NCBI RefSeq assembly: GCF_027497175.1
Contig: NZ_CP114901.1
Location: 4,650,001-4,714,000 of the forward strand
DNA: 64,000 bases
Source of the DNA: Verrucosispora sp. WMMD573
Lineage (GTDB): Bacteria > Actinomycetota > Actinomycetes > Mycobacteriales > Micromonosporaceae
Direction of reading: 5' to 3'
The notes beneath the pieces were generated by a model. It was not told the origin of the DNA, made no database searches, and was given only the letters and a program-made list of their open reading frames with translations. The position numbers were made by a program, and so were the translations under genes. Of the stretch, positions 1 to 64,000 are shown in pieces (position 1 is the stretch's first letter; every line of letters begins with the position of its first letter).

Positions 1-91
1 TGCGGCGGTATTCGTAGGGCTGGCCGGTGCGGGTGGTGGGGGCCGGCGGGGTTGCCGGGATGGTCTGCACCGGCGGTCGGGTCTGGGTCAC
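1..91 (-). CDS. kamA: L-lysine 2,3-aminomutase, N-terminus only (cut by window edge)
   Basis: Only the first 30 codons are visible, reading leftwards from a GTG at 91 that is preceded by a clear GGAGG ribosome site. The peptide starts MTQTRPPVQT and runs into GQPYEYRR, which resembles the start of actinobacterial lysine 2,3-aminomutases. That enzyme is a radical-SAM, PLP-dependent protein that turns L-lysine into beta-lysine. The catalytic cluster lies outside the window, so the name depends mainly on context: the divergent operon from 233 holds kdd, kamD, kamE and kal, which act on beta-lysine and its products. If the identification is right, this gene supplies the substrate for that operon. 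Confidence 0.6.
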   Translation of the reverse strand, partial: MTQTRPPVQTIPATPPAPTTRTGQPYEYRR

Positions 92-232
92 GGCCCCTCC
101 TCTGCTCTGCCTGAGTGATCGGCGAACCGAAGGCTACTGGAAAAATTTCGGTAGAGAAATTAGTCTGCCGTAAGTTTTCCCGCTAAGCGAGTCCAAGGCG
201 AAGTTTCGGGCGGTCGGACAGGGGAGGTTGGT
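92..232. promoter_or_regulatory. Divergent control region kamA / kdd operon
   Basis: This 141-bp gap separates the divergent kamA and kdd starts. It contains an unusually AT-rich core with an inverted repeat AATTTC (144-149) / GAAATT (156-161), a plausible operator for a shared regulator. The kdd GTG at 233 has a GGGGAGG ribosome site at 221-227. No cobalamin riboswitch was recognised although the operon encodes a B12 enzyme. Confidence 0.45.
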
Positions 233-1294
233 GTGACGTCACCGGTGGGTCTGCATCGGGTTCTGGAGCCCGGGGGCGTGTTGCCACAGGCGGCCTGGCG
301 GCTCGACACGCGTCCGGAGATCGCGCCGAACGAGGTGCGGATCCGGGTGGAGCGGCTGAACCTGGACGCGGCGAGTTTCCGGCAGTTGTCCGTCAAGCAC
401 GGCGGGGACGGCGAGGCCATCCGGGCCGAGGTGCTCGACATCATCGCGTCCCGGGGCAAGATGCAGAACCCGGTGACGGGGTCGGGCGGGATGCTGATCG
501 GCACGGTCGAGGAGGCGGGTCGACGTTCGCCGTTGGGGCTCAAGGCGGGTGAGCGGGTGGCCACGCTGGTCTCGTTGACCTTGACTCCGCTGGTGGTGAC
601 CGACGGATTGGCCGGTTGGGACGGCCGGAGTGAGCAGGTGCCGTGTGCGGGGTGGGCGATTCTGTTCGCCCGGTCGGTCGCGGCGGTGCTGCCGAAGGAT
701 CTGGATCCGCAGCTGTCCCTGGCGGTGTTGGACGTGTGTGGTGCGCCGGCGTTGACGTCGCGGGTGGTGTCCCGGTACGTGGCCGAACGGGCGGTCGAGG
801 GGGATGCCCGACCGGTGGCGGTGGCGGTGGTCGGCGGTGCGGGCAAGAGCGGTTCGTTGGCGCTGGCGGCGGCGCGACGGGCGGGCGCGGGTCGTACGGT
901 CGGGGTGGTGCCGGTGGTCGCGGAGCGTGACGCGCTGGTGGCGGCGGGTCTGGCCGACGCGGTGGTGTTGGCCGACGCCCGTGATCCGGTGGCGTTGTCG
1001 ACGGCGGTGACCTCGGCCCTCGGAATGCCGGCGGATGTGACGGTGGTGTGCGTGGATGTGCCGGGCTGCGAGCACGGTGCGGTGTTGGCGACCGCCGACG
1101 GCGGCACGGTGATCTTTTTCTCGATGGCGACGAGCTTCGCGGCGGCGGCGTTGGGTGCGGAGGGTCTGGCGGCGGACGTGACGATGCTGGTCGGCAACGG
1201 GTACGTGCCGGGGCACGCGGAGTTGGCGTTGGGTGTGCTGCGGAGTGAGCCGGGGGTGCGTGGGCTGTTCGAGGCTCGGCTGGCGGCAGACTGA
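233..1294 (+). CDS. kdd: L-erythro-3,5-diaminohexanoate dehydrogenase
   Basis: The 353-residue protein fits the Kdd family, NAD(P)-dependent enzymes that oxidatively deaminate 3,5-diaminohexanoate to 5-amino-3-oxohexanoate in lysine fermentation. The N-terminal stretch VLEPGGVLPQ..W and the segment NPVTGSGGMLIGTV are family-like, and a Rossmann-type glycine pattern (VAVVGGAGKSGSLAL) lies near residues 199-213. The GTG start at 233 is fixed by the Shine-Dalgarno sequence just upstream. The next gene begins 4 bp after the stop, so the two are co-transcribed. The product is cytosolic, with no signal peptide or membrane segment. Context with kamD, kamE and kal makes the assignment strong. Confidence 0.85.
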   Translation: MTSPVGLHRVLEPGGVLPQAAWRLDTRPEIAPNEVRIRVERLNLDAASFRQLSVKHGGDGEAIRAEVLDIIASRGKMQNPVTGSGGMLIGTVEEAGRRSPLGLKAGERVATLVSLTLTPLVVTDGLAGWDGRSEQVPCAGWAILFARSVAAVLPKDLDPQLSLAVLDVCGAPALTSRVVSRYVAERAVEGDARPVAVAVVGGAGKSGSLALAAARRAGAGRTVGVVPVVAERDALVAAGLADAVVLADARDPVALSTAVTSALGMPADVTVVCVDVPGCEHGAVLATADGGTVIFFSMATSFAAAALGAEGLAADVTMLVGNGYVPGHAELALGVLRSEPGVRGLFEARLAAD

Positions 1295-1298
1295 GGCC

Positions 1299-2867
1299 AT
1301 GACGAACAACCCCTCGACGTTGTACCGCGCCGGTGTGCTGCACTGCCCGGCGGATCCGTCCGCGACGGCGTTGCTGGTCCGTGACGGGCGGATCGTGTGG
1401 CTGGGCTCGGATGCCGACGCTCCGTCGGCGGACCGGGTGGTGGAGCTGGACGGTGCGTTGGTGACGCCGGCTTTCGTGGACGCGCACGTGCATGTCAGCG
1501 ACACCGGGCTGGTGTTGTCCGGGCTGGATCTGTCCGGGGTGCGGTCGGCCGGTGAGTTGTTGGACGCGGTGTCGGCGTACGCGGCGGGGCTGCCGGCGGA
1601 CGCGGTGGTGCTGGGTCACGGGTGGGACGAGTCGACGTGGGCGGTGGCGCAGCCGCCGTCGGCGGCGCGGTTGGGTCGGGCGGCAGATGCTCGGCGGGTG
1701 TACCTGTCGCAGGCGTCGATTCATTCGGCGTTGGTGTCGGAGGCGTTGTTGGCGGCGTGTCCGGAGGCGGTGGCGGCGCCGGGGTACGACGAGTCGGGTT
1801 GGCTGCGTCGGGACGCGCACCATGTGGTGCGGGCGGTGGCGCGGGCGTCGGTGACGCGGGCGCAGCGGGTGGCGGCGCAGCGGGTGGCGTTGGAGCGTGC
1901 GGCGTCGGTGGGGATCGCGGCGGTGCACGAGTGTGGTGGGCCGGAGATTTCCGACGAGGAGGATTTCACCGGCCTGTTGGCTGTTTCCGGTGCGGGGGTG
2001 CCGGAGGTGTACGGGTACTGGGGTGAGTGGGGTGGTGCGGCGCGGGCGCGGGAGTTGGGGGCGGTCGGTGCCGGTGGTGATCTGTTCGCCGATGGTGCGT
2101 TGGGTTCGCGGACGGCGCATCTGTCGCAGCCGTATGCCGATGGCGACGGGTGTGGTCACGGTTATCTGAGCGCGGAACAGGTTCGTGATCATTTGTTGGA
2201 TTGTGCGGCGCACGGGATGCAGGGCGGGTTCCACGCGATCGGTGACGCGGCGGTGTCGACGGTGCTGGAGGGTTTCGCGGGGGCGGCGCGGCGGTTGGGT
2301 ACGGATCGGTTGCGGGCGGCGCGGCATCGGGTGGAGCACGCGGAGATCGTGGATCGGCGGCTGATCGCCGGTTTCGTGGAGTTCGGGGTGGTGGCGTCGA
2401 TGCAGCCGGCGTTCGACAGGTTGTGGGGTGGCGCGGGCCGGATGTACGAGTCGCGGTTGGGGTTGGCGCGGTCGTTGGCGTCGAATCCGATGGGTGCGAT
2501 GCACGGGGTAGGGGTGGCGTTGGCGTTCGGGTCGGATTCGCCGGTGACGCCGTTGGATCCGTGGGGTTCGGTGCGGGCGGCGGTGGCGCATCACAACCCG
2601 GTGCAGCGGATGAGTGTGCGGGCGGCGTTCGCGGCGCATACGCGGGGTGGTTGGCGGGCGGTGCATCTGGACAACGAGGGGGTCCTGGCGTTGGGTGCGC
2701 CGGCGACGTTCGCGGTGTGGTCCACGCCGGCCGGGGTGGAGCGGGGGTTGCCGGTGTTGCAGGCAGCGGATCCGGAGGCGCGTGGTGCGGACGATCCGAC
2801 GCCGTTGCCGGTGTGCCGGCGCACGGTGCTGCGTGGTGAGGTGATCTATGAGGAAGGGTCCGCGTGA
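1299..2867 (+). CDS. Amidohydrolase (amidohydrolase-3 / YtcJ-like family)
   Basis: The 522-residue protein begins with a beta-sandwich segment that holds VRDGRIVWLGSDADA and continues with the metal-binding motif DAHVHVSD near residue 65, as in amidohydrolase-3 enzymes. Later motifs include GGFHAIGDAAV, RVEHAEIV and AFGSDSPVTPLDPW, typical metal or catalytic segments of the TIM barrel. ATG 1299 is chosen because it follows kdd by 4 bp; the open frame extends further upstream but would overlap kdd. The stop overlaps the kamD GTG by 4 bp. The substrate is unknown. It is not one of the classical lysine-fermentation enzymes, so it may hydrolyse an N-acylated or lactam form of an amino intermediate (inference). 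Confidence 0.8.
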   Translation: MTNNPSTLYRAGVLHCPADPSATALLVRDGRIVWLGSDADAPSADRVVELDGALVTPAFVDAHVHVSDTGLVLSGLDLSGVRSAGELLDAVSAYAAGLPADAVVLGHGWDESTWAVAQPPSAARLGRAADARRVYLSQASIHSALVSEALLAACPEAVAAPGYDESGWLRRDAHHVVRAVARASVTRAQRVAAQRVALERAASVGIAAVHECGGPEISDEEDFTGLLAVSGAGVPEVYGYWGEWGGAARARELGAVGAGGDLFADGALGSRTAHLSQPYADGDGCGHGYLSAEQVRDHLLDCAAHGMQGGFHAIGDAAVSTVLEGFAGAARRLGTDRLRAARHRVEHAEIVDRRLIAGFVEFGVVASMQPAFDRLWGGAGRMYESRLGLARSLASNPMGAMHGVGVALAFGSDSPVTPLDPWGSVRAAVAHHNPVQRMSVRAAFAAHTRGGWRAVHLDNEGVLALGAPATFAVWSTPAGVERGLPVLQAADPEARGADDPTPLPVCRRTVLRGEVIYEEGSA

Positions 2868-4456
2868 CGGGGAAGCTTGATCTGGATCCGGTGCTGGTGG
2901 CGCGGGCGCGGGAGTTGGCGCGGCGGGTCGGGCGGCCGGTGGTGGAGTTGGCGTGTGGTCACACCACGGTGTCGGTGGAGCGGGCGGTGTTGCGGCTGGC
3001 CGGGGTGCTCGGCGCGGATCCGGACGGTATTCCTTGGGTGAACCGGCTGGTGGATGCGGTGGTGGCGGATGTCGGTCTGGGGCACGGGGTGGCGTTGCCG
3101 GTGTTCGACGCTCTGGCGCGTGAGCAGGTCACGGATGTGACGTTGCTGGCGCAGAAGGCGGCGGCGGGGTCGGTGCGGTTCCAGGTGCCGTCGGGTCGGG
3201 CGGCGACGGTGGCGCGGCGGTCTGCCCGGAGGGCGGTCGCGGCGGGGGTCCGGCGGATCGATCGACGGCGGGCCGAGCGGGACCGGTTGGTGAAGCGGTA
3301 CGGGGATCCGAGGCAGCGGCCGTGGATTTATCTGATCGTGGCGACGGGGGACATCTACGAGGACATTCCGCAGGCTCAGGCGGCGGCGCGGGCCGGGGCG
3401 GATGTGATCGCGGTGATCCGGTCGACGGGGCAGTCGTTGCTGGACTATGTGCCGGAGGGGGCGACCCGGGAGGGGTTCGCGGGCACGTACGCGACGCAGG
3501 AGAACTTCCGGTTGATGCGGGCGGCGTTGGACGAGTCGTCGCGGGAGTTGGGTCGGTATGTGCGGCTGACGAATTACGCGTCGGGGTTGTGCATGCCGGA
3601 GATGGCGACGCTCGCGGGTCTGGAGCGGTTGGACATGATGCTCAACGATTCGATGTACGGGATTCTGTTCCGGGACATCAATCCGGTGCGGACGTTCGTT
3701 GATCAGCGGTTCTCGCGTCAGGTGCATGCGCGGGCGGGAATCGTCATCAACACCGGTGAGGACAACTACCTGACCACTGCGGATGCGGTGGACGAGGCGC
3801 ACACGGTGACGGTGTCGCAGCTGTTGAACGAGTATTTCGCGCATGAGGCGGGGCTGGCGGATTGGCAGTTGGGGCTGGGGCACGCCTTTGAGATCAATCC
3901 GGATGTGCCGGAGTCGTTTCGTCTGGAGTTGGCGCACGCGTTGCTGGCGCGGGAGTTGTTTCCGGATGCGCCGTTGAAGTGGATGCCGCCGACGAAGCAC
4001 ATGACCGGGGATGTGTTCCGGGGCAATCTGCTGGACGGGTTCTTCAATCTGGTGGGCGCCATGACGGGGCAGGGCATCCTGCTGGTGGGGATGATGACGG
4101 AGGCGGTGGTGACGCCGTGGTTGTCGGACCGGGACATCGCCTTGCAGAACGTGCGGTATGTGCTCGGTGCGGCGGGTGGGTTGCACGAGGATTTCGTGCC
4201 GGCGCCGGGTGGTTTCATCCAGCAGCGCGCCCATCGGGTGTTGGCCGAGGCGGTGGAGTTGTTGGAGCGGATCGGTGAGCAGTCGTTGTTGTCGGCGATC
4301 GCCGAGGGCACGTTCGGGATCATGAAGCGGCCGGCGGACCGGGGCAAGGGTCTGGACGGGGTGGCGCGGCACGAGGCGGGTTACTACAACCCGGCCACGG
4401 AGATCCTGGAGCAGCCGGGAGCGGTGCGGTTGCGGTCCGGGGAGGTCCAGCCGTGA
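2864..4456 (+). CDS. kamD: Lysine 5,6-aminomutase, alpha subunit
   Basis: The 530-residue protein matches the large TIM-barrel subunit of lysine 5,6-aminomutase, which works with KamE, adenosylcobalamin and PLP to move the terminal amino group of beta-lysine and give 3,5-diaminohexanoate. Recognisable stretches are STGQSLLDYVPEG, YVRLTNYASGLCMPEM and MLNDSMYGILFRDINP. The length is close to that of the clostridial subunit. Translation starts at a GTG whose GTGA overlaps the amidohydrolase stop, and the gene ends in the same kind of overlap with kamE, which indicates translational coupling and a fixed subunit ratio. The enzyme is cytosolic. Confidence 0.92.
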   Translation: MTGKLDLDPVLVARARELARRVGRPVVELACGHTTVSVERAVLRLAGVLGADPDGIPWVNRLVDAVVADVGLGHGVALPVFDALAREQVTDVTLLAQKAAAGSVRFQVPSGRAATVARRSARRAVAAGVRRIDRRRAERDRLVKRYGDPRQRPWIYLIVATGDIYEDIPQAQAAARAGADVIAVIRSTGQSLLDYVPEGATREGFAGTYATQENFRLMRAALDESSRELGRYVRLTNYASGLCMPEMATLAGLERLDMMLNDSMYGILFRDINPVRTFVDQRFSRQVHARAGIVINTGEDNYLTTADAVDEAHTVTVSQLLNEYFAHEAGLADWQLGLGHAFEINPDVPESFRLELAHALLARELFPDAPLKWMPPTKHMTGDVFRGNLLDGFFNLVGAMTGQGILLVGMMTEAVVTPWLSDRDIALQNVRYVLGAAGGLHEDFVPAPGGFIQQRAHRVLAEAVELLERIGEQSLLSAIAEGTFGIMKRPADRGKGLDGVARHEAGYYNPATEILEQPGAVRLRSGEVQP

Positions 4457-5208
4457 GCGAGCAGAGGATCGTGCGGCCGTACGGGGACACCACCGGTGAC
4501 GGCATGGTGCAGGTGTCGTTCACGTTGCCGGTGCCGCATGACAAGCGGGCCGAGGGTGCGGCGGTGCAGTTGGCGAACAAGATGGGTATGGATCCGGCGT
4601 TGCTGGTGCACGCGAAGCCGATCGGTGACGGGTTCACGTTCTTCGTGGTGTATGGGCGGGTGAACCATCTGGTGGACCTGTCGGCGGTGCGGGTGGTGGA
4701 GCGGGATTTTCCGTTGCTGAGCGCCAAGGAGGTCAACGCGGTCGTCAAGCGGCGGTTGCGGCGGAAGTTGTCGGTGGTGGGGGCGTGTATCGGCACGGAC
4801 GCGCACACGGTGGGCATTGACGCGATCCTGAACGTGAAGGGGATCGCGGGGGAGAAGGGCCTGGAGTACTACCGGGAGTTGTCGGTGACGAACCTGGGTG
4901 CGCAGGTGAGTGTGCCGGAGTTGGTGGAGGCGGCGCGGGTGGCGCGGGCCGATGCGGTGCTGGTGTCGCAGGTGGTGACGCAGCGGGATGCGCATCTGCA
5001 CAACACGCGGGAGATGTCGGCGGCGTTCCGGGAGGCGGTGCCGGCGGGTCGACGGCCGTTGTTGATTGTGGGTGGGCCGCGGTTCGATGAGTCGCAGGCC
5101 GCTGAGCTGGGGGTGGATCGGATTTTCGGGCGGGGTACGACTCCGGGTGAGGTGGCGTCCTATCTGGTCCACGCGTTGGTCACGGGTAGGAAGGCGAAGG
5201 TGGCATGA
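4453..5208 (+). CDS. kamE: Lysine 5,6-aminomutase, beta subunit (cobalamin-binding)
   Basis: This 251-residue subunit carries the cobalamin-binding Rossmann domain. The base-off motif DxHxxG is present as DAHTVG at residues 116-121, with His118 the expected cobalt ligand. Lys129 lies eleven residues later, the same spacing as His133 and the PLP-binding Lys144 of the clostridial beta subunit, so the internal aldimine lysine is probably conserved. The C-terminal half has a glycine-rich segment LLIVGGPRFD. GTG 4453 overlaps the kamD stop by 4 bp, and the ATG of the next gene overlaps its own stop. Confidence 0.93.
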   Translation: MSEQRIVRPYGDTTGDGMVQVSFTLPVPHDKRAEGAAVQLANKMGMDPALLVHAKPIGDGFTFFVVYGRVNHLVDLSAVRVVERDFPLLSAKEVNAVVKRRLRRKLSVVGACIGTDAHTVGIDAILNVKGIAGEKGLEYYRELSVTNLGAQVSVPELVEAARVARADAVLVSQVVTQRDAHLHNTREMSAAFREAVPAGRRPLLIVGGPRFDESQAAELGVDRIFGRGTTPGEVASYLVHALVTGRKAKVA

Positions 5209-5597
5209 CTGACCGGCGGTTGGGTGTGACGGTGACGCATCGGCGGTATGTGCCGTATGCGCACGCCCACTATGCGGGTGATCTGGTCGACGGGGCGTAC
5301 GCGTTGGGTCTGTTCGGGGATGTGGCGACCGAGGTGTGTATCCGTACCGACGGGGACGAGGGGTTGTTCGCGTCGTACTCGGATGTGCAGTTCAAGGCGC
5401 CGATGCGGGCCGGTGACGTGCTGGAGGTGGTGGCGACGGTGACCCGGGTGGGTACCCGCAGCCGCACCATCGACTTCGAGGCGCGGGTGGTGTGTCGGGG
5501 TCGGCCGGATCGGGGTTCGTCGGCGGCGGAGGTGTTGGCCGAGCCGTTGGTGGCGGTGACGGCGACCGGCACGGTGGTCGTGCCGGCTGCGGTGTGA
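5205..5597 (+). CDS. kal: 3-aminobutyryl-CoA ammonia-lyase (hotdog fold)
   Basis: The 130-residue protein is a single hotdog domain like Kal, which eliminates ammonia from 3-aminobutyryl-CoA to give crotonyl-CoA near the end of lysine fermentation. The N-terminal segment THRRYVPYAHAHYAGDLVDGA and the central FKAPMRAGDVLEV are typical. It starts at an ATG that overlaps the kamE stop (ATGA) and ends in a GTGA overlap with the reactivase gene, so all these proteins should be made from one message. The preceding cleavage enzyme (Kce) is not in the window. Confidence 0.85.
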   Translation: MTDRRLGVTVTHRRYVPYAHAHYAGDLVDGAYALGLFGDVATEVCIRTDGDEGLFASYSDVQFKAPMRAGDVLEVVATVTRVGTRSRTIDFEARVVCRGRPDRGSSAAEVLAEPLVAVTATGTVVVPAAV

Positions 5598-6925
5598 ACG
5601 TCGCGGTCTGCGCCGACGTCGGTTCGACGTACACGAAGGTGGCGGTGGTCGACCTCGACGGTGGTGGGCTGGTGTCGGCGGCGGCGGCGCCGACCACTGT
5701 GGGTTCGGATGTGCTGCGCGGCCTGGACGCGGCGGTGGGTGCGGCCACGGTCGGGCTGACCTCGGGTGAGGTGCCGTGGTTGGTGTGTTCGTCGGCGGGC
5801 GGCGGGTTGCGGCTGGCGGTGATCGGCTACGAGCCGTTGGTGACCGCGCAGGCGGGGCGGCGGGTCGGCCTGTCGGCGGGGGCGGACGTGGTGCATGTGG
5901 CCGCCGGGCGGGTGGGTCGGGCGGAGTTGACGGCGTTGCGGGCGTCCCGCCCGGATGTGGTGCTGCTGGTGGGTGGCACCGACGGCGGGGACTCGGAGAC
6001 GCTCACGCACAACGCGACGCGGTTGGCGCGGGCCCGGTGGCGGGTGCCGGTGGTGTTGGCGGGCAACGTCGACGTGCGTGAGGAGCTGCGTGGGTTGTTG
6101 GCCGGGGCGGGGGTGCCGGTGACGGTGGCCGACAATGTGCTGCCGCGTATCGGGGTGTTGGCGCCGTCGTCGGCGCGGTCGGCGATCCGGCAGGTGTTTC
6201 TGCGGCATGTGATCGGCGGTAAGGGCTTGTCGCGGGGTGGCCGGTTCGCCCGGCTGGTGCGGGCGGCGACGCCGGATGCGGTGCTGTCGGGGGTGGAGGT
6301 GCTCGCCGACGTGGCCGGCGGCGATCTGGTGGTGGTCGACGTGGGTGGCGCGACCACGGACGTGTACTCGGTGCTGACCCCGGACGAGCGGGCCGGCGGG
6401 CCGGGCCGGGAGGTTGCCGGTGAGCTGTGGCGGGCGCGGACGGTCGAGGGGGACCTGGGGGTGCGGTGGAGCGCGCCGGGGGTGGTGCGGGCGGCCGTCG
6501 AGGAGCGGCTGCTCGCGGCGGGGGAGGCCGACGGGTTGGCGGTCGAGGCCGCGGTGCGGGCCGCCGATCCCGGGTTCCTGCCGGCCGGTGCCGCCGGGCG
6601 GGCCGTCGATGCGCGGATCGCGGCGTTTGCGGCGACGGTGGCGTTGCGCCGGCACGCCCGGGGGGTGGGTACCGGTGAGCGGGTTGGCCGGGATCTGCGG
6701 GACGTGCGGCTGCTGGTCGGTTCCGGTGGGGTGCTGCGGCATGCCGGGGCCGACGACGCGGCCGGGGTGTTGGACGCGGTGTTGACCGACCATGCCGGTG
6801 GGTGGGCGTTGCCGCGGTCGGCCCGCCCGGTGGTGGACACCGACTATGTGCTGGCCGCGGCCGGGTTGCTCGCCGAGGAGCACCGGGGGGCGGCTCGGGG
6901 GTTGCTGCGGTCGTTGCTGGTGTGA
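5594..6925 (+). CDS. MutL/GlmL-type B12-aminomutase reactivase (ASKHA fold)
   Basis: GTG 5594 overlaps the kal stop by 4 bp and gives 443 residues. The protein shows two ATPase phosphate loops of the actin/Hsp70-like fold: ADVGSTYTKVAVVDLDGG at residues 7-24 and VVDVGGATTDVYSV in the middle, plus VGGTDGG. This is the MutL/GlmL family, which re-activates adenosylcobalamin mutases by ejecting damaged cofactor. Its position as last gene of the kamDE operon suggests it serves lysine 5,6-aminomutase (inference); clostridia use an unrelated KamB/KamC pair for this. It is cytosolic. The open frame extends upstream into kal but the overlapping GTG is the natural start. Confidence 0.85.
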   Translation: MNVAVCADVGSTYTKVAVVDLDGGGLVSAAAAPTTVGSDVLRGLDAAVGAATVGLTSGEVPWLVCSSAGGGLRLAVIGYEPLVTAQAGRRVGLSAGADVVHVAAGRVGRAELTALRASRPDVVLLVGGTDGGDSETLTHNATRLARARWRVPVVLAGNVDVREELRGLLAGAGVPVTVADNVLPRIGVLAPSSARSAIRQVFLRHVIGGKGLSRGGRFARLVRAATPDAVLSGVEVLADVAGGDLVVVDVGGATTDVYSVLTPDERAGGPGREVAGELWRARTVEGDLGVRWSAPGVVRAAVEERLLAAGEADGLAVEAAVRAADPGFLPAGAAGRAVDARIAAFAATVALRRHARGVGTGERVGRDLRDVRLLVGSGGVLRHAGADDAAGVLDAVLTDHAGGWALPRSARPVVDTDYVLAAAGLLAEEHRGAARGLLRSLLV

Positions 6926-7440
6926 CCGGGGTGGCGGCGACTGTGGTGTGGGTCGGCGGGTGGTGGTTCGGGTAGGCCGTCGCGGTGGTGCCGCCGCGAC
7001 ACGCCGGGTCGGGTGCGACGACTCGTCGGGGGTGGGTTGACAAGGCCGGGGGTGGGCCACGTACCGTCTTTGAGTCCTACCACGGGAAGCGGCTGTTGTT
7101 CGCTTCGTCCCTTCGTCCGCTGGCCGAGCGACACGGTGCATGTTCAGTCGCGGCGGCCAGGTCCAGCGGGCGGGGGTCGGCGGGGCGGCGCGAACCGGCC
7201 GCGGTTACCGGTGTACGGGCAGGATGGGGTGCACGGCCAGTAGACAACGGTCAGGCGGGGACAGCCAGTCATCGTCGGGTCGGTCCGAAGGTCGGCGTGC
7301 CACATTCCGCCGCACCGGCCGGGAGGGGCCTGGGAGCATCGGGGCGCGGCGTATGCCGCGCCCCGACTTCGTATCTGGTGATCTGGTGTGGTGGCCAGGT
7401 CGTCGGCGGACGATCATGGCGGGCGGGTAGCCTTCGGCGC
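6926..7440. other. Long gene-free stretch with promoter-like and terminator-like signals
   Basis: No supported protein gene lies in these 515 bp. A promoter-like TTGACA (7037-7042) and TACCGT (7062-7067), 19 nt apart, point rightwards, and a perfect 11-bp stem with a 4-nt loop lies at 7340-7365. Between them is a roughly 265-nt stretch with G-rich and C-rich blocks that could be a non-coding RNA or a long leader. An open frame through it in the lnt frame is not protein-like and is treated as fortuitous. Confidence 0.4.
7340..7365. terminator. Perfect GC hairpin, likely terminator
   Basis: CGGGGCGCGGC (7340-7350), loop GTAT, then the exact complement (7355-7365). There is no U-tract, as is usual in actinomycetes. 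It could end the aminomutase operon or a small RNA starting near 7074. Confidence 0.6.
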
Positions 7441-7441
7441 G
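7428..7441 (+). promoter_or_regulatory. -10 box for leaderless lnt
   Basis: TAGCCT at 7428-7433 ends 7 nt before the GTG at 7441, and no Shine-Dalgarno sequence is present. This spacing would place transcription start on or next to the start codon. Confidence 0.45.
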
Positions 7442-9099
7442 TGATCGCGTCCGACCCGCCCGTGACGACCGTGGACCGCTCCGCCGGGTCCGACCCGCCG
7501 CCCTGCGCCCCGCTGGCGGCCGGTCCGGTGCGCCTGCCGGTGGCCGTCGCCATGGCGGTGGCGGCGGGCCTGGCGTTGCTGGCGGCCTTCCCGCCGTACG
7601 GGTGGTGGCCGTTGGCGCCGGTCGGGGTGGCGCTGCTGGCCGCCGCGACCCATCGGCGGCGGCTGCGGGCCGGCGCCGGTCTGGGCTTTCTGACCGGTCT
7701 GACCCTGTTCGCGCCGTTGCTGGCCTGGACGAACCTGCACACCGGCTACCTGCCGTGGGTGTTGCTGTCGTTGTTGCAGGCCGGTTATCTGGCGGTGCTG
7801 GGGTTGGCCACGGCGTGGGTGTCGCCGCTGGCCGACCGGTTTCCGGTGGCGTGGCCGGCAGTGACCGGCGTGCTGTGGGTGGGGCAGGAGGCGCTGCGTG
7901 ACCGGACGCCGTTCGGCGGGTTCCCGTGGGGGCGGCTGGCGTTCGGTCAGGACGATTCGCCGCTGCTGCGGCTGGCCGCGCTCGGCGGTGCGCCGCTGGT
8001 GACGTTCGCGGTGGCGCTGGCCGGTGGGCTGCTGGTCGCCGGGGCGTGGTGGACGGCACAGGCCCGCCGCGGCACCGCCGGTGTCCGGTGGTGGACGCCC
8101 GCGGCCGGATGCGCGGTGGCGGTGTTGCTGCTGCTCGCTGGTGGGCTGCTGGTGCCGGTGGCCACGACCCGTGACGCGGCGAGCGTGACGGTGGCGATCG
8201 TGCAGGGCAACGTGCCGCGACTCGGGTTGGATTTCAACGCCCAACGGCAGGCGGTGCTCGACAACCACGTCGAGGCCACCATCGCCCTGGCCGGTGAGGT
8301 CGACGCCGGCACCCGGCCCCGACCGGATCTGGTGGTGTGGCCGGAGAACTCCAGCGACATCGATCCGCTGCGCAACGCGTCGGCCGGGGCGCGGATCTCC
8401 GCCGCCGCGGATGCCGTCGGGGTGCCGATCCTGGTCGGTGCCGTGCTGTTCGGGCCGGAGCGGGGGCAGGTGCGCAACGCGGGACTGCTGTGGCGTCCGG
8501 GTAGCGGCCCCGACCTGGAGCAGCTGTACATCAAGCGGCACCCGGTGCCGTTCGCCGAGTATGTGCCGCTGCGCCGGATCGCCCGGATGGTCAGCGACCA
8601 GGTCGACCGGGTACGGGCCGACTTCGTGGCCGGCGGCGAGGCGGGGGTGGTCGACAGCGGGCCGGTGGTGCTCGGCGACGTGATCTGCTTCGAGGTGGCC
8701 TACGACGGGCTGGTCCGGGACACCGTCGTCGGTGGGGCGCAGCTGCTGGTGGTGCAGACCAACAACGCCACCTTCGACGAGGCGGAGGCGCGTCAGCAGC
8801 TGGCCATGGTGCGGTTGCGGGCCGTCGAGCACGGCCGTGCGGCGTTGATGGCCTCCACGGTCGGGGTGTCCGGGTTCGTCGCCCCGGACGGGCGGGTAAG
8901 CGACGCCACCGGGTTCAACACCCGCGCGGTCGTGGTGCGGCAGCTGCAGTTGACCGAGGGACGCACCCTGGCCACCCGGGTCGGGGTGCTGCCGGAGGCG
9001 GTACTGGCCGGGCTGGCCGTGGCCGGGTTGGCCGGCGCGGCGGTGCTGCGGCGTCGGCGGGACGGCCGATCTGTGCCGGGGGCCGCCCACCCGGGGTGA
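7441..9099 (+). CDS. lnt: Apolipoprotein N-acyltransferase
   Basis: The 552-residue integral membrane protein has about six hydrophobic segments in the first 240 residues, followed by a periplasm-facing nitrilase (CN-hydrolase) domain. The catalytic triad is visible: Glu302 in VVWPENSS, Lys365 in IKRHPVPF, Cys416 in DVICFEVAYD. Lnt adds the third acyl chain to the N-terminal cysteine of lipoproteins. GTG 7441 is preferred over upstream starts because the upstream peptide is low-complexity and a -10 box sits 7 nt before it. Its stop overlaps the GTG of ppm1 by 4 bp; in mycobacteria the two activities are fused in one protein, here they are separate but coupled. Confidence 0.9.
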   Translation: MIASDPPVTTVDRSAGSDPPPCAPLAAGPVRLPVAVAMAVAAGLALLAAFPPYGWWPLAPVGVALLAAATHRRRLRAGAGLGFLTGLTLFAPLLAWTNLHTGYLPWVLLSLLQAGYLAVLGLATAWVSPLADRFPVAWPAVTGVLWVGQEALRDRTPFGGFPWGRLAFGQDDSPLLRLAALGGAPLVTFAVALAGGLLVAGAWWTAQARRGTAGVRWWTPAAGCAVAVLLLLAGGLLVPVATTRDAASVTVAIVQGNVPRLGLDFNAQRQAVLDNHVEATIALAGEVDAGTRPRPDLVVWPENSSDIDPLRNASAGARISAAADAVGVPILVGAVLFGPERGQVRNAGLLWRPGSGPDLEQLYIKRHPVPFAEYVPLRRIARMVSDQVDRVRADFVAGGEAGVVDSGPVVLGDVICFEVAYDGLVRDTVVGGAQLLVVQTNNATFDEAEARQQLAMVRLRAVEHGRAALMASTVGVSGFVAPDGRVSDATGFNTRAVVVRQLQLTEGRTLATRVGVLPEAVLAGLAVAGLAGAAVLRRRRDGRSVPGAAHPG

Positions 9100-9920
9100 A
9101 GGGGGCAGCGGTGGTACACGGAACCGACATCCGTCCGGTGATGACCGGGGTGCCCGGCGTGGGTCGGGTGCTGGTGGTCATCCCCACCTACAACGAGGCC
9201 GACAACGTCACCGGGATCGTGCGGCGGGTCCGTGTTGCCGCGCCGCAGGTGGAGATTCTCGTCGCCGACGACAACAGTCCCGACGGCACGGGCGACATCG
9301 CCGAGGGCCTGGCCCGCGCCGACCGGCGGGTGCACGTGCTGCACCGGGAGGGCAAGCAGGGGCTCGGCGCGGCTTACCTGGCGGGGTTCGCGTGGGCGCG
9401 GGGGCGTGGCTTCGACGCGGTGGTGGAGATGGACGCCGACGGTTCACACGCCCCGGAGGACCTGCCGGCGTTGCTGGCGGCGGCCCGCGACGCCGACGTG
9501 GTGATCGGGTCGCGGTGGACCCGGGGTGCCCGGGTGGTGAACTGGCCGCTGCGGCGGCTGCTGTTGTCGCGGTGCGGCAACCTGTACGCGCGCCTGGCGT
9601 TGGGTATGCCGGTGGCCGACGCCACCGGCGGCTACCGGGTCTACCGGGCCGGTGTGTTGGATGCCCTGGACCTGGATTCGGTGTGTTCGCAGGGCTACTC
9701 GTTCCAGGTGGAGTTGTCCCGGCTGGCCCATCGTGCGGGTGCGCGGATCGTGGAGGTGCCGATCACGTTCGCCGAGCGGGAACGCGGGGCGAGCAAGATG
9801 AGCCCGTTGATCGTCGTGGAGGCGCTGTGGCGGATCACCGGTTGGGCGGTGCGCGACCGGCGTACGGCGGTGCGGCGTGGGCTGCACGCGGCCACGGCCG
9901 GGCAGGCGCGGTGGCCCTGA
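9096..9920 (+). CDS. ppm1: Polyprenol monophosphomannose synthase (GT2)
   Basis: The 274-residue protein is a GT-A family 2 glycosyltransferase similar to dolichyl/polyprenyl-phosphate mannose synthases. It shows VVIPTYNEADN near residue 31, the nucleotide-site DDNSPDGT, the metal motif DADGSH (Asp113, Asp115) and a C-terminal FAERERGASKMS. It transfers mannose from GDP-mannose to a polyprenyl phosphate, the donor for extracytoplasmic mannosylation including lipoproteins and lipoglycans. Translation is coupled to lnt by a GTGA overlap, in line with the Lnt-Ppm1 partnership known in mycobacteria. GTG 9096 is supported by this overlap; an internal GTG near the VLVVIP motif would be too short. 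Confidence 0.88.
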   Translation: MKGAAVVHGTDIRPVMTGVPGVGRVLVVIPTYNEADNVTGIVRRVRVAAPQVEILVADDNSPDGTGDIAEGLARADRRVHVLHREGKQGLGAAYLAGFAWARGRGFDAVVEMDADGSHAPEDLPALLAAARDADVVIGSRWTRGARVVNWPLRRLLLSRCGNLYARLALGMPVADATGGYRVYRAGVLDALDLDSVCSQGYSFQVELSRLAHRAGARIVEVPITFAERERGASKMSPLIVVEALWRITGWAVRDRRTAVRRGLHAATAGQARWP

Positions 9921-10057
9921 GGGCGGACTCGGCCCGCTACCGGCGAGCCTCCTCGGACACGCGCTGAGCGGGTGGCGTGTCATGCTGGACGAACGGGACG
10001 GCTGCGCCGCCGGGGCGGGGCCGACACGACGAGGCGCCGTGAGGCGGTTGGGGTGAT

Positions 10058-10597
10058 ATGCGCCGAGCACTGAGGTTCGTACCGTTGGCTTTGCTGGTGT
10101 CCGTGGCCGTGGAGATCGCCGTGTTCGTGGTGGTCGGTCGGACGCTCGGGTTCGGTGCGGCGACGCTGCTGGTGTTCGCGGCCTCGCTGCTGGGTCTGGT
10201 GTTGCTGCGCCGGGAGGGTGTTCGGGCGTGGCGGGGTTTCCGGGAGGCGGCGCAGTCGGGTCGGCCGCCCGGTCGGCAGGTGACCGACGGGCTGGTGGGG
10301 CTGCTCGGCGCGCTGCTTTTGGCGGCCCCGGGGCTGGTCAGTGGCCTGGTGGGGTTGTTGCTGCTGGTGCCGCCGGTGCGGCGGTTGACCCGGGGTGGGG
10401 TGCAGCGGGCCGCCGAGCGTCGGGTGTCGTCGATGACCGCCGGTGATCTGTTCGGTCCCCGCCGGGTGCGGGTGTACCGGGGTGGGCCGCAGCAGCCCGG
10501 GCAGGCTCCGCCGCCGCAGGCCCCGACGCCGCCGTCTCCGGCGCGTCCGGCGGTGCCGGGCGAGGCCATCGAGGGTGAGATCGTGGAGCCGCGCTGA
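10058..10597 (+). CDS. fxsA: FxsA-family membrane protein
   Basis: The 179-residue protein has three or four hydrophobic helices in its first 110 residues (PLALLVSVAVEIAVFVVVG; AATLLVFAASLLGLVLLRREG; LLGALLLAAPGLVSGLVGLLLLVPPVR) followed by a proline-rich cytosolic tail. The segment G.LLLAAPGLVSG.VGLLLLVPPVR is the hallmark of FxsA proteins. FxsA binds a phage exclusion protein in E. coli; its role in actinomycetes is unknown. The gene converges on rbpA and the two share a strong bidirectional terminator. Confidence 0.85.
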   Translation: MRRALRFVPLALLVSVAVEIAVFVVVGRTLGFGAATLLVFAASLLGLVLLRREGVRAWRGFREAAQSGRPPGRQVTDGLVGLLGALLLAAPGLVSGLVGLLLLVPPVRRLTRGGVQRAAERRVSSMTAGDLFGPRRVRVYRGGPQQPGQAPPPQAPTPPSPARPAVPGEAIEGEIVEPR

Positions 10598-10606
10598 CGT
10601 ACGCGA

Positions 10607-10639
10607 AACGGCGCCCCCGGAAGTTCCGGGGGCGCCGTT
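10607..10639. terminator. Bidirectional terminator between fxsA and rbpA
   Basis: A near-perfect inverted repeat: AACGGCGCCCCCGG from 10607 pairs with its complement ending at 10639 around a small AAGTT loop. It lies between convergent genes and has A and T residues at the two ends, so it can work for both strands. Confidence 0.85.
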
Positions 10640-10650
10640 GCCGTGACGGG

Positions 10651-10992
10651 TCAGGCGCGACCGCGGCGGGTGCGGACCTCCTGCAGCCGCTCGGCCAGGA
10701 TGTCCTCCAGCTCGGCGATCGAACGCCGCTCCAGCAGCATGTCCCAGTGGGTGCGCGGCGGCTTGGCCTTCTTCTGCTCCGGCTCGCTGCCGTCGACCAG
10801 TCGGGCCACGCTCCCGTCGAACTTGCACTCCCAGGTGGTCGGCACCTCGGCGTCGACGGCGAACGGCACCTCGAACTGGTGACCCTTGGCGCACAGGTAC
10901 TCGCGGGTCTGCCGCGGCGCGAGCTCCGTGTTGCGGTCGGATTCGTAGCTGACCGCGCCCAGCCGGCTTCCGCGCAGCATACGCTCGCCCAT
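10651..10992 (-). CDS. rbpA: RNA polymerase-binding protein RbpA
   Basis: The 113-residue protein matches RbpA, an actinobacterial transcription factor that binds the principal sigma factor and stabilises open complexes. Diagnostic features are ELAPRQTREYLCAKGHQFEVPF, a following WECK cysteine region and the sigma-interacting C-terminus KAKPPRTHWDMLLERRS.AELE. ATG 10992 gives the usual N-terminus MGERMLRGSRLG. Upstream, GGAAT (11056-11060, minus strand) and GTTAC (11032-11036) lie 19 nt apart and resemble a SigR promoter; in Streptomyces rbpA is known to have one. Confidence 0.93.
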   Translation of the reverse strand: MGERMLRGSRLGAVSYESDRNTELAPRQTREYLCAKGHQFEVPFAVDAEVPTTWECKFDGSVARLVDGSEPEQKKAKPPRTHWDMLLERRSIAELEDILAERLQEVRTRRGRA

Positions 10993-11031
10993 GATCGACT
11001 TCCCCTCTTCGGTGGTGCAGGTCCTATCGGT

Positions 11032-11060
11032 GTAACGGTCCGTCTGCGCCGGGCCATTCC
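11032..11060 (-). promoter_or_regulatory. SigR-like promoter of rbpA
   Basis: On the minus strand GGAAT at 11060-11056 is followed after 19 nt by GTTAC at 11036-11032, close to the thiol-stress sigma consensus GGAAT-N18-GTT. It would give a leader of about 30 nt before ATG 10992. Confidence 0.5.
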
Positions 11061-11272
11061 CGCTCCCCGCGCCTCGGCTACCCGCACACCCGGGTGCGCA
11101 GTCCAGGGTAGCCGGCCATGACGTGCGCCCGGCGGGGTCGTCCCGGCCGGGTCGTGTCGGCGGACCGTCACCGCCAGCGGGCATGGTAACCGTCCCGGGT
11201 CGTCGTCCGTCACCGCGGTGGTTCGACGCGCCGGGCGGGCACCCGTTGGTGTGACACGGCGCGTGCGGCCCG

Positions 11273-11866
11273 TCAGCCGGTCCGCGGCGTCGGCGGCAGC
11301 GGCAACGGCAGCCCCGGCAGGCCGTCGATGCTGGTGGCGATGTCGTCCTTGCCGGCGAAGTAGGCGTCCAGCGACGTGTCGTCCTCCCGGGCGAAACGGC
11401 GGGCGTGCAGATCCCGGTCGCTGTCGTAGGTCATCAGCGGTACCGCGTAGCCGCAGGTGTCGCGGATCAGCCGGGCGTGCACCACGATGATCGCCCGCAG
11501 GCCGTGCGTGGTGGTGTCGATGTCCGGGAAGTGCGTCAGCAGGTCGGGGAAGCGGGGATCGTCACGGAACACCGGCTCACCCCGGCCGTGTACCCGCACG
11601 ATGTTGGGCGGGCCGGTGAAGGCGCACCACATCAGCGTGATCCGGCCGTTCTCCCGCAGGTGGGCGATGGTCTCGGCGTTGCTGCCGGCGAAGTCCAGAT
11701 AGGCCACCGTCTGCTCGTCGAGCACCGCGAGGCAGCCACGCAGGCCCTTCGGGGAGAGGTTGACGGTGCCGTCGCCGGCCAGCGGCGCGGTCGCGGTGAA
11801 GAACATCGGCTGTGCCTCGATGAACTCCCGCAGCCGCCCCTCGATGCGCTCATGCGTCTTACCCAT
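11273..11866 (-). CDS. Pyridoxamine 5'-phosphate oxidase-family flavoprotein
   Basis: The 197-residue protein has the split-barrel pattern of the PPOX family: FFTATAPLAGDGTVNLSPKG near the N-terminus, then AYLDFAGSNAETIAHLRENGRITLMWCAF, which forms the flavin or F420 pocket. Relatives bind FMN, F420 or heme and reduce varied substrates; the substrate here cannot be told. ATG 11866 is chosen over an upstream in-frame ATG because it follows a GGGGGAGG ribosome site by about 8 nt and gives the family-typical MGKTHERI start. It appears to be transcribed alone; a large inverted repeat lies just upstream. Confidence 0.8.
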   Translation of the reverse strand: MGKTHERIEGRLREFIEAQPMFFTATAPLAGDGTVNLSPKGLRGCLAVLDEQTVAYLDFAGSNAETIAHLRENGRITLMWCAFTGPPNIVRVHGRGEPVFRDDPRFPDLLTHFPDIDTTTHGLRAIIVVHARLIRDTCGYAVPLMTYDSDRDLHARRFAREDDTSLDAYFAGKDDIATSIDGLPGLPLPLPPTPRTG

Positions 11867-11916
11867 AACGCCATCCTCCCCCACCCCACCCACCCCACCC
11901 GCCACCCCGCCGTCAC

Positions 11917-11998
11917 GCGCGCCGATCATGCAGTTATGGCAGTCGGTTTGTTTGGATGGAGCGTTTCCTGGGGTGCCACAACTGCATGATCGGCGCGC
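11917..11998. repeat. Large inverted repeat, 25-nt arms
   Basis: Arms at 11917-11941 and 11974-11998 are complementary at 24 of 25 positions and enclose a 32-nt loop. The core is GCCGATCATGCAGTT. It lies between two minus-strand genes. A shorter related core GCCGATCATG occurs near 32538. This may be a dispersed intergenic element of the genome or a processed hairpin. Confidence 0.75.
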
Positions 11999-12020
11999 CA
12001 GGTGGGGGTGGGGGGTGGGG

Positions 12021-12053
12021 GTGGATCGGGTTAGGGGGTGGATCGGGTTAGGG
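12021..12053. repeat. Short tandem duplication at a gene end
   Basis: GTGGATCGGGTTAGGGG (12021-12037) is followed at once by a second copy (12038-12053). The second copy encodes the last residues (TRSTP) and stop of the gene that ends at 12031. Probably a slippage duplication. Confidence 0.6.
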
Positions 12054-13167
12054 AGGTGGCCAGGTCGGCTACCTTCGCGGCGAGCTGCGCCACCCGCTCG
12101 CGGGCATCGTCGCGGTCGGCCTCGGTGGCGTGCAGGCGTACCGTCAGCTCGCTCACCTGGCGCTCGGCGGCGCTGAGCGTCGCCCGCACGCCGGCCAGCT
12201 CCGCGCCCAACCGGTCGGCCCGGGCGGCGAGCGCCGCCTGCTGCTCACCGGCCTGCCGGGCCCGCTCGGCCTCGGCCTCGGCCTGCGTCCGGGCCTGCTC
12301 GCGGTCGGCGTCGGCCTGTGCCCGGGCCTGCACCGCCCGTTCGGCCTCGGCCCGAGCCGAGGCCGTCTCCGTCCGGGCCTGCTCAGCCTCCGTCCGGGCC
12401 TGCTCAGTCGCGGCACGGGTCTGGTCCAAGTCGGCTCGGAGCCGGTCGGCCTCGGCGATTGCCGCGGCGGTGGCGGTGGCGGCCCGGTGCGCCTCGGTGC
12501 GGGCAGTGTCGCGTTCGGCGACCAGGTCATCGTTGCGACGACGCTCGGCGGTCAGGTCGGCGCGTACCGACGCCACCTGGGCGCGGGCGGCGTCGCGGTC
12601 CGCCTCGGCCTGCGCCCGCAACGCCTGCGCGGCGGCGGCCTCGCGCCGCGCCTCGTCCCGGGCGGTCTGCGCATCCTGCGTCCGCTGGGTCGCCGAGGTG
12701 GCCTGTTCGGTCGCGCGGGCGGCCTCGTCGCGGGCGGCGTCGCGCTCGACGATCGCCGCCTGGGCCTGCCGACGCTGCCGCTCGGCCTGGGCCGCGGCGT
12801 CCTCGGCGGCCCGCAGCGCCTCGTCGCGTTCGGTCTGCGCCGCCGCGATCTCCCCGGCGGTGTCCGCACGTAGCTGCGACAGCTGCCGCTGCACTCCGGC
12901 CGGGGACAACTCGGCGTGCAACGCCTCGGTCAGGGTGGCCACGATCTGGTCGAGCCGGTCCACCGCCTCCCAGGTGCGGGCCACCTGCCCGGGCAGGCCC
13001 GGGGCGTTGCGGTGCCGCATGCGGCTGTTACGGGAGGCCCGCTGGCAGGCGCCGTCGTTGTCCCGGCAGTACCGGAACGGGCGGCCCGCACCGGCCCGCT
13101 GCGGCACGTCGCGCCCACAGTGGGCGCAGGGGCGGGTGTCGGCGGCGGAAGTCGACTCAACGTCCAT
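12031..13167 (-). CDS. Zinc-finger / long coiled-coil protein of unknown function
   Basis: The 378-residue protein begins with four cysteines spaced like a zinc site (Cys14, Cys17, Cys34, Cys41 in CAHCGRD...RYCRDNDGAC), then a basic stretch RASRNSRMRHR. From about residue 95 to the end it is almost entirely heptad-like Ala/Glu/Arg/Gln sequence, a very long coiled coil. Such an architecture suggests a nucleic-acid-binding or structural filament protein similar in outline to KfrA, but no homology is claimed. There is no clear ribosome site; TAGACT lies 9 nt before ATG 13167, so it may be leaderless or nearly so. Confidence 0.7.
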   Translation of the reverse strand: MDVESTSAADTRPCAHCGRDVPQRAGAGRPFRYCRDNDGACQRASRNSRMRHRNAPGLPGQVARTWEAVDRLDQIVATLTEALHAELSPAGVQRQLSQLRADTAGEIAAAQTERDEALRAAEDAAAQAERQRRQAQAAIVERDAARDEAARATEQATSATQRTQDAQTARDEARREAAAAQALRAQAEADRDAARAQVASVRADLTAERRRNDDLVAERDTARTEAHRAATATAAAIAEADRLRADLDQTRAATEQARTEAEQARTETASARAEAERAVQARAQADADREQARTQAEAEAERARQAGEQQAALAARADRLGAELAGVRATLSAAERQVSELTVRLHATEADRDDARERVAQLAAKVADLATSLTRSTP

Positions 13168-13221
13168 CGAGCGGGCAGTCTAGTGCCCCGCCCAGCGCCG
13201 CCAACCGGGTCGCGGCGCCGG

Positions 13222-15420
13222 CTACCCGGTGAACGACACCTCGATCGACTCGCCGGCGGCCACCTGCCGCACCGTCTCGCCGTACGGGCTGCGGACCCGA
13301 AGCCGTCGGGGGACCGCCGAGACCAGCCGGGCCCGCACCGCACCCGGCCGCCAGGCCAACTCCTCCACGGTCACCCGCCCGGGACAGCGCACCCCCCGCA
13401 GTGTCCCGCGCGGCAGCCCCGGCAGCGGTGCCGGCAGCAGCCGCAGCCGACCGGGCCGCCCCTGCACCAGCGCCTCGATCAGCACCGCCGGCAGGGCATG
13501 CGCGGCATCGGCGTTGTAGGTGACCCGACCCGGGTTGTGTGCGCTCAGCAGCGACCGGAAGAACATGTCGTTGCCGACGATCTTGAGTAGGTTCGCCTCG
13601 ACCAGTGGCCCGTCGTGCAGCCGGGCGGCGGCCAGCGCCCGGTGCAGGCTGCCGTGCGCGGACAGGTTCTCCTCGCCCCGGCGACGCAACGCCCGGTGCG
13701 CGGCGGCGGCCAGCTCCGGCGTGTCCTCGGGGTTGATCTCGTCCAGCGGCCACACCGGATACAGGTGGCTGACGTGGCGGTGGTTCTCGTCGGCCCGGTA
13801 ACCGGGCCAGGCCCACTCGGTCAACGCGCCGTCGGCATCGAGGCGGTACGGCGGCAGCCGCGCCGCCAACCGCGTCCACCGCCGCTCGCCGGTCAGCGCG
13901 GCGGCCACCGTGAAGGCGTGCCGCGCCGCGGCGATGTCCATGGTGGCGTTGACCGCCACGTGCATTGCCGTGCCCGACGCGTCCAGCGGCCCGGTCTCCG
14001 CCGAGTACGACGGCACGAAACCCCACGTCCCGTCGTCGCCGGTGCGGGTCAGCACGTCGGCGAAGAACTCGGCCACCTCCACCAGCCAACCCGCCACCTC
14101 ACCCAACGGCTGCCCGGTCACCAGATGCCGCTCGTAGAGCGGGAACAACAGCCAGTGCGCGCCCGGCAGCCACGCCGCGAACGGCCAGTCCGGATGCAGG
14201 TGGAACAGGTGGCCGTGCTCGCCGTCGGTGCGGCTGGGTGCCAGCAGCCCGCGCGCCCCGTAGATCGCGCGGGCGTTGCGTCGCCAGTGCTCGACCTGGG
14301 CGCGTACCAGCCGGGCGTGTGCCTGCGTGACCTCCGGCAGGGCGGCCAGGTTGGCCGAGGCCAGTTGCAGGTTGAGGTTGGCGTCGGTGGTGAAGTCGCC
14401 GGCCCAGGCGGCGTCCCACGAACCCAGCCACAGCCCGGTCAGCCGGGGCGGCAGCACCCCGCTGGCGCTGAGCAGCAGGTAACGCCCGGCGTGGAACAGC
14501 CGCTCCAGCAGCGCCGCGTCCAGCGTGCGCGGGTTGGCGGCCTGCCGGGCCAGCAGGTCACCGACCGGCAACGCCCGCTGCGTCGCGGGCACCGCCAGGT
14601 CCAGTTCGACGCGCCGGTACGCCGGGGTGTGCCGGGCCGTGTGCCGGTCGAGCAGGTCACCGTAGCGGGCGTCGCGGTGGCCGGTCAGCCGACGCTGCAA
14701 CGCGCCGGTACGCCACCGGCTGCGCGGCCGGTCGAGTACCGTCACCAGCAGGGTGGGCCCGTCGACGCGTACCTCGTCGCCGTCGATCTCGACCGCGCCG
14801 CGCAGCAGGGTCAACCCCTCGAAGCCGTACGCGGCGCCGACCGTCGGGTAGCGCGCCCGCACCCGCAGGAAGACCAGCCCGTCGCGGCGGTACGCCGACA
14901 CCGCGTAGCGCAGTGCGGCGGGGCGGCCGGGTAGCTCGCCGGTCACCCCGACCCGGCAGACCCCCATGTCGAGCCGGGTGACGATCAGCCGGTCGGTACG
15001 TGAGACGAACGAGTGGCGGCTTCCGCCGGCCCACCGCACGACGACCTCGCCGGTGTCGAAGTCGGTGTACCGGCGGTAGTCGCGCACCGGTCCGCCGTCA
15101 GCGTCGACGGTGAGGACGAAGCCGGGATGAAACGACTGCGTCCAGCGCAGCACGCCGTCACCGGCCAGCAGCCGGCTCGCCTCCGCGCGCCGGTCGGCCA
15201 GGATCAACCGCCGGATCCGGGGCAGCAGCGCGGCCAACTGTGGAGGCTGGACGTCGTGGGTGCCGTTGGGCAGCACGAACCGGTGATGGTTGACCACGAT
15301 GCGTTCGGCCCACGGCCGCCCGTGCACCATGATCCCGTACTCGCCGTTGCCGGCGAGCATGGCGTCCTGCCAGCCGGCCGCCGGGGCGGTGTCCCAGATC
15401 TGGTGAACCGGACCGGTCAC
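13222..15420 (-). CDS. GH95-family alpha-L-fucosidase
   Basis: The 732-residue protein has GH95 features: an N-terminal GNGEYGIMVHGRP segment, the barrel motif TTDANLNLQLASANL, SYSAETGPLD around the probable acid Glu, and ENHRHVSHLYPVWP near the C-terminal third. GH95 enzymes release alpha-1,2-linked L-fucose (some act on L-galactose), for example from the galactose of fucosylated xyloglucan. There is no signal peptide, so it should act in the cytosol on imported oligosaccharides. Its GTG overlaps the lacI stop by 4 bp, making it the last gene of the GH3-lacI-GH95 operon. Confidence 0.85.
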   Translation of the reverse strand: MTGPVHQIWDTAPAAGWQDAMLAGNGEYGIMVHGRPWAERIVVNHHRFVLPNGTHDVQPPQLAALLPRIRRLILADRRAEASRLLAGDGVLRWTQSFHPGFVLTVDADGGPVRDYRRYTDFDTGEVVVRWAGGSRHSFVSRTDRLIVTRLDMGVCRVGVTGELPGRPAALRYAVSAYRRDGLVFLRVRARYPTVGAAYGFEGLTLLRGAVEIDGDEVRVDGPTLLVTVLDRPRSRWRTGALQRRLTGHRDARYGDLLDRHTARHTPAYRRVELDLAVPATQRALPVGDLLARQAANPRTLDAALLERLFHAGRYLLLSASGVLPPRLTGLWLGSWDAAWAGDFTTDANLNLQLASANLAALPEVTQAHARLVRAQVEHWRRNARAIYGARGLLAPSRTDGEHGHLFHLHPDWPFAAWLPGAHWLLFPLYERHLVTGQPLGEVAGWLVEVAEFFADVLTRTGDDGTWGFVPSYSAETGPLDASGTAMHVAVNATMDIAAARHAFTVAAALTGERRWTRLAARLPPYRLDADGALTEWAWPGYRADENHRHVSHLYPVWPLDEINPEDTPELAAAAHRALRRRGEENLSAHGSLHRALAAARLHDGPLVEANLLKIVGNDMFFRSLLSAHNPGRVTYNADAAHALPAVLIEALVQGRPGRLRLLPAPLPGLPRGTLRGVRCPGRVTVEELAWRPGAVRARLVSAVPRRLRVRSPYGETVRQVAAGESIEVSFTG

Positions 15421-16490
15421 CGGGCCGCCGCCCGGCCGTCGTACGCCGTCGGGACGCCGATCGCCGTGGCCGTGCTGTCCCGGACGGTCAGCCGGGGTTG
15501 CAGCAGCGTCACCTGCGGGGTCGGCTCGTCGCGCAGTTTCCGCATCAGCAGCGACACGGCCTGCCTGCCGATCTCCTCGGCCGGCACCGGCACCGAGGTC
15601 AGGCGCGGGCTGGCGTGCTCGGCGAACTGGTCCGGGCAGACAGCCACCACCGACACGTCATCGGGCACCCGTCGGCCCAACGCGGCCAGCGCGGCCTGCA
15701 CCGGGCCGACCGCCGCCTCGTTCTGCACCACCAGGCCGGACAGCTCCGGTTGCCGGGCGAACAGCTCGACGACCCGGGCGTGCACCTCGGCGGCGTTCTC
15801 CTCGCAGGGCAGCGTGACCGCCTCGACACCGTGCCGGGTAGCCGCCTCGACCACGCCCGCCCGGGTGCGGTGGGCGAATCCGGTGCCCCGGTCGTAGACG
15901 GCGGCCGGGGCGCCGAGCAGCGCGATGCGGCGGTGTCCCAGCCCCGCCAGATGTTCCACGCAGACCTGGCCGGCCCGGTGGAAGTCCAGGTCCACACAGG
16001 TCAGTCCGTTGGTGTCGGCGGGCAGCCCGATCAGCACGCTGGGCCGACCCAGTCCGCGCAGCAGCGGCACCCGCACGTCGTGCAGCTCCACGTCCATCAC
16101 CAGCACCCCGTCGACCAGGGCGCCGGCGGCGATGCGGTGCAACCCCTGCGGGCCCTCGTCGGAGGTCAGCAGCAGCACGTCGTGGTCGTGACCACGGGCG
16201 GAGGTCACCACCGCCGTGGCGAACTGCATCACCACCGGCACCTGGATGCCTGAACGCAGCGGCAGCACCAACGCGATGACGTTGGCGCGTCGGCTGGCCA
16301 GGGCCCGCGCGCCCGCGTTCGGGTGGTAGCCGAGCAGGCGGACGCTTGCCAGCACCCGGTTGCGGGTCAGCTCCGAGATGGCCCGCTTGCCGCTGAGCAC
16401 GTACGACACGGTGCTCACCGCGACGCCGGCGTGCCGGGCCACGTCGGCGATGGTGGGCTGACCGGTAGGCACCCGGCCCCGCCCGCTCAC
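15417..16490 (-). CDS. LacI-family transcriptional regulator
   Basis: The 357-residue protein starts with the LacI helix-turn-helix and hinge: TIADVARHAGVAVSTVSYVLSGKRAIS followed by LGYHPNAGARALASRR. A periplasmic-binding-like effector domain follows. GTG 16490 overlaps the GH3 stop by 4 bp. The likely targets are two CGAAGCGCTTCG palindromes upstream of the GH3 gene, so it should autoregulate its operon and respond to a sugar released by GH3 or GH95 (inference). Confidence 0.92.
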   Translation of the reverse strand: MSGRGRVPTGQPTIADVARHAGVAVSTVSYVLSGKRAISELTRNRVLASVRLLGYHPNAGARALASRRANVIALVLPLRSGIQVPVVMQFATAVVTSARGHDHDVLLLTSDEGPQGLHRIAAGALVDGVLVMDVELHDVRVPLLRGLGRPSVLIGLPADTNGLTCVDLDFHRAGQVCVEHLAGLGHRRIALLGAPAAVYDRGTGFAHRTRAGVVEAATRHGVEAVTLPCEENAAEVHARVVELFARQPELSGLVVQNEAAVGPVQAALAALGRRVPDDVSVVAVCPDQFAEHASPRLTSVPVPAEEIGRQAVSLLMRKLRDEPTPQVTLLQPRLTVRDSTATAIGVPTAYDGRAAAR

Positions 16491-18931
16491 CGGACCCCGC
16501 TCGTGGCGTGCGGCCGCGTCGGGCGTGCCAGCGGCTCACCGCGTACGGCCACGGCGCCGACCAGCCGCACGTCGGTCGCGGACCGCCCGACCAGCACGGT
16601 GTGGGTGGCGTCCTCCACCACGAAGCTGCCCGCGTCGGCGTCCCACCAGCTCAGCTCGGCGGTGTGCAGCCGCAGCGTGACGGTGCGCCGCTCGCCGGGG
16701 GCGAGGACGATCCGGGCGAAGTCGCGCAGTTGCCGCAGGGGCTGCTTCACCCGGGAGCGCCGTTGCCGGGTGTAGAGCTGCACCACCTCCACGCCGGGGC
16801 GGTCACTGGTGTTGGTGACGTCCACGCTCACCTCGACGTCCTCGCCGACGGTGACGGAGGTGGCGCTCAGCCGCAGATCGCGGTAGTCGAACTCGGCGTA
16901 GGACAGGCCGTGCCCGAACGGGTACAGCGGTTCACCCCGGTAGTACAGGTAGGTGGAGTCCGCGCCGATCACGTCGTAGTCGAGCAGGTCGGGCAGTTCG
17001 GCGGTGTCGGCGTACCAGGTCTGGGTGAGCCGGCCACCGGGGTCGACGTCGCCGAGCAGCACCTCGGCCAGGGCACGACCGTGTTCCTGCCCGCCGTGGG
17101 CCGACCAGAGCACCGCCGGCAGCTGCCGCTGCGCCCAGCCCAGGGCGTACGGGTAGCTGCTGGTCACCACCAGCACGGTGCGCGGGTTGGCGGCGTGCAC
17201 GGCACGCAGCATCGCCTCCTGCCGGGCCGGCAGGGCCAGGTCGCGGCGGTCCTCGGTCTCGCGTCCGTTGACCATCGGGTGGTTACCCAACGTCACCACC
17301 GCCACGTCGGCGGCGGCAGCCAGCTCGGCGGCCTGGGCCGCGCCGTCGCAGACCACGTCGATGCCGAAGCCGGTGGCGGCCCTCCGGTCGTCGTCGACTC
17401 GCAGCCGGCCGTGTTCGTCGACGGTGACGTACCGGTCGGTGGCCAGGTGGCGCAGCAGCACGGTGCCGTCGGGCAGCGGGTCGAACTGGAAGGTTTCCCG
17501 GACCACCCAGCCGCCGGGACCCGGCCGGTCGTTGACCAGTGCGCCGTCGTCGTCGACGCCGACGTGGCGGCCGTTGCCGACGGCCCGCAACGCGATCGTG
17601 TCCCGACCCCAGTCGAACACGTCGAACGAGGCCGGGTCGACGCCGACGCTGAGCGGGCCGCCCCCCGCCTCGTCGCTGCACTGCACGTAACGGTCACCCA
17701 CCCGCAACGTGATCCGGTCGGCGCCGGCATGGGTGGTTACCGTAGGCAGCCGCTGCGCCAACCCCTGGACGGTGCTTATCGCGTACGGCAGGGTGCCGCT
17801 GTACCAGTCGGTGTGCACGGTGTCGGCGAGCGGACCGAGCACCGCGATCCGCAGGCCGGGCGTGAGCGGCAGCAGCCCACGGTTGCGCAGCAGCACGACG
17901 GACTGCCGGGCGGCTGACCGGGCCAGGTCGCGGTGCGCCGGGCAGTCGATCACCTCCGGGCCGGTCGCGGCGTACGGGTCGGTGTGTGGTGGATCGAGGT
18001 CGCCCAGGCGCAGCCGGACGGTCAGCACCCGGCGGACCGCCCGGTCCACGTCGGACTCGGTGATCAGTCCACGGTTCAGGGCTTCGGTGAGGTACCGGCG
18101 GGTGGGTGCGCTGTCGGCGTCGTCCTCGGTGAAGCTGTCGATCCCGGCGCGTAGCGCCGCGGCGAACCCCTCGACGTGGTCGGGCAGGTGGCCCTGCACC
18201 CCGGCGATGTTGCTCACCGCCCCCGCGTCGCCGACGACCAGAACCTCGCCGGGCGCCCACCGGCGCAGCTCAGCGTCGATCAGCGGGCTCAGGTGCGCCG
18301 GCACCCCGTCGACCAGGTTGTAGGCGGCCATCGCGGCGACCGCCGCGTCGGCGGCGAGGGGAGCGCGGAACGCCGGCAGTTCGTACTCGTGCAGCACCCT
18401 CGGTGGCAGGTCGCTGGAGGTGGTGGCCCGGTCGGTCTCGTTGTTGTAGCCGAGGAAGTGCTTGACCGTGGGGGCGGTACGCAGCCGCTGCGGATGCCCG
18501 CCACGGAGTCCTTCGGCGTAGGCGGTGGCGAGTCGGCCGGTCAGCCACGGGTCCTCCGACCAGCCTTCCTCGTTGCGTCCCCAGCGGGGGTCGCGTAGCG
18601 GGTTGACCACCGGCGCCCACACGTTGAGGCCGACGCGCTGCGGGTCGGCGTGGTGCTTGGCGCGTACCTCGGCGCCGACGGCGTCGCCGACGGCGCGTAC
18701 CAGGTCGGGGTTCCAGCTGCTGGCCAGGCCGACGGCCTGGGGGAAGACGGTCGCCGGGCCGAGCCAGGCGACGCCGTGCAGCGCCTCGGTGCCGGTGCGG
18801 AAGCCGGGCAGGCCGAGCCGGGGGACGGGGGCCTGCCACTGGTGCAGCAGCCCGATCTTCTCCGGCAGGGTGAGCCGGGTCAGCAGGTCGTCGACCCGGT
18901 CCCGGATCGGGGGCATGGTGCGGTCGGTCAT
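16487..18931 (-). CDS. GH3 beta-glucosidase with inserted fascin-like beta-trefoil domain
   Basis: ATG 18931 gives 814 residues and has GGAAGG about 9 nt upstream; the frame extends further but the extra peptide looks random. The N-terminal GH3 barrel contains the nucleophile motif VVGDAGAVSN (Asp235). The C-terminal alpha/beta sandwich is interrupted around residues 415-535 by a segment with repeating RYV...G.L units (YVQCSDEAGG, HVGVDDDGAL, YVTVDEHGRL), which fits a fascin-like trefoil insertion known in some BglX-like enzymes. A fibronectin-III-like domain ends the protein. It removes terminal beta-glucose (or possibly xylose) residues. No signal peptide is seen. Confidence 0.88.
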   Translation of the reverse strand: MTDRTMPPIRDRVDDLLTRLTLPEKIGLLHQWQAPVPRLGLPGFRTGTEALHGVAWLGPATVFPQAVGLASSWNPDLVRAVGDAVGAEVRAKHHADPQRVGLNVWAPVVNPLRDPRWGRNEEGWSEDPWLTGRLATAYAEGLRGGHPQRLRTAPTVKHFLGYNNETDRATTSSDLPPRVLHEYELPAFRAPLAADAAVAAMAAYNLVDGVPAHLSPLIDAELRRWAPGEVLVVGDAGAVSNIAGVQGHLPDHVEGFAAALRAGIDSFTEDDADSAPTRRYLTEALNRGLITESDVDRAVRRVLTVRLRLGDLDPPHTDPYAATGPEVIDCPAHRDLARSAARQSVVLLRNRGLLPLTPGLRIAVLGPLADTVHTDWYSGTLPYAISTVQGLAQRLPTVTTHAGADRITLRVGDRYVQCSDEAGGGPLSVGVDPASFDVFDWGRDTIALRAVGNGRHVGVDDDGALVNDRPGPGGWVVRETFQFDPLPDGTVLLRHLATDRYVTVDEHGRLRVDDDRRAATGFGIDVVCDGAAQAAELAAAADVAVVTLGNHPMVNGRETEDRRDLALPARQEAMLRAVHAANPRTVLVVTSSYPYALGWAQRQLPAVLWSAHGGQEHGRALAEVLLGDVDPGGRLTQTWYADTAELPDLLDYDVIGADSTYLYYRGEPLYPFGHGLSYAEFDYRDLRLSATSVTVGEDVEVSVDVTNTSDRPGVEVVQLYTRQRRSRVKQPLRQLRDFARIVLAPGERRTVTLRLHTAELSWWDADAGSFVVEDATHTVLVGRSATDVRLVGAVAVRGEPLARPTRPHATSGVR

Positions 18932-18965
18932 GGTGGATCGCCTTCCAGTGCCCGGCGCGCCGGAG

Positions 18966-19055
18966 GTCGAAGCGCTTCGACGGCGGATGGCCGAGCGGCC
19001 TCGCAGGTCATGGTGGGGTGACGGTCGTCGGCCCGGACGCTGGCGAAGCGCTTCG
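18966..19055. promoter_or_regulatory. Pair of LacI-type operators upstream of GH3-lacI-GH95 operon
   Basis: The 12-bp palindrome CGAAGCGCTTCG occurs at 18968-18979 and again at 19044-19055. The centres are 76 bp apart, close to seven helical turns, so one tetramer or two dimers could loop the DNA. The first copy is extended to GTCGAAGCGCTTCGAC. Confidence 0.8.
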
Positions 19056-19186
19056 ACAAACCGTGGAAAGCAAGCCGCCCCGGGTGCCCGTGCGGAGCGG
19101 CTCGCTTCGAGGTTGGCACCTGGGGCGGGTCGGGTCAAGACTCCGACCGGCCGAGCTGGCATCGATCGGAGACGCTGCCCGCCGGC

Positions 19187-20404
19187 TCAGTGCACGGGCA
19201 GCCGTCCGGCCTCGACGGTGGCCAGGGCGGCGGTGGCGCCGCCGAGCGCGGCGGCCGTGTCCAGGGTGGAGGCTTCCAGCCGGCAGCCGCCGGCGCCCGG
19301 GGTGTGGGCGCGGGCGGCCAACTCCGAGCGGGCCGCCGGCAGCAGCCAGGGCGCCAGGGTGGCGAGATGGTCGCCGAGCACGACCGTCTCCGGGTTGAGC
19401 AGGTCGGCCAGAACGGCGACACCGCGGCCCAGGTGCCGGCCGACCTCGGCCAGGCCGCTGCACACGCCCGGGTCGTCCTGCCGGGCCAGCGCCACGATCC
19501 GCGTCAACTCCGGCAGATAGTCGAGCACCGGACCGTCGGCCTCGGCGTCGGGCAGCAGCCGGCGTACCACGGCGGGCAGGCCGACCAGGGCGGTCAGGCA
19601 GCCGTGGGCGCCGCAGGCGCACGACGGCCCGGTCGGTTCCAGCGACAGGTGCCCGACAGCCCCGGCGAAGCCGCGCCCGCCGCGTAGCAGCCGTCCGGCG
19701 GCGATGATGCCGGCGTCGACGGTGAGCCCGCCGGTCAGGTGAACCAGGTCGGTGGTGCCCGCGTACGGGCCGTGCCGCTGCTCGGCGAGGGCGGCGAGGT
19801 TGGCGACGCTGTCGACCGTGACGGCGAACTCCGGATCCCGCAGGATGGCGCGCAGTTCCGTCGCGACCGGCACGTCCCGCCAGCCCAGGGCGCTGGCCAG
19901 TGGCACCGCGCCGGACGGGTCGACCAGTCCGGGCACGCCGACGGTGAGGCCCAGCACGGTGCGGCCCTGGGCGGTGACCCGCCCGACCGCGCGCCGGGCC
20001 AGCGCGGCCAGGGCGCGCAGCGTCTCGGTGGGGGGCACGGTGGTCGCGGCGAAGGCCCGCCGCCAGGTCAGCAGCCGGTTGCCGCCGAGGTCGATGGCGA
20101 CGGCCACCAGCTCGTCGGGGCCGACCTGCAGGCCCAGCGCGGCGTACGGCTCACCGTCGAGGACCAGCATGGTGGCGGGTCGGCCGACCCGGTTCTCGGT
20201 GAGCCCGGTCTCGCGGACCAGCCGCTGGTCGATCAGCTCGGTCACCAGGCTGGAGACGGTGGCCTTGTTCAGGCCGGTGCGGGCGGCGATGTCGGCGCGG
20301 GAGCAGGGGGCGTGCAGGCGGACGTGCCGCAGCACCACCGCACGGTTGGCGACGCGTACGTCACCGAGGTCGGTCGGCTGCGGTTCGTTGTGGATGCTGA
20401 TCAC
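19187..20404 (-). CDS. ROK-family transcriptional regulator
   Basis: The 405-residue protein has an N-terminal winged helix (SRADIAARTGLNKATVSSLVTELIDQRLV) and a ROK sugar-binding domain with the zinc motif CACGAHGC, LGLTVGVPGLVD and VHLTGGLTVDAGII. It resembles XylR/NagC-like repressors. The GTG start at 20404 lies opposite the solute-binding protein gene, and the shared 194-bp region holds a TTAGTT/AACTAA inverted repeat. Related half-sites lie at GH31 and GH42, so it probably controls the importer and those hydrolases. The ROK kinase-type motif is not evaluated; regulators of this class usually lack activity. Confidence 0.9.
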   Translation of the reverse strand: MISIHNEPQPTDLGDVRVANRAVVLRHVRLHAPCSRADIAARTGLNKATVSSLVTELIDQRLVRETGLTENRVGRPATMLVLDGEPYAALGLQVGPDELVAVAIDLGGNRLLTWRRAFAATTVPPTETLRALAALARRAVGRVTAQGRTVLGLTVGVPGLVDPSGAVPLASALGWRDVPVATELRAILRDPEFAVTVDSVANLAALAEQRHGPYAGTTDLVHLTGGLTVDAGIIAAGRLLRGGRGFAGAVGHLSLEPTGPSCACGAHGCLTALVGLPAVVRRLLPDAEADGPVLDYLPELTRIVALARQDDPGVCSGLAEVGRHLGRGVAVLADLLNPETVVLGDHLATLAPWLLPAARSELAARAHTPGAGGCRLEASTLDTAAALGGATAALATVEAGRLPVH

Positions 20405-20491
20405 GATCTGCCCGCTCCCTGCGCCGTGTCGCGGCGCGCGTCCATCATCGCGTACCGCGCTGGCAGGACCGACCAGGCCGCCAGCTCTGTC

Positions 20492-20544
20492 TTGTGGGAC
20501 GGATCACCGTCGATTAGTTTGTTCGGCTAGAACCCCAACTAATC
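20492..20544 (+). promoter_or_regulatory. Sugar-importer promoter with overlapping ROK-type operator
   Basis: TTGTGG (20492-20497) and TAGTTT (20515-20520) are 17 nt apart. The -10 lies within the left arm GATTAGTT (20512-20519) of an inverted repeat whose right arm AACTAATC is at 20537-20544. The left half reads AGTTTGTT, as in known ROK sites. Confidence 0.65.
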
Positions 20545-20598
20545 CTAGCCCGAGCGTTCAGCTCCGCAAACCGTTACCGACAACGAAGGGAGTGCGCC

Positions 20599-22266
20599 GT
20601 GAAGCCTTCCCTGCCGAGCGCATCCACCGACCGACGGACCATGCTGCGGCTGCTCGGCCTCGGCGTCGCCGCGACCGTCGGCGGCACCACCCTGGCCGGG
20701 TGCAGCAAGGAGGCCGGCAGCCAGGGAAGCGCCACCGGCGCCGACGCCATCCGCTCGGTCCTGCCCACCTACCAGCGGGTCGAGCTGCTCAAGCCCGACA
20801 TCCCCGGCGAAGGGCCGATCCCGGACGGCTACCTGAACTACCCCACCCAGTTGGTCGACGCCGTCACCGAGGCACCTGGTCGCGGCGGCCCGCCGATCCG
20901 CACCATGAGCCCCTGGTGGGGACCGGCCCCACCGCCGTTGGGCCGCAACGCCTACCTGGCGGCGGTCAACGGCAGGCTCGGCGTCGAGGTGGAGCCGAGC
21001 CTGCAGGACGGCAACACCTACGCCGACAAGCTCAATGCCATGCTCGGGGCCCGCGACGTGCCCGATCTGCTCAGCGCGCCGAACTGGGAGATCGACAAGG
21101 TCGCCCGGTTCTCCGACGCGGTCAAGGCGCTGTTCACCGACCTCACCGATCACCTCAAGGGCGACGCCGCCGCCAAATACCCGTACCTGGCCTCGCTGCC
21201 GACCGGCGCCTGGGAGTACTCGGTGTGGGGCGGGCGACTGTACGCGGTGCCGTTTCCCACCGACGGTCCGTTCGCCTACGCGTTGTTCCACCGACGGGAC
21301 CTGCTCGCTCCGGCCGGCCTGGCCGCGCCGACCAATCCCGATGAACTGTACGAGTTCGGTAAGAAGGCCACCGACCCGGCCAAAGGGGTGTGGGCCTTCG
21401 GCAGCGTCTTCGAGATGGTCCAGCAGTTCTTCGGTTGCCAGCAGACCTGGCGCAAGAAGCCCGACGGCGGCCTGGAGCACAAGTTCGAGAACCCGGCGTT
21501 CGCCGCCGCATTGGAATTCACCGCGCGGCTGTTCAACGAGGGACTGGTGCATCCGGAGACGGTGGCCAGCAAGGGCGCCGACGAGAAGCAGCTGTTCAAG
21601 GCCGGGAAGATCCTGATGTATCAGGACGGGCTCGGCGCCTGGCAGGGCATGCAGAGCGAACGGGTCAAGGAACTGCCCACCTTCGACATGCAGCCGTTGC
21701 CGGTCTTCGGGGCCAGCGGCGCCCAACCGGTCATCTGGGGCAGCGAGAAGCCGGTCTTCTACACCTTCCTGAAAAAGGATCTCGCTCCCGAGCGGGTCGA
21801 GGAGTTGCTCGGCGTACTCAACTGGTGTGCTGCGCCCTTCGGCAGCCGGGAGTTCGAGCTGCGTGAGTACGGCGCGGAAGGCGAACACTTCACCCGCGCC
21901 GCCGACGGCACACCGGCCCCGACCGAGCTGGGCCGTAAGGAACTCGGCGCCCAGTACACCCACATCGGTGGCCGAGTGCCGGTCAAGGTGCGCAGCGGCG
22001 ACACCCCGAACTACGTGCAGGACTACATCGGCTACTACCGCAAGCACCTGGACTCGATGGAGAAGGACCTGTTCGCCGGGATCAAGCTGGAACTGCCGGC
22101 GAACTGGTCGAAGATCATCCAGCCGACCGACGATAAGATCCGCGACATTGTGCGGGGCCGCCGCCCGGTCAGCGACCTTGAACAGGTCCGCAAGGAGTTC
22201 CTCGACTCCGGCGGCGAGGAGGGGCGCGCCTTCTTCGAGAAGGCGCTCGCCGACAACGGCCGGTGA
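20599..22266 (+). CDS. Sugar ABC importer, solute-binding lipoprotein (Tat-type)
   Basis: The 555-residue protein starts with a twin-arginine signal (DRRTMLRLLGLGVAATVGG) ending in a lipobox LAGC at about residue 35, so it is exported folded and anchored by lipidation. The mature part is a large family-1 substrate-binding protein similar in size to LplA-type proteins that bind long oligosaccharides. GTG 20599 follows a GGGAG ribosome site. It heads an operon with two permeases. The substrate is inferred from the surrounding hydrolases: xyloglucan-type oligosaccharides. Confidence 0.88.
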   Translation: MKPSLPSASTDRRTMLRLLGLGVAATVGGTTLAGCSKEAGSQGSATGADAIRSVLPTYQRVELLKPDIPGEGPIPDGYLNYPTQLVDAVTEAPGRGGPPIRTMSPWWGPAPPPLGRNAYLAAVNGRLGVEVEPSLQDGNTYADKLNAMLGARDVPDLLSAPNWEIDKVARFSDAVKALFTDLTDHLKGDAAAKYPYLASLPTGAWEYSVWGGRLYAVPFPTDGPFAYALFHRRDLLAPAGLAAPTNPDELYEFGKKATDPAKGVWAFGSVFEMVQQFFGCQQTWRKKPDGGLEHKFENPAFAAALEFTARLFNEGLVHPETVASKGADEKQLFKAGKILMYQDGLGAWQGMQSERVKELPTFDMQPLPVFGASGAQPVIWGSEKPVFYTFLKKDLAPERVEELLGVLNWCAAPFGSREFELREYGAEGEHFTRAADGTPAPTELGRKELGAQYTHIGGRVPVKVRSGDTPNYVQDYIGYYRKHLDSMEKDLFAGIKLELPANWSKIIQPTDDKIRDIVRGRRPVSDLEQVRKEFLDSGGEEGRAFFEKALADNGR

Positions 22267-22297
22267 GCATGCCCACGCCGCACCGCGGAGCGCGCGC

Positions 22298-23308
22298 ATG
22301 AACGCTCCCACCGTCACACCGACGCCCGGCCGCCCGTCCCCGGCCGGGCGTCGGCCACCGCGTCGTGACCGACCCGGCCGGCGTACCCTGCGGGCCCGGT
22401 TGCGCCGCGACTGGCCGCTGCTGGCGATGACCGCGCCAGCGGCGACGTTGCTGCTGGTCTTCCACTACCTGCCGACACTGGGCAACATCATCGCCTTCCA
22501 GGACTACAACCCGTTCGTCGGTGACGATCCGCTCGCCGCCTTCCTGCACAGCGAGTGGATCGGTTTCGGAAACTTCGAGGCGCTCTTCCGCGATCCGTTG
22601 TTCTGGGACGCGGTCCGCAACACCCTGAGCATCACCGCCTTCCAACTCGTGTTCTTCTTCCCGCTGCCGATCCTGTTGGCCATCATGCTCAACAGCATCG
22701 TGTCGGGCCGGGTGCGCGGCTTCGTGCAGAGCGTGGTCTACCTGCCACACTTCTTCAGCTGGGTGCTGGTGGTGACGTTCTTCGTGCAGATGCTCGGCGG
22801 GGCCGGGCTGCTGGCCCAGGAGATGCGCCAGGCCGGCCACGAGCCGTGGGAGATCATGACCAACCCGGACACGTTCATCGTCCTGGTCACCGCCGAAGCC
22901 GTGTGGAAGGACCTCGGCTGGGGCGCGATCGTCTTCCTGGCCGCGCTGTCGGCCATCGACCCGAACCTGTACGAGGCGGCGGCGGCCGACGGCGCCGGCC
23001 GCTGGCGGCGGCTGTGGCACATCACCCTGCCCGGTCTGCGGCCGGTGATCGTGCTGCTGCTCATCATGCGGCTCGGCGACGCGCTCTCGGTCGGCTTCGA
23101 ACAGTTCATCCTGCAACGCGAGGCCGTCGGTCGGGAAGCCGCCGAGGTGCTCGACACGTTCGTCTACTACCAGGCCATCAGCACCCAGCAGTGGGGGCTC
23201 GGCGCCGCGGCGGGCCTGTTCAAAGCGGTGGTCGGCCTGGCGCTGATCCTCACCGCGAACAAGATCGCGCACCGGCTCGGCGAGCAGGGGGTGTACTCCA
23301 AGTCATGA
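22298..23308 (+). CDS. Sugar ABC importer permease (LplB-like)
   Basis: The 336-residue protein has a basic N-terminal tail then six hydrophobic segments from about residue 38 (WPLLAMTAPAATLLLVFHYLPTLGNIIAFQDYNPF). The EAA loop that docks the ATPase is visible as EAAAADGAGRWRRLWHITLPGLRPVI. ATG 22298 is chosen because it follows the upstream stop by 31 bp, has GGAG before it, and is the only in-frame start there. Its stop overlaps the ATG of the second permease (ATGA). Part of a CUT1-class transporter. Confidence 0.9.
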   Translation: MNAPTVTPTPGRPSPAGRRPPRRDRPGRRTLRARLRRDWPLLAMTAPAATLLLVFHYLPTLGNIIAFQDYNPFVGDDPLAAFLHSEWIGFGNFEALFRDPLFWDAVRNTLSITAFQLVFFFPLPILLAIMLNSIVSGRVRGFVQSVVYLPHFFSWVLVVTFFVQMLGGAGLLAQEMRQAGHEPWEIMTNPDTFIVLVTAEAVWKDLGWGAIVFLAALSAIDPNLYEAAAADGAGRWRRLWHITLPGLRPVIVLLLIMRLGDALSVGFEQFILQREAVGREAAEVLDTFVYYQAISTQQWGLGAAAGLFKAVVGLALILTANKIAHRLGEQGVYSKS

Positions 23309-24288
23309 CCGCACAGCTCAGCGACGCCGGCCCGGTACCGGCGGCACCGGCCACGGCGGGTGCCGCCGGACCGCCTCGGCCACGACGACGGTCCGGCCGA
23401 GCGGTGTGGGAGGGACCGCCGTCGGTGCCGGGGACCGTGGCCAAGGCGGTCGTGCTCACCCTGCTGGTGGCGGCGGTGCTGGTGCCGCTGTGGGCGGTGC
23501 TCGTCACCAGCCTGGCCTCGCGGGGCACCATCGACGACGCGGGCGGCATGGTGATGGTGCCCCGGGAGATCGACCCGTCGGCGTACATCACCATCTTCAG
23601 CGGCGGCGACGTCACCCGGGCGGTGTGGATCAGCACCCTGATCACCGTGCTCGGCACCACGGTCAGCCTGGTGCTCACCGTGCTGGCCGCATACGGGCTG
23701 TCCCGGCCCGGCTCGGTCGCCCACCGCAGCCTGCTCTTCTACTTCCTGCTCACGTTCCTGATCTTTCCCGGGTTGGTACCGAGTTACCTGGTGGTCACCG
23801 GTCTGGGGCTCAAGGACAGCATCTGGGCGCTGATCCTGCCCAGCGCCATCAGCGTGTTCAACCTGGTGGTGATCCGGGCGTTCTTCATGAACGTGCCGGC
23901 GGAACTGCTCGACAGCGCCCGCATCGACGGCGCAGGCGAGCTGCGTATCCTGACCCGGATCGTGCTGCCGCTGTCGAGGGCGGTGATCGCCGTGGTCGGG
24001 CTCTTCTACGCCGTCGGCTACTGGAACGCCTACTTCAACGCGGTGCTCTACATCGACTCCAACGACAAGTTCCCGCTGCAGCGGGTGCTACAGAGCTACA
24101 TCCTGGCCGGGCAGTCACCCAACGTCTCCGGCGCGGCGGTGAGCCTGCCCGGGGTCACCGCGTACCCGCCGACGCTCGCGGTCAAGATGGCGGTGGTGGT
24201 GGTGACGGTGATCCCGGCGGTGATCATCTATCCGTTCGTGCAGCGGCACTTCACCAAGGGCGTGATCACCGGCGCGGTGAAGGGCTGA
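23305..24288 (+). CDS. Sugar ABC importer permease (LplC/MalG-like)
   Basis: The 327-residue protein begins with a Pro/Ala/Arg-rich cytosolic tail, then six membrane segments. The EAA-type loop is seen in ELLDSARIDGAGELRILTRIVLPLSRAVI, and VGYWNAYFNAVLYI is typical of LplC-like proteins. It is translationally coupled to the first permease. No ATP-binding subunit follows: the next gene is on the other strand after a strong hairpin, so the pair must borrow a shared ATPase such as MsiK encoded elsewhere (known arrangement in Streptomyces; inference here). Confidence 0.9.
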   Translation: MTAQLSDAGPVPAAPATAGAAGPPRPRRRSGRAVWEGPPSVPGTVAKAVVLTLLVAAVLVPLWAVLVTSLASRGTIDDAGGMVMVPREIDPSAYITIFSGGDVTRAVWISTLITVLGTTVSLVLTVLAAYGLSRPGSVAHRSLLFYFLLTFLIFPGLVPSYLVVTGLGLKDSIWALILPSAISVFNLVVIRAFFMNVPAELLDSARIDGAGELRILTRIVLPLSRAVIAVVGLFYAVGYWNAYFNAVLYIDSNDKFPLQRVLQSYILAGQSPNVSGAAVSLPGVTAYPPTLAVKMAVVVVTVIPAVIIYPFVQRHFTKGVITGAVKG

Positions 24289-24298
24289 CCCCCGTACC

Positions 24299-24336
24299 CG
24301 CGCGGCACCCGACTCCGTCCAGTCGGGCGCCGCGCG
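24299..24336. terminator. Terminator between importer operon and GH31 gene
   Basis: A long stem: CGCGCGGC (24299-24306) pairs with GCCGCGCG (24329-24336), and CCCGACT pairs with AGTCGGG inside, with one opposed A/C mismatch and a 6-nt loop. It lies between convergent genes. Confidence 0.85.
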
Positions 24337-24343
24337 GCTACGG

Positions 24344-26692
24344 TCAGCCCGACGCGGGGAAGAGCCCCGCGAAGGGCACGACGGTCACCGCCGCACCGTT
24401 GAGCAGTGACCGGGCCGGTCGGTCGGCGTCGCCGACCCCCGCGAGCGCCAGCTGCCCCACCAGCAGCGGCCCCCGGGTCTGGATCCGCAACTCGTCGCCG
24501 TCGCGGACCGCCTCGATGATCGTGTCGCCGGCCACGTCGTGCACGACGGTCCGCCCGTCCACCGCGCCCCAGCAGACCAGCGTGACCTCCCGGAACGGCC
24601 CGTCACCGACCATGGCCTGCGGCGCGACCAGCGGCAGCAGCGCGCCCCGGCGCACGTACAGCGGCATCCGCGACAGCGGCACCCGCACCCGCAGGTGCCG
24701 GCCACCCGGATACAGCTCGCCGGTGGCGGCGTCGAACCAATCGTCGTCGACGGGCAGGTATACGTCCCGCACCCCGGAGGCGTCGGTGACCGGCGCGACC
24801 AGCAGATCTGTCCCGAGGCGGTACTGCAGGTCGGTCGTCCAGGCCGTCGGATCCTGCGGGGTGTCGACAAGCAGGGCCCGCATCATCGGTACGCCGGTGC
24901 GGGCTGCCTGCACGGCCGCCGACCACAGGTACGGCATCAACCGGTAGCGCAGCCGCAACGCGGCCACCGCGAGTCGTTCCGCCTCGGCCGGGAACTCCCA
25001 CGGCAGCCGGCTGGTGGTGCCGTGCAGCCGCACCAGCGGCGACAGTGCCCCGAACTGTGACCAGCGTACGTACAGGTCGGGTTTCGGGGTGCCGTGGAAG
25101 CCGCCGGTGTCGTGGCTCCAGAACGGCACCCCGGACAGGCCGTGCGACAGGCCCCCACGCAGCGTGCTGGCCAGGGCCGGCCAGGTGGCGTTGACGTCGC
25201 CGCTCCACTGCGCGCTGTGCCGCTGCCCGCCGAGGTACGACGAGCGCGCCCACACCGCCCGGTGGCCGGCCACCTCCTCGGTGACGCCGGCGACCACGTC
25301 GTTGAACAGCAGGGCGTAGACGTTGTGCAGCTCGACGCCGCTCATCCCGTTGTGGGCCACCGCGTCGGCGGGCACCCCCTCGGCGAAGTCGGTCTTGAAC
25401 ACCGCCACGCCCTGTCGCAGCAGCGGCCGCAGCAGCCCGGTGAACCAGTCGACCGCCGCCGGGTTGGTCAGGTCCACGATGGCCGAGGCCGGGTAGCTGC
25501 CGTGCCACACGTCGGCGACGAACGTGCTGCCGTCGGGGCGCCGCAGGAAGTAGCCCGCCGCCTCGGCCTCGGCGTAGAGCGGGCTGGCCGTCATCAGGTA
25601 GGGATTCATCCAGAGGCAGACCCGGAAGCCCTGCTCGGACAGGGTCCGCAGCATCCCGGCCGGGTCGGGAAACGCCTCGGTGTCCCACCGCAGGTCCGAC
25701 CAGTTGCCGGCGACCTGCCAGTAGCAGTCCAGGTGCAGCACGTCGCAGGGGATGTCGCGCTCGCGCAGCCGCCGGGCCCGCTCCAGCACTCGCTCCTGGC
25801 TGTCCGGGTAGAAGCCCGAGGAGACCCAGGTGCCGAAGGCCCAGCGCGGCGGCAGGTACGGCTGCCCGGTCAACTGTCGCAGCCGGTCCAACACCTCGGT
25901 GGGAGTCGGCCCGGCCAGCACGTAGTAGTCGAGCAGGTCGTCGGGGACCAGGATCTGCACCGCGCTGTGGGTGGACTGGCAGACGTCGAACTGCACCGGC
26001 AGCCCACTGTCGACCAGCACCCCGTAGCCCCGGTTGGACAGGTAGAACGGCACGTTCTTGTGCGCCCGGTCGGACTCACTGCCGAAGGCGTCGAAGTTCC
26101 ACATCAGAGCCCGCTGGCCGCGCTTGTCCAGCGGGGTGAACTTCTCGCCGAAGCCGACGAACCGCTCGTCGCCGGGGGCGACGAAGCTCTCGTGCCAGGC
26201 GACCCGGACGCCGTCGGTGGTGGAGTGGCCGAACGGGAGGGTACGTTGCCGGCCGCTGATGTCGACCGTGCCCGGATCCTGCTCCAGCAGCAGCGAGCCG
26301 TCGGGGCGCAGGAACCGGATGTGCCACGGGTCGAGCCGGATCTCGGCGACCAGCGCGCCGGCGTCGATGCGCAGCTGCCGGTCGTCAACGGCGACGGTGG
26401 CCGGGTGGGGACGGGGCTGCACCAGCGGCATCAGTCGGGCCGACCGGCTGCGGGCCTGCGGATCCTCGGCGAGCCGTACCCGGATCATGCCGTCGCCGGC
26501 GGCGTCGACGCGCACCACGGCGGTCACCCCGTCGGCCAGCACCGCCTTGACGGTCACGCCGTGGGCGTCGGTGCCGGCGATCTCGGCCCGGCTCACCATG
26601 GCCGGGCCACCCTCACCGGGGGTGCGCACCGGTAGGTCGGGTGGGTCGGCGACGAAGGTCTCGTAGGGCACCAACGGCGGTCGGTACGGCAT
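24344..26692 (-). CDS. GH31 alpha-xylosidase (YicI-like)
   Basis: The 782-residue protein has a GH31 barrel with the nucleophile motif VFKTDFAEGVP (Asp435), close to the KTDFGE motif of E. coli YicI, and the acid/base region WSGDVNATW (Asp499). FGEKFTPLDKRGQ in the N-terminal part also fits alpha-xylosidases. The enzyme would release alpha-1,6-xylose from xyloglucan oligosaccharides; alpha-glucosidase activity cannot be excluded. GAGGAG lies 5 nt before ATG 26692. There is no signal peptide. It is divergent from GH42 and its promoter region overlaps a ROK-type inverted repeat. Confidence 0.87.
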   Translation of the reverse strand: MPYRPPLVPYETFVADPPDLPVRTPGEGGPAMVSRAEIAGTDAHGVTVKAVLADGVTAVVRVDAAGDGMIRVRLAEDPQARSRSARLMPLVQPRPHPATVAVDDRQLRIDAGALVAEIRLDPWHIRFLRPDGSLLLEQDPGTVDISGRQRTLPFGHSTTDGVRVAWHESFVAPGDERFVGFGEKFTPLDKRGQRALMWNFDAFGSESDRAHKNVPFYLSNRGYGVLVDSGLPVQFDVCQSTHSAVQILVPDDLLDYYVLAGPTPTEVLDRLRQLTGQPYLPPRWAFGTWVSSGFYPDSQERVLERARRLRERDIPCDVLHLDCYWQVAGNWSDLRWDTEAFPDPAGMLRTLSEQGFRVCLWMNPYLMTASPLYAEAEAAGYFLRRPDGSTFVADVWHGSYPASAIVDLTNPAAVDWFTGLLRPLLRQGVAVFKTDFAEGVPADAVAHNGMSGVELHNVYALLFNDVVAGVTEEVAGHRAVWARSSYLGGQRHSAQWSGDVNATWPALASTLRGGLSHGLSGVPFWSHDTGGFHGTPKPDLYVRWSQFGALSPLVRLHGTTSRLPWEFPAEAERLAVAALRLRYRLMPYLWSAAVQAARTGVPMMRALLVDTPQDPTAWTTDLQYRLGTDLLVAPVTDASGVRDVYLPVDDDWFDAATGELYPGGRHLRVRVPLSRMPLYVRRGALLPLVAPQAMVGDGPFREVTLVCWGAVDGRTVVHDVAGDTIIEAVRDGDELRIQTRGPLLVGQLALAGVGDADRPARSLLNGAAVTVVPFAGLFPASG

Positions 26693-26724
26693 CAGCTCTC
26701 CTCGGCGGCGTTCACGGCGGTGCC

Positions 26725-26755
26725 GACAGTTTCTTTAACTGCCCAACGAACTGTC
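26725..26755. promoter_or_regulatory. ROK-type operator at GH31 promoter
   Basis: GACAGTTTCTT (26725-26735) and AACGAACTGTC (26745-26755) form an inverted repeat matching at 9 of 11 positions. On the minus strand a TTGACA at 26757-26752 overlaps it, a likely -35 for the GH31 gene; the -10 is not clear. Confidence 0.6.
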
Positions 26756-26790
26756 AACGACGATGGTAAATATGGGCCGGCGGTGGGCTG

Positions 26791-26836
26791 TTGACATGGA
26801 TCGGGATGATCCATAGTTTGGACACATCCTCAACTA
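26791..26836 (+). promoter_or_regulatory. GH42 promoter with overlapping operator
   Basis: A consensus-like promoter: TTGACA (26791-26796), 17 nt, TAGTTT (26814-26819). As in the importer promoter, the -10 TAGTTT is also the left half of an inverted repeat, here TAGTT (26814-26818) and AACTA (26832-26836). Confidence 0.7.
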
Positions 26837-26849
26837 AACCGGTGGGCTG

Positions 26850-28886
26850 GTGATGGTGGTGTGGACCGACGGCCCGCTCTGCTACGGCGGCGACTACAAC
26901 CCCGAGCAGTGGCCGGCGCAGGTCTGGTCCGAGGACGTCGCGCTGATGCGCCAGGCCGGGGTCAATCTCGTCACCGTGGGGGTGTTCGCCTGGTCCCGGC
27001 TCGAACCGGCACCCGGCCGGTACACCTTCGGCTGGCTCGACCAGGTGCTCGACCTGCTGCACGCCGCTGGCGTACGGGTCGCCCTGGCCACCCCCACCGC
27101 CTCGCCGCCACCCTGGTTCTCCCTGGCCCACCCGGGCGCACTGCCCGTCACCGCCGAGGGGGTCCGGCTGCACCACGGCAGCCGGGACACCTACTGCGCC
27201 GCCACCCCGGCTTACCGGGATGCCGCGCTGCGCATCACCGCCGCCCTGGCCGACCGGTACGCCCACCACCCGGCGCTGGCCGGCTGGCACGTGCACAACG
27301 AGTACGGCACCACCTGCCACTGTGAGCACACCGCCCGGGCCTTCCGGCGCTGGCTGACCACCCGCCACGGTGACCTGGCCACTCTCAACGACGCCTGGGT
27401 CACCAGCTTCTGGAGCCAGCACTACTCCGACTGGGCGCAGATCAGCACCCCCCGGGCCACCCAGTACCTGCCCAACCCCGGCCACCTGCTCGACTTCCGC
27501 CGCTTCTGGTCGGAAACTCTGCTCGCCGCGTACACCGAGCAACGTGACCTGCTGCGGGCGGCGAACCCGGCGCTCACCATCACCACCAACTACGTGCTCG
27601 GCGACTGGGTGCCGGTCGACCACGCCCGCTGGGCCACCGAGGTGGACCTGGTCGCCGTCGACCACTACCCGTCCGCCGTCGACGGCGGCGCCGAGGAGCA
27701 GACCGCGCTCGCCGCCGACCTGGCCCGTGGCTGGGCCCGGCACGCCGCCGCCCACCGGCACCCCGGCCCGCCGTCCGGCGGTGCGGCATGGCTGCTGATG
27801 GAGAGCGCACCCAACCAGATCCACACCGCCGGACGGATGCACACGAAGGAACCGGGGCGGATGATGCGGCACAGCCTCGCCCACGTGGCCCGCGGCTCCC
27901 ACGGCGCGATGTTCTTCCAGTGGCGGGCACCGGCCGGCGGTGCCGAACGCTTCCACTCCGCCCTGGTGCCGCACGCCGGCCCGGACAGCCGGGTGTTCCG
28001 GGAAACCGTCGCGCTCGGTGCCGCGCTGCGACAGCTCGGCGAGATCCGGGGCAGCGTCGAGGCGGCCGTGGCGCTCGTGGTCGACGCGGCCAGCGGCTGG
28101 GCGCTGCGCCACCCCGGTCTGCCGTCGGCCCTGCCGGACCACCACGACGAACTCGCCGCCGCGCACCGGGCCCTGTATCGCAGCGGGTACGCCTGCGACA
28201 CCGTCACCCCGGGTGATCCGCTCGACGGTTACCGGCTGCTCGTCCTGCCCGCCCTCTACCTGGTCGACGAGGCCACCGCCGAATGGCTGCGCGGCTACGT
28301 CCACACCGGCGGCCACCTGCTGGTCACCTACCTCAGCGGCGTCGCCGACGAACACGCCCGGATACACCTCGGCGGCTATCCGGGCGCGCTGCGGGACCTG
28401 CTGGGCGTGTACGCCGAGGAGTTCTGTCCACTGGCCGTGGACGACCACGTCCGGCTCGACGGCGGCGGCACGGGGCGGATCTGGTCCGAGCGGCTGCGCC
28501 TGACCGGCGCCGACACCGTCACCTGCTACGTCGGGGGCGTACTCGACTCGTTGCCGGCCGTCACCCGGCACCGAATCGGCGCCGGCACCACCTGGTACCT
28601 CTCCACCCGCCCCGACGACACCTCCTACCGGCGGCTGCTCGACACCGCCGCCCGCGCGGCCGGCGTCACACCCGTCTGCCCCGACGCGCCCGAGGGGGTC
28701 GAGGCGGTACGTCGCCGCGACGGTGCGACGAGCTGGCTCTTCCTGCTCAACCACACCGGTCACGAGCAGCGTGTGCCGGCACGCGGAGTCGAGCTGCTCA
28801 CCGCCACGTCGATCGAACGGGAGATCATCCTGGCATCCGGCGGCGTCGCGGTGCTCCGTGAGCACCGGATCGCGCCGCCCGGCTGA
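26850..28886 (+). CDS. GH42 beta-galactosidase
   Basis: The 678-residue protein is a GH42 enzyme: GPLCYGGDYNPEQWP at the start, acid/base Glu151 in WHVHNEYG, nucleophile Glu318 in LLMESAPNQ, and PHAGPDSRVF before the trimerisation and beta-barrel domains. It removes terminal beta-galactose, in xyloglucan the residue exposed after fucose is removed. GTG 26850 or ATG 26853 may start translation; neither has a strong ribosome site. It is intracellular. It ends 9 bp before the converging LysE-type gene, with no clear terminator. Confidence 0.9.
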   Translation: MMVVWTDGPLCYGGDYNPEQWPAQVWSEDVALMRQAGVNLVTVGVFAWSRLEPAPGRYTFGWLDQVLDLLHAAGVRVALATPTASPPPWFSLAHPGALPVTAEGVRLHHGSRDTYCAATPAYRDAALRITAALADRYAHHPALAGWHVHNEYGTTCHCEHTARAFRRWLTTRHGDLATLNDAWVTSFWSQHYSDWAQISTPRATQYLPNPGHLLDFRRFWSETLLAAYTEQRDLLRAANPALTITTNYVLGDWVPVDHARWATEVDLVAVDHYPSAVDGGAEEQTALAADLARGWARHAAAHRHPGPPSGGAAWLLMESAPNQIHTAGRMHTKEPGRMMRHSLAHVARGSHGAMFFQWRAPAGGAERFHSALVPHAGPDSRVFRETVALGAALRQLGEIRGSVEAAVALVVDAASGWALRHPGLPSALPDHHDELAAAHRALYRSGYACDTVTPGDPLDGYRLLVLPALYLVDEATAEWLRGYVHTGGHLLVTYLSGVADEHARIHLGGYPGALRDLLGVYAEEFCPLAVDDHVRLDGGGTGRIWSERLRLTGADTVTCYVGGVLDSLPAVTRHRIGAGTTWYLSTRPDDTSYRRLLDTAARAAGVTPVCPDAPEGVEAVRRRDGATSWLFLLNHTGHEQRVPARGVELLTATSIEREIILASGGVAVLREHRIAPPG

Positions 28887-28895
28887 CGGCAGCGC

Positions 28896-29546
28896 TCAGG
28901 CGGCGGCGACGGCGGCGCGGGAACGGTCGGCGGCGATCCGCACCGCCATCGCCGCCAGCACCGTGCCCATCAGCATCCGCTGTACGCGCAGCCACAGTGG
29001 CCGCCGGCCGAGGAAGCCGGCGATGCCACCGGCGGTGAGCACGATCAGCGTGTTCACCGTCAGCGCCACGGCGATCTGGGTGAGCCCGAGCAGCAGGCTC
29101 TGCCCGGCGACGTGGCCGCGTGCCGGGTCGATGAACTGCGGTAGCAGTGACACGTACAGGATGGCGATCTTCGGGTTGAGCAGGTTGGTGACCAGACCCA
29201 TGGTGAACAGCCGCCGGGCCGGATCCGGCGGCAGGGGCGCCGGATCGAACGGCGACTGCCCGCCGGGGCGCAACGCCTGCCACGCCAGCCACAGCAGGTA
29301 CGCCGCGCCGCCCAGCTTGACCGCCGTGTACAGCGCCGGCACCAGCACGAACACGGTGGCGATGCCGGCGACCGCCGCACCGAGGTAGACCGCGAACCCG
29401 GCGGCGACCCCGAGCAGCGAGATCAACCCGGCCCGTCGGCCCTGGGTCACCGACCGCGACACCAGGTAGACCATGTTCGGTCCCGGCGTCAGCACCATCC
29501 CGAGGGCGACCAACGCGATGCCGACGATTCCCGCCGTACTGACCAT
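28896..29546 (-). CDS. LysE/RhtB-family amino-acid exporter
   Basis: ATG 29546 gives 216 residues and six hydrophobic segments. The motifs GMVLTPGPNMVYLVSRSVTQGRRAGL near the N-terminus and GLVTNLLNPKIAILYVSLLPQF in the middle are diagnostic of LysE/RhtB exporters, which expel amino acids or analogues through the inner membrane. The frame stays open upstream, but the extra peptide is not conserved-looking and overlaps the start region of the divergent gene. The substrate cannot be predicted; LysE proteins often lie near amino-acid regulators, which is not the case here. Confidence 0.87.
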   Translation of the reverse strand: MVSTAGIVGIALVALGMVLTPGPNMVYLVSRSVTQGRRAGLISLLGVAAGFAVYLGAAVAGIATVFVLVPALYTAVKLGGAAYLLWLAWQALRPGGQSPFDPAPLPPDPARRLFTMGLVTNLLNPKIAILYVSLLPQFIDPARGHVAGQSLLLGLTQIAVALTVNTLIVLTAGGIAGFLGRRPLWLRVQRMLMGTVLAAMAVRIAADRSRAAVAAA

Positions 29547-29673
29547 GCCCGTGACCCCCGTCCCACCGTGTCCGAGCCTAGGGCACCGGGGAATGCCGGT
29601 CGGGCCCGTGACGCTGCGCCTGAGGGAGATGGTGGTCACGTTACGGTTGGCCGGGGAGGTGGCGACGTTGGAG

Positions 29674-30135
29674 ATGCGGTGGGAGGCGTCGGTCGAGGCG
29701 CAGATCCGGGCGGCGCAGGAGCGCGGCGAGTTCGACAACCTGCCCGGTGCGGGCAAGCCGATCGCCGGCCGGGGGACACCCTACGACGAGTCCTGGTGGA
29801 TCAAGAGTTTCCTGGAGCGCGAACAGCTCCCGACGAACCTGTTGCTGCCCACTCCGCTGCTGCTGCGTCGCCGCATCGAGCGACTTCCCGACGAGGTCCG
29901 GGAACTGCCCACCGAGCAGGCGGTGCGGGCGGTCGTGGCCGACCTCAACGCCGAGGTGCTGGCCTGGCTGCGTAACCCGTCCGGGCCACGGGTGGTGGTG
30001 CGTCCGGTGAACGTCGACGAGGTGGTGCGCCGCTGGCAGGACGAGCGGCGCCCGGCGGCCCCGCCGACACCCGTGGCGGGACCGCCGCTGCCGCAACGAC
30101 GGTCCTGGTTCCGCCGCCGTCGCCGGACCGCCTGA
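29674..30135 (+). CDS. DUF1992 (DnaJ-homologue C28-like) protein
   Basis: The diagnostic segment is WEASVEAQIRAAQERGEFDNLPGAGKPIAGRG close to the N-terminus, followed by a Leu/Arg-rich helical region, as in DUF1992 proteins. The function of the family is unknown. From ATG 29674 the protein has 153 residues; a TTG at 29668, 8 nt after GGGGAGG, or further upstream ATGs at 29629 and 29593 are alternatives. The C-terminus is Pro/Arg-rich (FRRRRR). It shares an upstream region with the LysE-type gene. Confidence 0.75.
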   Translation: MRWEASVEAQIRAAQERGEFDNLPGAGKPIAGRGTPYDESWWIKSFLEREQLPTNLLLPTPLLLRRRIERLPDEVRELPTEQAVRAVVADLNAEVLAWLRNPSGPRVVVRPVNVDEVVRRWQDERRPAAPPTPVAGPPLPQRRSWFRRRRRTA

Positions 30136-30175
30136 CTCGCCCGAGCCACCGGCCGGTCGGCGAGGGCCGCCAATC

Positions 30176-30228
30176 CACGTGACCAGCGTTGCACCCGGAA
30201 CTGGACGCGACGCAACACCGGTCACGTG
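30176..30228. repeat. Inverted repeat with CACGTGACC ends
   Basis: Left arm 30176-30192 begins CACGTGACC; right arm 30212-30228 ends GGTCACGTG. The arms match at 15 of 17 positions and enclose 19 nt. It can be a terminator for the DUF1992 gene or a regulator site (CACGTG core). Confidence 0.6.
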
Positions 30229-30293
30229 ACCGCCTTGTCCAGGGCTGGCACCTGGCGCACGGTCGGCTGTGGGTCCGCGCGGCACCCTGCCTT

Positions 30294-30329
30294 CATTAAT
30301 GGATTTTCGTTACCGATTATCCATTAATG
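30294..30329. repeat. Perfect 11-bp inverted repeat in an AT-rich island
   Basis: CATTAATGGAT (30294-30304) and its exact complement (30319-30329) are 14 nt apart. Each arm contains the self-complementary octamer CATTAATG, so the element may bind two dimers 25 bp apart. Confidence 0.65.
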
Positions 30330-30436
30330 TTTTCTCTGGAATCGGACATAAGGTACGCACATCATAATGACTGTTAATGTGCGTAAGCAGTCAGGCTGGT
30401 GTGTTTGGTCGGGTGAACGGCCCATCCGGCCGGGCA

Positions 30437-30450
30437 TAGGGTTGGCGGCA
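30437..30450 (+). promoter_or_regulatory. -10 box for leaderless VOC gene
   Basis: TAGGGT at 30437-30442 ends 7 nt before ATG 30450; no ribosome site is visible. Confidence 0.5.
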
Positions 30451-31187
30451 TGGCGCTGCGGCTTGTTCAGGTGAACTTCAAGGCACGGGACGAATCAGCC
30501 CTCGGCCGGTTCTGGGCGGACGCACTCGGCTGGGGCGTCTCCATCGAGGAGCCCGGCGTGGTCAACGTCGAACCCGTGGACTTCGCCTGGCCGGACCCGA
30601 GCGCCGTCTGCATCGACGTCGTCATCGTGCCGGATCCGCAGACGGTGCGGTACCGCGTGCACCTCGACCTCGCCACCACCTCTGCGTCCCACCAGGCGGA
30701 GTTGGTCGGCCACCTGATGGATCTCGGCGCGACGCCCGCGGACGTGGGCCAGGGCGACGTCCCGTGGACGGTGCTGGCCGACCCGGAGGGCAACGTGTTC
30801 TGCGTGTTGGAGCCTCGGGAGATCTACCGGGACACCGGGCCGATCGCGGCGGTGGTGGTCGACTGCGCGGATCCGCGCGCCATGGCCCGCTTCTGGGGTG
30901 AGGCGACCGACTGGACGGTGCACGAGGTGACCGATGACCATGCTCGGTTACGGTCGGCCCAGGGCGTCGGACCGTACCTGGAGTTTCTCCGGACGTCGGG
31001 GCCGAGGAGTTGGTGGAGCCGGGTCCACCTCGACCTGAAGCCGTACTCCGGTGATGATCAGGCGACGGAGGTGACGCGGCTGGAGGCGCTCGGCGCCACG
31101 GCCGTCGACGTGGGCCAGGGCGACGTGTCGTGGCGGTGCCTCGCCGACCCCGAGGGCAACGACTTCTGCATCCTCGGCCCCGGCTGA
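30450..31187 (+). CDS. Tandem VOC (glyoxalase/bleomycin-resistance-like) protein
   Basis: The 245-residue protein consists of two similar VOC halves. The end of each half reads DVGQGDVPWTVLADPEGNVFCVLEP and DVGQGDVSWRCLADPEGNDFCILGPG, and each has an HLDL strand before it, so it arose by internal duplication. Such two-module proteins are common in actinomycetes; substrates range from small metabolites to antibiotics and cannot be told here. A -10 box 7 nt before ATG 30450 suggests a leaderless transcript. The upstream AT-rich palindromes could regulate it. Confidence 0.82.
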   Translation: MALRLVQVNFKARDESALGRFWADALGWGVSIEEPGVVNVEPVDFAWPDPSAVCIDVVIVPDPQTVRYRVHLDLATTSASHQAELVGHLMDLGATPADVGQGDVPWTVLADPEGNVFCVLEPREIYRDTGPIAAVVVDCADPRAMARFWGEATDWTVHEVTDDHARLRSAQGVGPYLEFLRTSGPRSWWSRVHLDLKPYSGDDQATEVTRLEALGATAVDVGQGDVSWRCLADPEGNDFCILGPG

Positions 31188-31504
31188 CGCCGAGCACCCA
31201 GCGGCCGAGCCGCCGCAGGGGCGCCGACAGTCAGCCGTACCGGCACGTCGAGCTGCGGCGAGTTGATCTGGATGGAAAAACCGGTTGAGCCTCGCCCGGG
31301 CGTCGCCGTAGGTTGCCGACAACCCCGTCGCAGTGAAGACAGAGGACACAATCGGCGTGACCCCACCTGCTCTCTGAACCTGACACCTTTTCCGCTCTGG
31401 TAGCCGACGTTCCCGTCGGCCTCGCCGGGCTGCCCTCGCGCACCCGGTCGTACAGCGCTTGAGGCCGCGCGTAATCGGCCTCGTGTCAGGTCTTCGGAGC
31501 AATC
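31188..31504. other. Gene-free region before decayed DUF1062 gene
   Basis: No gene is supported in these 317 bp. TTGAGC (31285-31290) and TAGGTT (31309-31314), 18 nt apart, form a possible rightward promoter, which would give a leader of about 185 nt before GTG 31505. Nothing else stands out. Confidence 0.35.
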
Positions 31505-31955
31505 GTGTCCTCACAACCTCATATCGTGCTGCCCTGGGTCGTCCGTCGGACCAGGCTGCCGCTGCTGTCGCTGCGGTGCGTGGACTGCCGGTCGACCTCG
31601 GCCACCACCGGCCCCGGCAGGTTCCGCGTCAACGCCAACCACAAGTTGCTGGACGTGTGGCTGCTGGTTCGCTGCGTGTCCTGCGATCGGACCAGCAAAC
31701 TGACCGTGTACGAGCGAACCCCGGTCAGCTCGTTCGATCCGGCCGAGCTGACCGGTTACCGGGTCAACGACGCGGAACTGGTCGCGTCCAGGCTGCTCGA
31801 TGCGCAGTTCGCCCGGCGTAACCGGGTCACTCTCGACTGGACCGGAGCCTGGCGGCTGGTGGCCCCGCCGGCAGTGCTCGTTGCGCCGTCCGACAAGCCA
31901 GGCGTTCACCTTCACGGTGCTGCCGGCAAATCCGGGCGGCGACCGGAACCGCTGA
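31505..31955 (+). pseudogene. DUF1062 protein gene, internally deleted and frameshifted
   Basis: The first 120 residues fit the DUF1062 family: LPWVVRRTRLPLLSLRCVDCRS, FRVNANHKLLDVWLLVRCVSCDRTSKLTVYER with two CxxC pairs, and RRNRVTLDWTGAWRL. Family members then continue for about 80 residues and end in an FTFT strand. Here that end (LRRPTSQAFTFTVLPA) occurs in another frame and stops at 31955, while the original frame runs on as unrelated sequence to 32074, into the end of the converging HNH gene. This points to an internal deletion that shifted the frame. GTG 31505 has GGAG 5 nt upstream. A functional short form cannot be excluded. Confidence 0.6.
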
Positions 31956-32019
31956 CCGGTACGTGGCCGGGGCGGGCCGATCGGTGCGCCCCGGCCATGC
32001 GACGCACGGCGGGGGATGG

Positions 32020-32487
32020 TCAGGACGACGCTCGGCCGTACGCCGCACGGGCCTGCGCCACCTCCGCCGCCTGACGCTCACGCCAGCGTCGCTGCGCCAG
32101 CCGGTTGCAGGTCCGGCAGACCCGCCGCAGCCGGCCCGTCGCCGGATCGGTCTCCCGTTCGTGCCCGTTGCGGCAGCGTGGCCGCTGGGTGCGTTCCCGG
32201 CAGTTGTCCGCGTGGCTGAGCTGGCGCAGATGGGTCGGCTCGATGCAGTCGGGCACCCCGCAGTCGTGGTGGACCTCCAGGGTGGGGTCGTAGCCGCCGA
32301 CGAGGACCACGTAGGCCGCGATGTGTGCCCACGCCCGTCCCGCGAGCTTCTGGTGCACGCCGCGCCGGCTGCCGTAGCCGCGCACGATGAGGCACCCGGA
32401 GTCGGCTCGCGTCGACCGGCTCAGCAGGTATGCCCGGAGAGTGTCCCCGGTGAAGTGTCGGGACAGACCGTTGACCTGAGACAGCAC
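32020..32487 (-). CDS. HNH endonuclease-like protein
   Basis: The 155-residue protein contains an HNH core: LEVHHDCGVPDCIEPTHLRQLSHADN, followed by two CxxC/CxxxH-like groups (RCRNGHE, RVCRTCNRLAQRRW) that may bind zinc. It resembles small phage- or element-associated HNH nucleases in actinomycetes. GTG 32487 starts the frame; no ribosome site is clear. It converges on the decayed DUF1062 gene and diverges from the recombinase. Its target and whether it belongs to a restriction or homing activity cannot be told. Confidence 0.78.
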   Translation of the reverse strand: MLSQVNGLSRHFTGDTLRAYLLSRSTRADSGCLIVRGYGSRRGVHQKLAGRAWAHIAAYVVLVGGYDPTLEVHHDCGVPDCIEPTHLRQLSHADNCRERTQRPRCRNGHERETDPATGRLRRVCRTCNRLAQRRWRERQAAEVAQARAAYGRASS

Positions 32488-32601
32488 CGGGTCAGCTTAG
32501 GGGCCGGGTGCGATGCCGGGTCCCGGGTGCGTCGGCGGCCGATCATGATGTGTCGGCGCGCCTGATCGTCAACCCACGGCGTGGCTGAGAGCATTTTTCA
32601 C

Positions 32602-33600
32602 ATGCGTCCGCACGACACCTCGGTGCAGTATCGCCCGTCGGCCTACCCGGCCCTGCCCGACGGGCCGATGGCCGTCACCGACGCATGGTTGCGTAACCGA
32701 CGGTTGAGTGAACACACCCGCGATGCGTACCGTCGGGACGTCGCCGGCTGGCTGGCCTGGTGCGCCGCCCGGGAACTGGACCCGCTGCGCGCGAACTTCC
32801 TGCATGTCAACGAGTACGGGCGGGCGTTGGAGAACAGCGTTTCCGCCCGGACCGGCCGCCCGCTGACCGCGGCGACGGTGGCCCGGAAACTGTCCGCGCT
32901 GTCGAGCTGGTACGACTTCCTGGTCAAACTGCGGGCGGTGGAACTCAACCCGGTCGCCGGAGCCGACCGGCCACGGGTCGACCGGGACCACTCGGCCACG
33001 GTCGGTCTGGCCCCCGACGAGGTGGACGCGCTGCTGGCGGCGGCCGAGGCCGAGACCGGGCCGACCGCTGCCCGCAACCGGGCCGCCGTCGCGTTGCTCG
33101 CCGACCTGGGGCTGCGGGTGGGGGAGTTGGTTTCGCTCAACCTGGACGACCTGGGCGCCGAGCGGGGGCACCGCAGCGTGCGCTTCGTCGGCAAGGGCGG
33201 ACGGTCACGCCGTCGGGCGCTGACCCCGGGCACGGCGTACGCCGTCGACGCGTACCTGGCCGAGCGGGCCGCCGCACAGCGCGTGGAGGTGGCGCAGTTG
33301 ACCGGCCCGTTGCTGGTCACCGCCAGCGGCGCCCGCCTCGACCGGCACTCGGTGTTCCGGTTGGTCCGCCGGCTCGCCCGCAGCGCCGGGATCGACGCGT
33401 GGGCGCGGCTGTCACCGCACTCGCTGCGGCACGCCTTCGCCACCACCGCGCGGTCCGAGGGGGTGCCGCTGGAGGACGTGCAGGACGCGATGGGACATGC
33501 CGATCCGCGTACCACCCGCCGTTACGACCGGGACCGGCACAACCTGGACCGGGATCCGGCGTACGCCATCTGGGCGGCCCGGGCCCGCCGCCGCGGCTGA
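32602..33600 (+). CDS. Tyrosine recombinase / integrase
   Basis: From ATG 32602 the protein has 332 residues: an N-terminal SAM-like core-binding domain (WLRNRRLSEHTRDAYRRDVAGWLAWC) and a catalytic domain with the expected residues Arg (LGLRVGELVSL), Lys (GKGGRSRR), His-x-x-Arg (SPHSLRHAFAT), His (MGHADPRTT) and the nucleophile Tyr (RRYDRD). An in-frame GTG at 32581 would add seven residues. It is XerC/D-like in size. No direct repeats or tRNA were found nearby that would mark it as the integrase of an intact element, so it may be a stand-alone recombinase or a relic. Confidence 0.85.
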   Translation: MRPHDTSVQYRPSAYPALPDGPMAVTDAWLRNRRLSEHTRDAYRRDVAGWLAWCAARELDPLRANFLHVNEYGRALENSVSARTGRPLTAATVARKLSALSSWYDFLVKLRAVELNPVAGADRPRVDRDHSATVGLAPDEVDALLAAAEAETGPTAARNRAAVALLADLGLRVGELVSLNLDDLGAERGHRSVRFVGKGGRSRRRALTPGTAYAVDAYLAERAAAQRVEVAQLTGPLLVTASGARLDRHSVFRLVRRLARSAGIDAWARLSPHSLRHAFATTARSEGVPLEDVQDAMGHADPRTTRRYDRDRHNLDRDPAYAIWAARARRRG

Positions 33601-33608
33601 CCGACGGG

Positions 33609-34391
33609 TCAACCGCGTGGCGTGCGGACGCAGTACACGTCGCCGGAGTTGGCCTCGTGCGGCAGCGCGAGCAGGTGCGCGGCCATCTCCTCGGCATCGA
33701 CCCAGCGCCCGAGGGTCAGCGACTTGTCGTCGCCGAGCGCCACGTCGAATCCGTCGAACCCGAGCGCGGCGAGCCGGTCCAGGCACCGCACCGCGACCGC
33801 CCGTCCGATCGTGGTGAACTCGAACGACAGGGCGGGCAGGGGGCGGCTCAACCCGGCGAGCACAGCGTCCTCGAAGCCCTCCACGTCGATCTTGACGAAG
33901 GCCGGCGTGCCGTGCTCGGCGATGAGCGTGTCGACGGTGGTCACCCGTACCTCGATTTGACCGTCCCAGACCTGGTCCTCCCAGCCGCCCGCGTCCGCGG
34001 CGGCGGTGACGAAGTCGGTGGAGGCGGTGGAGACGGTAGGGTTGGCCGAGTTGACCAGGAAGCCGATCCGACCGGGTTGGGCACCGCAGGCCGCCTCGAT
34101 CAGCGTGACCTGGTCGTCGGCGGCGTAGATGGCCCGCAACGCCCGCAGGCACAGCGGTTGCGGTTCGACGGCGATGACCCGGGCGCCGAGCCGGCGGAAG
34201 GTACCGATGTGGTCTCCCACGTGCGAACCGATGTCGAAGACCAGATCACCAGGGCGGACGAAGCGGGCGTAGAAGGCGTCCATCGCGGCGTCCCGGTCAG
34301 GGTTGCCGTAGTAGACCTCCAGCGACCGGCGCAGCGAGGCGGTGCGCGGGTCGGTCTTGAGTGCCTCGACCGCGGCGGAGTGGGTACCCAT
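33609..34391 (-). CDS. FkbM-family SAM-dependent methyltransferase
   Basis: The 260-residue protein has the FkbM layout: LVFDIGSHVGDHIGTFRRLGARVIAVEPQP (SAM-binding motif I with the following acidic residue), TTVDTLIAEHGTPAFVKIDVEGFEDAVLAGL and LSFEFTTIG. Members O-methylate sugars, polyketides and other small molecules. ATG 34391 lies 6 nt after a TAGGGT -10 box on the minus strand (34403-34398), so the mRNA is probably leaderless. The substrate is unknown; no biosynthetic cluster surrounds it. It converges on the recombinase gene with only 8 bp between. Confidence 0.85.
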   Translation of the reverse strand: MGTHSAAVEALKTDPRTASLRRSLEVYYGNPDRDAAMDAFYARFVRPGDLVFDIGSHVGDHIGTFRRLGARVIAVEPQPLCLRALRAIYAADDQVTLIEAACGAQPGRIGFLVNSANPTVSTASTDFVTAAADAGGWEDQVWDGQIEVRVTTVDTLIAEHGTPAFVKIDVEGFEDAVLAGLSRPLPALSFEFTTIGRAVAVRCLDRLAALGFDGFDVALGDDKSLTLGRWVDAEEMAAHLLALPHEANSGDVYCVRTPRG

Positions 34392-34475
34392 CGCAGCACC
34401 CTAACCCGCCCGACCTGCCCGCCGTGGCGGTCCGCGTCGCCGCCACCGACTCCGCGTGACGTGTCCCCGGCCGAC

Positions 34476-34536
34476 TTGACGGCGCGCGTCGGGCGCGCTA
34501 AATAAAGAAGCAGAAGTTGAGTCGTGCGGACTCAAC
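34476..34536 (+). promoter_or_regulatory. hsp20 promoter and HAIR operator for HspR
   Basis: TTGACG (34476-34481) and TAAATA (34499-34504) are 17 nt apart. Just downstream, GTTGAGT (34516-34522), 7 nt and ACTCAAC (34530-34536) match the HAIR consensus CTTGAGT-N7-ACTCAAG except at the two end bases. HspR bound there would block transcription until heat shock. Confidence 0.85.
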
Positions 34537-34573
34537 TAAGAACCTTCGGCCAGGAGAACCGAGGAGGCACACG

Positions 34574-34999
34574 ATGCTGATGCGCACCGACCCGTTCCGT
34601 GAGATCGACCGGCTCGCCGAGCAGTTCTTCGGCAGCACCAGCCGCCCGGCCGTCATGCACATGGACGCCTACCGCGACGGCGACTACTTCTACGCCGCCT
34701 TCGACCTGCCCGGCGTCGACCCGGAGAGCATCGACTGCACCGTGCAGCGCAACGTGCTGACCGTCCGCGCCGAACGCCGCCGCCCCAGCGGCGACAACGT
34801 CGAACTGGTCGCCGCCGAGCGCCCGATGGGCGTCTTCAGCCGCCAGCTCTTTCTCGGCGAGACCCTCGACACCGACAAGCTTGAGGCCGGCTACGACAAC
34901 GGCGTGTTGACGCTGCGGATCCCGGTGGCCGAGCGGGCCAAGCCCCGCCGGGTCACCATCAGCGCGACCGGCAACGGCCGCAAGGAAATCAAGTCCTGA
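34574..34999 (+). CDS. Small heat-shock protein (Hsp20/alpha-crystallin)
   Basis: The 141-residue protein starts MLMRTDPFREIDRLAEQFF and contains an alpha-crystallin domain: FDLPGVDPESIDCTVQRNVLTVRAER and the conserved YDNGVLTLRIPVAE near the end, with a short C-terminal extension. It is a cytosolic holdase that forms oligomers and binds unfolding proteins. ATG 34574 has GAGGAGG 7 nt upstream, an excellent ribosome site. Regulation by HspR is indicated by the HAIR element in its leader. A strong terminator follows at 35016. Confidence 0.93.
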   Translation: MLMRTDPFREIDRLAEQFFGSTSRPAVMHMDAYRDGDYFYAAFDLPGVDPESIDCTVQRNVLTVRAERRRPSGDNVELVAAERPMGVFSRQLFLGETLDTDKLEAGYDNGVLTLRIPVAERAKPRRVTISATGNGRKEIKS

Positions 35000-35015
35000 T
35001 CAACGATTCGCCCCC

Positions 35016-35059
35016 GGCGTGGCCGGACGGGACGCGGTGCGGTCCCGCCCGGCCACGCC
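35016..35059. terminator. Terminator downstream of hsp20
   Basis: GGCGTGGCCGG and CGGGAC pair with GTCCCG and CCGGCCACGCC around an 8-nt loop, with a small bulge in the stem. Confidence 0.8.
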
Positions 35060-35104
35060 CACTTTCCGCCCGCCGCAGCGGCCGATTCTCTACCGTCGAG
35101 TGGT

Positions 35105-35563
35105 GTGGGCGCTGCGCAGCCGTGGAGCAGACCGGCCCGGCGACGTCATCCGATGCGGACCGGCCTCGCCGTCGCCGCAGCGGCGGTGGCGCTGTGCTGC
35201 GTCGGGGTCGCCGGCCTGGGCGCCTGGAACCTGCAACTGGTCACCCAGGCCGCCGCCCCGGTCCGCCAGACCGCCGAAGGGTTCCTGCGCGAGGTCACCG
35301 CAGGCGACACGGGCAGCGCGTACGAGCGGCTCTGCGCCGACGCGCGTACCCGGTGGAGCGAGATCGGGTTCACCAGTTGGGTACGCACCCCGCCCGTGGT
35401 GCGCGACTACGAGATCGTGGACGTGTCCGTGGCCACCCGTGGCGGCCGACCCCACGGCAAGGTCACCGTGCTGCTGACCCGCGACAGCGGCAGCAGCGAA
35501 CAACGGGATCTGTCGGTGGTGCGGGAGGACGGCAGCTGGCGGGTCTGCGGCGACCCGTACTGA
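35105..35563 (+). CDS. Small membrane-anchored or secreted protein, NTF2/DUF4878-like
   Basis: The protein has one hydrophobic segment (GLAVAAAAVALCCVGVAGLGAW) followed by about 100 residues that look like an NTF2-like domain: FLREVTAGDTGSAYERLCADARTRW, then several beta strands ending DGSWRVCGDPY. Actinobacterial proteins of this type sit on the outer face of the membrane; their function is unknown. GTG 35105 (152 residues) lies 8 nt after a TACCGT box (35091-35096), which suggests a leaderless start; ATG 35153 (136 residues) is the alternative and begins right at the basic/hydrophobic signal. Two cysteines could pair outside the cell. Confidence 0.65.
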   Translation: MGAAQPWSRPARRRHPMRTGLAVAAAAVALCCVGVAGLGAWNLQLVTQAAAPVRQTAEGFLREVTAGDTGSAYERLCADARTRWSEIGFTSWVRTPPVVRDYEIVDVSVATRGGRPHGKVTVLLTRDSGSSEQRDLSVVREDGSWRVCGDPY

Positions 35564-35585
35564 CACTCGTCCCGGGGCAACGAAG

Positions 35586-36287
35586 TCACGCCGGCACCGG
35601 CTCGGCCGCCTCGACCAGCCGGCCGTCGCGCAGCACCAACACCCGGTCGGCCATCTCCACCAGTGTCGGGTCGTGCGTGGCGACCAGCGCGGTCATCCCC
35701 CGGGCATGCACCAGGGCCCGCAGCAGGTCCATCACCGCCCGACCGGTCTCCGAGTCCAACTGGCCGGTCGGCTCGTCGGCGATCAGCAGCGCCGGATCGT
35801 TGGCCAACGCCCGGGCGATCGCCACCCGCTGCTGCTGCCCACCGGACATCTCGTACGGCCGCTGCGCCGCGTGACCACCCAACCCGACCAGCTCCAGCAG
35901 CACCGACACCCGCTCCTCCCGTTGCGCGGCCGGGACCTTCGCCAACCGCATCGGCACCCCCACGTTCTCCGCCGCGGACAGGATCGGAATCAGCCCGAAG
36001 GACTGGAACACGAACCCGATGGTGTCCCGCCGCAGCCGCAGCAGGTCCTTCTCGCTGGCCGCGGTGACCTCCTGCCCGGCCACCCACACCCGCCCCGAGG
36101 TCGGCCGGTCCAGGCCGCCGATGAGGTTGAGCAGGGTGGTCTTGCCGGCACCGGAACGGCCCCGCACCGCGACCAGCTCACCGCGACCAGCACGCAACGA
36201 GACGTCCCGCACCGCGTGGACCACCCGGTCGCCTCCGCCGTAGTCGCGGCTGAGCCCGTCGACCCGGATCAGCTCCTGCCCGCTCAC
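35586..36287 (-). CDS. ABC transporter ATP-binding protein (MacB/LolD type)
   Basis: The 233-residue ATPase has Walker A GRSGAGKTTLLN, Q-loop FVFQSFGLIP, signature EMSGGQQQRVAIARAL, Walker B LLIADEPTG and the switch histidine VATHD. The sequence type belongs to the MacB/LolD class that works with FtsX-like permeases in mechanotransmission rather than classical transport. Its GTG overlaps the stop of the second ATPase gene (GTGA), and it is the last gene of the four-gene operon. It ends 23 bp from the converging small membrane protein. Confidence 0.9.
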   Translation of the reverse strand: MSGQELIRVDGLSRDYGGGDRVVHAVRDVSLRAGRGELVAVRGRSGAGKTTLLNLIGGLDRPTSGRVWVAGQEVTAASEKDLLRLRRDTIGFVFQSFGLIPILSAAENVGVPMRLAKVPAAQREERVSVLLELVGLGGHAAQRPYEMSGGQQQRVAIARALANDPALLIADEPTGQLDSETGRAVMDLLRALVHARGMTALVATHDPTLVEMADRVLVLRDGRLVEAAEPVPA

Positions 36288-37252
36288 CGTGCGCTCCTCT
36301 CGTCGCCGGAACGGACCTGCACGTGGTCCGGCTCCAGGGTCAACCTCACCCGGTCCCGCAGCGCCAACGCGTCGACGAAACCGGCCGGAAGCTGCATCCG
36401 TCCGGCCCGGTCCAACACCGCGTACTCCTCGGTCACCAACTCCTCGACGCCGTCGGCACCGACCCGCGCGGTGCGGTGCACCTCCGATGCGGTGCGGCCG
36501 TCGCGGATCGACACGGTACGACGCACCTGCGAGGCGACCTGCGCGTCGTGGGTCACCACCACCACGGTCACCCCCAGCTCGGCGTTGATGGTGCGCAGCG
36601 CGGCGAAGACCTCCCCGGCCGTCGCCTCGTCCAGCTCACCTGTCGGCTCGTCGGCGAAGAGCACCTCCGGGTCGTTGGCCACCGCCACCGCGACGGCGCA
36701 ACGCTGCTGCTCACCGCCGCTCATCTGCCCCGGCCGACGATCCGCGCAGTAGCCGACACCGACCATCTCCAGCAGCTCCGCCGCCCGCCGCCGAGCGGCC
36801 CGGCCCCCCCGGCGCGCCAGCCGCATCGGCAGCTCCACGTTCTCCCGGGCGGTCAGGTACGGCAGTAGGTTGCGTGCGGTCTGCTGCCACACGAACCCGA
36901 CGGTGTGCCGCCGGTACCGCAACCGTTTGGCGGCGGACATGGTCAGCAGGTCGTAGCCGGCCACCCGGGCGATGCCCGCGGTCGGCGTGTCCAACCCGGA
37001 CAGGATGTTCAACACCGTCGACTTGCCGGAACCGGACGCGCCCACGATGGCCAGCAACTCGCCACGGTCCACCACCAGGTCGAGGCCCTGCAACGCGACG
37101 ACCTCCACCCCCTCGCTGGTGAAGATGCGCACCAGCCCGTCGCAGACGATGTGCCCGCGCAGCCGGTCGACGCCGCCGGCCCGGGCGGCGGCCCGTTCCG
37201 CCGCCCGCCGTTGCAACGTCGCCAGGTCCGGAACATCCGACACCATCGTCAT
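36284..37252 (-). CDS. ABC transporter ATP-binding protein with C-terminal extension
   Basis: The 322-residue ATPase has Walker A GASGSGKSTVLN, Q-loop VWQQTARNLLPY, signature QMSGGEQQRCAVAVAV, Walker B VLFADEPTG and VVVTHD. About 40 N-terminal residues precede the domain. After it come about 75 extra residues; within them YAVLDRAGRMQLPAGFVDALALRDRVRL looks like the swapped-hairpin pattern of SpoVT/AbrB domains, unusual in a transporter ATPase. ATG 37252 overlaps the permease stop (ATGA). With the neighbouring ATPase it may form a heterodimer under two permeases (inference). Confidence 0.88.
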   Translation of the reverse strand: MTMVSDVPDLATLQRRAAERAAARAGGVDRLRGHIVCDGLVRIFTSEGVEVVALQGLDLVVDRGELLAIVGASGSGKSTVLNILSGLDTPTAGIARVAGYDLLTMSAAKRLRYRRHTVGFVWQQTARNLLPYLTARENVELPMRLARRGGRAARRRAAELLEMVGVGYCADRRPGQMSGGEQQRCAVAVAVANDPEVLFADEPTGELDEATAGEVFAALRTINAELGVTVVVVTHDAQVASQVRRTVSIRDGRTASEVHRTARVGADGVEELVTEEYAVLDRAGRMQLPAGFVDALALRDRVRLTLEPDHVQVRSGDERSAR

Positions 37253-39930
37253 GGGTTCTCCTCTCCCAGACGCAACACCTCACCGAGGCGCATCCGCCGA
37301 TTCATCAGGTTCTCCACCGCCAGCCCAGTCGCCAGGCCCAGCACCACCAGCCCCAACACCGAGGCCAGGACCAACGGATCCAGGCGATCGCGGACCGGCA
37401 CGCCCGGCACGAATGCGGCCAACCCGAGGGTCGGCCCCAGGATCCGGGGCAGGGCCGCACCCACCGCCGCCCCGGTCAGCGCCGCGACCAGGACCAACGG
37501 CACCAGCTCGTACACCAGCAGCCGCCGACCACGGCGGGCGGACAGGCCCAGGGTCCGCAACCGGGACAGTATCCGGCCCCGCCCAGCCGCGTCCGCGACC
37601 ACCGCGAACCCGACGGCGAGTACCGCCAACGCGGTGCCACCGACCGCGCCGGCGGTGAACGCCAGGGTCAGGACGTCGTTGGCGCCGGTCCGGTCCAGGT
37701 CCTCGCGGTACGCCCGCCAGGTCTCCAGGTCCGCCGGCACCTGCGTACGGGTCACCGCCACCCCGAGCACCGCCGACTGCCGCCGCCGCTGCGCGTCATC
37801 GGCCACCCCCAACAGCTGCGCCCGATCGATGTCGTCACCGGCGAGCAGATACCGGTTCGGGATGATCGGCGTGTACTCGTACTCGGGCAGCGCCTGCCAC
37901 GGCAGCACCACGAACCGCTCGGTGCCCAACCCGACGCCCGGGAAGGCGTCGGTCACCTCGGCAACCCGGAACTCGTACAACCTGCCCTGCACGTCGACGG
38001 CAGCCCGGTCGCCGACCTGCGTGGCCACCTGCGACGACACCACCGCCGGCACCGGCCCATCACCCCGGGTGGCAGCCCGCAGGACGGCCGGCACATCCAC
38101 CTCGACACCGCTGCGCGCCACCACCTCCGCGAAGGCCGGGCCGTCCACCAGCAGCACCCGCGCCGTGCCGATCTGCCGCGACGGCAACCCCGCCTCCGGC
38201 ACCAGCCGACGATTCGAGTCCACCCACACCCGGGCCACCGCCGTCACCCCGGACACCCCGGACAACGCGTCGTGCGCGTCGGGGGAAAAGGTGTACCCGG
38301 TCAGCCAGGCGTCCGCCGGCACCGTCAACGTGGCCGCCCGGTCCCGGGCCGCCGCGACCGTGGTGGTGACCACCCCGCCGAAGACCCCGGTGCTCACCGC
38401 GACGATCAGCACCGCCAACGGACCCAACGCCACCGGCGCACCCCGCCCGGCGCGGGCGACACCCAGGAACAGCACCGCACCCCGCGCCCGCGCGGCCAGC
38501 CGGCCGGCCACCCGCAGCGGCCACGGCAGCAGCCGCACCGCCACCAGCGCGGCGGCGACCGCGATCAGCACCGGCACCGAACTGAGGTACGCGTCGACAC
38601 CGGCGCCCGCGTCGAGACCACGGCGGCGCAGCAACACCACCCCCAGCGCGGCCAGCGCCAGCACGCCCGCCTCCACGGTCAGCCGCCGCGCCGACGGGCG
38701 TCGCCACGCCACGTCGGCACGCCCGGTCACCACCCCGACCCGCCGCTGCGAGTGCATCGCCAACACCGGCACCACGGCGGTGGTGAGCACCGCCAGCGCC
38801 AGCACCAGCCACGGAAACGTCCCGTCGCGCCCCGGCACCCGGCTGCCGACAAACCAGCCGAGCAGCACCGCCAGCGGCTGCACCGGCGCGAACTCGGCCA
38901 GGGTCCGCAGCCCGATCGCGGTCAGGGCCGCGCCCCGGGCGCGCAGCAACGCGAACTCGTCACGTCGCCGCAGCACCGTCAACCGCGCCGCCAGCACGAT
39001 CAGCCCGAGCAGGCTGGCGACCAGCCCCGCCTGTACGACCGCGAGCAGCGCCTGCACGGCGTGCAACTGCCCGGCGAACCGCGACAGCGCACCGTCCAAC
39101 GACGTCTGCGCGGTCGCCCCCGAACTCCACGACATGCGGCGGGCCTCGGCCACCGCCGCCGTCACCGACTCCAGCGTCGCCGCGTTCAGCCGACGCTCGT
39201 CGAGGCGGTACCGCCACCCACTGACCGCGGGTACACCGCTGCCGGCGGAGACGACGTCCACCCCGACCCAGTCGGTCACCCCCGCCACGATGTACGGCTC
39301 ACCGTCCAGCACCGGGACCACCGGCTCCAGCGCGTAGCCCAGGTCGTCCCAGACCGGGTCAGCGGCGTCGCGCGGCTCGAACACCCCGACGATGCGCGCA
39401 TCCGCCTGGCCGTCGCGCGCGGCGAATCGCAGCCGCTGGCCGGCACGCAACGACAGCGTCTCGGCCACCGCTCCCGACACCGCCACCTCCGCGGGGCCGC
39501 CCGGGCGGGTACGGGGCCAGCGTCCGGCGGTCAGCTCGGCCGCCTCCGCGACGCCGGTCTGGGCGCGCAGGCCGAACAGCTTGCGGGCACCACCGTCCAT
39601 CGGCGGCTTGTCGCCGACGGCGAACAGTTGCTCCTCGTCCAACGACGCCGCGTACCACCGACGGTCCACCAGGCCCGGCAACGGCTGCGGCAACTCGGCC
39701 CGGTAACGGTCCAGGTCGGACTGCCCGGCGGCGACCGGCGCGGGCCGCTGCCCGGCCAGGGACACGTCCCGAACCAGGTGCGGCAGCCGGGCCACGTCCG
39801 CACGCAACCCCCGATCGGCGTACTCCCCGGTCAGTCGGGGTGCGGCGGTCAGCAGCAACGCCGCCACCAACCCCAGCACCGCCAGCAGACCCACCTGCCC
39901 GCCGTACGCCCTGATCCGCCTCGCGCTCAC
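37249..39930 (-). CDS. FtsX-like ABC permease
   Basis: The 893-residue membrane protein has a first helix at residues 10-30, a large extracytoplasmic domain, then helices around 290-540 and a second extracytoplasmic part followed by three C-terminal helices, typical of large MacB/FtsX permeases with duplicated core. LLRARGAALTAIGLRTLAEF is the coupling-helix region seen in such proteins. GTG 39930 lies inside the first unit of a 56-bp tandem repeat and has no other plausible start; it probably depends on coupling to the mini-ORF upstream. Confidence 0.85.
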   Translation of the reverse strand: MSARRIRAYGGQVGLLAVLGLVAALLLTAAPRLTGEYADRGLRADVARLPHLVRDVSLAGQRPAPVAAGQSDLDRYRAELPQPLPGLVDRRWYAASLDEEQLFAVGDKPPMDGGARKLFGLRAQTGVAEAAELTAGRWPRTRPGGPAEVAVSGAVAETLSLRAGQRLRFAARDGQADARIVGVFEPRDAADPVWDDLGYALEPVVPVLDGEPYIVAGVTDWVGVDVVSAGSGVPAVSGWRYRLDERRLNAATLESVTAAVAEARRMSWSSGATAQTSLDGALSRFAGQLHAVQALLAVVQAGLVASLLGLIVLAARLTVLRRRDEFALLRARGAALTAIGLRTLAEFAPVQPLAVLLGWFVGSRVPGRDGTFPWLVLALAVLTTAVVPVLAMHSQRRVGVVTGRADVAWRRPSARRLTVEAGVLALAALGVVLLRRRGLDAGAGVDAYLSSVPVLIAVAAALVAVRLLPWPLRVAGRLAARARGAVLFLGVARAGRGAPVALGPLAVLIVAVSTGVFGGVVTTTVAAARDRAATLTVPADAWLTGYTFSPDAHDALSGVSGVTAVARVWVDSNRRLVPEAGLPSRQIGTARVLLVDGPAFAEVVARSGVEVDVPAVLRAATRGDGPVPAVVSSQVATQVGDRAAVDVQGRLYEFRVAEVTDAFPGVGLGTERFVVLPWQALPEYEYTPIIPNRYLLAGDDIDRAQLLGVADDAQRRRQSAVLGVAVTRTQVPADLETWRAYREDLDRTGANDVLTLAFTAGAVGGTALAVLAVGFAVVADAAGRGRILSRLRTLGLSARRGRRLLVYELVPLVLVAALTGAAVGAALPRILGPTLGLAAFVPGVPVRDRLDPLVLASVLGLVVLGLATGLAVENLMNRRMRLGEVLRLGEENP

Positions 39931-39986
39931 TGGGCTCGCCTTTCGTTCGCGGCTGCGGGGCTCGCAAGCTCACTCCTCGCGCTCAC
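39927..39986 (-). CDS. Repeat-encoded mini-ORF, copy 2
   Basis: This is an identical second copy of the 19-residue ORF, from GTG 39986 to TGA 39927. Its stop overlaps the GTG 39930 of the downstream permease by 4 nt, keeping the chain of coupled stops and starts unbroken. Confidence 0.4.
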   Translation of the reverse strand: MSARSELASPAAANERRAQ

Positions 39987-40042
39987 TGGGCTCGCCTTTC
40001 GTTCGCGGCTGCGGGGCTCGCAAGCTCACTCCTCGCGCTCAC
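39983..40042 (-). CDS. Repeat-encoded mini-ORF, copy 1
   Basis: From GTG 40042 to TGA 39983 the repeat encodes the 19-residue peptide MSARSELASPAAANERRAQ. Its start overlaps the stop of the large permease by 4 nt and its stop overlaps the next copy by 4 nt. Whether the peptide has a role is unknown; it may only carry ribosomes across the repeat. Confidence 0.4.
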   Translation of the reverse strand: MSARSELASPAAANERRAQ

Positions 40043-43000
40043 TGGGCCTCCCCGGCACGAAGGTGCGCGGCGGTGAGCCGCCGCCGCACGCTCACCGACA
40101 CCGCGGCGCTGAACGCCAGAGCCAGCGCCAGCAGTCCGACACCGGTGCCCAGCACCGGCACCCAGTCGACGCTCAGCAGCGGCGGCGGATCGGGGCGGTC
40201 CGCCGACGGGGTGAGGATGACAAGCGGGGCCATCGTCGCCGCCACGCCGATGCCCACGGCCAACCCCACCAGCACACCCATGCCGGCGAGCAACGACTGC
40301 TCGGCCAGCAGCGACCGGGCCACCAGGCGGTGACCCGCGCCGAGGGTGTGCAGCACCGCCAGTTCCCCGGCCCGGCGCCGCGCCGTGGCGCTGACGTCCA
40401 CGGCCACGCCCACCGCGGCCAGCAGCACCGCCGCGAGGGCGGCGACGAAGAGGGCACCACGGGCGCCCACGCCGAACGGGTCGCGCGCCAGCTGGTCGGC
40501 GACGTCCCGGCGATCCAGCACGGTCAGACCGTCGAGCGCGGCGGCTGCCCCGGCCACCTGCGCCGCCGTGCCGGGTCGGGCGGCCACCCACCATTCCTGC
40601 GGCGAGCGGACGATGCCGTGTTCGTGGAACAGCCGGGTACGCAACGACGGCAGGTCGACAAGCAACGCGGCGTCCTCGACGTCACCGGGCAGGGCCGTGA
40701 CCCGGTCGACCACGACGACATCGACCTCGGCCCCACCCAGGAACAGCCGGGTCTGCGTCCCGACGTCGAGGTGCAGCATGTCCAGCGCCGCCGCGGTGGC
40801 GACCACCGGCACCGGGTTGGTGCCGGCCGGCCGGGTGACGGCCAACTGCACCGGAGTGTCCGGGGCATTCCAGCTCACCGGCATGTCACGTGCGTAGCGG
40901 CCGGACAGGGTGGCACCGGAGCCGGTGGACGCGGTGACGGTTCCCACCCGGTCGACCACCTGCCACGGTCCGTCCGCGCCCAGATCGATCGGGGTGCCGG
41001 CGCTGGCGTCCGGGCTGGCCCGCAGGTCCGACAACCGCCAGTCGAGGCTCAGTCGTGGACCACCTCGGGTTTCGGTGGTGAAGCCGGCCAACCGCCACGG
41101 CCCGTCGCCGGCCGGCAACTCGACGGAGAACCGTAGCGGCTGACCATCCCAGCCGGTCGTGCCCAGGACCACCCGGCGGTGTTCGCCCCGGACGTCGCTG
41201 AGTACGACCTCGTGGCGGATCCGCCCACCCGTGCCGATGTCGACGACGCCCCGGGTCCGCAGCTGACCGGTCAGTCGCCGGGTACCGGTCGGCAACACCG
41301 TCGCCGGTGCCGGCACCCGCGCGTCCGCGAGGCCGCCGAGCAGCCGACCGGTGGATCCGCCGGCCAGGTCGGAACGCAACCGCAGCACCCCGTCGGCGGC
41401 ACCGGCGTCCACCGCCACCATGGTGGCCGGTTCGGCGCCGGCACCGAGCCGCACCGGCTCCCGCCAGGCCGGCAGGACCGCCCGGGCACCCGGCAGGTCG
41501 GCGATCTGGTCGGCGCGGCCGTCGGGGGCGGCACCGGTGACCTCGGTCAGCCGCAGGTCGGCACCGACCCGGTGGGCGGCCTGGTCGTCGAGGGAACGTT
41601 GCGAGGTCCCGGCGAGGGACCAGGCCAGGGTGCCGACCGCCACGGCGAGGGCGAGCAGCAGCACCGGGCCGGCGTGCGGACGCCTGCCGGCCTGCCAGGT
41701 GCCGAGCATGACGGCGGTCCACGGCCGGCGGTCCACCCAGCGTTCGGTCAGCCGCACCAGCGGCGGCAGCAGTCGCAACGCGAGCACCGCCCCGGCCAGC
41801 ACGCCGAGCGTCGGCGCGGCCGCCAGCAGCGGATCGACACCCAGCTCACCGCCCCGGGACCGGGACAGCGGGGACGAGTACCTGCTCAGCTGGTACCAGC
41901 TGAGCAGGGCCAAGCCGACGAGCAGGACGTCCAGCCCGGCCCGCTGCACCATGCCCCGCCGGCTCGGGCGGGAGCGGCTGGCCAGGTCCGCGACATAGCT
42001 GTCGCCTCGGCGCAGGCTCGGACCGATCATCGCGGCCGCGCAACCGGCGGCCGCGAGCCCGGCCACCAGCCACACCGTCGGGTCGGCCCAGTCCGGCCGC
42101 AGCGAAACGGCGGCGAGCCCGGGCAGCCGGTCGGCCAGCCCCAGCAGCTCCATCACCAGCGGCGGGGCGAGGAGCACCGCCGGCACGACGACCAGGGTGG
42201 CCTCCCGGGCGGTCAGCCCGGCCACCTGCCAGCGGGCGGCGCCCCGGGCCCGCAGCAGCGCCGTCTCACCCCGCCGGTGCTCGGTGAGCAGGATCGCCAC
42301 GAGCAGCAGCGCGTACCCGCCGAGCACCACCACCAGCAGCATCGGGGTGACCAGGGCGGACCGGCCGACGAGGGTGGCCTGGCGTAGCCGCTGCACCAGG
42401 GCCACCAAATTACCGCTGACCACCGCCGAATCGCCGAGGCCGGCCTCGGCCGGGCTGCTCGTGGTGATCCGGCCGGCGGCGTCGGCGAGCCGGTCCAGTG
42501 CGGTGGGGCCGACCCCGGCCAGATCGGGCTCCACCAGCCAGCCGGCGGAGGCATTGGCCAGGAAATGGGTGACGAAGTCGTCCCGGGACACCGTCATCGG
42601 GCCGTAGGTGGCTGCCTGGGGCAGCGAACCGGTCGTCGTCTCCGGCGCCAACCGCCAGTACGCGGCATCCGGGTCGACCGGGGCGAACACGCCTGTCACG
42701 ACAACCTCGGTGACCTGCTCGCTGAGCCCGTCAGTGATCGGGATGCGGTCACCGACGCCCACCCGCAACGCCGCCGCCGCGGCCTCGGCGATCGCGGTCT
42801 GCACCGGTTCGACGCCGGTCCGCGGCCACGCCCCGGCACTCAGCCGGGCGTGCGCGGGCAGGTCGTCGAGGAACATCACCGACGCGTAGGTGGCCCCGCT
42901 GCGGTCGGCCACGGCGTCTCCGGTGTCGCCGCGCAGCTGTCGACCGGCCGCGTACCCGGCAGCGCTGACCCGGGCCGGCAGCCCGGCCAGGTCGGCGGCG

Positions 43001-43245
43001 ACCTGCTTGCGCAACGCGCCGTCACGGTCCCGCAGCGCCGCATCGGTGCCTCCGGCGGAGGCGCGTACCAGGATCGAGCGTTCCTCGGCGGTGGCCGCCG
43101 CCAGCACGTTGCGGGTGCCGGAGTCGACGACGTCCCGGTTGTACGCGGCCAGACCGGTGAGCGCGACGGTGGCCACCAGCGCCGCCCCGGCGGCGGCCAG
43201 CAGCAAACCCCTCGTGGCCCGGGCACGTCGCAACGCGAACCTCAT
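40039..43245 (-). CDS. Large FtsX-like ABC permease
   Basis: From ATG 43245 the protein has 1068 residues: MRFALRRARATRG then helix LLLAAAGAALVATVALTGLAAY, a large extracytoplasmic domain, three helices near residues 310-450, further membrane segments, a second extracytoplasmic domain, and a final group of three helices ending in the cytosol. LLRARGAARWQVAGLTAREA is a typical coupling segment. ATG 43302 is an upstream alternative without ribosome site; AGGACAG lies before 43245. This is the first gene of the operon with two ATPases and a second permease. The substrate is unknown; lipids or peptides are usual for the class. Confidence 0.85.
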   Translation of the reverse strand: MRFALRRARATRGLLLAAAGAALVATVALTGLAAYNRDVVDSGTRNVLAAATAEERSILVRASAGGTDAALRDRDGALRKQVAADLAGLPARVSAAGYAAGRQLRGDTGDAVADRSGATYASVMFLDDLPAHARLSAGAWPRTGVEPVQTAIAEAAAAALRVGVGDRIPITDGLSEQVTEVVVTGVFAPVDPDAAYWRLAPETTTGSLPQAATYGPMTVSRDDFVTHFLANASAGWLVEPDLAGVGPTALDRLADAAGRITTSSPAEAGLGDSAVVSGNLVALVQRLRQATLVGRSALVTPMLLVVVLGGYALLLVAILLTEHRRGETALLRARGAARWQVAGLTAREATLVVVPAVLLAPPLVMELLGLADRLPGLAAVSLRPDWADPTVWLVAGLAAAGCAAAMIGPSLRRGDSYVADLASRSRPSRRGMVQRAGLDVLLVGLALLSWYQLSRYSSPLSRSRGGELGVDPLLAAAPTLGVLAGAVLALRLLPPLVRLTERWVDRRPWTAVMLGTWQAGRRPHAGPVLLLALAVAVGTLAWSLAGTSQRSLDDQAAHRVGADLRLTEVTGAAPDGRADQIADLPGARAVLPAWREPVRLGAGAEPATMVAVDAGAADGVLRLRSDLAGGSTGRLLGGLADARVPAPATVLPTGTRRLTGQLRTRGVVDIGTGGRIRHEVVLSDVRGEHRRVVLGTTGWDGQPLRFSVELPAGDGPWRLAGFTTETRGGPRLSLDWRLSDLRASPDASAGTPIDLGADGPWQVVDRVGTVTASTGSGATLSGRYARDMPVSWNAPDTPVQLAVTRPAGTNPVPVVATAAALDMLHLDVGTQTRLFLGGAEVDVVVVDRVTALPGDVEDAALLVDLPSLRTRLFHEHGIVRSPQEWWVAARPGTAAQVAGAAAALDGLTVLDRRDVADQLARDPFGVGARGALFVAALAAVLLAAVGVAVDVSATARRRAGELAVLHTLGAGHRLVARSLLAEQSLLAGMGVLVGLAVGIGVAATMAPLVILTPSADRPDPPPLLSVDWVPVLGTGVGLLALALAFSAAVSVSVRRRLTAAHLRAGEAQ

Positions 43246-43369
43246 CTGTCCTGTACCCCCGCCGGTTCGCGGGCCGGTGTGGCCCCTGGTTGCTGCCGTC
43301 ATGCACCAGAAGGGGGCGAGTCCCGGGAAAGGTTCGCAGCGGTGATCGTTTCGTTATGCCGGATGCGGC

Positions 43370-44101
43370 TCAGCTGCCGGGCGCCCCGCTGCCCGGGCCC
43401 AGGTCGCCGGCGCGGTGGTGCCGCCGGCAGAGCACCTGGTACCGCACGTCCGCGGTGTCGACGGTGTCGCCGATGACGACCTGTGCGCCCTCGCGGGCCA
43501 CCCGCCCGTCGGCGACGCGGGCGTTGAGCAGGCCCTCACGGCCGCACCAGCAGAGCACCTCGACCTGGATCCGGGCCACCGAGTCGGCCAGCTCGAACAG
43601 CCGCTGCGCCGCCGGGAACAGGCTGGAGCGGAAGTCGGTGGCCAGGCCGAAGGCGTACACGTCGACGTCGTAGCTGTCGACCAGGTCGGCCATCTGCTCC
43701 ACGTGCTCGACCCCGTAGAAGCTGGCCTCGTCGCAGATCAGGTAATCCACCCGCACCCCGTCGGCCCAGGCGTCGCGGACCAGGGTCCGCAGGTCCAGCG
43801 AGTCGGTCACCTCGATGGCCTCGTGGGCCAGCCCGATGCGGGTGGTCACCTGCGGGCCGAGTGACCGGTCGATGCGAGTGGTGACCAGTCCCCGGCGGCC
43901 CTGCCGGGCATGGTTGTAGTTCATCTGCAGCGCCATCGTGGACTTGCCGCAGTCCATCGGCCCCCAGTAGAACCGCAGCGCGGCGGCGTGCGCCGGTCGC
44001 CCGTCGACGCCGCGGGCGGCGAGGCACCCGGCCGGGCTGTCACCCGCGGCGGGCAGTGTCGGGCGGGCCAGGCAGGTCGGTAGGGCGTCGTCGGTCGTCA
44101 C
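43370..44101 (-). CDS. tdk: Thymidine kinase (type II)
   Basis: From GTG 44101 the protein has 243 residues. The P-loop GPMDCGKSTMAL, Walker B LICDEASF, and the C-terminal lasso with CWCG...CRRHH cysteines fit the TK1-like thymidine kinase family, which phosphorylates thymidine with ATP for salvage. The first 45 residues before the P-loop are an unusual N-terminal extension for the family; a shorter start inside it cannot be excluded. TAGGCT lies 8 nt before the GTG (44115-44110), consistent with a leaderless mRNA. It stands alone between the permease operon and the MFS gene. Confidence 0.82.
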   Translation of the reverse strand: MTTDDALPTCLARPTLPAAGDSPAGCLAARGVDGRPAHAAALRFYWGPMDCGKSTMALQMNYNHARQGRRGLVTTRIDRSLGPQVTTRIGLAHEAIEVTDSLDLRTLVRDAWADGVRVDYLICDEASFYGVEHVEQMADLVDSYDVDVYAFGLATDFRSSLFPAAQRLFELADSVARIQVEVLCWCGREGLLNARVADGRVAREGAQVVIGDTVDTADVRYQVLCRRHHRAGDLGPGSGAPGS

Positions 44102-44182
44102 GGACCGGCAGCCTAGTGCGATCTGCGCCCGGCCCGCGCGGTCCACCCGGCCGGGGTGTCGATCATCGCAACGTCGCCCGGG

Positions 44183-45577
44183 TCAGAGCACCCGGGGCGG
44201 GGTGTTTCCGGCGGCGACGATGGCCCGCCGGATCGGCACCGCCAGCAGCAACAGGAACCCGACCACGAAGAAGATCAGCAGGGAGACCAGGCCGACCCGG
44301 TAGGAGTTGGTGAGCTGGAACACCAGGCCGAACGCGAGGGGGCCGAGCCAGCTGGTGCCCTTGTCGCTGATCTCGTAGAAGCCGTAGTACTCGCCCTCCT
44401 TGCCGGCGGGAATCAGCTGGCTGAACAGCGAGCGGCTCAGCGCCTGGCTGCCACCGAGGACCAGGCCGATGGCCGCGCCGAGAACCATGAACGGCAGCGG
44501 CGCCTCGGCCGGCAGCCGGAACGCCGCGACGATCACCCCGGTCCACAGCACCAGGCTGAGCAGCACCGTCTTCCAGGCCCCGATCCGCCCGGCCAGGGCA
44601 CCGAGACCGAGTGCGCCCCCGAAGGCCAGGAACTGCACCAGCAGGATGGTCACGATCAGGGTGCTCTGCCCGAGCCGCAGTTCCTCGGTGCCGTACTGGC
44701 TGGCCAGGGTGATGACGGTCTGGATGCCGTCGTTGTAGACCAGGAACGCCAGCAGGAAGAACAGCGTCAGCGGGTACGCCTTGATCTCCCGCAGAGTACG
44801 GCCGAGCTGGCGGAACCCGTCGGTGAGCACGTTGCCTCGCCCGGCGGCGGCCAGCGCGGCGGCGGTGGGGTGCTCCCGCAGCCAGCGCAGCGGCACCAGG
44901 GTGAACACCGCCCACCACAGCCCGGCCGAGACGATGGACCAGCGGGCCAGGTCCAGGGTGCGTTCGGCGGTGCCGTTGTCGAACGACTGCACCGCGACGA
45001 GGTTCAACGCCAGCAGCAGACCGCCACCCAGGTAGCCCAGCGCCCAGCCCCGGCTGGAGATCGCGTCGCGCTCGTCCGGCCCACCCAGCTGCGGCAGGAA
45101 CGAGTTGTACACCACGATCGCCGCGCCGAAGCTGATGTTGGCGACCATGAACAGTGCGCCGCCGAGCAGGTAGCGGTCCCCGGTGACGAAGAGCATGCCG
45201 ACGGTCGCGGTGGCCCCGGTGAACGCCGTGGCGGCCAGTAGCCTCTTCTTGTGCAGCGACCGGTCGGCGATCGCGCCGATCACCGGCAGCACGAACACCG
45301 TCAGCAGCACCGACAGCGAGATCAGGTACGGGTAGTAGGAGCCGGCGGCCACCTTGATGCCCAACGGGTACACGTACCCGACGCACTCGTCCGCGCCGAG
45401 TTCGCACCCGGCGGCGACCTCGGCGACGCTGGTCAGGAACGGGCCGAGGAAGACCGTGATGACGGTGGTCTGGAAGGCCGAGTTCGCCCAGTCGTAGAAG
45501 TACCAGCCGGTGCGCTCCCGGCGGGTGCTCCGCGGTGGTGGGATGTCCTGCGCCGTCGGGGTGACCGTCTCGGCCAT
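44183..45577 (-). CDS. MFS transporter, UMF1 (Atg22-like) family
   Basis: The 464-residue protein has about eleven to twelve hydrophobic segments. The N-terminal motif RTGWYFYDWANSAFQTTVITVFLGPFL is diagnostic for UMF1/Atg22-like facilitators, and LGGSQALSRSLFSQLIPAGKEGEYYGFYEISDKGTSWLGP is the conserved loop-helix region. The substrate in bacteria is unknown; relatives export amino acids. ATG 45577 has GGAGG 6-7 nt upstream. It follows the GDPD gene by 20 bp, so the two are likely co-transcribed. A short GC stem overlaps its stop codon. Confidence 0.88.
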   Translation of the reverse strand: MAETVTPTAQDIPPPRSTRRERTGWYFYDWANSAFQTTVITVFLGPFLTSVAEVAAGCELGADECVGYVYPLGIKVAAGSYYPYLISLSVLLTVFVLPVIGAIADRSLHKKRLLAATAFTGATATVGMLFVTGDRYLLGGALFMVANISFGAAIVVYNSFLPQLGGPDERDAISSRGWALGYLGGGLLLALNLVAVQSFDNGTAERTLDLARWSIVSAGLWWAVFTLVPLRWLREHPTAAALAAAGRGNVLTDGFRQLGRTLREIKAYPLTLFFLLAFLVYNDGIQTVITLASQYGTEELRLGQSTLIVTILLVQFLAFGGALGLGALAGRIGAWKTVLLSLVLWTGVIVAAFRLPAEAPLPFMVLGAAIGLVLGGSQALSRSLFSQLIPAGKEGEYYGFYEISDKGTSWLGPLAFGLVFQLTNSYRVGLVSLLIFFVVGFLLLLAVPIRRAIVAAGNTPPRVL

Positions 45578-45597
45578 GGGGTCCTCCGCCCAGGTGT

Positions 45598-46368
45598 TCA
45601 GGCGGCCCAGTGGCCGCGGCTGCGGTAGACGTCGCGCAGCACGCCGACGTGGTCGGTCATGATGCCATCAACCCCAAGATCAAGTAACTCGTGCATCTCG
45701 GTGGGTTCGTCGATCGTCCAGACGTGCACCTGCAGGCCGAGCCGGTGGGCCGTGCGCAGGAACCGACGGTCGACCACCGGCACCCGGCCGTAGCGCACGG
45801 GCACCTGCGCGGCCACCACCGACGGCGGCAGCCGCAGCGGACGTCCGGTCCACGAGGCCCACCGCAGCCGGGCCACCCCGCGCACCCCGAGGCTGGTGGC
45901 GACCCGCCCATCGGTCAGGGCACGCAGCCGGGTCAGCCGGGCGTCACTGAACGAGGCCAGCAGCACCCGGTCGCCGGCACCGGCCCGGTCGACCGTGGCC
46001 ACCGTCGGCGCCGCCCCCCGGTCGGACTTGACGTCGATGTTGAACCGCACCTGCGGCCACGCGCCGAGCACCTCGTCGAGGCGGGGCACCACGGCGGAGC
46101 CGCCGACGCGCACCGTGGCCAGGTCGGCCCAGCGCATCGCGTCCACCCGGCCGCGTTGCCCGGTGACCCGTTCCAGGGTGTCGTCGTGGAACACCACGGC
46201 CACCCCGTCGGCGGTCGCGTGCACGTCGGTCTCGACGTACCGGTAGCCCAGCTGGACCGCCCGGGCGAACGCGGCGACGGTGTTCTCCTCGCCGTCGGCG
46301 GCGCCGCCGCGATGGGCGAAGGCCAGCGGCGCGGGCGCGTCGAGGTAGGGGTGCGCGGTCGTGGGCAC
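45598..46368 (-). CDS. Glycerophosphodiester phosphodiesterase
   Basis: From GTG 46368 the protein has 256 residues and the GDPD barrel motifs: FAHRGGAADGEENTVAAF (catalytic His and metal Glu), ETDVHATADGVAVVFHDDTLERVTG, and NIDVKSD. It hydrolyses glycerophosphodiesters to glycerol 3-phosphate and an alcohol. No signal peptide is present, so it is likely cytosolic. A CATACT box 7 nt before the GTG suggests a leaderless transcript. It probably forms an operon with the downstream MFS gene. Confidence 0.88.
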   Translation of the reverse strand: MPTTAHPYLDAPAPLAFAHRGGAADGEENTVAAFARAVQLGYRYVETDVHATADGVAVVFHDDTLERVTGQRGRVDAMRWADLATVRVGGSAVVPRLDEVLGAWPQVRFNIDVKSDRGAAPTVATVDRAGAGDRVLLASFSDARLTRLRALTDGRVATSLGVRGVARLRWASWTGRPLRLPPSVVAAQVPVRYGRVPVVDRRFLRTAHRLGLQVHVWTIDEPTEMHELLDLGVDGIMTDHVGVLRDVYRSRGHWAA

Positions 46369-46527
46369 GCGGCGCAGTATGCCTGGCCCCGGTAACCGAC
46401 CGGTGGCGGGCCGGCGGCCAGCCGGGTAGCTCCCGTCGTCCACACCCCGCCAGTACCCGCTGGTGATTGCCGGATGCCGGACAGTAACCTTCCCGGTTCG
46501 ACCGGAATCGGTCACGATGCCCCGGTG

Positions 46528-47187
46528 ATGGCGTGGCCGAATCCCGCACCGCGACGCGACGACCCGTCCTCGACGCCAGCGGCGCTGACCATCCGCCCGG
46601 TGCATCCGCTGCCCGGGCGCGTTACGCCGCCGCGCCGCCCGGCGACCCGCAGCGTCCCGGCCGGGTTCGGGGCGCTGCTGGTCATCACGCTGGTCGCCGG
46701 CAGCCCCTGGGGATACGACGTGATCCGGGAGCTGAGCGTCAACCTGCCCCGCACCGACGGCCCGGCCGGCATCGTCACGATCGCGGTCGACGCGCTGCTG
46801 CTGGGGCTGTCCTGGCTGCGGTGGGGCAGCCCCGACCCCGCGTCCGGCTACCAACTCGCGCGCACCGCCCAGGTGGCGCTGTTCGTCCTGATCGTGCTGG
46901 TGATGCTGCGCCGGCTGGCCGCGGGCGACCCGCCGTCCCGGGCGTACCGCTTCTTCGCCACCCTCGGTGCGACGGTCGCGGCGGCGGCGCTCGCCACGGT
47001 CGGCGGCGCCCTGGTGCACCTGGCCGTCGACAGCGGCGCCTACGCCGGGTCGGGGATGCGTGCGGAACTGCTCAACGAACTGGTACGGGCCCTGCTGTGC
47101 GGCTTCGTCGTGGGTCTGCTGCTGGCGGCGGTGCCGGCCCGGCGGCACCGGACCCGACCTGCCGTCCCCGGGTTGGGAGGCAACTGA
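46528..47187 (+). CDS. Four-helix membrane protein of unknown function
   Basis: The protein has a proline-rich N-terminal tail followed by four hydrophobic helices (FGALLVITLVAGSPWGYDVI; GIVTIAVDALLLGLSWL; TAQVALFVLIVLVMLRRLA; FATLGATVAAAALATVGGALVHLA and a last LLCGFVVGLLLAAVP, five if the first is counted fully). No family was recognised. Starts at 46525 (GTG), 46528 (ATG) and 46474 (ATG) are all possible; none has a good ribosome site. Only one base separates its stop from the next ATG, so it belongs to the operon with the two motif-sharing proteins and may be their membrane partner (inference). Confidence 0.6.
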   Translation: MAWPNPAPRRDDPSSTPAALTIRPVHPLPGRVTPPRRPATRSVPAGFGALLVITLVAGSPWGYDVIRELSVNLPRTDGPAGIVTIAVDALLLGLSWLRWGSPDPASGYQLARTAQVALFVLIVLVMLRRLAAGDPPSRAYRFFATLGATVAAAALATVGGALVHLAVDSGAYAGSGMRAELLNELVRALLCGFVVGLLLAAVPARRHRTRPAVPGLGGN

Positions 47188-47188
47188 C

Positions 47189-48907
47189 ATGGTGATCCGG
47201 CAGGCCACCCCCGAGGACTCGACGGCGGACCCGACCGACGCCACGAGCGAGGCGACCCGCTACCTGTGTGTGGCGGCGCACACCGACGACACGTTCGCCG
47301 ACTCGGCCCTGTCCGAGGTCTTCGACGACGAGCTCCGGGCGGTGGCGCCCTCGGTCGGCTTCGACCTGACCACCGTGCTGCGGCACTGCCTTGAGGCACG
47401 TCAGCGGCGCATCCGTCGCGACGCCGGCCTGCTCGTCGCCGGCAGCATGGCCGTGCTGCTGGCGCCGCTGTGGACGCTGCAGACCGCGGCGGTGCTGGCG
47501 ATCGGCATGTCGCTGGCCCGGGCCAACCGGCACCGCCCGCTGGCCTCGGTGACGGCGCTGGCGGCGACGGCCGTGGTGTCACTGTGGCTGTTGGCGCAGT
47601 TCGCCGGGCTCGACACCGACAGCGACGGCGGCATGATCAGTTGGATGGTCGGCCTGCCGTGGCTGGCGCTGGTGGCCGGGCTGCTGGCGTACCTCATCCT
47701 GGTGCTGCACCTGCTGGGCACCCGGCAGCTGCTGGTGCAGCGGCTGCGGCGTGGTCACTTCCAGCCCGCGTCACCCGACACCGGCCCGGTGCCGCAGCGC
47801 CTCGCGGCACGCCTGGCCCAGCTCGACACGGCGCAGCACGGCAACGTGACGATCTACAGCGGGTACACGCCGTTCGTCGGGCACGGCGCACCGGTGGCCG
47901 GCTGGTCGTTCGCCCTGCCGATCCACCGGGCCGAACAGCATCTACCCGAACCGTCGACTGCGGTCACCGGCGACGACCCGGACGCCACCGTGCAGTTCGC
48001 CGTGGTGGATCTGATCGACCACGTACGGCGACGACTGGCGGCGATCCGACTCGACCCGGCCGGCGACCCGGAACTGAATCCGGAACGGCTCGCCGGTCTG
48101 GTGCTGGAGGATCGGGTGTTCGTGCACGGCGGGCTGCTGACCGACGATCCGCAGCTGCTGCCCGACCGCGGCCGGATGCCCCGGCAACGCTGGTCCGACG
48201 AGCAGCTGCGGGCGGTGGCGAGCCGGCCGCAGGGCGCTGCCCGGCATTTCCTGGGCGCTCTGGTGCCGTCCTGGGGCGGCGAGGTGGTGGCCTGCACGTT
48301 CCTGCACTTCTCCACCGATGGCCGGGTGCTCTACCTGGAGTGCGCCCGGACGTTGCTGGAGCCGCCCCGCATCGAGTACCACGACGTGGACCGGCTGACC
48401 GAGTGGATCCCGGTGCGTCAGTTCGTCCAGCTGTTCACCGCCGCCGCCGAGCAGTTGGTGCGTACCGCCTTCGGTGCGCCGGTGCGCCTGGTACGCGACG
48501 GCGTCCAGGTGGTGCGGCACCAGATCCGGCAGGCGCGGTCACGCCGGATGGCCCGCGAGGACCTCGGCTACGACTACGGGGCCCGGGCCGGCGTACGGGA
48601 GCTGGCCACCGGCACCACCTACCACAACTATTTCCAGGTGCTCGACGCCGCGAAGCATCTCAAGGTGGTCGAGCGGCACGTGCTGGCCGCCATCGTCGAC
48701 TTCCTGGAGGACAAGGGTGTGGACACCGCCGAGTTCCGCACCCGGCAAACCATGATCCTCAACCAGGGTGTGATCCAGACCGGTGGCCTCAGCGTCGTCG
48801 GTAACCAGGCGGTGGGCGCCGGGGCGCGGGCGGAGCAGCAGAGCACCACGGAGCAGCCGTCGCCGCAGGGCACGAGCCGTCGAGCCGGCACCGGGAGGCC
48901 GTCATGA
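47189..48907 (+). CDS. Membrane protein with C-terminal amyloid-like motif
   Basis: The 572-residue protein has a soluble N-terminal part, three hydrophobic segments (about 80-110, 119-140, 149-177), then a large cytosolic domain with a distinctive NVTIYSGYTPFVGHG segment (219-233). It ends in a helical segment followed by a Gly/Asn/Gln-rich motif at 523-548 (GLSVVGNQAVGAGA) and a disordered tail. The motif recurs almost identically at the start of the next protein. GGGAGG precedes ATG 47189 by 9 nt. No family was recognised. The arrangement looks like a membrane receptor that seeds assembly of its small partner (inference). Confidence 0.65.
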   Translation: MVIRQATPEDSTADPTDATSEATRYLCVAAHTDDTFADSALSEVFDDELRAVAPSVGFDLTTVLRHCLEARQRRIRRDAGLLVAGSMAVLLAPLWTLQTAAVLAIGMSLARANRHRPLASVTALAATAVVSLWLLAQFAGLDTDSDGGMISWMVGLPWLALVAGLLAYLILVLHLLGTRQLLVQRLRRGHFQPASPDTGPVPQRLAARLAQLDTAQHGNVTIYSGYTPFVGHGAPVAGWSFALPIHRAEQHLPEPSTAVTGDDPDATVQFAVVDLIDHVRRRLAAIRLDPAGDPELNPERLAGLVLEDRVFVHGGLLTDDPQLLPDRGRMPRQRWSDEQLRAVASRPQGAARHFLGALVPSWGGEVVACTFLHFSTDGRVLYLECARTLLEPPRIEYHDVDRLTEWIPVRQFVQLFTAAAEQLVRTAFGAPVRLVRDGVQVVRHQIRQARSRRMAREDLGYDYGARAGVRELATGTTYHNYFQVLDAAKHLKVVERHVLAAIVDFLEDKGVDTAEFRTRQTMILNQGVIQTGGLSVVGNQAVGAGARAEQQSTTEQPSPQGTSRRAGTGRPS

Positions 48908-49269
48908 CCACGTCCGACAACTCGATCAACTTCGGTGTCCAGCAGTCCGGTGGGGTGAGCCAGGTCGGCAACCAGGCAGTGGGTCCGGGCGCGCACGCGG
49001 TCGGCGGGGGACTGTGGGCCACGGCACCGGGGGTGGACCTGCCGGCCCTGATCACACAACTGGTGCAGACCCTCGACCGGCATCGTGACGAGTTGCCGGA
49101 GCCGGCTCGGGCGGTGGCCGCGGAGCTGCGGGTCCAGCTGGCGCGGCCGGATCCAGAGCCGGCCCGGGTCACGGCGCTGCTGCGGCGCCTGGCGGCGCTG
49201 GCCGCGCCGGTGGCTCCGGTGGCCTCGGCCGTGACCGAGGTGTTGCGGGCGGTGCAGCAGGCGACCTGA
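48904..49269 (+). CDS. Small protein with N-terminal amyloid-like motif and helical domain
   Basis: The 121-residue protein starts with a motif at residues 7-32 (core GVSQVGNQAVGPGA) that is identical in 17 of 26 positions to the C-terminal motif of the preceding protein. After a short glycine linker there are about 75 residues predicted to be helical (LPALITQLVQTLDRHRDELP..., ARVTALLRRLAALAAPVAPVASAVTEVLRAV). ATG 48904 overlaps the upstream stop (ATGA). The Q-hydrophobic-G-N pattern resembles RHIM and bacterial amyloid-signalling motifs in Gly/Asn/Gln content. The gene ends 3 bp from a converging gene. The function is unknown. Confidence 0.65.
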   Translation: MTTSDNSINFGVQQSGGVSQVGNQAVGPGAHAVGGGLWATAPGVDLPALITQLVQTLDRHRDELPEPARAVAAELRVQLARPDPEPARVTALLRRLAALAAPVAPVASAVTEVLRAVQQAT

Positions 49270-49271
49270 AC

Positions 49272-50051
49272 TCAACCGGCGGCGGGGCGGCGCCGGTGTA
49301 CGCGGCTGAGGTCGACTGGCCGGCTGGGGTCGACGTGGCGGGGGCCTTCGGGTTCGTCCGGCCGCAGCGGGGCCAGGGTGTCGGTGAGCGCGTCGATGAT
49401 CCGGTCGGTGGCCCGGCGGGCCGCGCCGGGCGCGCCGCGGGCCACCTCGGCCAGGTCCACCGGGTCGCCGAAGTGCACCCGTACGGTGGGGCGGCGCACC
49501 AACGCCCGAGCGACGCCGCGCAGCATCCCTTTCGGGGCCTGGTAGGGCAGCACCTCATGGGATCCCCACTGGGCGACGGGGATGACTGGCGCGCCGCAGG
49601 CCAGGGCGAGGCGGGCGGCACCGGTCTTGCCGCGTTCGGGCCACATGCCCGGGTCGAGGCCGATCCGTCCCTCCGGATAGACCAGGATCGGCGCGCCGAC
49701 GGCGACCGCGGCGGTGGCGTCGTCCAGTGCCCGGTGTACGCCGCTGGTGCCCCGGTCGACGCGGATGTGCCCGGCGCTGCGCATCGCGGCCCCGATCAGC
49801 GGAGCCCGGAACAGCCCACCGGTGGCCATGATCCGGGGCGCCACCCGGCGGGCCCGGCAGGCTGCGGCGAGCACGATCGGGTCGAACGGGCTGATGTGGT
49901 TGGCGGCCAGGATCAGCGGCCCGCCGCGCATCCGGGCCGGGATGTCACCGGTGACCTCCAGCCGGGCCAGCATCCCGACGACGACGCGGGCCAGCAGCAA
50001 CGCGACGCGCCAGATCAGCGGCGGGTGCCAGGGGGAGTGGGCTGCTTCCAT
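49272..50051 (-). CDS. 1-acyl-glycerol-3-phosphate acyltransferase-like (PlsC)
   Basis: From ATG 50051 the protein has 259 residues. It carries the acyltransferase motifs NHISPFD (HX4D catalytic pair), VDRGTSGVHRALDD and ILVYPEGRI (PEG motif), preceded by a hydrophobic N-terminal helix, as in PlsC-like membrane-associated enzymes that acylate lysophosphatidate. ATG 50051 is preferred over upstream starts, which overlap the divergent cyd promoter region. Acyl acceptors other than lysophosphatidate are possible. It converges on the small motif protein with only 2 bp between. Confidence 0.85.
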   Translation of the reverse strand: MEAAHSPWHPPLIWRVALLLARVVVGMLARLEVTGDIPARMRGGPLILAANHISPFDPIVLAAACRARRVAPRIMATGGLFRAPLIGAAMRSAGHIRVDRGTSGVHRALDDATAAVAVGAPILVYPEGRIGLDPGMWPERGKTGAARLALACGAPVIPVAQWGSHEVLPYQAPKGMLRGVARALVRRPTVRVHFGDPVDLAEVARGAPGAARRATDRIIDALTDTLAPLRPDEPEGPRHVDPSRPVDLSRVHRRRPAAG

Positions 50052-50183
50052 CAGCGGGACATGGTCGCACGGCCAACGGGCGACGCGGCGGCCAGGGCGG
50101 GCCGTACGGCAGGAGTGAGCAGGGTCATTGGTCCCGGTCCTGTTCGGGTCGCCCGACTCTGCCAATCGACGTACGACGCCCTG

Positions 50184-50210
50184 TAGTATTTACTACGCCT
50201 TGTAGTATGA
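50184..50210 (+). promoter_or_regulatory. BlaI/CopY-like operator at cydAB promoter
   Basis: GTAGTA-TT-TACTAC (50184-50197) is a perfect palindrome, and a further half-site GTAGTA follows at 50203-50208, within a TAGTAT box (50205-50210) that may be the -10. The pattern resembles TACTACA/TGTAGTA sites of BlaI/CopY repressors. The region is AT-rich compared with its surroundings. Confidence 0.55.
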
Positions 50211-50228
50211 ATAGCCTGGGGGTCGCAG

Positions 50229-51644
50229 GTGGACGCGTTGGACGTCGCCCGCTGGCAGTTCGGTGTCACCACCGTCTACCACTTTCTCTTCGTGCCGCTG
50301 ACCATCGGCCTGTCCGTTCTGGTCGCCATCCTCCAGACACTCTGGCACCGCACGGGGGATGAGAAGTACCTCAAGCTCACCAAGTTCTACGGCAAACTCT
50401 TCTTGATCAACTTCGCCATGGGCGTGGTCACCGGGATCGTGCAGGAGTTCCAGTTCGGCATGAACTGGAGCGACTACTCCCGCTTCGTCGGCGACATCTT
50501 CGGCGCACCCCTGGCCATCGAGGCCCTGGTCGCGTTCTTCCTCGAATCCACCTTCATCGGCCTGTGGATCTTCGGCTGGGACCGCCTGCCCAAACGCCTG
50601 CACCTGGCCAGCATCTGGGCCGCGGCCATCGGCACCAACCTGTCGGCGTACTTCATCCTCGCCGCGAACTCGTTCATGCAGAACCCGGTCGGCTACCGCT
50701 ACAACCCGGACACCGGCCGCGCCGAACTGACCGACTTCCTCGCCGTGCTGACCAACAAGGTCGCCCTGATCACCTTCCCGCACACCATCGCCGGCGCCTT
50801 CCTGGTCGCCGGGTCGCTGCTGGTGGCCGTCGCTCTGTGGCACCTCATCCGCAACCGCGACAGCGCCGACACTCCCGCCTACCGCTTCGCCGCCCGCTTC
50901 GGTTCCTGGGTCACCCTGATCGCCGCCACCGTCGTCGTCATCACCGGCGACATCCAAGGCAAGATCATGACGCAGGTGCAGCCGATGAAGATGGCCGCCG
51001 CCGAAGGGCTCTACGCCACCGAGAACCCCGCGTCGTTCTCCGTCCTGACCGTCGGCAGCCTCGACGGCAGCCGCGAACTGTTCGCTATCAAGATTCCGTA
51101 CCTGCTGTCCTACCTCGGCACCGGCGACCCCAACGGCACCGTGCAGGGCATCAACGACCTCCAGGCCCGCTACAGCGCCCAGTACGGCGCCGGCAGCTAC
51201 ACCCCGATCATCCCGGTCACCTACTGGAGCTTCCGCATGATGATCGGCTTCGGGCTCGCCGCCGCCGCCATCGCCCTGCTGGTGCTCTGGACCCAGCGCA
51301 AGGGCCGCGCCGTCCCGAACAGCAAATGGCTGCTACGCGCCGGCCTGGTCATGCCGATCCTGCCGCTGCTGGCCAACTCCTTCGGCTGGATCTTCACCGA
51401 GATGGGCCGCCAACCCTGGATCGTCTTCGGCGAGATGCTCACCCGCGACGGCGTGTCCCGCAGCGTCTCCCTGACCGAGGTGCTCACCTCCTTCACCGCC
51501 TTCACCCTCATCTACGCCGTCCTCGCCGTCATCGAGGTGAAACTGCTGGTCCGCTACGCCAAGGCCGGCGTACCCGACGTCACCCCGGCCCCCGAACCCG
51601 ACGACACCGACGACGCCGAGCGCCCGCTCGCCTTCGCCTACTGA
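50229..51644 (+). CDS. cydA: Cytochrome bd oxidase subunit I
   Basis: The 471-residue membrane protein has nine or so helices. The heme b595 ligand His18 lies in WQFGVTTVYHF, and GRQPW at residues 393-397 is the hallmark of the family; METxAMxGxQ-like Q-loop segments are short, as in actinobacterial bd oxidases. It oxidises quinol and reduces oxygen with high affinity. GTG 50229 follows a GGGGG ribosome site by about 7 nt. The promoter carries a BlaI-like palindrome. It is co-transcribed with cydB 15 bp downstream. Confidence 0.95.
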   Translation: MDALDVARWQFGVTTVYHFLFVPLTIGLSVLVAILQTLWHRTGDEKYLKLTKFYGKLFLINFAMGVVTGIVQEFQFGMNWSDYSRFVGDIFGAPLAIEALVAFFLESTFIGLWIFGWDRLPKRLHLASIWAAAIGTNLSAYFILAANSFMQNPVGYRYNPDTGRAELTDFLAVLTNKVALITFPHTIAGAFLVAGSLLVAVALWHLIRNRDSADTPAYRFAARFGSWVTLIAATVVVITGDIQGKIMTQVQPMKMAAAEGLYATENPASFSVLTVGSLDGSRELFAIKIPYLLSYLGTGDPNGTVQGINDLQARYSAQYGAGSYTPIIPVTYWSFRMMIGFGLAAAAIALLVLWTQRKGRAVPNSKWLLRAGLVMPILPLLANSFGWIFTEMGRQPWIVFGEMLTRDGVSRSVSLTEVLTSFTAFTLIYAVLAVIEVKLLVRYAKAGVPDVTPAPEPDDTDDAERPLAFAY

Positions 51645-51659
51645 GTCCGGAGCCCCACC

Positions 51660-52658
51660 GTGGAACTGACCACCATCTGGTTTCTCCTCGTCGCCGTGCT
51701 GTTCACCGGCTACTTCATCCTCGAAGGCTTCGACTTCGGCGTCGGCATGCTGCTGCCCGTGCTCGGCCGCGACGACAAGGAACGCCGCGTCATGATCAAC
51801 ACCATCGGGCCGGTCTGGGACGGCAACGAGGTCTGGCTGATCACCGCCGGAGGCGCCATGTTCGCCGCCTTCCCCGAGTGGTACGCCACCCTCTTCTCCG
51901 GCTTCTACCTGCCCCTGCTGCTCATCCTGCTGGCCCTGATCGCCCGCGGCGTCGCCTTCGAATACCGCCACAAGCGTCCCGAGGCGTCCTGGAAACGCCG
52001 CTGGGACAACGCCATCTTGTTCGGCTCACTCGTCCCGGCGATCCTGTGGGGCGTGGCGTTCGCCAACATCCTGCGCGGCGTGCCGCTGGACGCCGAGCAC
52101 GAGTACGTCGGCGGACTGCTCAACCTGCTCAACCCGTACGCCCTGCTCGGCGGCGCGACCACCGCGGCGCTGTTCGCCACCCACGGCGCCGTCTTCGTCG
52201 CCCTCAAGACCGTCGGCGACATCCGCGGCCGGGCCGCCGCGCTCGCCGTGCGCCTGGGCGTGGCCGCGGCGGTCCTCGCGGTGGCCTTTCTGAGCTGGAC
52301 CCTGACCATCCGCTCCAGCACGGCCGCCGTCGTGCTCGCCGTCGCCGCCGCCCTCGCGCTGCTCGGCGGTCTCGCCGCCGCCACGGTACGCCGGGAGGGC
52401 TGGGCCTTCACCGGCACCGCCGCGGCGATCGGGCTGGCGGTGGCCACCCTGTTCGCCGCCCTGTTCCCGAACGTGCTGCCCTCCACGCTGGACCCCGCCG
52501 GCACCCTCACCGCCACCAACGCCGCCTCCACCCCCTACACCCTCACGATCATGACCTGGGTGGCGGTGTTCTTCACCCCGATCGTGCTGGCCTACCAGGG
52601 CTGGACCTACTGGGTCTTCCGCAAGCGCATCGGCGTGGCCCACATCCCCCAGCACTGA
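51660..52658 (+). CDS. cydB: Cytochrome bd oxidase subunit II
   Basis: The 332-residue protein has eight or nine helices and begins with FILEGFDFGVGMLLPVLGRDDKERRVMINTIGPVWDGNEVWLI, a signature of CydB. It pairs with CydA in the membrane. GTG 51660 has GGAG about 7 nt upstream. cydDC, which encode the assembly exporter and often follow in actinomycetes, are absent; instead a strong terminator and an unrelated MarR gene follow, so CydDC must be encoded elsewhere. Confidence 0.95.
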   Translation: MELTTIWFLLVAVLFTGYFILEGFDFGVGMLLPVLGRDDKERRVMINTIGPVWDGNEVWLITAGGAMFAAFPEWYATLFSGFYLPLLLILLALIARGVAFEYRHKRPEASWKRRWDNAILFGSLVPAILWGVAFANILRGVPLDAEHEYVGGLLNLLNPYALLGGATTAALFATHGAVFVALKTVGDIRGRAAALAVRLGVAAAVLAVAFLSWTLTIRSSTAAVVLAVAAALALLGGLAAATVRREGWAFTGTAAAIGLAVATLFAALFPNVLPSTLDPAGTLTATNAASTPYTLTIMTWVAVFFTPIVLAYQGWTYWVFRKRIGVAHIPQH

Positions 52659-52660
52659 CC

Positions 52661-52697
52661 GGCGGGCGGGCCCCGGTGGCACCCGGGCCCGCCCGCC
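52661..52697. terminator. Bidirectional terminator after cydB
   Basis: GGCGGGCGGGCCC (52661-52673) and its exact complement (52685-52697) enclose an 11-nt loop, between cydB and a converging MarR gene. Confidence 0.88.
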
Positions 52698-52699
52698 CG

Positions 52700-53137
52700 T
52701 CACGCCGTCGCCAGAACCTGCTCGGCGCGGCGTCGCACCACGTCCAGCACCCGCGCCGCAGCCGCCAGCTCATCGGTCGGAAGATCGGCCCACAGCCGGG
52801 CTCCGATCTCGGCGGAAACCGCGGCGACCACCTGCTGCGCCTGCCGCCCGGTCGGGGTCAGCGCGACCCGGGAGGCGTCGGTGGGCACCGGTGCCACAAG
52901 CGTCGCCGCGATCAACTCGGCCAGCGTGGCGTGCGCCGTCGCGGTCGACACCTTCACCGCGTCGACCAGCCGACGGGCGGCATCGACGCGGGGGAGCGGA
53001 GCGCCGGCGGCAGCCAAGGCGTTGAGCAGCAACGCCTGCGTGAAGGTCAACCCGAGACGGTTTAGCTCCCGCTCCAGCACCGCCCGGGTGGCGTAGTGGG
53101 TCCGGCCGAGGATCTGCCCGTTGAGGGTGATGGACAT
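52700..53137 (-). CDS. MarR-family transcriptional regulator
   Basis: The 145-residue protein has the MarR layout: helix 1 with RAVLERELNRLGLTFTQALLLNAL, a winged helix with VDAARRLVDAVKVSTATAHATLAELIAATLV, a beta wing VPTDASRVALTPTGRQ and a C-terminal dimerisation helix. ATG 53137 has AGGGG some 9 nt upstream. It is divergent from a second MarR gene across a 93-bp region with tandem TTGG-N5-CCAA palindromes, so one or both regulators likely act there. The ligand is unknown. Confidence 0.82.
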   Translation of the reverse strand: MSITLNGQILGRTHYATRAVLERELNRLGLTFTQALLLNALAAAGAPLPRVDAARRLVDAVKVSTATAHATLAELIAATLVAPVPTDASRVALTPTGRQAQQVVAAVSAEIGARLWADLPTDELAAAARVLDVVRRRAEQVLATA

Positions 53138-53153
53138 GTCAAACCCCTATCCA

Positions 53154-53181
53154 TTGGTCTTGCCAACGTTGGTGTGGCCAA
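53154..53181. promoter_or_regulatory. Two adjacent TTGG-N5-CCAA operators between MarR genes
   Basis: TTGG-TCTTG-CCAA at 53154-53166 is followed after two bases by TTGG-TGTGG-CCAA at 53169-53181. They lie about 15 bp apart centre to centre in the divergent promoter region. Confidence 0.65.
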
Positions 53182-53218
53182 CATAGCAGTGATCGTGGGT
53201 GCCGCCAACGAAATCACG

Positions 53219-53231
53219 TACAGTCCCCACA
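53219..53231 (+). promoter_or_regulatory. -10 box for leaderless MarR gene
   Basis: TACAGT at 53219-53224 ends 6 nt before ATG 53231; there is no ribosome site. Confidence 0.5.
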
Positions 53232-53689
53232 TGGAGCAACCCAGCACACCCACACCCAGCCGACTCCGCACCACCCCCAGCTGGCTGTTCACCCAGACCG
53301 CCGCCCACGCCGCCCGCATCGTCACCGCCGCACTCGACACCCGCCACGCCCGCGGCTACCACTACCGACTACTGGCGACCCTCGCCGAAACCGGCCCCGC
53401 CAGCCAAGCCGACCTCGGCCGACACAGCGGCATCGACCGCAGCGACATCGTCGCCACCCTCAACGACCTCGCCGACCGCCACCTCGTCCGCCGCCAACCC
53501 GACCCCACCGACCGCCGCCGCAACATAGTCCGCATCACCCCCGCCGGCCAACGCGAACTCACCCACCTGCAACACGCCCTCGACACCGCCCAGGAAACCC
53601 TGCTCGCCCCACTGAACCCCACCGACCGCCATCAACTCGTCCGCCTGCTCAACCTCCTGCTCACCCACCACCACGAACCGAAAGGCTGA
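53231..53689 (+). CDS. MarR-family transcriptional regulator
   Basis: From ATG 53231 the protein has 152 residues: FTQTAAHAARIVTAALDTRHARGYHYRLLATLAE, winged helix SQADLGRHSGIDRSDIVATLNDLADRHLVRRQPDPTDRRRNIVRITPAGQREL and a C-terminal helix. The conserved wing DPTDRRRN is typical of MarR proteins. The upstream open frame runs through the operator region and is not coding. Its stop is 2 bp before the OsmC gene, suggesting it controls peroxide or hydroperoxide detoxification like OhrR (inference), although no N-terminal redox cysteine is present. Confidence 0.88.
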   Translation: MEQPSTPTPSRLRTTPSWLFTQTAAHAARIVTAALDTRHARGYHYRLLATLAETGPASQADLGRHSGIDRSDIVATLNDLADRHLVRRQPDPTDRRRNIVRITPAGQRELTHLQHALDTAQETLLAPLNPTDRHQLVRLLNLLLTHHHEPKG

Positions 53690-53691
53690 CC

Positions 53692-54159
53692 ATGGCCCGC
53701 ACCCACCACTACGCCACCACAGTCACCTGGACCGGCAACCTCGGCACCGGCACCAGCGGCTACCGCGACTACCGACGCGAACACGACATCACCACCGACG
53801 GCCGCCCACCCATCCCCGGCAGCTCCGACCCCACCTTCCACGGCGACCGGACCCGCTGGAACCCCGAACAACTCCTCCTGGCCGCCCTGTCCCAGTGCCA
53901 CATGCTCGCCTACCTGCACCTGTGCGCGGACAAGGGCATCGTCGTCACCGACTACGTCGACCACGCCACCGGCACCATGACCACCGACAACACCGGAAAC
54001 GGCCACTTCACCGAGGTCACCCTGCGACCCCACGTCACCGTCGCCGACCCCACCACCACCGACATCGCCGCCGCGCTGCACGACGACGCCCACCACACCT
54101 GCTTCATCGCCAACTCGGTCAACTTCCCGGTCCACCACGACCCGGTCACCACCACCTGA
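53692..54159 (+). CDS. OsmC/Ohr-family protein
   Basis: The 155-residue protein has the OsmC fold pattern with both redox cysteines: ALSQCHMLAYLHLC and AHHTCFIANSVNFPV, and RWNPEQLLLAALSQC, close to the family consensus NPEELLAAAHAGC. OsmC/Ohr proteins reduce organic hydroperoxides. It starts 2 bp after the MarR gene with AAAGG upstream, so they form an operon. Coding sequence is unusually rich in ACC, CAC and GAC codons like its neighbours. Confidence 0.88.
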   Translation: MARTHHYATTVTWTGNLGTGTSGYRDYRREHDITTDGRPPIPGSSDPTFHGDRTRWNPEQLLLAALSQCHMLAYLHLCADKGIVVTDYVDHATGTMTTDNTGNGHFTEVTLRPHVTVADPTTTDIAAALHDDAHHTCFIANSVNFPVHHDPVTTT

Positions 54160-54202
54160 ACAGCCCACGCACAAAATCACTCGACCGCACCGCCACGACC
54201 GC

Positions 54203-54215
54203 TATCGTCGGCGCG
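54203..54215 (+). promoter_or_regulatory. -10 box for leaderless acetyltransferase gene
   Basis: TATCGT at 54203-54208 ends 6 nt before GTG 54215, with TCGACC 16 nt further upstream as a weak -35; there is no ribosome site. Confidence 0.5.
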
Positions 54216-55381
54216 TGCCTGACGTGCGTGAACTCACCCCCGACGACCTGAACGACGCCTGGCAACTCGGCCGGCTCGCCTTCGGCTCCGACCCTGAACC
54301 ACCCACACCACCAAACCCCGCCGGCCGCACCTCCTACGGCGCCTTCGACCCCGCTGGGCAAATCATCGGCAAGGCCGTCGACCTGCACGACGAACAATGG
54401 TGGAGCGGACACGCCCTGCCCGCCGCAGACGTCGCCGGCGTCGCCGTCGCACCCGAGGCACGCGGCACCGGAGTGGGCCGCGCCCTGCTGAGCACCCTGC
54501 TCCGTGACGCCCGCGATCGCGGCGCCGCCGTCAGCGCGTTGTTCCCCACCACCGCCGCCCCCTACCGCGCCTGCGGCTGGGAGATCACCGGCCAACTACG
54601 CACCCTCGACCTGCCCACCGCCAGCCTGCCCCGACACCGCCCCGACCCGCGCCTGAGCGTGCGCGCCGGCACCGCCGCCGACCTGCCCGCCACCGCCGAG
54701 CTCTACCGACACGTCGCCCACCACCGCAACGGCCTGCTCACCCGCACCCACCGCCGATTCACCGCCACCGACGAACTGCCCTACGACGGGCTCACCCTCG
54801 TCGAACACGACGGACACCCCGTCGGATACGCCGGCTGGAACCGTGGCCGCGGCTACGGCCCCGACGCCGTCCTCACCGTCGAAGACATCCTCGCCACCAC
54901 CGCCGACGCCGCCCGCGCCCTCGTCGGCGTCCTCGCCAGCTGGCACAGCGTCACCCCGACCCTGCGCCTGGCCCCACTACCCGGCGACACCGTCAGCCTG
55001 CACCTGCCCCTGGAACGCGCCCGCGAACACGAACGCGACGCCTGGATGCACCGCCCCGTCGACGTCGTCCGCGCCGTGCAGGCCCGCGGCTGGCCCACCC
55101 ACACCCACGGCCAGGTCACCTTCACCCTCACCGACGATCTCGCCGACTGGAACACCGGCACCTGGCAACTCGCCGTCGCCGACGGCCACGCCGACCTGCG
55201 CCGCACCACCGACGAAGCCGACCTGCACCTGACCGTACGCGGCTTCGCCCGCCTCTACACCGGCACCGCCACCGCCCGCACCCTCGCCGAAACCGGCCTG
55301 CTGCACCACAGCACACCCGACCCGGCCGCCCTGGACCTGCTCGCCGCCGGACCCACCGCCCACCTCATCGACTACTTCTGA
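54215..55381 (+). CDS. Eis-like GNAT N-acetyltransferase
   Basis: The 388-residue protein has an Eis-type layout: an N-terminal GNAT domain with the acetyl-CoA loop VAVAPEARGTGVGRALLSTLLRDARDRGAAVSALFPTTAAPYRACGWEI, a second GNAT-like domain and a C-terminal sterol-carrier-like domain (ADLHLTVRGFARLYTGT). Mycobacterial Eis acetylates aminoglycosides and proteins; the substrate here is not known. GTG 54215 is supported by a -10 box 6 nt upstream. A terminator follows at 55389. Confidence 0.87.
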   Translation: MPDVRELTPDDLNDAWQLGRLAFGSDPEPPTPPNPAGRTSYGAFDPAGQIIGKAVDLHDEQWWSGHALPAADVAGVAVAPEARGTGVGRALLSTLLRDARDRGAAVSALFPTTAAPYRACGWEITGQLRTLDLPTASLPRHRPDPRLSVRAGTAADLPATAELYRHVAHHRNGLLTRTHRRFTATDELPYDGLTLVEHDGHPVGYAGWNRGRGYGPDAVLTVEDILATTADAARALVGVLASWHSVTPTLRLAPLPGDTVSLHLPLERAREHERDAWMHRPVDVVRAVQARGWPTHTHGQVTFTLTDDLADWNTGTWQLAVADGHADLRRTTDEADLHLTVRGFARLYTGTATARTLAETGLLHHSTPDPAALDLLAAGPTAHLIDYF

Positions 55382-55388
55382 CAAACGC

Positions 55389-55429
55389 CGGTGGCCCGAC
55401 CCGGCAGGGGACGCCGGACCGGGCCACCG
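55389..55429. terminator. Bidirectional terminator
   Basis: CGGTGGCCCG (55389-55398) pairs with CGGGCCACCG (55420-55429), with an extra inner CGGC/GCCG pairing. It lies between the converging Eis-like gene and the coiled-coil protein gene. Confidence 0.8.
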
Positions 55430-55444
55430 ATCGGATCGGAACCC

Positions 55445-56173
55445 TCAACCCGCCTCGCGCAACTCCGCCAACCGGGCCTCGATCTCCGCCAACTCCGCCC
55501 GCAACTTCTCCGCCTGCCGCTCCGCCTCCGACCGCTCGGCGGCCAGAATCTGCTCCACCGCCTCGTGCACCCCCGGCACATCCACCAACGCCACCATCCG
55601 CAGCGCCTCCGCCGGCTTGAGCACGTACGGCTTGGCCAACACCTTCCCACCCTGCTGCGCCGCGACCGTCCACTCGCCCTCGGCATAGGCCAACGTGACC
55701 GTCAACCCCGCCGGCCCCTTCGGCTTGGTCACCTTCACCGCCCGCCGAGCCGGCTTCGCCTCCACCTTCGACCCCACCGACTCGTCCACCCTCGGCTCCT
55801 CCCGACCCGACTGCTCATCCCGACCCGGCTCCTCCCGACGCTGCTGCGGCACCCGGTCCAACACGAACTCCGGCCCCACCACCGCCGGCTCGGCCGGCGT
55901 CGACTCCACCTTCGGCTCCGCCGGCCGCCGACCCGCACCCCGCGGCGCCACCGCCACATCGGCGGGGGAGAAGGGCAACTCGTCCCGCCCGAACCGCACC
56001 ACCACGAACTCGTCGGACTGCGCCGGATCGGTCAACTCCACCACCTGACCCAACTGACCGGCGATCTGACCAGCCGCCGCCGTGAACACCACCTTCGGCT
56101 TACGTCCCGCGGCCAACGCCTCCCGGATGCCGCGCACCTCGTCCTCGGACAAACCCTGACCAGCGGCACCCAT
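55445..56173 (-). CDS. Conserved actinobacterial protein with coiled-coil C-terminus
   Basis: The 242-residue protein has an N-terminal part (LSEDEVRGIREALAAGRKPKVVFTAAAGQIAGQLGQVVEL...DEFVVVRFGRDELPFSP) that looks like a small globular domain, a central linker rich in Pro, Glu and Arg, a second compact region (GLTVTLAYAEGEWTVAAQQGGKVLAKPYVLKPAEALRMVALV) and a terminal coiled coil (AAERSEAERQAEKLRAELAEIEARLAEL). I do not recognise a named family. It is cytosolic. ATG 56173 lies after GAGGAATGAGG. Its function is unknown. Confidence 0.7.
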   Translation of the reverse strand: MGAAGQGLSEDEVRGIREALAAGRKPKVVFTAAAGQIAGQLGQVVELTDPAQSDEFVVVRFGRDELPFSPADVAVAPRGAGRRPAEPKVESTPAEPAVVGPEFVLDRVPQQRREEPGRDEQSGREEPRVDESVGSKVEAKPARRAVKVTKPKGPAGLTVTLAYAEGEWTVAAQQGGKVLAKPYVLKPAEALRMVALVDVPGVHEAVEQILAAERSEAERQAEKLRAELAEIEARLAELREAG

Positions 56174-56245
56174 CGCCCAACCTCATTCCTCGTACACGTG
56201 TTCAGCCGCCTGCCTTGATACCAGCCGCCAGCGACAACCCGAAGA

Positions 56246-56719
56246 TCAGCCCCCCAACGCCCGCAACGCCCGATCGGCGTGCTCGCTCATGCCCAACTCG
56301 CTGTGCACCACCTCGATGACCCGCCGATCAACCCCGATCACGAACGTCATCCGCCGCGTGCTCAACGACCCCAACGGCAACCGCCGCCGCACCCCGAACC
56401 GCTCGGCCACCACACCGTCCGGATCCGACAACAACGGATAGTCGAACCCGTGCAGCCGCGAGAACTCCGCCTGACGCCGCACCGAATCCCGACTGATACC
56501 CACCCGCTGCGCACCCACCGCCGCGAACTCCGCCGCCAGATCCCGAAAGTGACAACTCTCCGCCGTGCACCCCCGCGTCATCGCCGCCGGATAGAAAAAC
56601 AACACCACCGGCCCCGCCGCCAGCAACTCCGTCAACCGCCGCGGCCGACCCGTCTCGTCCGGCAACTCGAAATCCTCGACCAGATCCCCGACACCCACAC
56701 CCGCCACAAGCCCTCCCAT
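56246..56719 (-). CDS. Peroxiredoxin, BCP/AhpE-like
   Basis: From ATG 56719 the protein has 157 residues. The peroxidatic cysteine is Cys51 in FFYPAAMTRGCTAESC, and a second cysteine, Cys56, lies five residues later, the BCP-type (PrxQ) pair. The motif usually reads PxxxTxxC; here the Thr lies in MTRGC. Downstream GISRDSVRRQAEFSRLHGFDYPLLSDPDG is typical. It reduces peroxides with thioredoxin. The OsmC gene lies 2 kb away on the other strand. The start is not firmly fixed; an in-frame GTG lies 6 nt upstream. Confidence 0.87.
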   Translation of the reverse strand: MGGLVAGVGVGDLVEDFELPDETGRPRRLTELLAAGPVVLFFYPAAMTRGCTAESCHFRDLAAEFAAVGAQRVGISRDSVRRQAEFSRLHGFDYPLLSDPDGVVAERFGVRRRLPLGSLSTRRMTFVIGVDRRVIEVVHSELGMSEHADRALRALGG

Positions 56720-56847
56720 CGACACCGGTGTCCGCGAGCGTAGGCCATCACCCACCACCGGCCGTGCGCTCGACCACACCGCGCTACCAGCCACCGCGAC
56801 CCCGCCGGTAACGTCCCCGACACCGGCTCGGGCAGGGGAGAGGTCCA

Positions 56848-57576
56848 TTGGCAAACGTCACCATCATCACCGGCGGCAGCCGCGGCATCGGCGCCGCCAC
56901 CGCCCGCCGCCTCGCCCACACCGGCCAGCGCATCGCACTCGGCTACCGCCGCGACCACACCGCCGCCGACACCGTCGTGGCCGAGCTGCGCGCCACCGGC
57001 GTACGCGCCATCGCCGTACCCGCCGACACCCGCGACCCCGACCAGGTCACCGCCCTGTTCGACGCCGCCGCCGAACTCGGCACCCTCACCGGCCTGGTCA
57101 ACAACGCCGGCATCACCAGCCCGATCGGCCCCTTCACCGACCTCGACCCCGACGACCTGCGCCGCGTCGTCGACGTCAACCTCATCGGCTACACCCTCTG
57201 CGCCCAACAGGCCGCCCGCCGGATGGGCGACGGCGCCGCCATCGTCAACCTCTCCTCCGTCGCCGCAACCCTCGGCAGCCCAGGGGAGTACATCCACTAC
57301 GCCGCCGTCAAAGCCGCCACCGACGCTCTCACCATCGGCCTGGCCAAGGAACTCGCCCCCCGAGGCATCCGCGTCAACGCCGTCGCCCCCGGCATCATCC
57401 GCACCGACATCCACGCGCTGTCCGGCCAACCCGACCGACCCGAACGCGCCGCCGGCCGCATCCCACTCGGCCGTCCCGGCGAACCCGACGAGGTCGCCGC
57501 CGCCATCGCCTGGCTGCTCAGCGCTGACGCCTCCTACACCACCGGCGCCATCCTCCGCGTCGGCGGCGGCCTGTAG
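56848..57576 (+). CDS. Short-chain dehydrogenase/reductase (FabG-like)
   Basis: The 242-residue protein has the classical SDR features: TGGSRGIG (residues 8-15), NNAG (about 88-91), catalytic Ser in NLSSVAA, and YAAVK (Tyr-x-x-x-Lys), followed by PGIIRTDIHAL. It resembles 3-oxoacyl-ACP reductases but the substrate cannot be assigned. The start codon is TTG at 56848, 4-5 nt after GGGGAGAGG, the best ribosome site nearby. It is divergent from the peroxiredoxin gene. Confidence 0.88.
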   Translation: MANVTIITGGSRGIGAATARRLAHTGQRIALGYRRDHTAADTVVAELRATGVRAIAVPADTRDPDQVTALFDAAAELGTLTGLVNNAGITSPIGPFTDLDPDDLRRVVDVNLIGYTLCAQQAARRMGDGAAIVNLSSVAATLGSPGEYIHYAAVKAATDALTIGLAKELAPRGIRVNAVAPGIIRTDIHALSGQPDRPERAAGRIPLGRPGEPDEVAAAIAWLLSADASYTTGAILRVGGGL

Positions 57577-57660
57577 ACCACTAGTCAGACCACACCGCTG
57601 ACCCAACCGCACCGACCGGGCCAGCGACTCGTCGATGCCGCGCGCGACGCCGCACCCTCG

Positions 57661-57717
57661 TTACATTGCAGTTGCATCGTAAACCAGCTACGGTCGGATG
57701 CAATGCACTCGCATTGC
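57661..57717 (+). promoter_or_regulatory. Promoter with two palindromic operators for rph-like/TetR operon
   Basis: TTGCAG (57666-57671) and TACGGT (57689-57694) are 17 nt apart. A 22-bp imperfect palindrome TTAC..TGCA..TGCA..GTAA spans 57661-57682 over the -35, and GCAATGC-ACTC-GCATTGC (57700-57717) sits at the expected transcript start. These fit a TetR repressor encoded at the end of the same operon. Confidence 0.7.
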
Positions 57718-57738
57718 TAAAGAGGGGTGTACCGACCC

Positions 57739-60165
57739 ATGCTGACCATCCCGCTGTCCGACATCACCGCCGACATGATCGACCTCGTCGGCGGCAAGGC
57801 GGCCGGCCTGGGGGAGCTCATCCGCCACGGAGAACGCGTACCGCCAGGCTTCTGCATCACCACCCGGAACCACGGACGACCCGCCCCCACAGCGGACATC
57901 CTCGCCGCCCACCAGCGCCTCGGCCCAGGCCCCGTCGCCGTACGGTCCAGCGCCACCGCCGAAGACCTGCCCGACGCCAGCTTCGCCGGGCAACAGGACA
58001 CCTACCTCGACGTAACCGGCCCCGCTGACCTCCTCGCCGCCGTTGACGCCTGCCGGGCCTCCCTCTACAGCCCCCGCGCGACCGCCTACCGCGACGCCCA
58101 CCACATCGACCACGACACCGTACGGATGGCCGTCGTCGTCCAGCAGATGATCAACCCCACCGTCGCCGGAGTGCTCTTCACCGCCAACCCGCTCACCGGC
58201 TGCCGTACCCAGATGCTCGTCGAAGCCGCCCCCGGCCTCGGCACCACCGTCGTCGACGGCGCCACCGACGTCGACCACTACCTCCTCGACGGACCCGAGC
58301 ACTCCGCCACCGGCTGCCTCACCCCCGCGCAACTCGCCGACCTGCACTCCCTCGGCACTCGCCTCCAGCACCACTTCAACGCCCCGCAGGACGTCGAATG
58401 GGCCATGGACCACGACGGCACCCTCTGGGTCCTGCAGACCCGGCCGATCACCACCCTGTTCCCGGCACCACCACCGACCGACCGACCACAACCCCGCGTG
58501 TACCTCGAATTCGGCCACGTCCAGGGCATGCTCCAACCCGCCACCCCCATGGGCATGTCCACCCTCAAGACCGTGATCGCCGCGATGCTCGCCACCCTCG
58601 GCGTCCGCGCCGACATCATCGACATCGGCGGACGCCTCTACGGCGACCTGACCGACCTCACCCGCAACCCGGCCACCCGCAAACGGCTGATCAAGCTGAT
58701 GGCCGTCGACTTCGGACCCCGCGCCCAGACGGTCATGCAGCACGTCCTCGCCGACCCACGCTTCGCCCCGCAACCCGACACCACCACACACACCCGGACC
58801 ACCGGCAGCTCCACCGCCCGCACCACCGGCCGCGCCGCCACCGGAATCCTGCGCGCCCTGGCCCGACCCGACGCCGCCCGCGCCCGGCTGCACGACGCGG
58901 TCGACCGGATCCGCCGCACCTCGGTCCCACCCACCGACCTGACCAGCCCCGCCGACCGGCTCCGCTTCGTCCGCGAGCAGAGCGGTGCGGAAAGCGACGA
59001 CGACCAGCTCATCTGGCCCATCGCCGCCGGAATGCTCGCCGCCGTGCTGCCCGAACACCTGCTCAAGGGCATCGCCGAACCCCAGGAGATCCAAACCGTC
59101 CTCGGCGGCATGCCGCACAACGTCACCATCGAGATGAACCTCGCGCTGTGGCGACTCGCCCAACACGCCACCGAACACCGGCAGCTGCTGCTCGACACCC
59201 CCGCACCCGAACTCGCCACCCGCTACCGCCAGGGCACCCTGCCCGACATCGGCCTCGCCCCGTTCCTGCACACCTACGGCCACCGCGGCGTCGCCGAGGT
59301 GGACCTCGGCGTGCCCCGCTGGGACGAGAACCCCACCCCGGTCTTCGCCATGATCGCCAACTATCTGCGCATCACCGACCCCGAGCAGGCCCCCGACCGG
59401 CGGTTCACCCGCGCCGCCGCCACCGCCGAAGCGACCCTCACGGACCTCACCGTCCGCGCCCGACGCCGTCCCGTCCGCGGCCGCATCGCCGTGTTCCTGC
59501 TGCGCCGGGCCCGCTCCCTCGCCGGCCTACGCGAGGCCGGCAAGTTCGCCGGCCTCTACCGGCTGCGAGAGATGCGCAGGCAACTGCTGCTCATCGGCGC
59601 CCACCTGGCCGACGCCGCCCTGCTCGAACACCCCGACGACATCATGTTCCTCACCCTCGACGAGGTCCACGACGCCGTGCACCACCACGCCGACCACCGG
59701 AGCACCGTCACCGCCCGCCGGGCCACCCATCACCGGGAGACGCGCCGCCGAACCGTACCCGTGGCGCTGCTGTCCGACGGCACCGACCTGGAAACCGTCC
59801 TACCGCCCGCGCCCACCCCGGACGGCGCGCTGCGCGGCGTCGGCGCCGCACCCGGCCGCGTCACCGGCCCCGCACGGATCGTCCACGACCCCGCGACCGC
59901 CCGCATCGAACCCGGCGACGTCATCGTCGCGGCCACCACCGACCCCGGCTGGACCCCGCTGTTCCTCACCGCCGGCGCACTGGTCACCGAAACCGGCATG
60001 GCCCACGGCCCCACCGTGGCCCGCGAATACGGCATTCCGGCGGTCATCTGCGTCCGCAACGCCACCCGCGCGATCACCACCGGGCAGATCGTCACGGTCG
60101 ACGGGGCAGCCGGCACCGTCAGCACCGCGGACACACCGGCAGCCGACAACGCGAGCACCCTGTGA
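57739..60165 (+). CDS. Rifampicin phosphotransferase-like PEP-utilising enzyme
   Basis: From ATG 57739 the protein has 808 residues in three parts: an N-terminal ATP-grasp domain (VGGKAAGLGELIRHGERVPPGFCITT; RSSATAEDLPDASFAGQQDTYL; ending VLQTRPITTLF), a long helical middle, and a C-terminal swivel domain with the phospho-histidine His756 in ETGMAHGPTVAREYGIPAVI. Order and length resemble rifampicin phosphotransferase (Rph) rather than PEP synthase, since the C-terminal PEP barrel is missing. It may phosphorylate a drug or small hydroxyl compound. GTG 57727 is a less likely start because it overlaps the ribosome site. Confidence 0.8.
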   Translation: MLTIPLSDITADMIDLVGGKAAGLGELIRHGERVPPGFCITTRNHGRPAPTADILAAHQRLGPGPVAVRSSATAEDLPDASFAGQQDTYLDVTGPADLLAAVDACRASLYSPRATAYRDAHHIDHDTVRMAVVVQQMINPTVAGVLFTANPLTGCRTQMLVEAAPGLGTTVVDGATDVDHYLLDGPEHSATGCLTPAQLADLHSLGTRLQHHFNAPQDVEWAMDHDGTLWVLQTRPITTLFPAPPPTDRPQPRVYLEFGHVQGMLQPATPMGMSTLKTVIAAMLATLGVRADIIDIGGRLYGDLTDLTRNPATRKRLIKLMAVDFGPRAQTVMQHVLADPRFAPQPDTTTHTRTTGSSTARTTGRAATGILRALARPDAARARLHDAVDRIRRTSVPPTDLTSPADRLRFVREQSGAESDDDQLIWPIAAGMLAAVLPEHLLKGIAEPQEIQTVLGGMPHNVTIEMNLALWRLAQHATEHRQLLLDTPAPELATRYRQGTLPDIGLAPFLHTYGHRGVAEVDLGVPRWDENPTPVFAMIANYLRITDPEQAPDRRFTRAAATAEATLTDLTVRARRRPVRGRIAVFLLRRARSLAGLREAGKFAGLYRLREMRRQLLLIGAHLADAALLEHPDDIMFLTLDEVHDAVHHHADHRSTVTARRATHHRETRRRTVPVALLSDGTDLETVLPPAPTPDGALRGVGAAPGRVTGPARIVHDPATARIEPGDVIVAATTDPGWTPLFLTAGALVTETGMAHGPTVAREYGIPAVICVRNATRAITTGQIVTVDGAAGTVSTADTPAADNASTL

Positions 60166-60178
60166 CAGCATCGACACC

Positions 60179-60808
60179 ATGCCCAGGAAGGTGGACCGCC
60201 AGGAGCGACGCACGCTCATCGCCGACGCCCTGATGCGGGTCGCCGCCGAGCAGGGCCTGGAAGCCATCAGCCTGCGTCACGTGGCGGCAGCGGCAGGCGT
60301 CTCCGCCGGCATGGTGCAGCACTACTTCCGCACGAAGGACGAGATGATGTCCTTCGCCATGTCGGTGGTCCGCGACCGCGGCCAGGCCCGGGTAGCCGAC
60401 GCCGTCGCGGCGCTGGGCGACCGGCCGCCCCCACGGACGCTGCTCCGCACGATGATCACCGCACTGCTGCCCCTGGACGGACCATCCCGCGAGGACGGCC
60501 GGGTCACCCTGGCCTTCCTCGCCTACACCGCCGTACGCCCGCAGGCCGCCACCCTTGTCCAGAGGGACCACGCGCAGATGACGGCATTCGTCGCCGGCCT
60601 GCTACCCGTCCCGCACGGCGACGACAGCGCGGCCGGTCTCCTGGCACTGATGGAAGGCCTCGGCATCCACCTGCTCAGCGGATCCCAGACCCCCCAACAG
60701 GCACTGCGCGCCCTGGACCACCACCTCGACCTGATCTTCGACCCGCCCGTCCGGGCAGGGGAGAGGGGCATCGACACCGTCCCGCATGCCACCGCCGCGG
60801 ACCGCTGA
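60179..60808 (+). CDS. TetR-family regulator of rph-like operon
   Basis: The 209-residue protein starts with a TetR helix-turn-helix (ADALMRVAAEQGLEAISLRHVAAAAGVSAGMVQHYFRTKDEMM), then a ligand domain with BetI-like traits. It begins 13 bp after the rph-like gene and its stop overlaps the next start by one base, so it is in the same operon. The palindromes at 57661-57717 are its probable targets, giving autoregulation with derepression by the enzyme's substrate (inference). Confidence 0.88.
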   Translation: MPRKVDRQERRTLIADALMRVAAEQGLEAISLRHVAAAAGVSAGMVQHYFRTKDEMMSFAMSVVRDRGQARVADAVAALGDRPPPRTLLRTMITALLPLDGPSREDGRVTLAFLAYTAVRPQAATLVQRDHAQMTAFVAGLLPVPHGDDSAAGLLALMEGLGIHLLSGSQTPQQALRALDHHLDLIFDPPVRAGERGIDTVPHATAADR

Positions 60809-61401
60809 TGCCCCATCTCGTACCGCCCGTGCTGCCGCCCGGCAGCCTGAACCACCGCCGGCAACCCGAGATCGACACCGTCGAGCTGCGCCTGCGTCCC
60901 TGGCAACCGGACGACCTGCCCGCCGTCCTCGCCGGCTACGCCGACTTCACCATCCAACGGTGGCACTGCCGCACCATGACCGACGACGAGGCCCGCTCCT
61001 GGCTCGCCTCCTGGCCATCACGGTGGCAGGCCGAGAGCGGCGCCAGCTGGGCAATCACCGATCCCAACGGTGGTGTCCTCGGCCAGATCAGCCTGCGCCG
61101 GCTCGACCTCGCCAGCGGCATCGCCGAGGTCTCCTACTGGGTCCTGCCGTACGCCCGCGGCCGGCACGTCGCGAGCCGCGCCCTCACGGCTCTCACCACC
61201 TGGTCGTTCGACACCGGACTGCACCGACTCGAACTCAACCACTCGACGGCCAACCCCGCCTCCTGCGCCGTCGCCCGACGCGCCGGCTACCCGGCCGAGG
61301 GGACCGCCCGCCGCGAAGGTCACCACGCCGACGGCTGGCACGACACCCACCGCCACGCCCGCCTGCGCACCGACCCGCCCGCCACGCACCGCCCAGGGTG
61401 A
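60808..61401 (+). CDS. RimJ/RimL-type GNAT N-acetyltransferase
   Basis: The 197-residue protein has a RimJ/RimL-like layout: LRLRPWQPDDLPAVLAGYADFTIQRW, then EVSYWVLPYARGRHVASRALTALTTWSF (acetyl-CoA loop, with ARGRH in place of the common RGxGxA), and LELNHSTANPASCAVARRAGYPAEGTAR. It may acetylate a ribosomal protein or an antibiotic; the latter is conceivable as the third gene of the operon with the Rph-like enzyme and TetR. Its ATG shares one base with the TetR stop. Confidence 0.83.
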   Translation: MPHLVPPVLPPGSLNHRRQPEIDTVELRLRPWQPDDLPAVLAGYADFTIQRWHCRTMTDDEARSWLASWPSRWQAESGASWAITDPNGGVLGQISLRRLDLASGIAEVSYWVLPYARGRHVASRALTALTTWSFDTGLHRLELNHSTANPASCAVARRAGYPAEGTARREGHHADGWHDTHRHARLRTDPPATHRPG

Positions 61402-61562
61402 CCTGCCCCGGACCCACCGCGTCCACGGGCGCCGGCCCGCTCACGACGGCAACGAACTCACCAACGGTGCCGGAATGCACTCCGGCCCGGCGGGTAGACC
61501 CGCCAAGGCCGCCACGGCGCTGAGGTGCCCGGCGGCCAGCCCGACGCAGGAGGGGAGCCGAC

Positions 61563-61730
61563 ATGCAGACCACCTACGACTCGGTGGACGACCTGGCCGC
61601 GGCGTTGCGCCGGGCGGCGTCCGCGCACGACCGCCACGAGAAGGAACTCGGCCACCCCGACCCCGACTGGCCGGACTGGTACGCCCGCCACATGGTGCAC
61701 GAGCGCACCCGCCACGAACAGCACCGCTGA
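61563..61730 (+). CDS. Small 55-residue conserved-looking protein
   Basis: ATG 61563 follows an excellent GGAGGGGAG ribosome site by about 5 nt and encodes 55 residues: MQTTYDSVDDLAAALRRAA, then HEKELGHPDPDWPDWYARHMVHERTRHEQHR. The PDWPDWYA motif with a following helix resembles a short domain often seen in small actinobacterial proteins. The strong ribosome site and charged amphipathic pattern make it a probable real gene, missed by length cut-offs. The function is unknown. Confidence 0.65.
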   Translation: MQTTYDSVDDLAAALRRAASAHDRHEKELGHPDPDWPDWYARHMVHERTRHEQHR

Positions 61731-61763
61731 GCTGTTCGCCGGGTAGTACCTCTCGACCTCCTG

Positions 61764-62654
61764 TCAGGAGAACGTCCGTCGGGCCCAGGTACGGAAGTCG
61801 GTGGTGGGCAGGCCGAGCGCCCGGGGGATCTCCGGACGTGCGGGTGCACCGTTCTCGTTCATCTGCTCGACAGCATTGATCATGGCTGGCAGCATGCCGT
61901 GTTCGACCGCCTCCTGCGGGGTGCGGACCGGAGCGGTGATGGTCCGACCGGTGACCTCGCTGAGGATCGCGGCGACCTCGGTCATCGTGAGTAGGTCACC
62001 GGCGAGTTCCACATCCATGCCGTCGAGCCTGCCCGGGTCGGTGAAGGCGGTCGCTGCGGTCTCGCCGATGTCGTCGACCGCGATCCAGGCGATTCGGGTG
62101 TCCTTGGCGAAGCCCGTGACGATGGTGCCGTCGGACCAGTCGCCGAACAGGTAGGACCAGCCGAGCAGGTTTTCCATGAAGGTCGCCGGCTTGAGCACGG
62201 TCCAGTGCGCGAAACCGCCGGTGCGGACGAGTTCGTCGATGTCTGCCTTGCTCTCCCAGTAGTGCCGGTCCCAGCGTCCCTCGGCCCAACCGGGCTGGTT
62301 ACGGTGGAAGTCGCCGGCGCCGGAGACGCTGCTGTGCACGAAGTGCGAGACTCCTGCCTTGCGTGCGGCCTCGACGACGTTGCGACTGCGGCGTAGCTCG
62401 GCGTCGCCCCGCAAGTCCGTGACGTCGGGGAACGGGATCGAGAAGACGCCGTCTGCTCCGTCGGCTGCGGCGAGCAGGGAGGCCGGGTCGTCCAGGTCGC
62501 CTCGGACCAGCTCGACGCCCCGGTCCCGCAGGGCCAACGCGGCGTCGGTGCCGGTGTCGCGGACCAGGGCGCGTACCGCGACGCCTCGGTCGAGCAGCGC
62601 CCGGGCGGTGGCCCCGCCCTGCTTGCCGGTAGCGCCGATGACAAGGATGGTCAT
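61764..62654 (-). CDS. NmrA-like NAD(P)-binding oxidoreductase
   Basis: The 296-residue protein begins MTILVIGATGKQGGATARALLDRG with the GxxGxxG dinucleotide motif, followed by VHSSVSGAGD and KADIDELVRTGG, in the NmrA/atypical-SDR family. Members are redox sensors or quinone/azo reductases. ATG 62654 has GAGGAGG about 6 nt upstream. It is divergent from a TetR gene, and a perfect palindrome lies in its leader, so it is very likely repressed by that TetR. Confidence 0.87.
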   Translation of the reverse strand: MTILVIGATGKQGGATARALLDRGVAVRALVRDTGTDAALALRDRGVELVRGDLDDPASLLAAADGADGVFSIPFPDVTDLRGDAELRRSRNVVEAARKAGVSHFVHSSVSGAGDFHRNQPGWAEGRWDRHYWESKADIDELVRTGGFAHWTVLKPATFMENLLGWSYLFGDWSDGTIVTGFAKDTRIAWIAVDDIGETAATAFTDPGRLDGMDVELAGDLLTMTEVAAILSEVTGRTITAPVRTPQEAVEHGMLPAMINAVEQMNENGAPARPEIPRALGLPTTDFRTWARRTFS

Positions 62655-62669
62655 GATTCCTCCTCGAAT

Positions 62670-62724
62670 AAGTGGGGTGTCACCCCACTTCCTGTCGGCT
62701 ACGATGCGGGGGACCACCCCACTT
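62670..62724. promoter_or_regulatory. TetR operators between NmrA-like and TetR genes
   Basis: A perfect palindrome with 10-bp arms AAGTGGGGTG and a one-base centre lies at 62670-62690, and the half-site CACCCCACTT recurs at 62715-62724, before each of the two divergent genes. Confidence 0.8.
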
Positions 62725-62740
62725 CTTCAAACGGCAGACG

Positions 62741-63277
62741 ATGAGAGCTGACGCACAACGCAACCGTGCCCTGATAGTCAAGGCGGCCAGCGAGGCGGTC
62801 GCCCGAGACGGCGCGTACGCGTCGCTGGAGGAGATCGCCCGAGTCGCCGGCGTGGGCTCGGCGACCCTGCATCGACACTTCCCGTCCCGATGGGCGCTGC
62901 TGGAGGCGGTCTTCCACGATCGGATCGAAGCGCTGTGCGCCCGAGCTGGGCAGTTGTTGGCCGAGCCGGACGCCCGCCAGGCACTGATGACCTGGTTGTG
63001 CGAGCTGACGGCGTACAGCACCGCCACCCGGGGCCTGGTCACCTCCCTGCTCAAGGCACCACCGGAGAGTGCGTCCTGCTCCGCGATGCTCGTGGCGGCG
63101 GGCGAGCCGCTGCGGCGCCGGGCCGCCGACGAGGGATCCGTGCGTTCGGACGTCGCGATGGCGGACCTGGTGGCCCTCGCCAACGCGATCGCGCTCGCCG
63201 CGGAGTCGGCCAGCGCGGCCGAGGCGGAGCGGCTGCTTCGACTTGCTCTGGAGGGCATCAGTCCGGCCCGGTGGTGA
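62741..63277 (+). CDS. TetR-family transcriptional regulator
   Basis: From ATG 62741 the protein has 178 residues with a TetR helix-turn-helix (IVKAASEAVARDGAYASLEEIARVAGVGSATLHRHFPSRWALLEAVF). The C-terminal domain resembles the SbtR-like group. The divergent NmrA-like gene and the shared operator palindromes indicate that it represses that gene and itself, probably in response to an electrophile or oxidised compound (inference). The frame is open further upstream through the operator and is not used. Confidence 0.88.
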   Translation: MRADAQRNRALIVKAASEAVARDGAYASLEEIARVAGVGSATLHRHFPSRWALLEAVFHDRIEALCARAGQLLAEPDARQALMTWLCELTAYSTATRGLVTSLLKAPPESASCSAMLVAAGEPLRRRAADEGSVRSDVAMADLVALANAIALAAESASAAEAERLLRLALEGISPARW

Positions 63278-63455
63278 CGTCGTCGACACCCCGGTCGAGC
63301 ACGTCCCACCCGACAGCGCTCCTGCCCGGGATCGTCGTCGCCGGTGACCCCGCCTGTCCCGGCGACAACGCCCTGGCGCCCGATTCGATAATGCACATTA
63401 TGTAAAGCTGAGCGGATGCGCCCCTGCCCTGACCGGGTCGGGGCACGCTCGGCGG
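63278..63455. other. Convergent intergenic region with isolated palindrome
   Basis: No gene is supported. ATAATG-CA-CATTAT at 63388-63401 is a perfect palindrome in an AT-rich patch, unexpected between the 3' ends of two genes. No strong terminator was seen. Confidence 0.45.
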
Positions 63456-64000
63456 TCAGTCGGTGGGACCGAAGTCGACTTCGGCGGTCTGCGTGGTCCC
63501 GGCCTCGCGGCCGGGCGCGCTCTGGAAGCTCCAGTACAGGTTCGTGTGGGCGATGACCTGCACCGGCGGCGGCGCACCGTAGGCGGTCAGGTCTTCGGTG
63601 GTGTGCGCGTCGCCGACCAGCGTCGTGTCGTACCCCCGGACGAGCGCGCCGTGCAAGGTCGAGCGGATGCACCCGTCGGTCTGCGCGCCCGTGACGACCA
63701 GCCGGCCCACGCCACGCTCGGCGAGCACCGCCTCCAGGTCGGTGTCCTCGAACGAGTCGCCGTAGCGCTTGTGCACCAGCGACTCGGTGTCCTGGCGGAC
63801 CAGCTCGGGTGCGTACTGCCAGGCCTCGCTGCCCTGCGGGAGGCCCTCGTCGGAGTGCTGCACCCAGACGACCGGCACGCCCTCGGCGCGGGCCTTGCCC
63901 AACAGAGTGTTGATGTTGGCGATGACGCCGTCGCGGTTGTGGGTGCCCGCCACCACGCCGTTCTGCACGTCGATGACGAGCAGAGCCGTGTTGGGCCGCT
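63456..64000 (-). CDS. Isochorismatase-family cysteine hydrolase, 5' end missing
   Basis: The visible part reads ...NTALLVIDVQNGVVAGTHNRDGV, KRYGDSFEDTDLEAVLAERGVGRLVVTGAQTDGCIRSTLHGALVRGYDTTLVGDAHTTED. The catalytic Asp (LLVIDVQ), Lys (VHKRYGDSF) and Cys (TDGCIRST) of the family are all present. Members hydrolyse isochorismate, nicotinamide or other amides; the substrate cannot be told. The frame is open to the window edge, so the start lies outside and only a few residues are missing before the first strand. Confidence 0.88.
   Translation of the reverse strand, partial: RPNTALLVIDVQNGVVAGTHNRDGVIANINTLLGKARAEGVPVVWVQHSDEGLPQGSEAWQYAPELVRQDTESLVHKRYGDSFEDTDLEAVLAERGVGRLVVTGAQTDGCIRSTLHGALVRGYDTTLVGDAHTTEDLTAYGAPPPVQVIAHTNLYWSFQSAPGREAGTTQTAEVDFGPTD

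Follow-up and report, generated by a model that had tools for sequence, protein, structure and literature searches.

The whole 64,000-nucleotide stretch of DNA analysed here (the window) carries, on its forward strand, three closely packed genes. Gene 1 (46528..47187) encodes a multi-pass membrane protein of 219 residues, recognised from its translation and hydropathy, with hydrophobic segments at residues 79-98, 107-135, 142-168, and 180-206; an alternative start is possible at 46474, 54 bp further upstream. One base separates it from gene 2 (47189..48907), whose product (P0001) is a 572-residue membrane protein and, on the combined basis of translation, family searches, and an AF2 model (pLDDT 83, pTM 0.83), a candidate sensor or receptor. 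Gene 3 (48904..49269) overlaps gene 2 by 4 bp in an ATGA and encodes, by translation, a 121-residue effector candidate (P0002). A first-pass annotation had described this layout, with a gene for a multi-helix membrane protein lying 1 bp ahead of a pair overlapping by 4 bp; our coordinates and the four hydrophobic segments of gene 1 bear it out. Among the matches listed, the closest homologues of the window's proteins come from Micromonospora and Verrucosispora. The neighbouring genes in the window look ordinary.

The membrane region of the gene 2 protein (residues 79-179; 47423..47725), delimited by hydropathy, charge pattern, and model helices, would under the positive-inside rule comprise four helices with both ends in the cytosol; the tail that bears the motif would likewise be cytosolic, judging by hydropathy and charges. 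Between them lies a predicted cytosolic alpha/beta domain (residues 233-512; 47885..48724) whose model bears a weak likeness to START/Bet v 1 or KA1 folds, to which the cytosolic part aligns in VIA-align with middling Z scores. Foldseek returned no PDB match for the receptor at E<=0.001, and the best hit of the receptor profile among PDB sequences had an E-value of only 0.15. In the gene 3 protein, model and hydropathy place a four-helix domain at residues 46-120 (49039..49263) with a hydrophobic stretch at 96-114; the helices are predicted at 46-59, 66-80, 86-99, and 104-120 (16-sequence alignment, pTM 0.56).

The products of genes 2 and 3 share a 26-residue motif of Gly/Asn/Gln type. On the receptor side it lies near the C-terminal end, at residues 523-548 (48755..48832), and reads ILNQGVIQTGGLSVVGNQAVGAGARA; on the effector side it occupies residues 7-32 (48922..48999) and reads SINFGVQQSGGVSQVGNQAVGPGAHA, with 17 of 26 positions identical, and our translations thus agree with the first-pass account of both the 572-residue protein and its matching segments. 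Aligned by Smith-Waterman, the two proteins score 81, against a mean of 36.4 (sd 5.6, maximum 65) for 2000 shuffles of the small protein; when the small protein was searched against the 6.5-Mb genome at E<0.05, the only matches were itself and the motif of the neighbouring gene 2 protein. Because pLDDT falls below 50 for nearly all of residues 1-41 of P0002 and 529-572 of P0001 in AlphaFold models whose bodies are well folded, most of each motif is predicted to be disordered; on the receptor side, a predicted helix ends with the opening residues of the motif, and the remainder falls in a predicted disordered tail. A RHIM-like Q-hydrophobic-G pattern, also suggested at first pass, is present in the small protein (Q20-V21-G22) but not in the core of the large one (VVGN).

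Family membership and genomic setting

Receptor homologues number at least 104 proteins in a protein search and form a diverse actinomycete family, with a match at E<=1e-5 in 68 of 394 genomes of the class. The initial impression that no described family was involved stands for the membrane protein: the gene 2 protein has no family in Pfam, NCBIfam, or PADLOC, no PADLOC model matched the 11 receptors scanned, NCBIfam and PADLOC gave nothing convincing for the three window proteins, and a search of open PMC papers found no publication on this receptor/effector family. The effector appears remotely related to DUF5955, and its counterparts elsewhere in the family include PNP_UDP_1 and EAD1 proteins. 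A Pfam search for NLR domains (NACHT or NB-ARC plus repeats) found none in the window receptor, in six receptor homologues, or in ten distant receptors; a Walker A-like pattern occurs in 3 of 95 receptor ORFs and is absent from the window receptor.

Fusions connect all three genes. In Streptomyces (a genus inferred from named homologues), other long members, and some metagenome proteins, a gene 1-like part forms the N-terminus of the receptor; a profile built from such parts of 29 long receptors matches the gene 1 product (P0003) with 44.7 bits over residues 40-210, whereas single-sequence BLASTP between them is weak (best E 0.001). In P0031 of Lentzea flava, one motif links the C-terminal end of the receptor to the small protein in a single chain. 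The small protein has 12 strong matches (E<=1e-9, in 12 genomes), each directly downstream of a receptor gene.

Within the genus of the window, 20 of 121 genomes hold a family member, 12 of them close (at least 64% identity) and the others divergent. In the six carriers checked, the 2.9-kb cassette is always flanked by one pair of genes, which we take, from their sequences, to encode a glycerophosphodiester phosphodiesterase-like and an acyltransferase-like protein. These flanking genes stand about 75 bp to 2.4 kb apart in the 12 non-carriers checked, and the intervals there show no significant match to the three proteins. Relatives also occur in five records of a plasmid collection, two of them large replicons (1.7-2.8 Mb) and one an 11.85-Mb record; none was found in the phage records searched. 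In all three of these records that were examined, matching motifs follow the receptor: the mobilizable plasmid NZ_CP107767 (L176) encodes a pair, WP_330294147.1 and WP_330294148.1, with a motif score of 83, and the other two are L177 (score 64) and L178 (by eye).

Pair-private motifs

In distant members the motif sequence differs, yet the downstream gene matches: one pair (L079) combines NSGVLNLGGTNDFTNTTFGDQAQVQNHGS with NSGIVNAGGTNSFTNTTFGDQAQVQNHGS, another (L041) STYIGNAEGATFAVGDKSHVSS with NVHIGNAQGATFAVGDNANVTS. Scanned without regard to frame, the 450 nt at each receptor stop contain a partner motif directly downstream (score >=45) in 66 of 93 loci; the reverse strand of these segments yields 2 of 93 (mean 27.7, maximum 47). 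The profile used to find the loci included the receptor tail, which favours motif-bearing members, and some loci are close relatives. The co-occurrence in adjacent genes across actinomycetes that had been put forward as a check on the motif pair is thus strongly positive. The 93 loci comprise 88 from a class-wide genome search and five from Micromonospora that are closely related to the window, with the window itself (L014) and L057 left out and L106 lacking a receptor ORF; the 88 are a subset of the class-wide matches, and many of the weak remaining ones would, by match span, resemble a motif-free clade. In a non-redundant set without the window, 39 of 45 loci have the partner motif. The 27 loci below threshold include 20 from one paralogue clade that lacks any motif, four with visible weaker pairs (L023, L024, L025, L030), and three with none (L035, L096, L103).

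Re-pairing receptors and effectors among 46 non-redundant loci lowered the mean score from 71.6 for own partners to 32.2, and the highest mean in 20,000 permutations was 40.1; composition-shuffled partners scored 26.2, and receptor tails against the rest of the effector 24.5. ORFs for this comparison were chosen by GC3 and without reference to the motif, from 63 loci, after removal of L108, L117, and L123 (motif-free), L057 (a duplicate), and then redundant loci; four of the 46 (L035, L089, L096, L103) represent a wrong pick or no pair. Top rank goes to the own partner in 29 of the 46 rows and 21 of the 46 columns, and a good part of the remainder is due to motifs shared by close relatives and to wrong ORF picks; the window pair ranks third. 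Fourteen genomes, from a hand-compiled and possibly incomplete list, carry two or three systems; there the own partner outscored the cross partner in 32 of 32 comparisons, with means of 72.6 and 27.1, the latter at noise level. The effectors here, as in the set of 69 pairs used below, were those that matched their own receptor best, which introduces a mild bias; L101 and L127, being wrong picks, were excluded.

Codons at identical motif residues agree in 404 of 676 cases across 42 pairs, against 360 expected from codon usage. Most of the excess comes from four pairs that look recently homogenised at the DNA level (L079, L092, L105, L116); without them, an exclusion decided after the values were seen, agreement is 322 of 580 against 307 expected (38 pairs). 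Codon identity this near expectation indicates that most pairs are not recent DNA copies. If the motif copies split before the family spread, drift would unmatch the pairs, and selection for matching or repeated homogenisation would be needed to keep them alike; either, we infer, would speak for physical pairing.

A profile of 22 motifs, searched against 197 genomes, matched 16 places at E<=1e-4, all 16 inside receptor/effector pairs, although 10 of these are in pairs that contributed motifs to the profile; a further 11 matches are weaker (E 0.014-0.09), and among them those in G079 and G017 fall in pairs. No PDB chain matched the profile at E<=10. Compared with receptor bodies, motif segments are rich in Gly (19.4% vs 8.2%) and Asn (9.0% vs 1.3%), and Leu, Arg, and Pro are scarce in them. 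In 67 of 69 effectors the motif starts no later than residue 30, and a clear second copy occurs in four of the 69. The genes overlap in 43 of 69 pairs, by exactly 4 bp in 29, if the most upstream start in range is taken.

Effector domains behind the motif

What follows the motif varies. Among the 63 effectors, of 69 in the set, that were scanned at E<=0.01, DUF5955 was found in 13, PNP_UDP_1 in 10, and EAD1 in four, and 36 matched none of these. The PADLOC model 'Effector, PN-superfamily' matches ten effectors, presumably the ten with PNP_UDP_1; two of the PNP effectors resemble MTA/SAH nucleosidases in the PDB. PNP-family nucleosidases are ATP-destroying immune effectors in Detocs and other systems. 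Each of the five genomes chosen for EAD1-type pairs has between 7 and 26 EAD1 matches, counting that of the pair itself; EAD1 domains are presented in PMC7159879 as adaptors that recruit effectors. PADLOC PDC-M14B models match weakly (best E 8.9e-5), one of them in as many as 6 of the 63 effectors, and one effector of the 63 weakly matches a beta-solenoid repeat model (E 0.0018).

The window effector matches DUF5955 (PF19380) with E 0.0033 and 18.2 bits, below the curated cut-off of 27.1, which its Kitasatospora homologues P0126 and P0127 exceed (28.7 and 28.6 bits); its four-helix domain may therefore be a remote relative of DUF5955. Strong DUF5955 members differ: the 12 examined, of 34, are 94-116 residues long (starts as called here) and have no motif. 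Foldseek found no PDB structure match for the window effector at E<=0.001. No toxic domain was recognised in it, and a killing role would be carried over from its relatives. A hydrophobic 19-residue stretch (mean hydropathy at least 1.5) occurs in 28 of 49 small effectors.

Proposed mechanism and relation to known systems

The receptor and effector motifs of this family are paired, pair-private, and co-diverging, in a setting of gene adjacency, fusions, swapped domains, and patchy distribution. The positive co-occurrence, the private motifs, and the swapped effector domains together support an interaction from receptor to effector motif and make a conflict or cell-death role likely. Our main reading, to which we assign a probability of roughly 0.6, is that the three genes form a signalling unit in which a membrane sensor templates the assembly of a motif-tagged effector, probably with cell death as the outcome. 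The gene 2 protein would be the membrane receptor, its cytosolic domain sensing a putative ligand, and the gene 1 protein its membrane partner. On activation, receptors would cluster and the disordered C-terminal motif would become ordered, probably in a cross-beta or amyloid form; it could then template the matching N-terminal motif of the gene 3 protein and so bring the four-helix domains together at high concentration in an active assembly, which would probably act on membranes or as an adaptor. In sister systems the same step would activate a nucleosidase (PNP_UDP) or an EAD1 adaptor, and the likely outcome would be abortive infection or another form of regulated cell death. Among the parts of this reading, direct contact between the two motifs is very probable and an amyloid form probable; we lean towards a defence or cell-death role, and regard sensing by the START-like domain as tentative.

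It is conceivable, albeit unlikely, that the motifs pair as a finite beta-structure, such as a beta-solenoid or a strand-exchanged heterocomplex, providing docking without amyloid templating or a cooperative switch. Turns of Gly and Asn with alternating hydrophobic residues would suit a beta-solenoid as well, the single weak repeat match noted above points the same way, and pair-private co-divergence requires contact rather than amyloid. However, short Gly/Asn-rich motifs in neighbouring receptor and effector genes are what the literature describes for amyloid signalling motifs, as is the doubling of some effector-side motifs. Another explanation, that Gly/Asn-rich linkers resemble one another by composition or through recent local DNA duplication, could draw on the low-complexity letters and on the excess codon identity of four pairs; we consider it very improbable, given the gap between composition-shuffled and own partners, the near-noise scores across pairs within one genome, and codon identity near expectation for 38 of the 42 pairs taken together. 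The re-pairing, codon, and within-genome tests contradict both linker chance and recent duplication as general causes.

A different doubt concerns function. The complex might serve regulation or housekeeping, for example envelope-lipid sensing in filamentous growth, and have no part in cell death or defence. The START/KA1-like cytosolic fold, the 20-locus motif-free clade, and the ordinary-looking neighbours in the window would fit such a role, but the patchy presence in 20 of 121 genomes of the genus, the accessory chromosomal site and plasmid copies, the exchange of effectors for PNP_UDP and EAD1, and the insulation of paralogous systems within one genome weigh against it, and we judge it improbable. 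For the templating mechanism that we prefer, the family offers practical openings: genomes with two or three insulated systems are a natural test of motif specificity, the motif-free paralogue clade is a natural control, and PNP_UDP members promise a measurable enzymatic read-out.

RHIMs have the core pattern (I/V)Q(I/V)G. The motif here is loosely alike, being short, Gly/Asn/Gln-rich, and marked by a V-G-N step, but it reads SVVGN in the receptor and SQVGN in the effector in place of the strict core; assignment to the RHIMs, which in RIPK1/RIPK3 are amyloid motifs (PMC7889193), was ruled out because the core is missing. A second parallel is offered by the effector-associated domain (EAD) conflict systems of multicellular actinobacteria, where small homotypic modules link cores to swappable effectors, and by the membrane-associated two-gene System 4/EACC1 (Kaur et al. 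2020, PMC7159879). EAD1 itself stands behind the motif in some of our pairs, but coupling here would run through a disordered motif rather than a folded EAD, and the membrane protein differs. In the Pfam scan of 63 effectors at E<=0.01 we found no caspase-like or cyclase component, with one weak CATRA-C match (E 0.0041).

Dyrka et al. reportedly described bacterial NLR/Bell amyloid signalosomes, with motifs BASS1-10, in 2020. According to PMC7889193, PMC8086366, and PMC9815663, these consist of adjacent or overlapping genes with a similar motif of about 20-40 residues, and the adjacent genes with near-matching short motifs found here follow the same plan. For BASS3, proline substitutions are reported to abolish the foci that the motif forms. 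Both comprise receptor and effector in actinomycetes, with many motif families and commonly a helical effector; the four predicted helices of the window effector and the hydrophobic stretch of many small effectors may be no more than a likeness to the Bell domain. However, the receptor here is a non-NLR membrane protein, the effector domains differ, and the motif ends are reversed, lying at the receptor C-terminus and effector N-terminus rather than the NLR N-terminus and Bell C-terminus. In fungi, HET-S-type and PNP_UDP (PUASM) systems, as described in PMC7889193 and PMC9815663, share motifs on both receptor and effector side, PNP_UDP effectors, and some effectors with two motif copies, but their receptors are NLRs and their effector motif is C-terminal. 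Since its receptor is not an NLR and its motif ends are reversed, the present system is BASS-signalosome-like yet departs from that class in two defining features. A 2021 review (PMC7889193) raised the question of whether fungi and bacteria have signalling amyloids in pathways that do without NLRs, and this family supplies dozens of concrete receptor/effector pairs with which to pursue that question. We put at about even odds the broader proposal that it constitutes an NLR-independent branch of amyloid signalling, in which widespread membrane sensors, perhaps with a START-like domain that binds a lipid or metabolite, fire diverse effectors (four-helix, nucleosidase, EAD1 adaptor) and paralogous systems in one cell are insulated by a co-diverging, private, prion-like code.

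Chromosomal and plasmid settings

The site between phosphodiesterase-like and acyltransferase-like genes (46371-49272 in the window) holds the cassette of membrane partner, membrane receptor and effector. Across the genus, as seen in the window and at the corresponding loci L152-L163, this interval is a variable spot with three states: it is almost empty, holds unrelated genes, or carries the receptor-effector cassette. A receptor-effector copy is also plasmid-borne (L176, NZ_CP107767.1 59066-67085), preceded by genes annotated as an AAA family ATPase and an ATP-dependent endonuclease, which may represent an adjoining defence system.

Relatives that lack the motif

A clade of receptor paralogues from 20 loci, Streptomyces by inference (L108-L110 and L117-L133), ends without any motif, and no motif gene was found downstream at these 20 loci. 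The clade serves as a natural motif-free control, and is possibly an ancestral or housekeeping form of the receptor. A relative of the effector domain stands alone: canonical DUF5955 (PF19380; L164-L175, 12 of 34 loci) is a helical, motif-free protein. Strong matches occur once each in 34 of 394 genomes, all from one genus, g27 (inferred to be Streptomyces).

Variation among effectors and their neighbours

In some Streptomyces, an additional gene follows the effector (L040, L041 and L177:4892-5818, and L077 by an ORF fragment only). Its product is Pro-rich with an N-terminal stretch resembling RYWNEETQRWED, probably has a membrane segment, and is possibly a fourth component in one clade of systems.

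The effectors of L104 and L019 weakly match the C-terminal part of the PADLOC candidate PDC-M14B, a sequence likeness hinting that the helical domain also occurs C-terminally in a larger candidate defence protein. Four effectors of 179-191 aa (L032, L034, L084 and L089) each carry two motif copies against one in the facing receptor, a doubling that resembles the two pseudo-repeats of HET-S.
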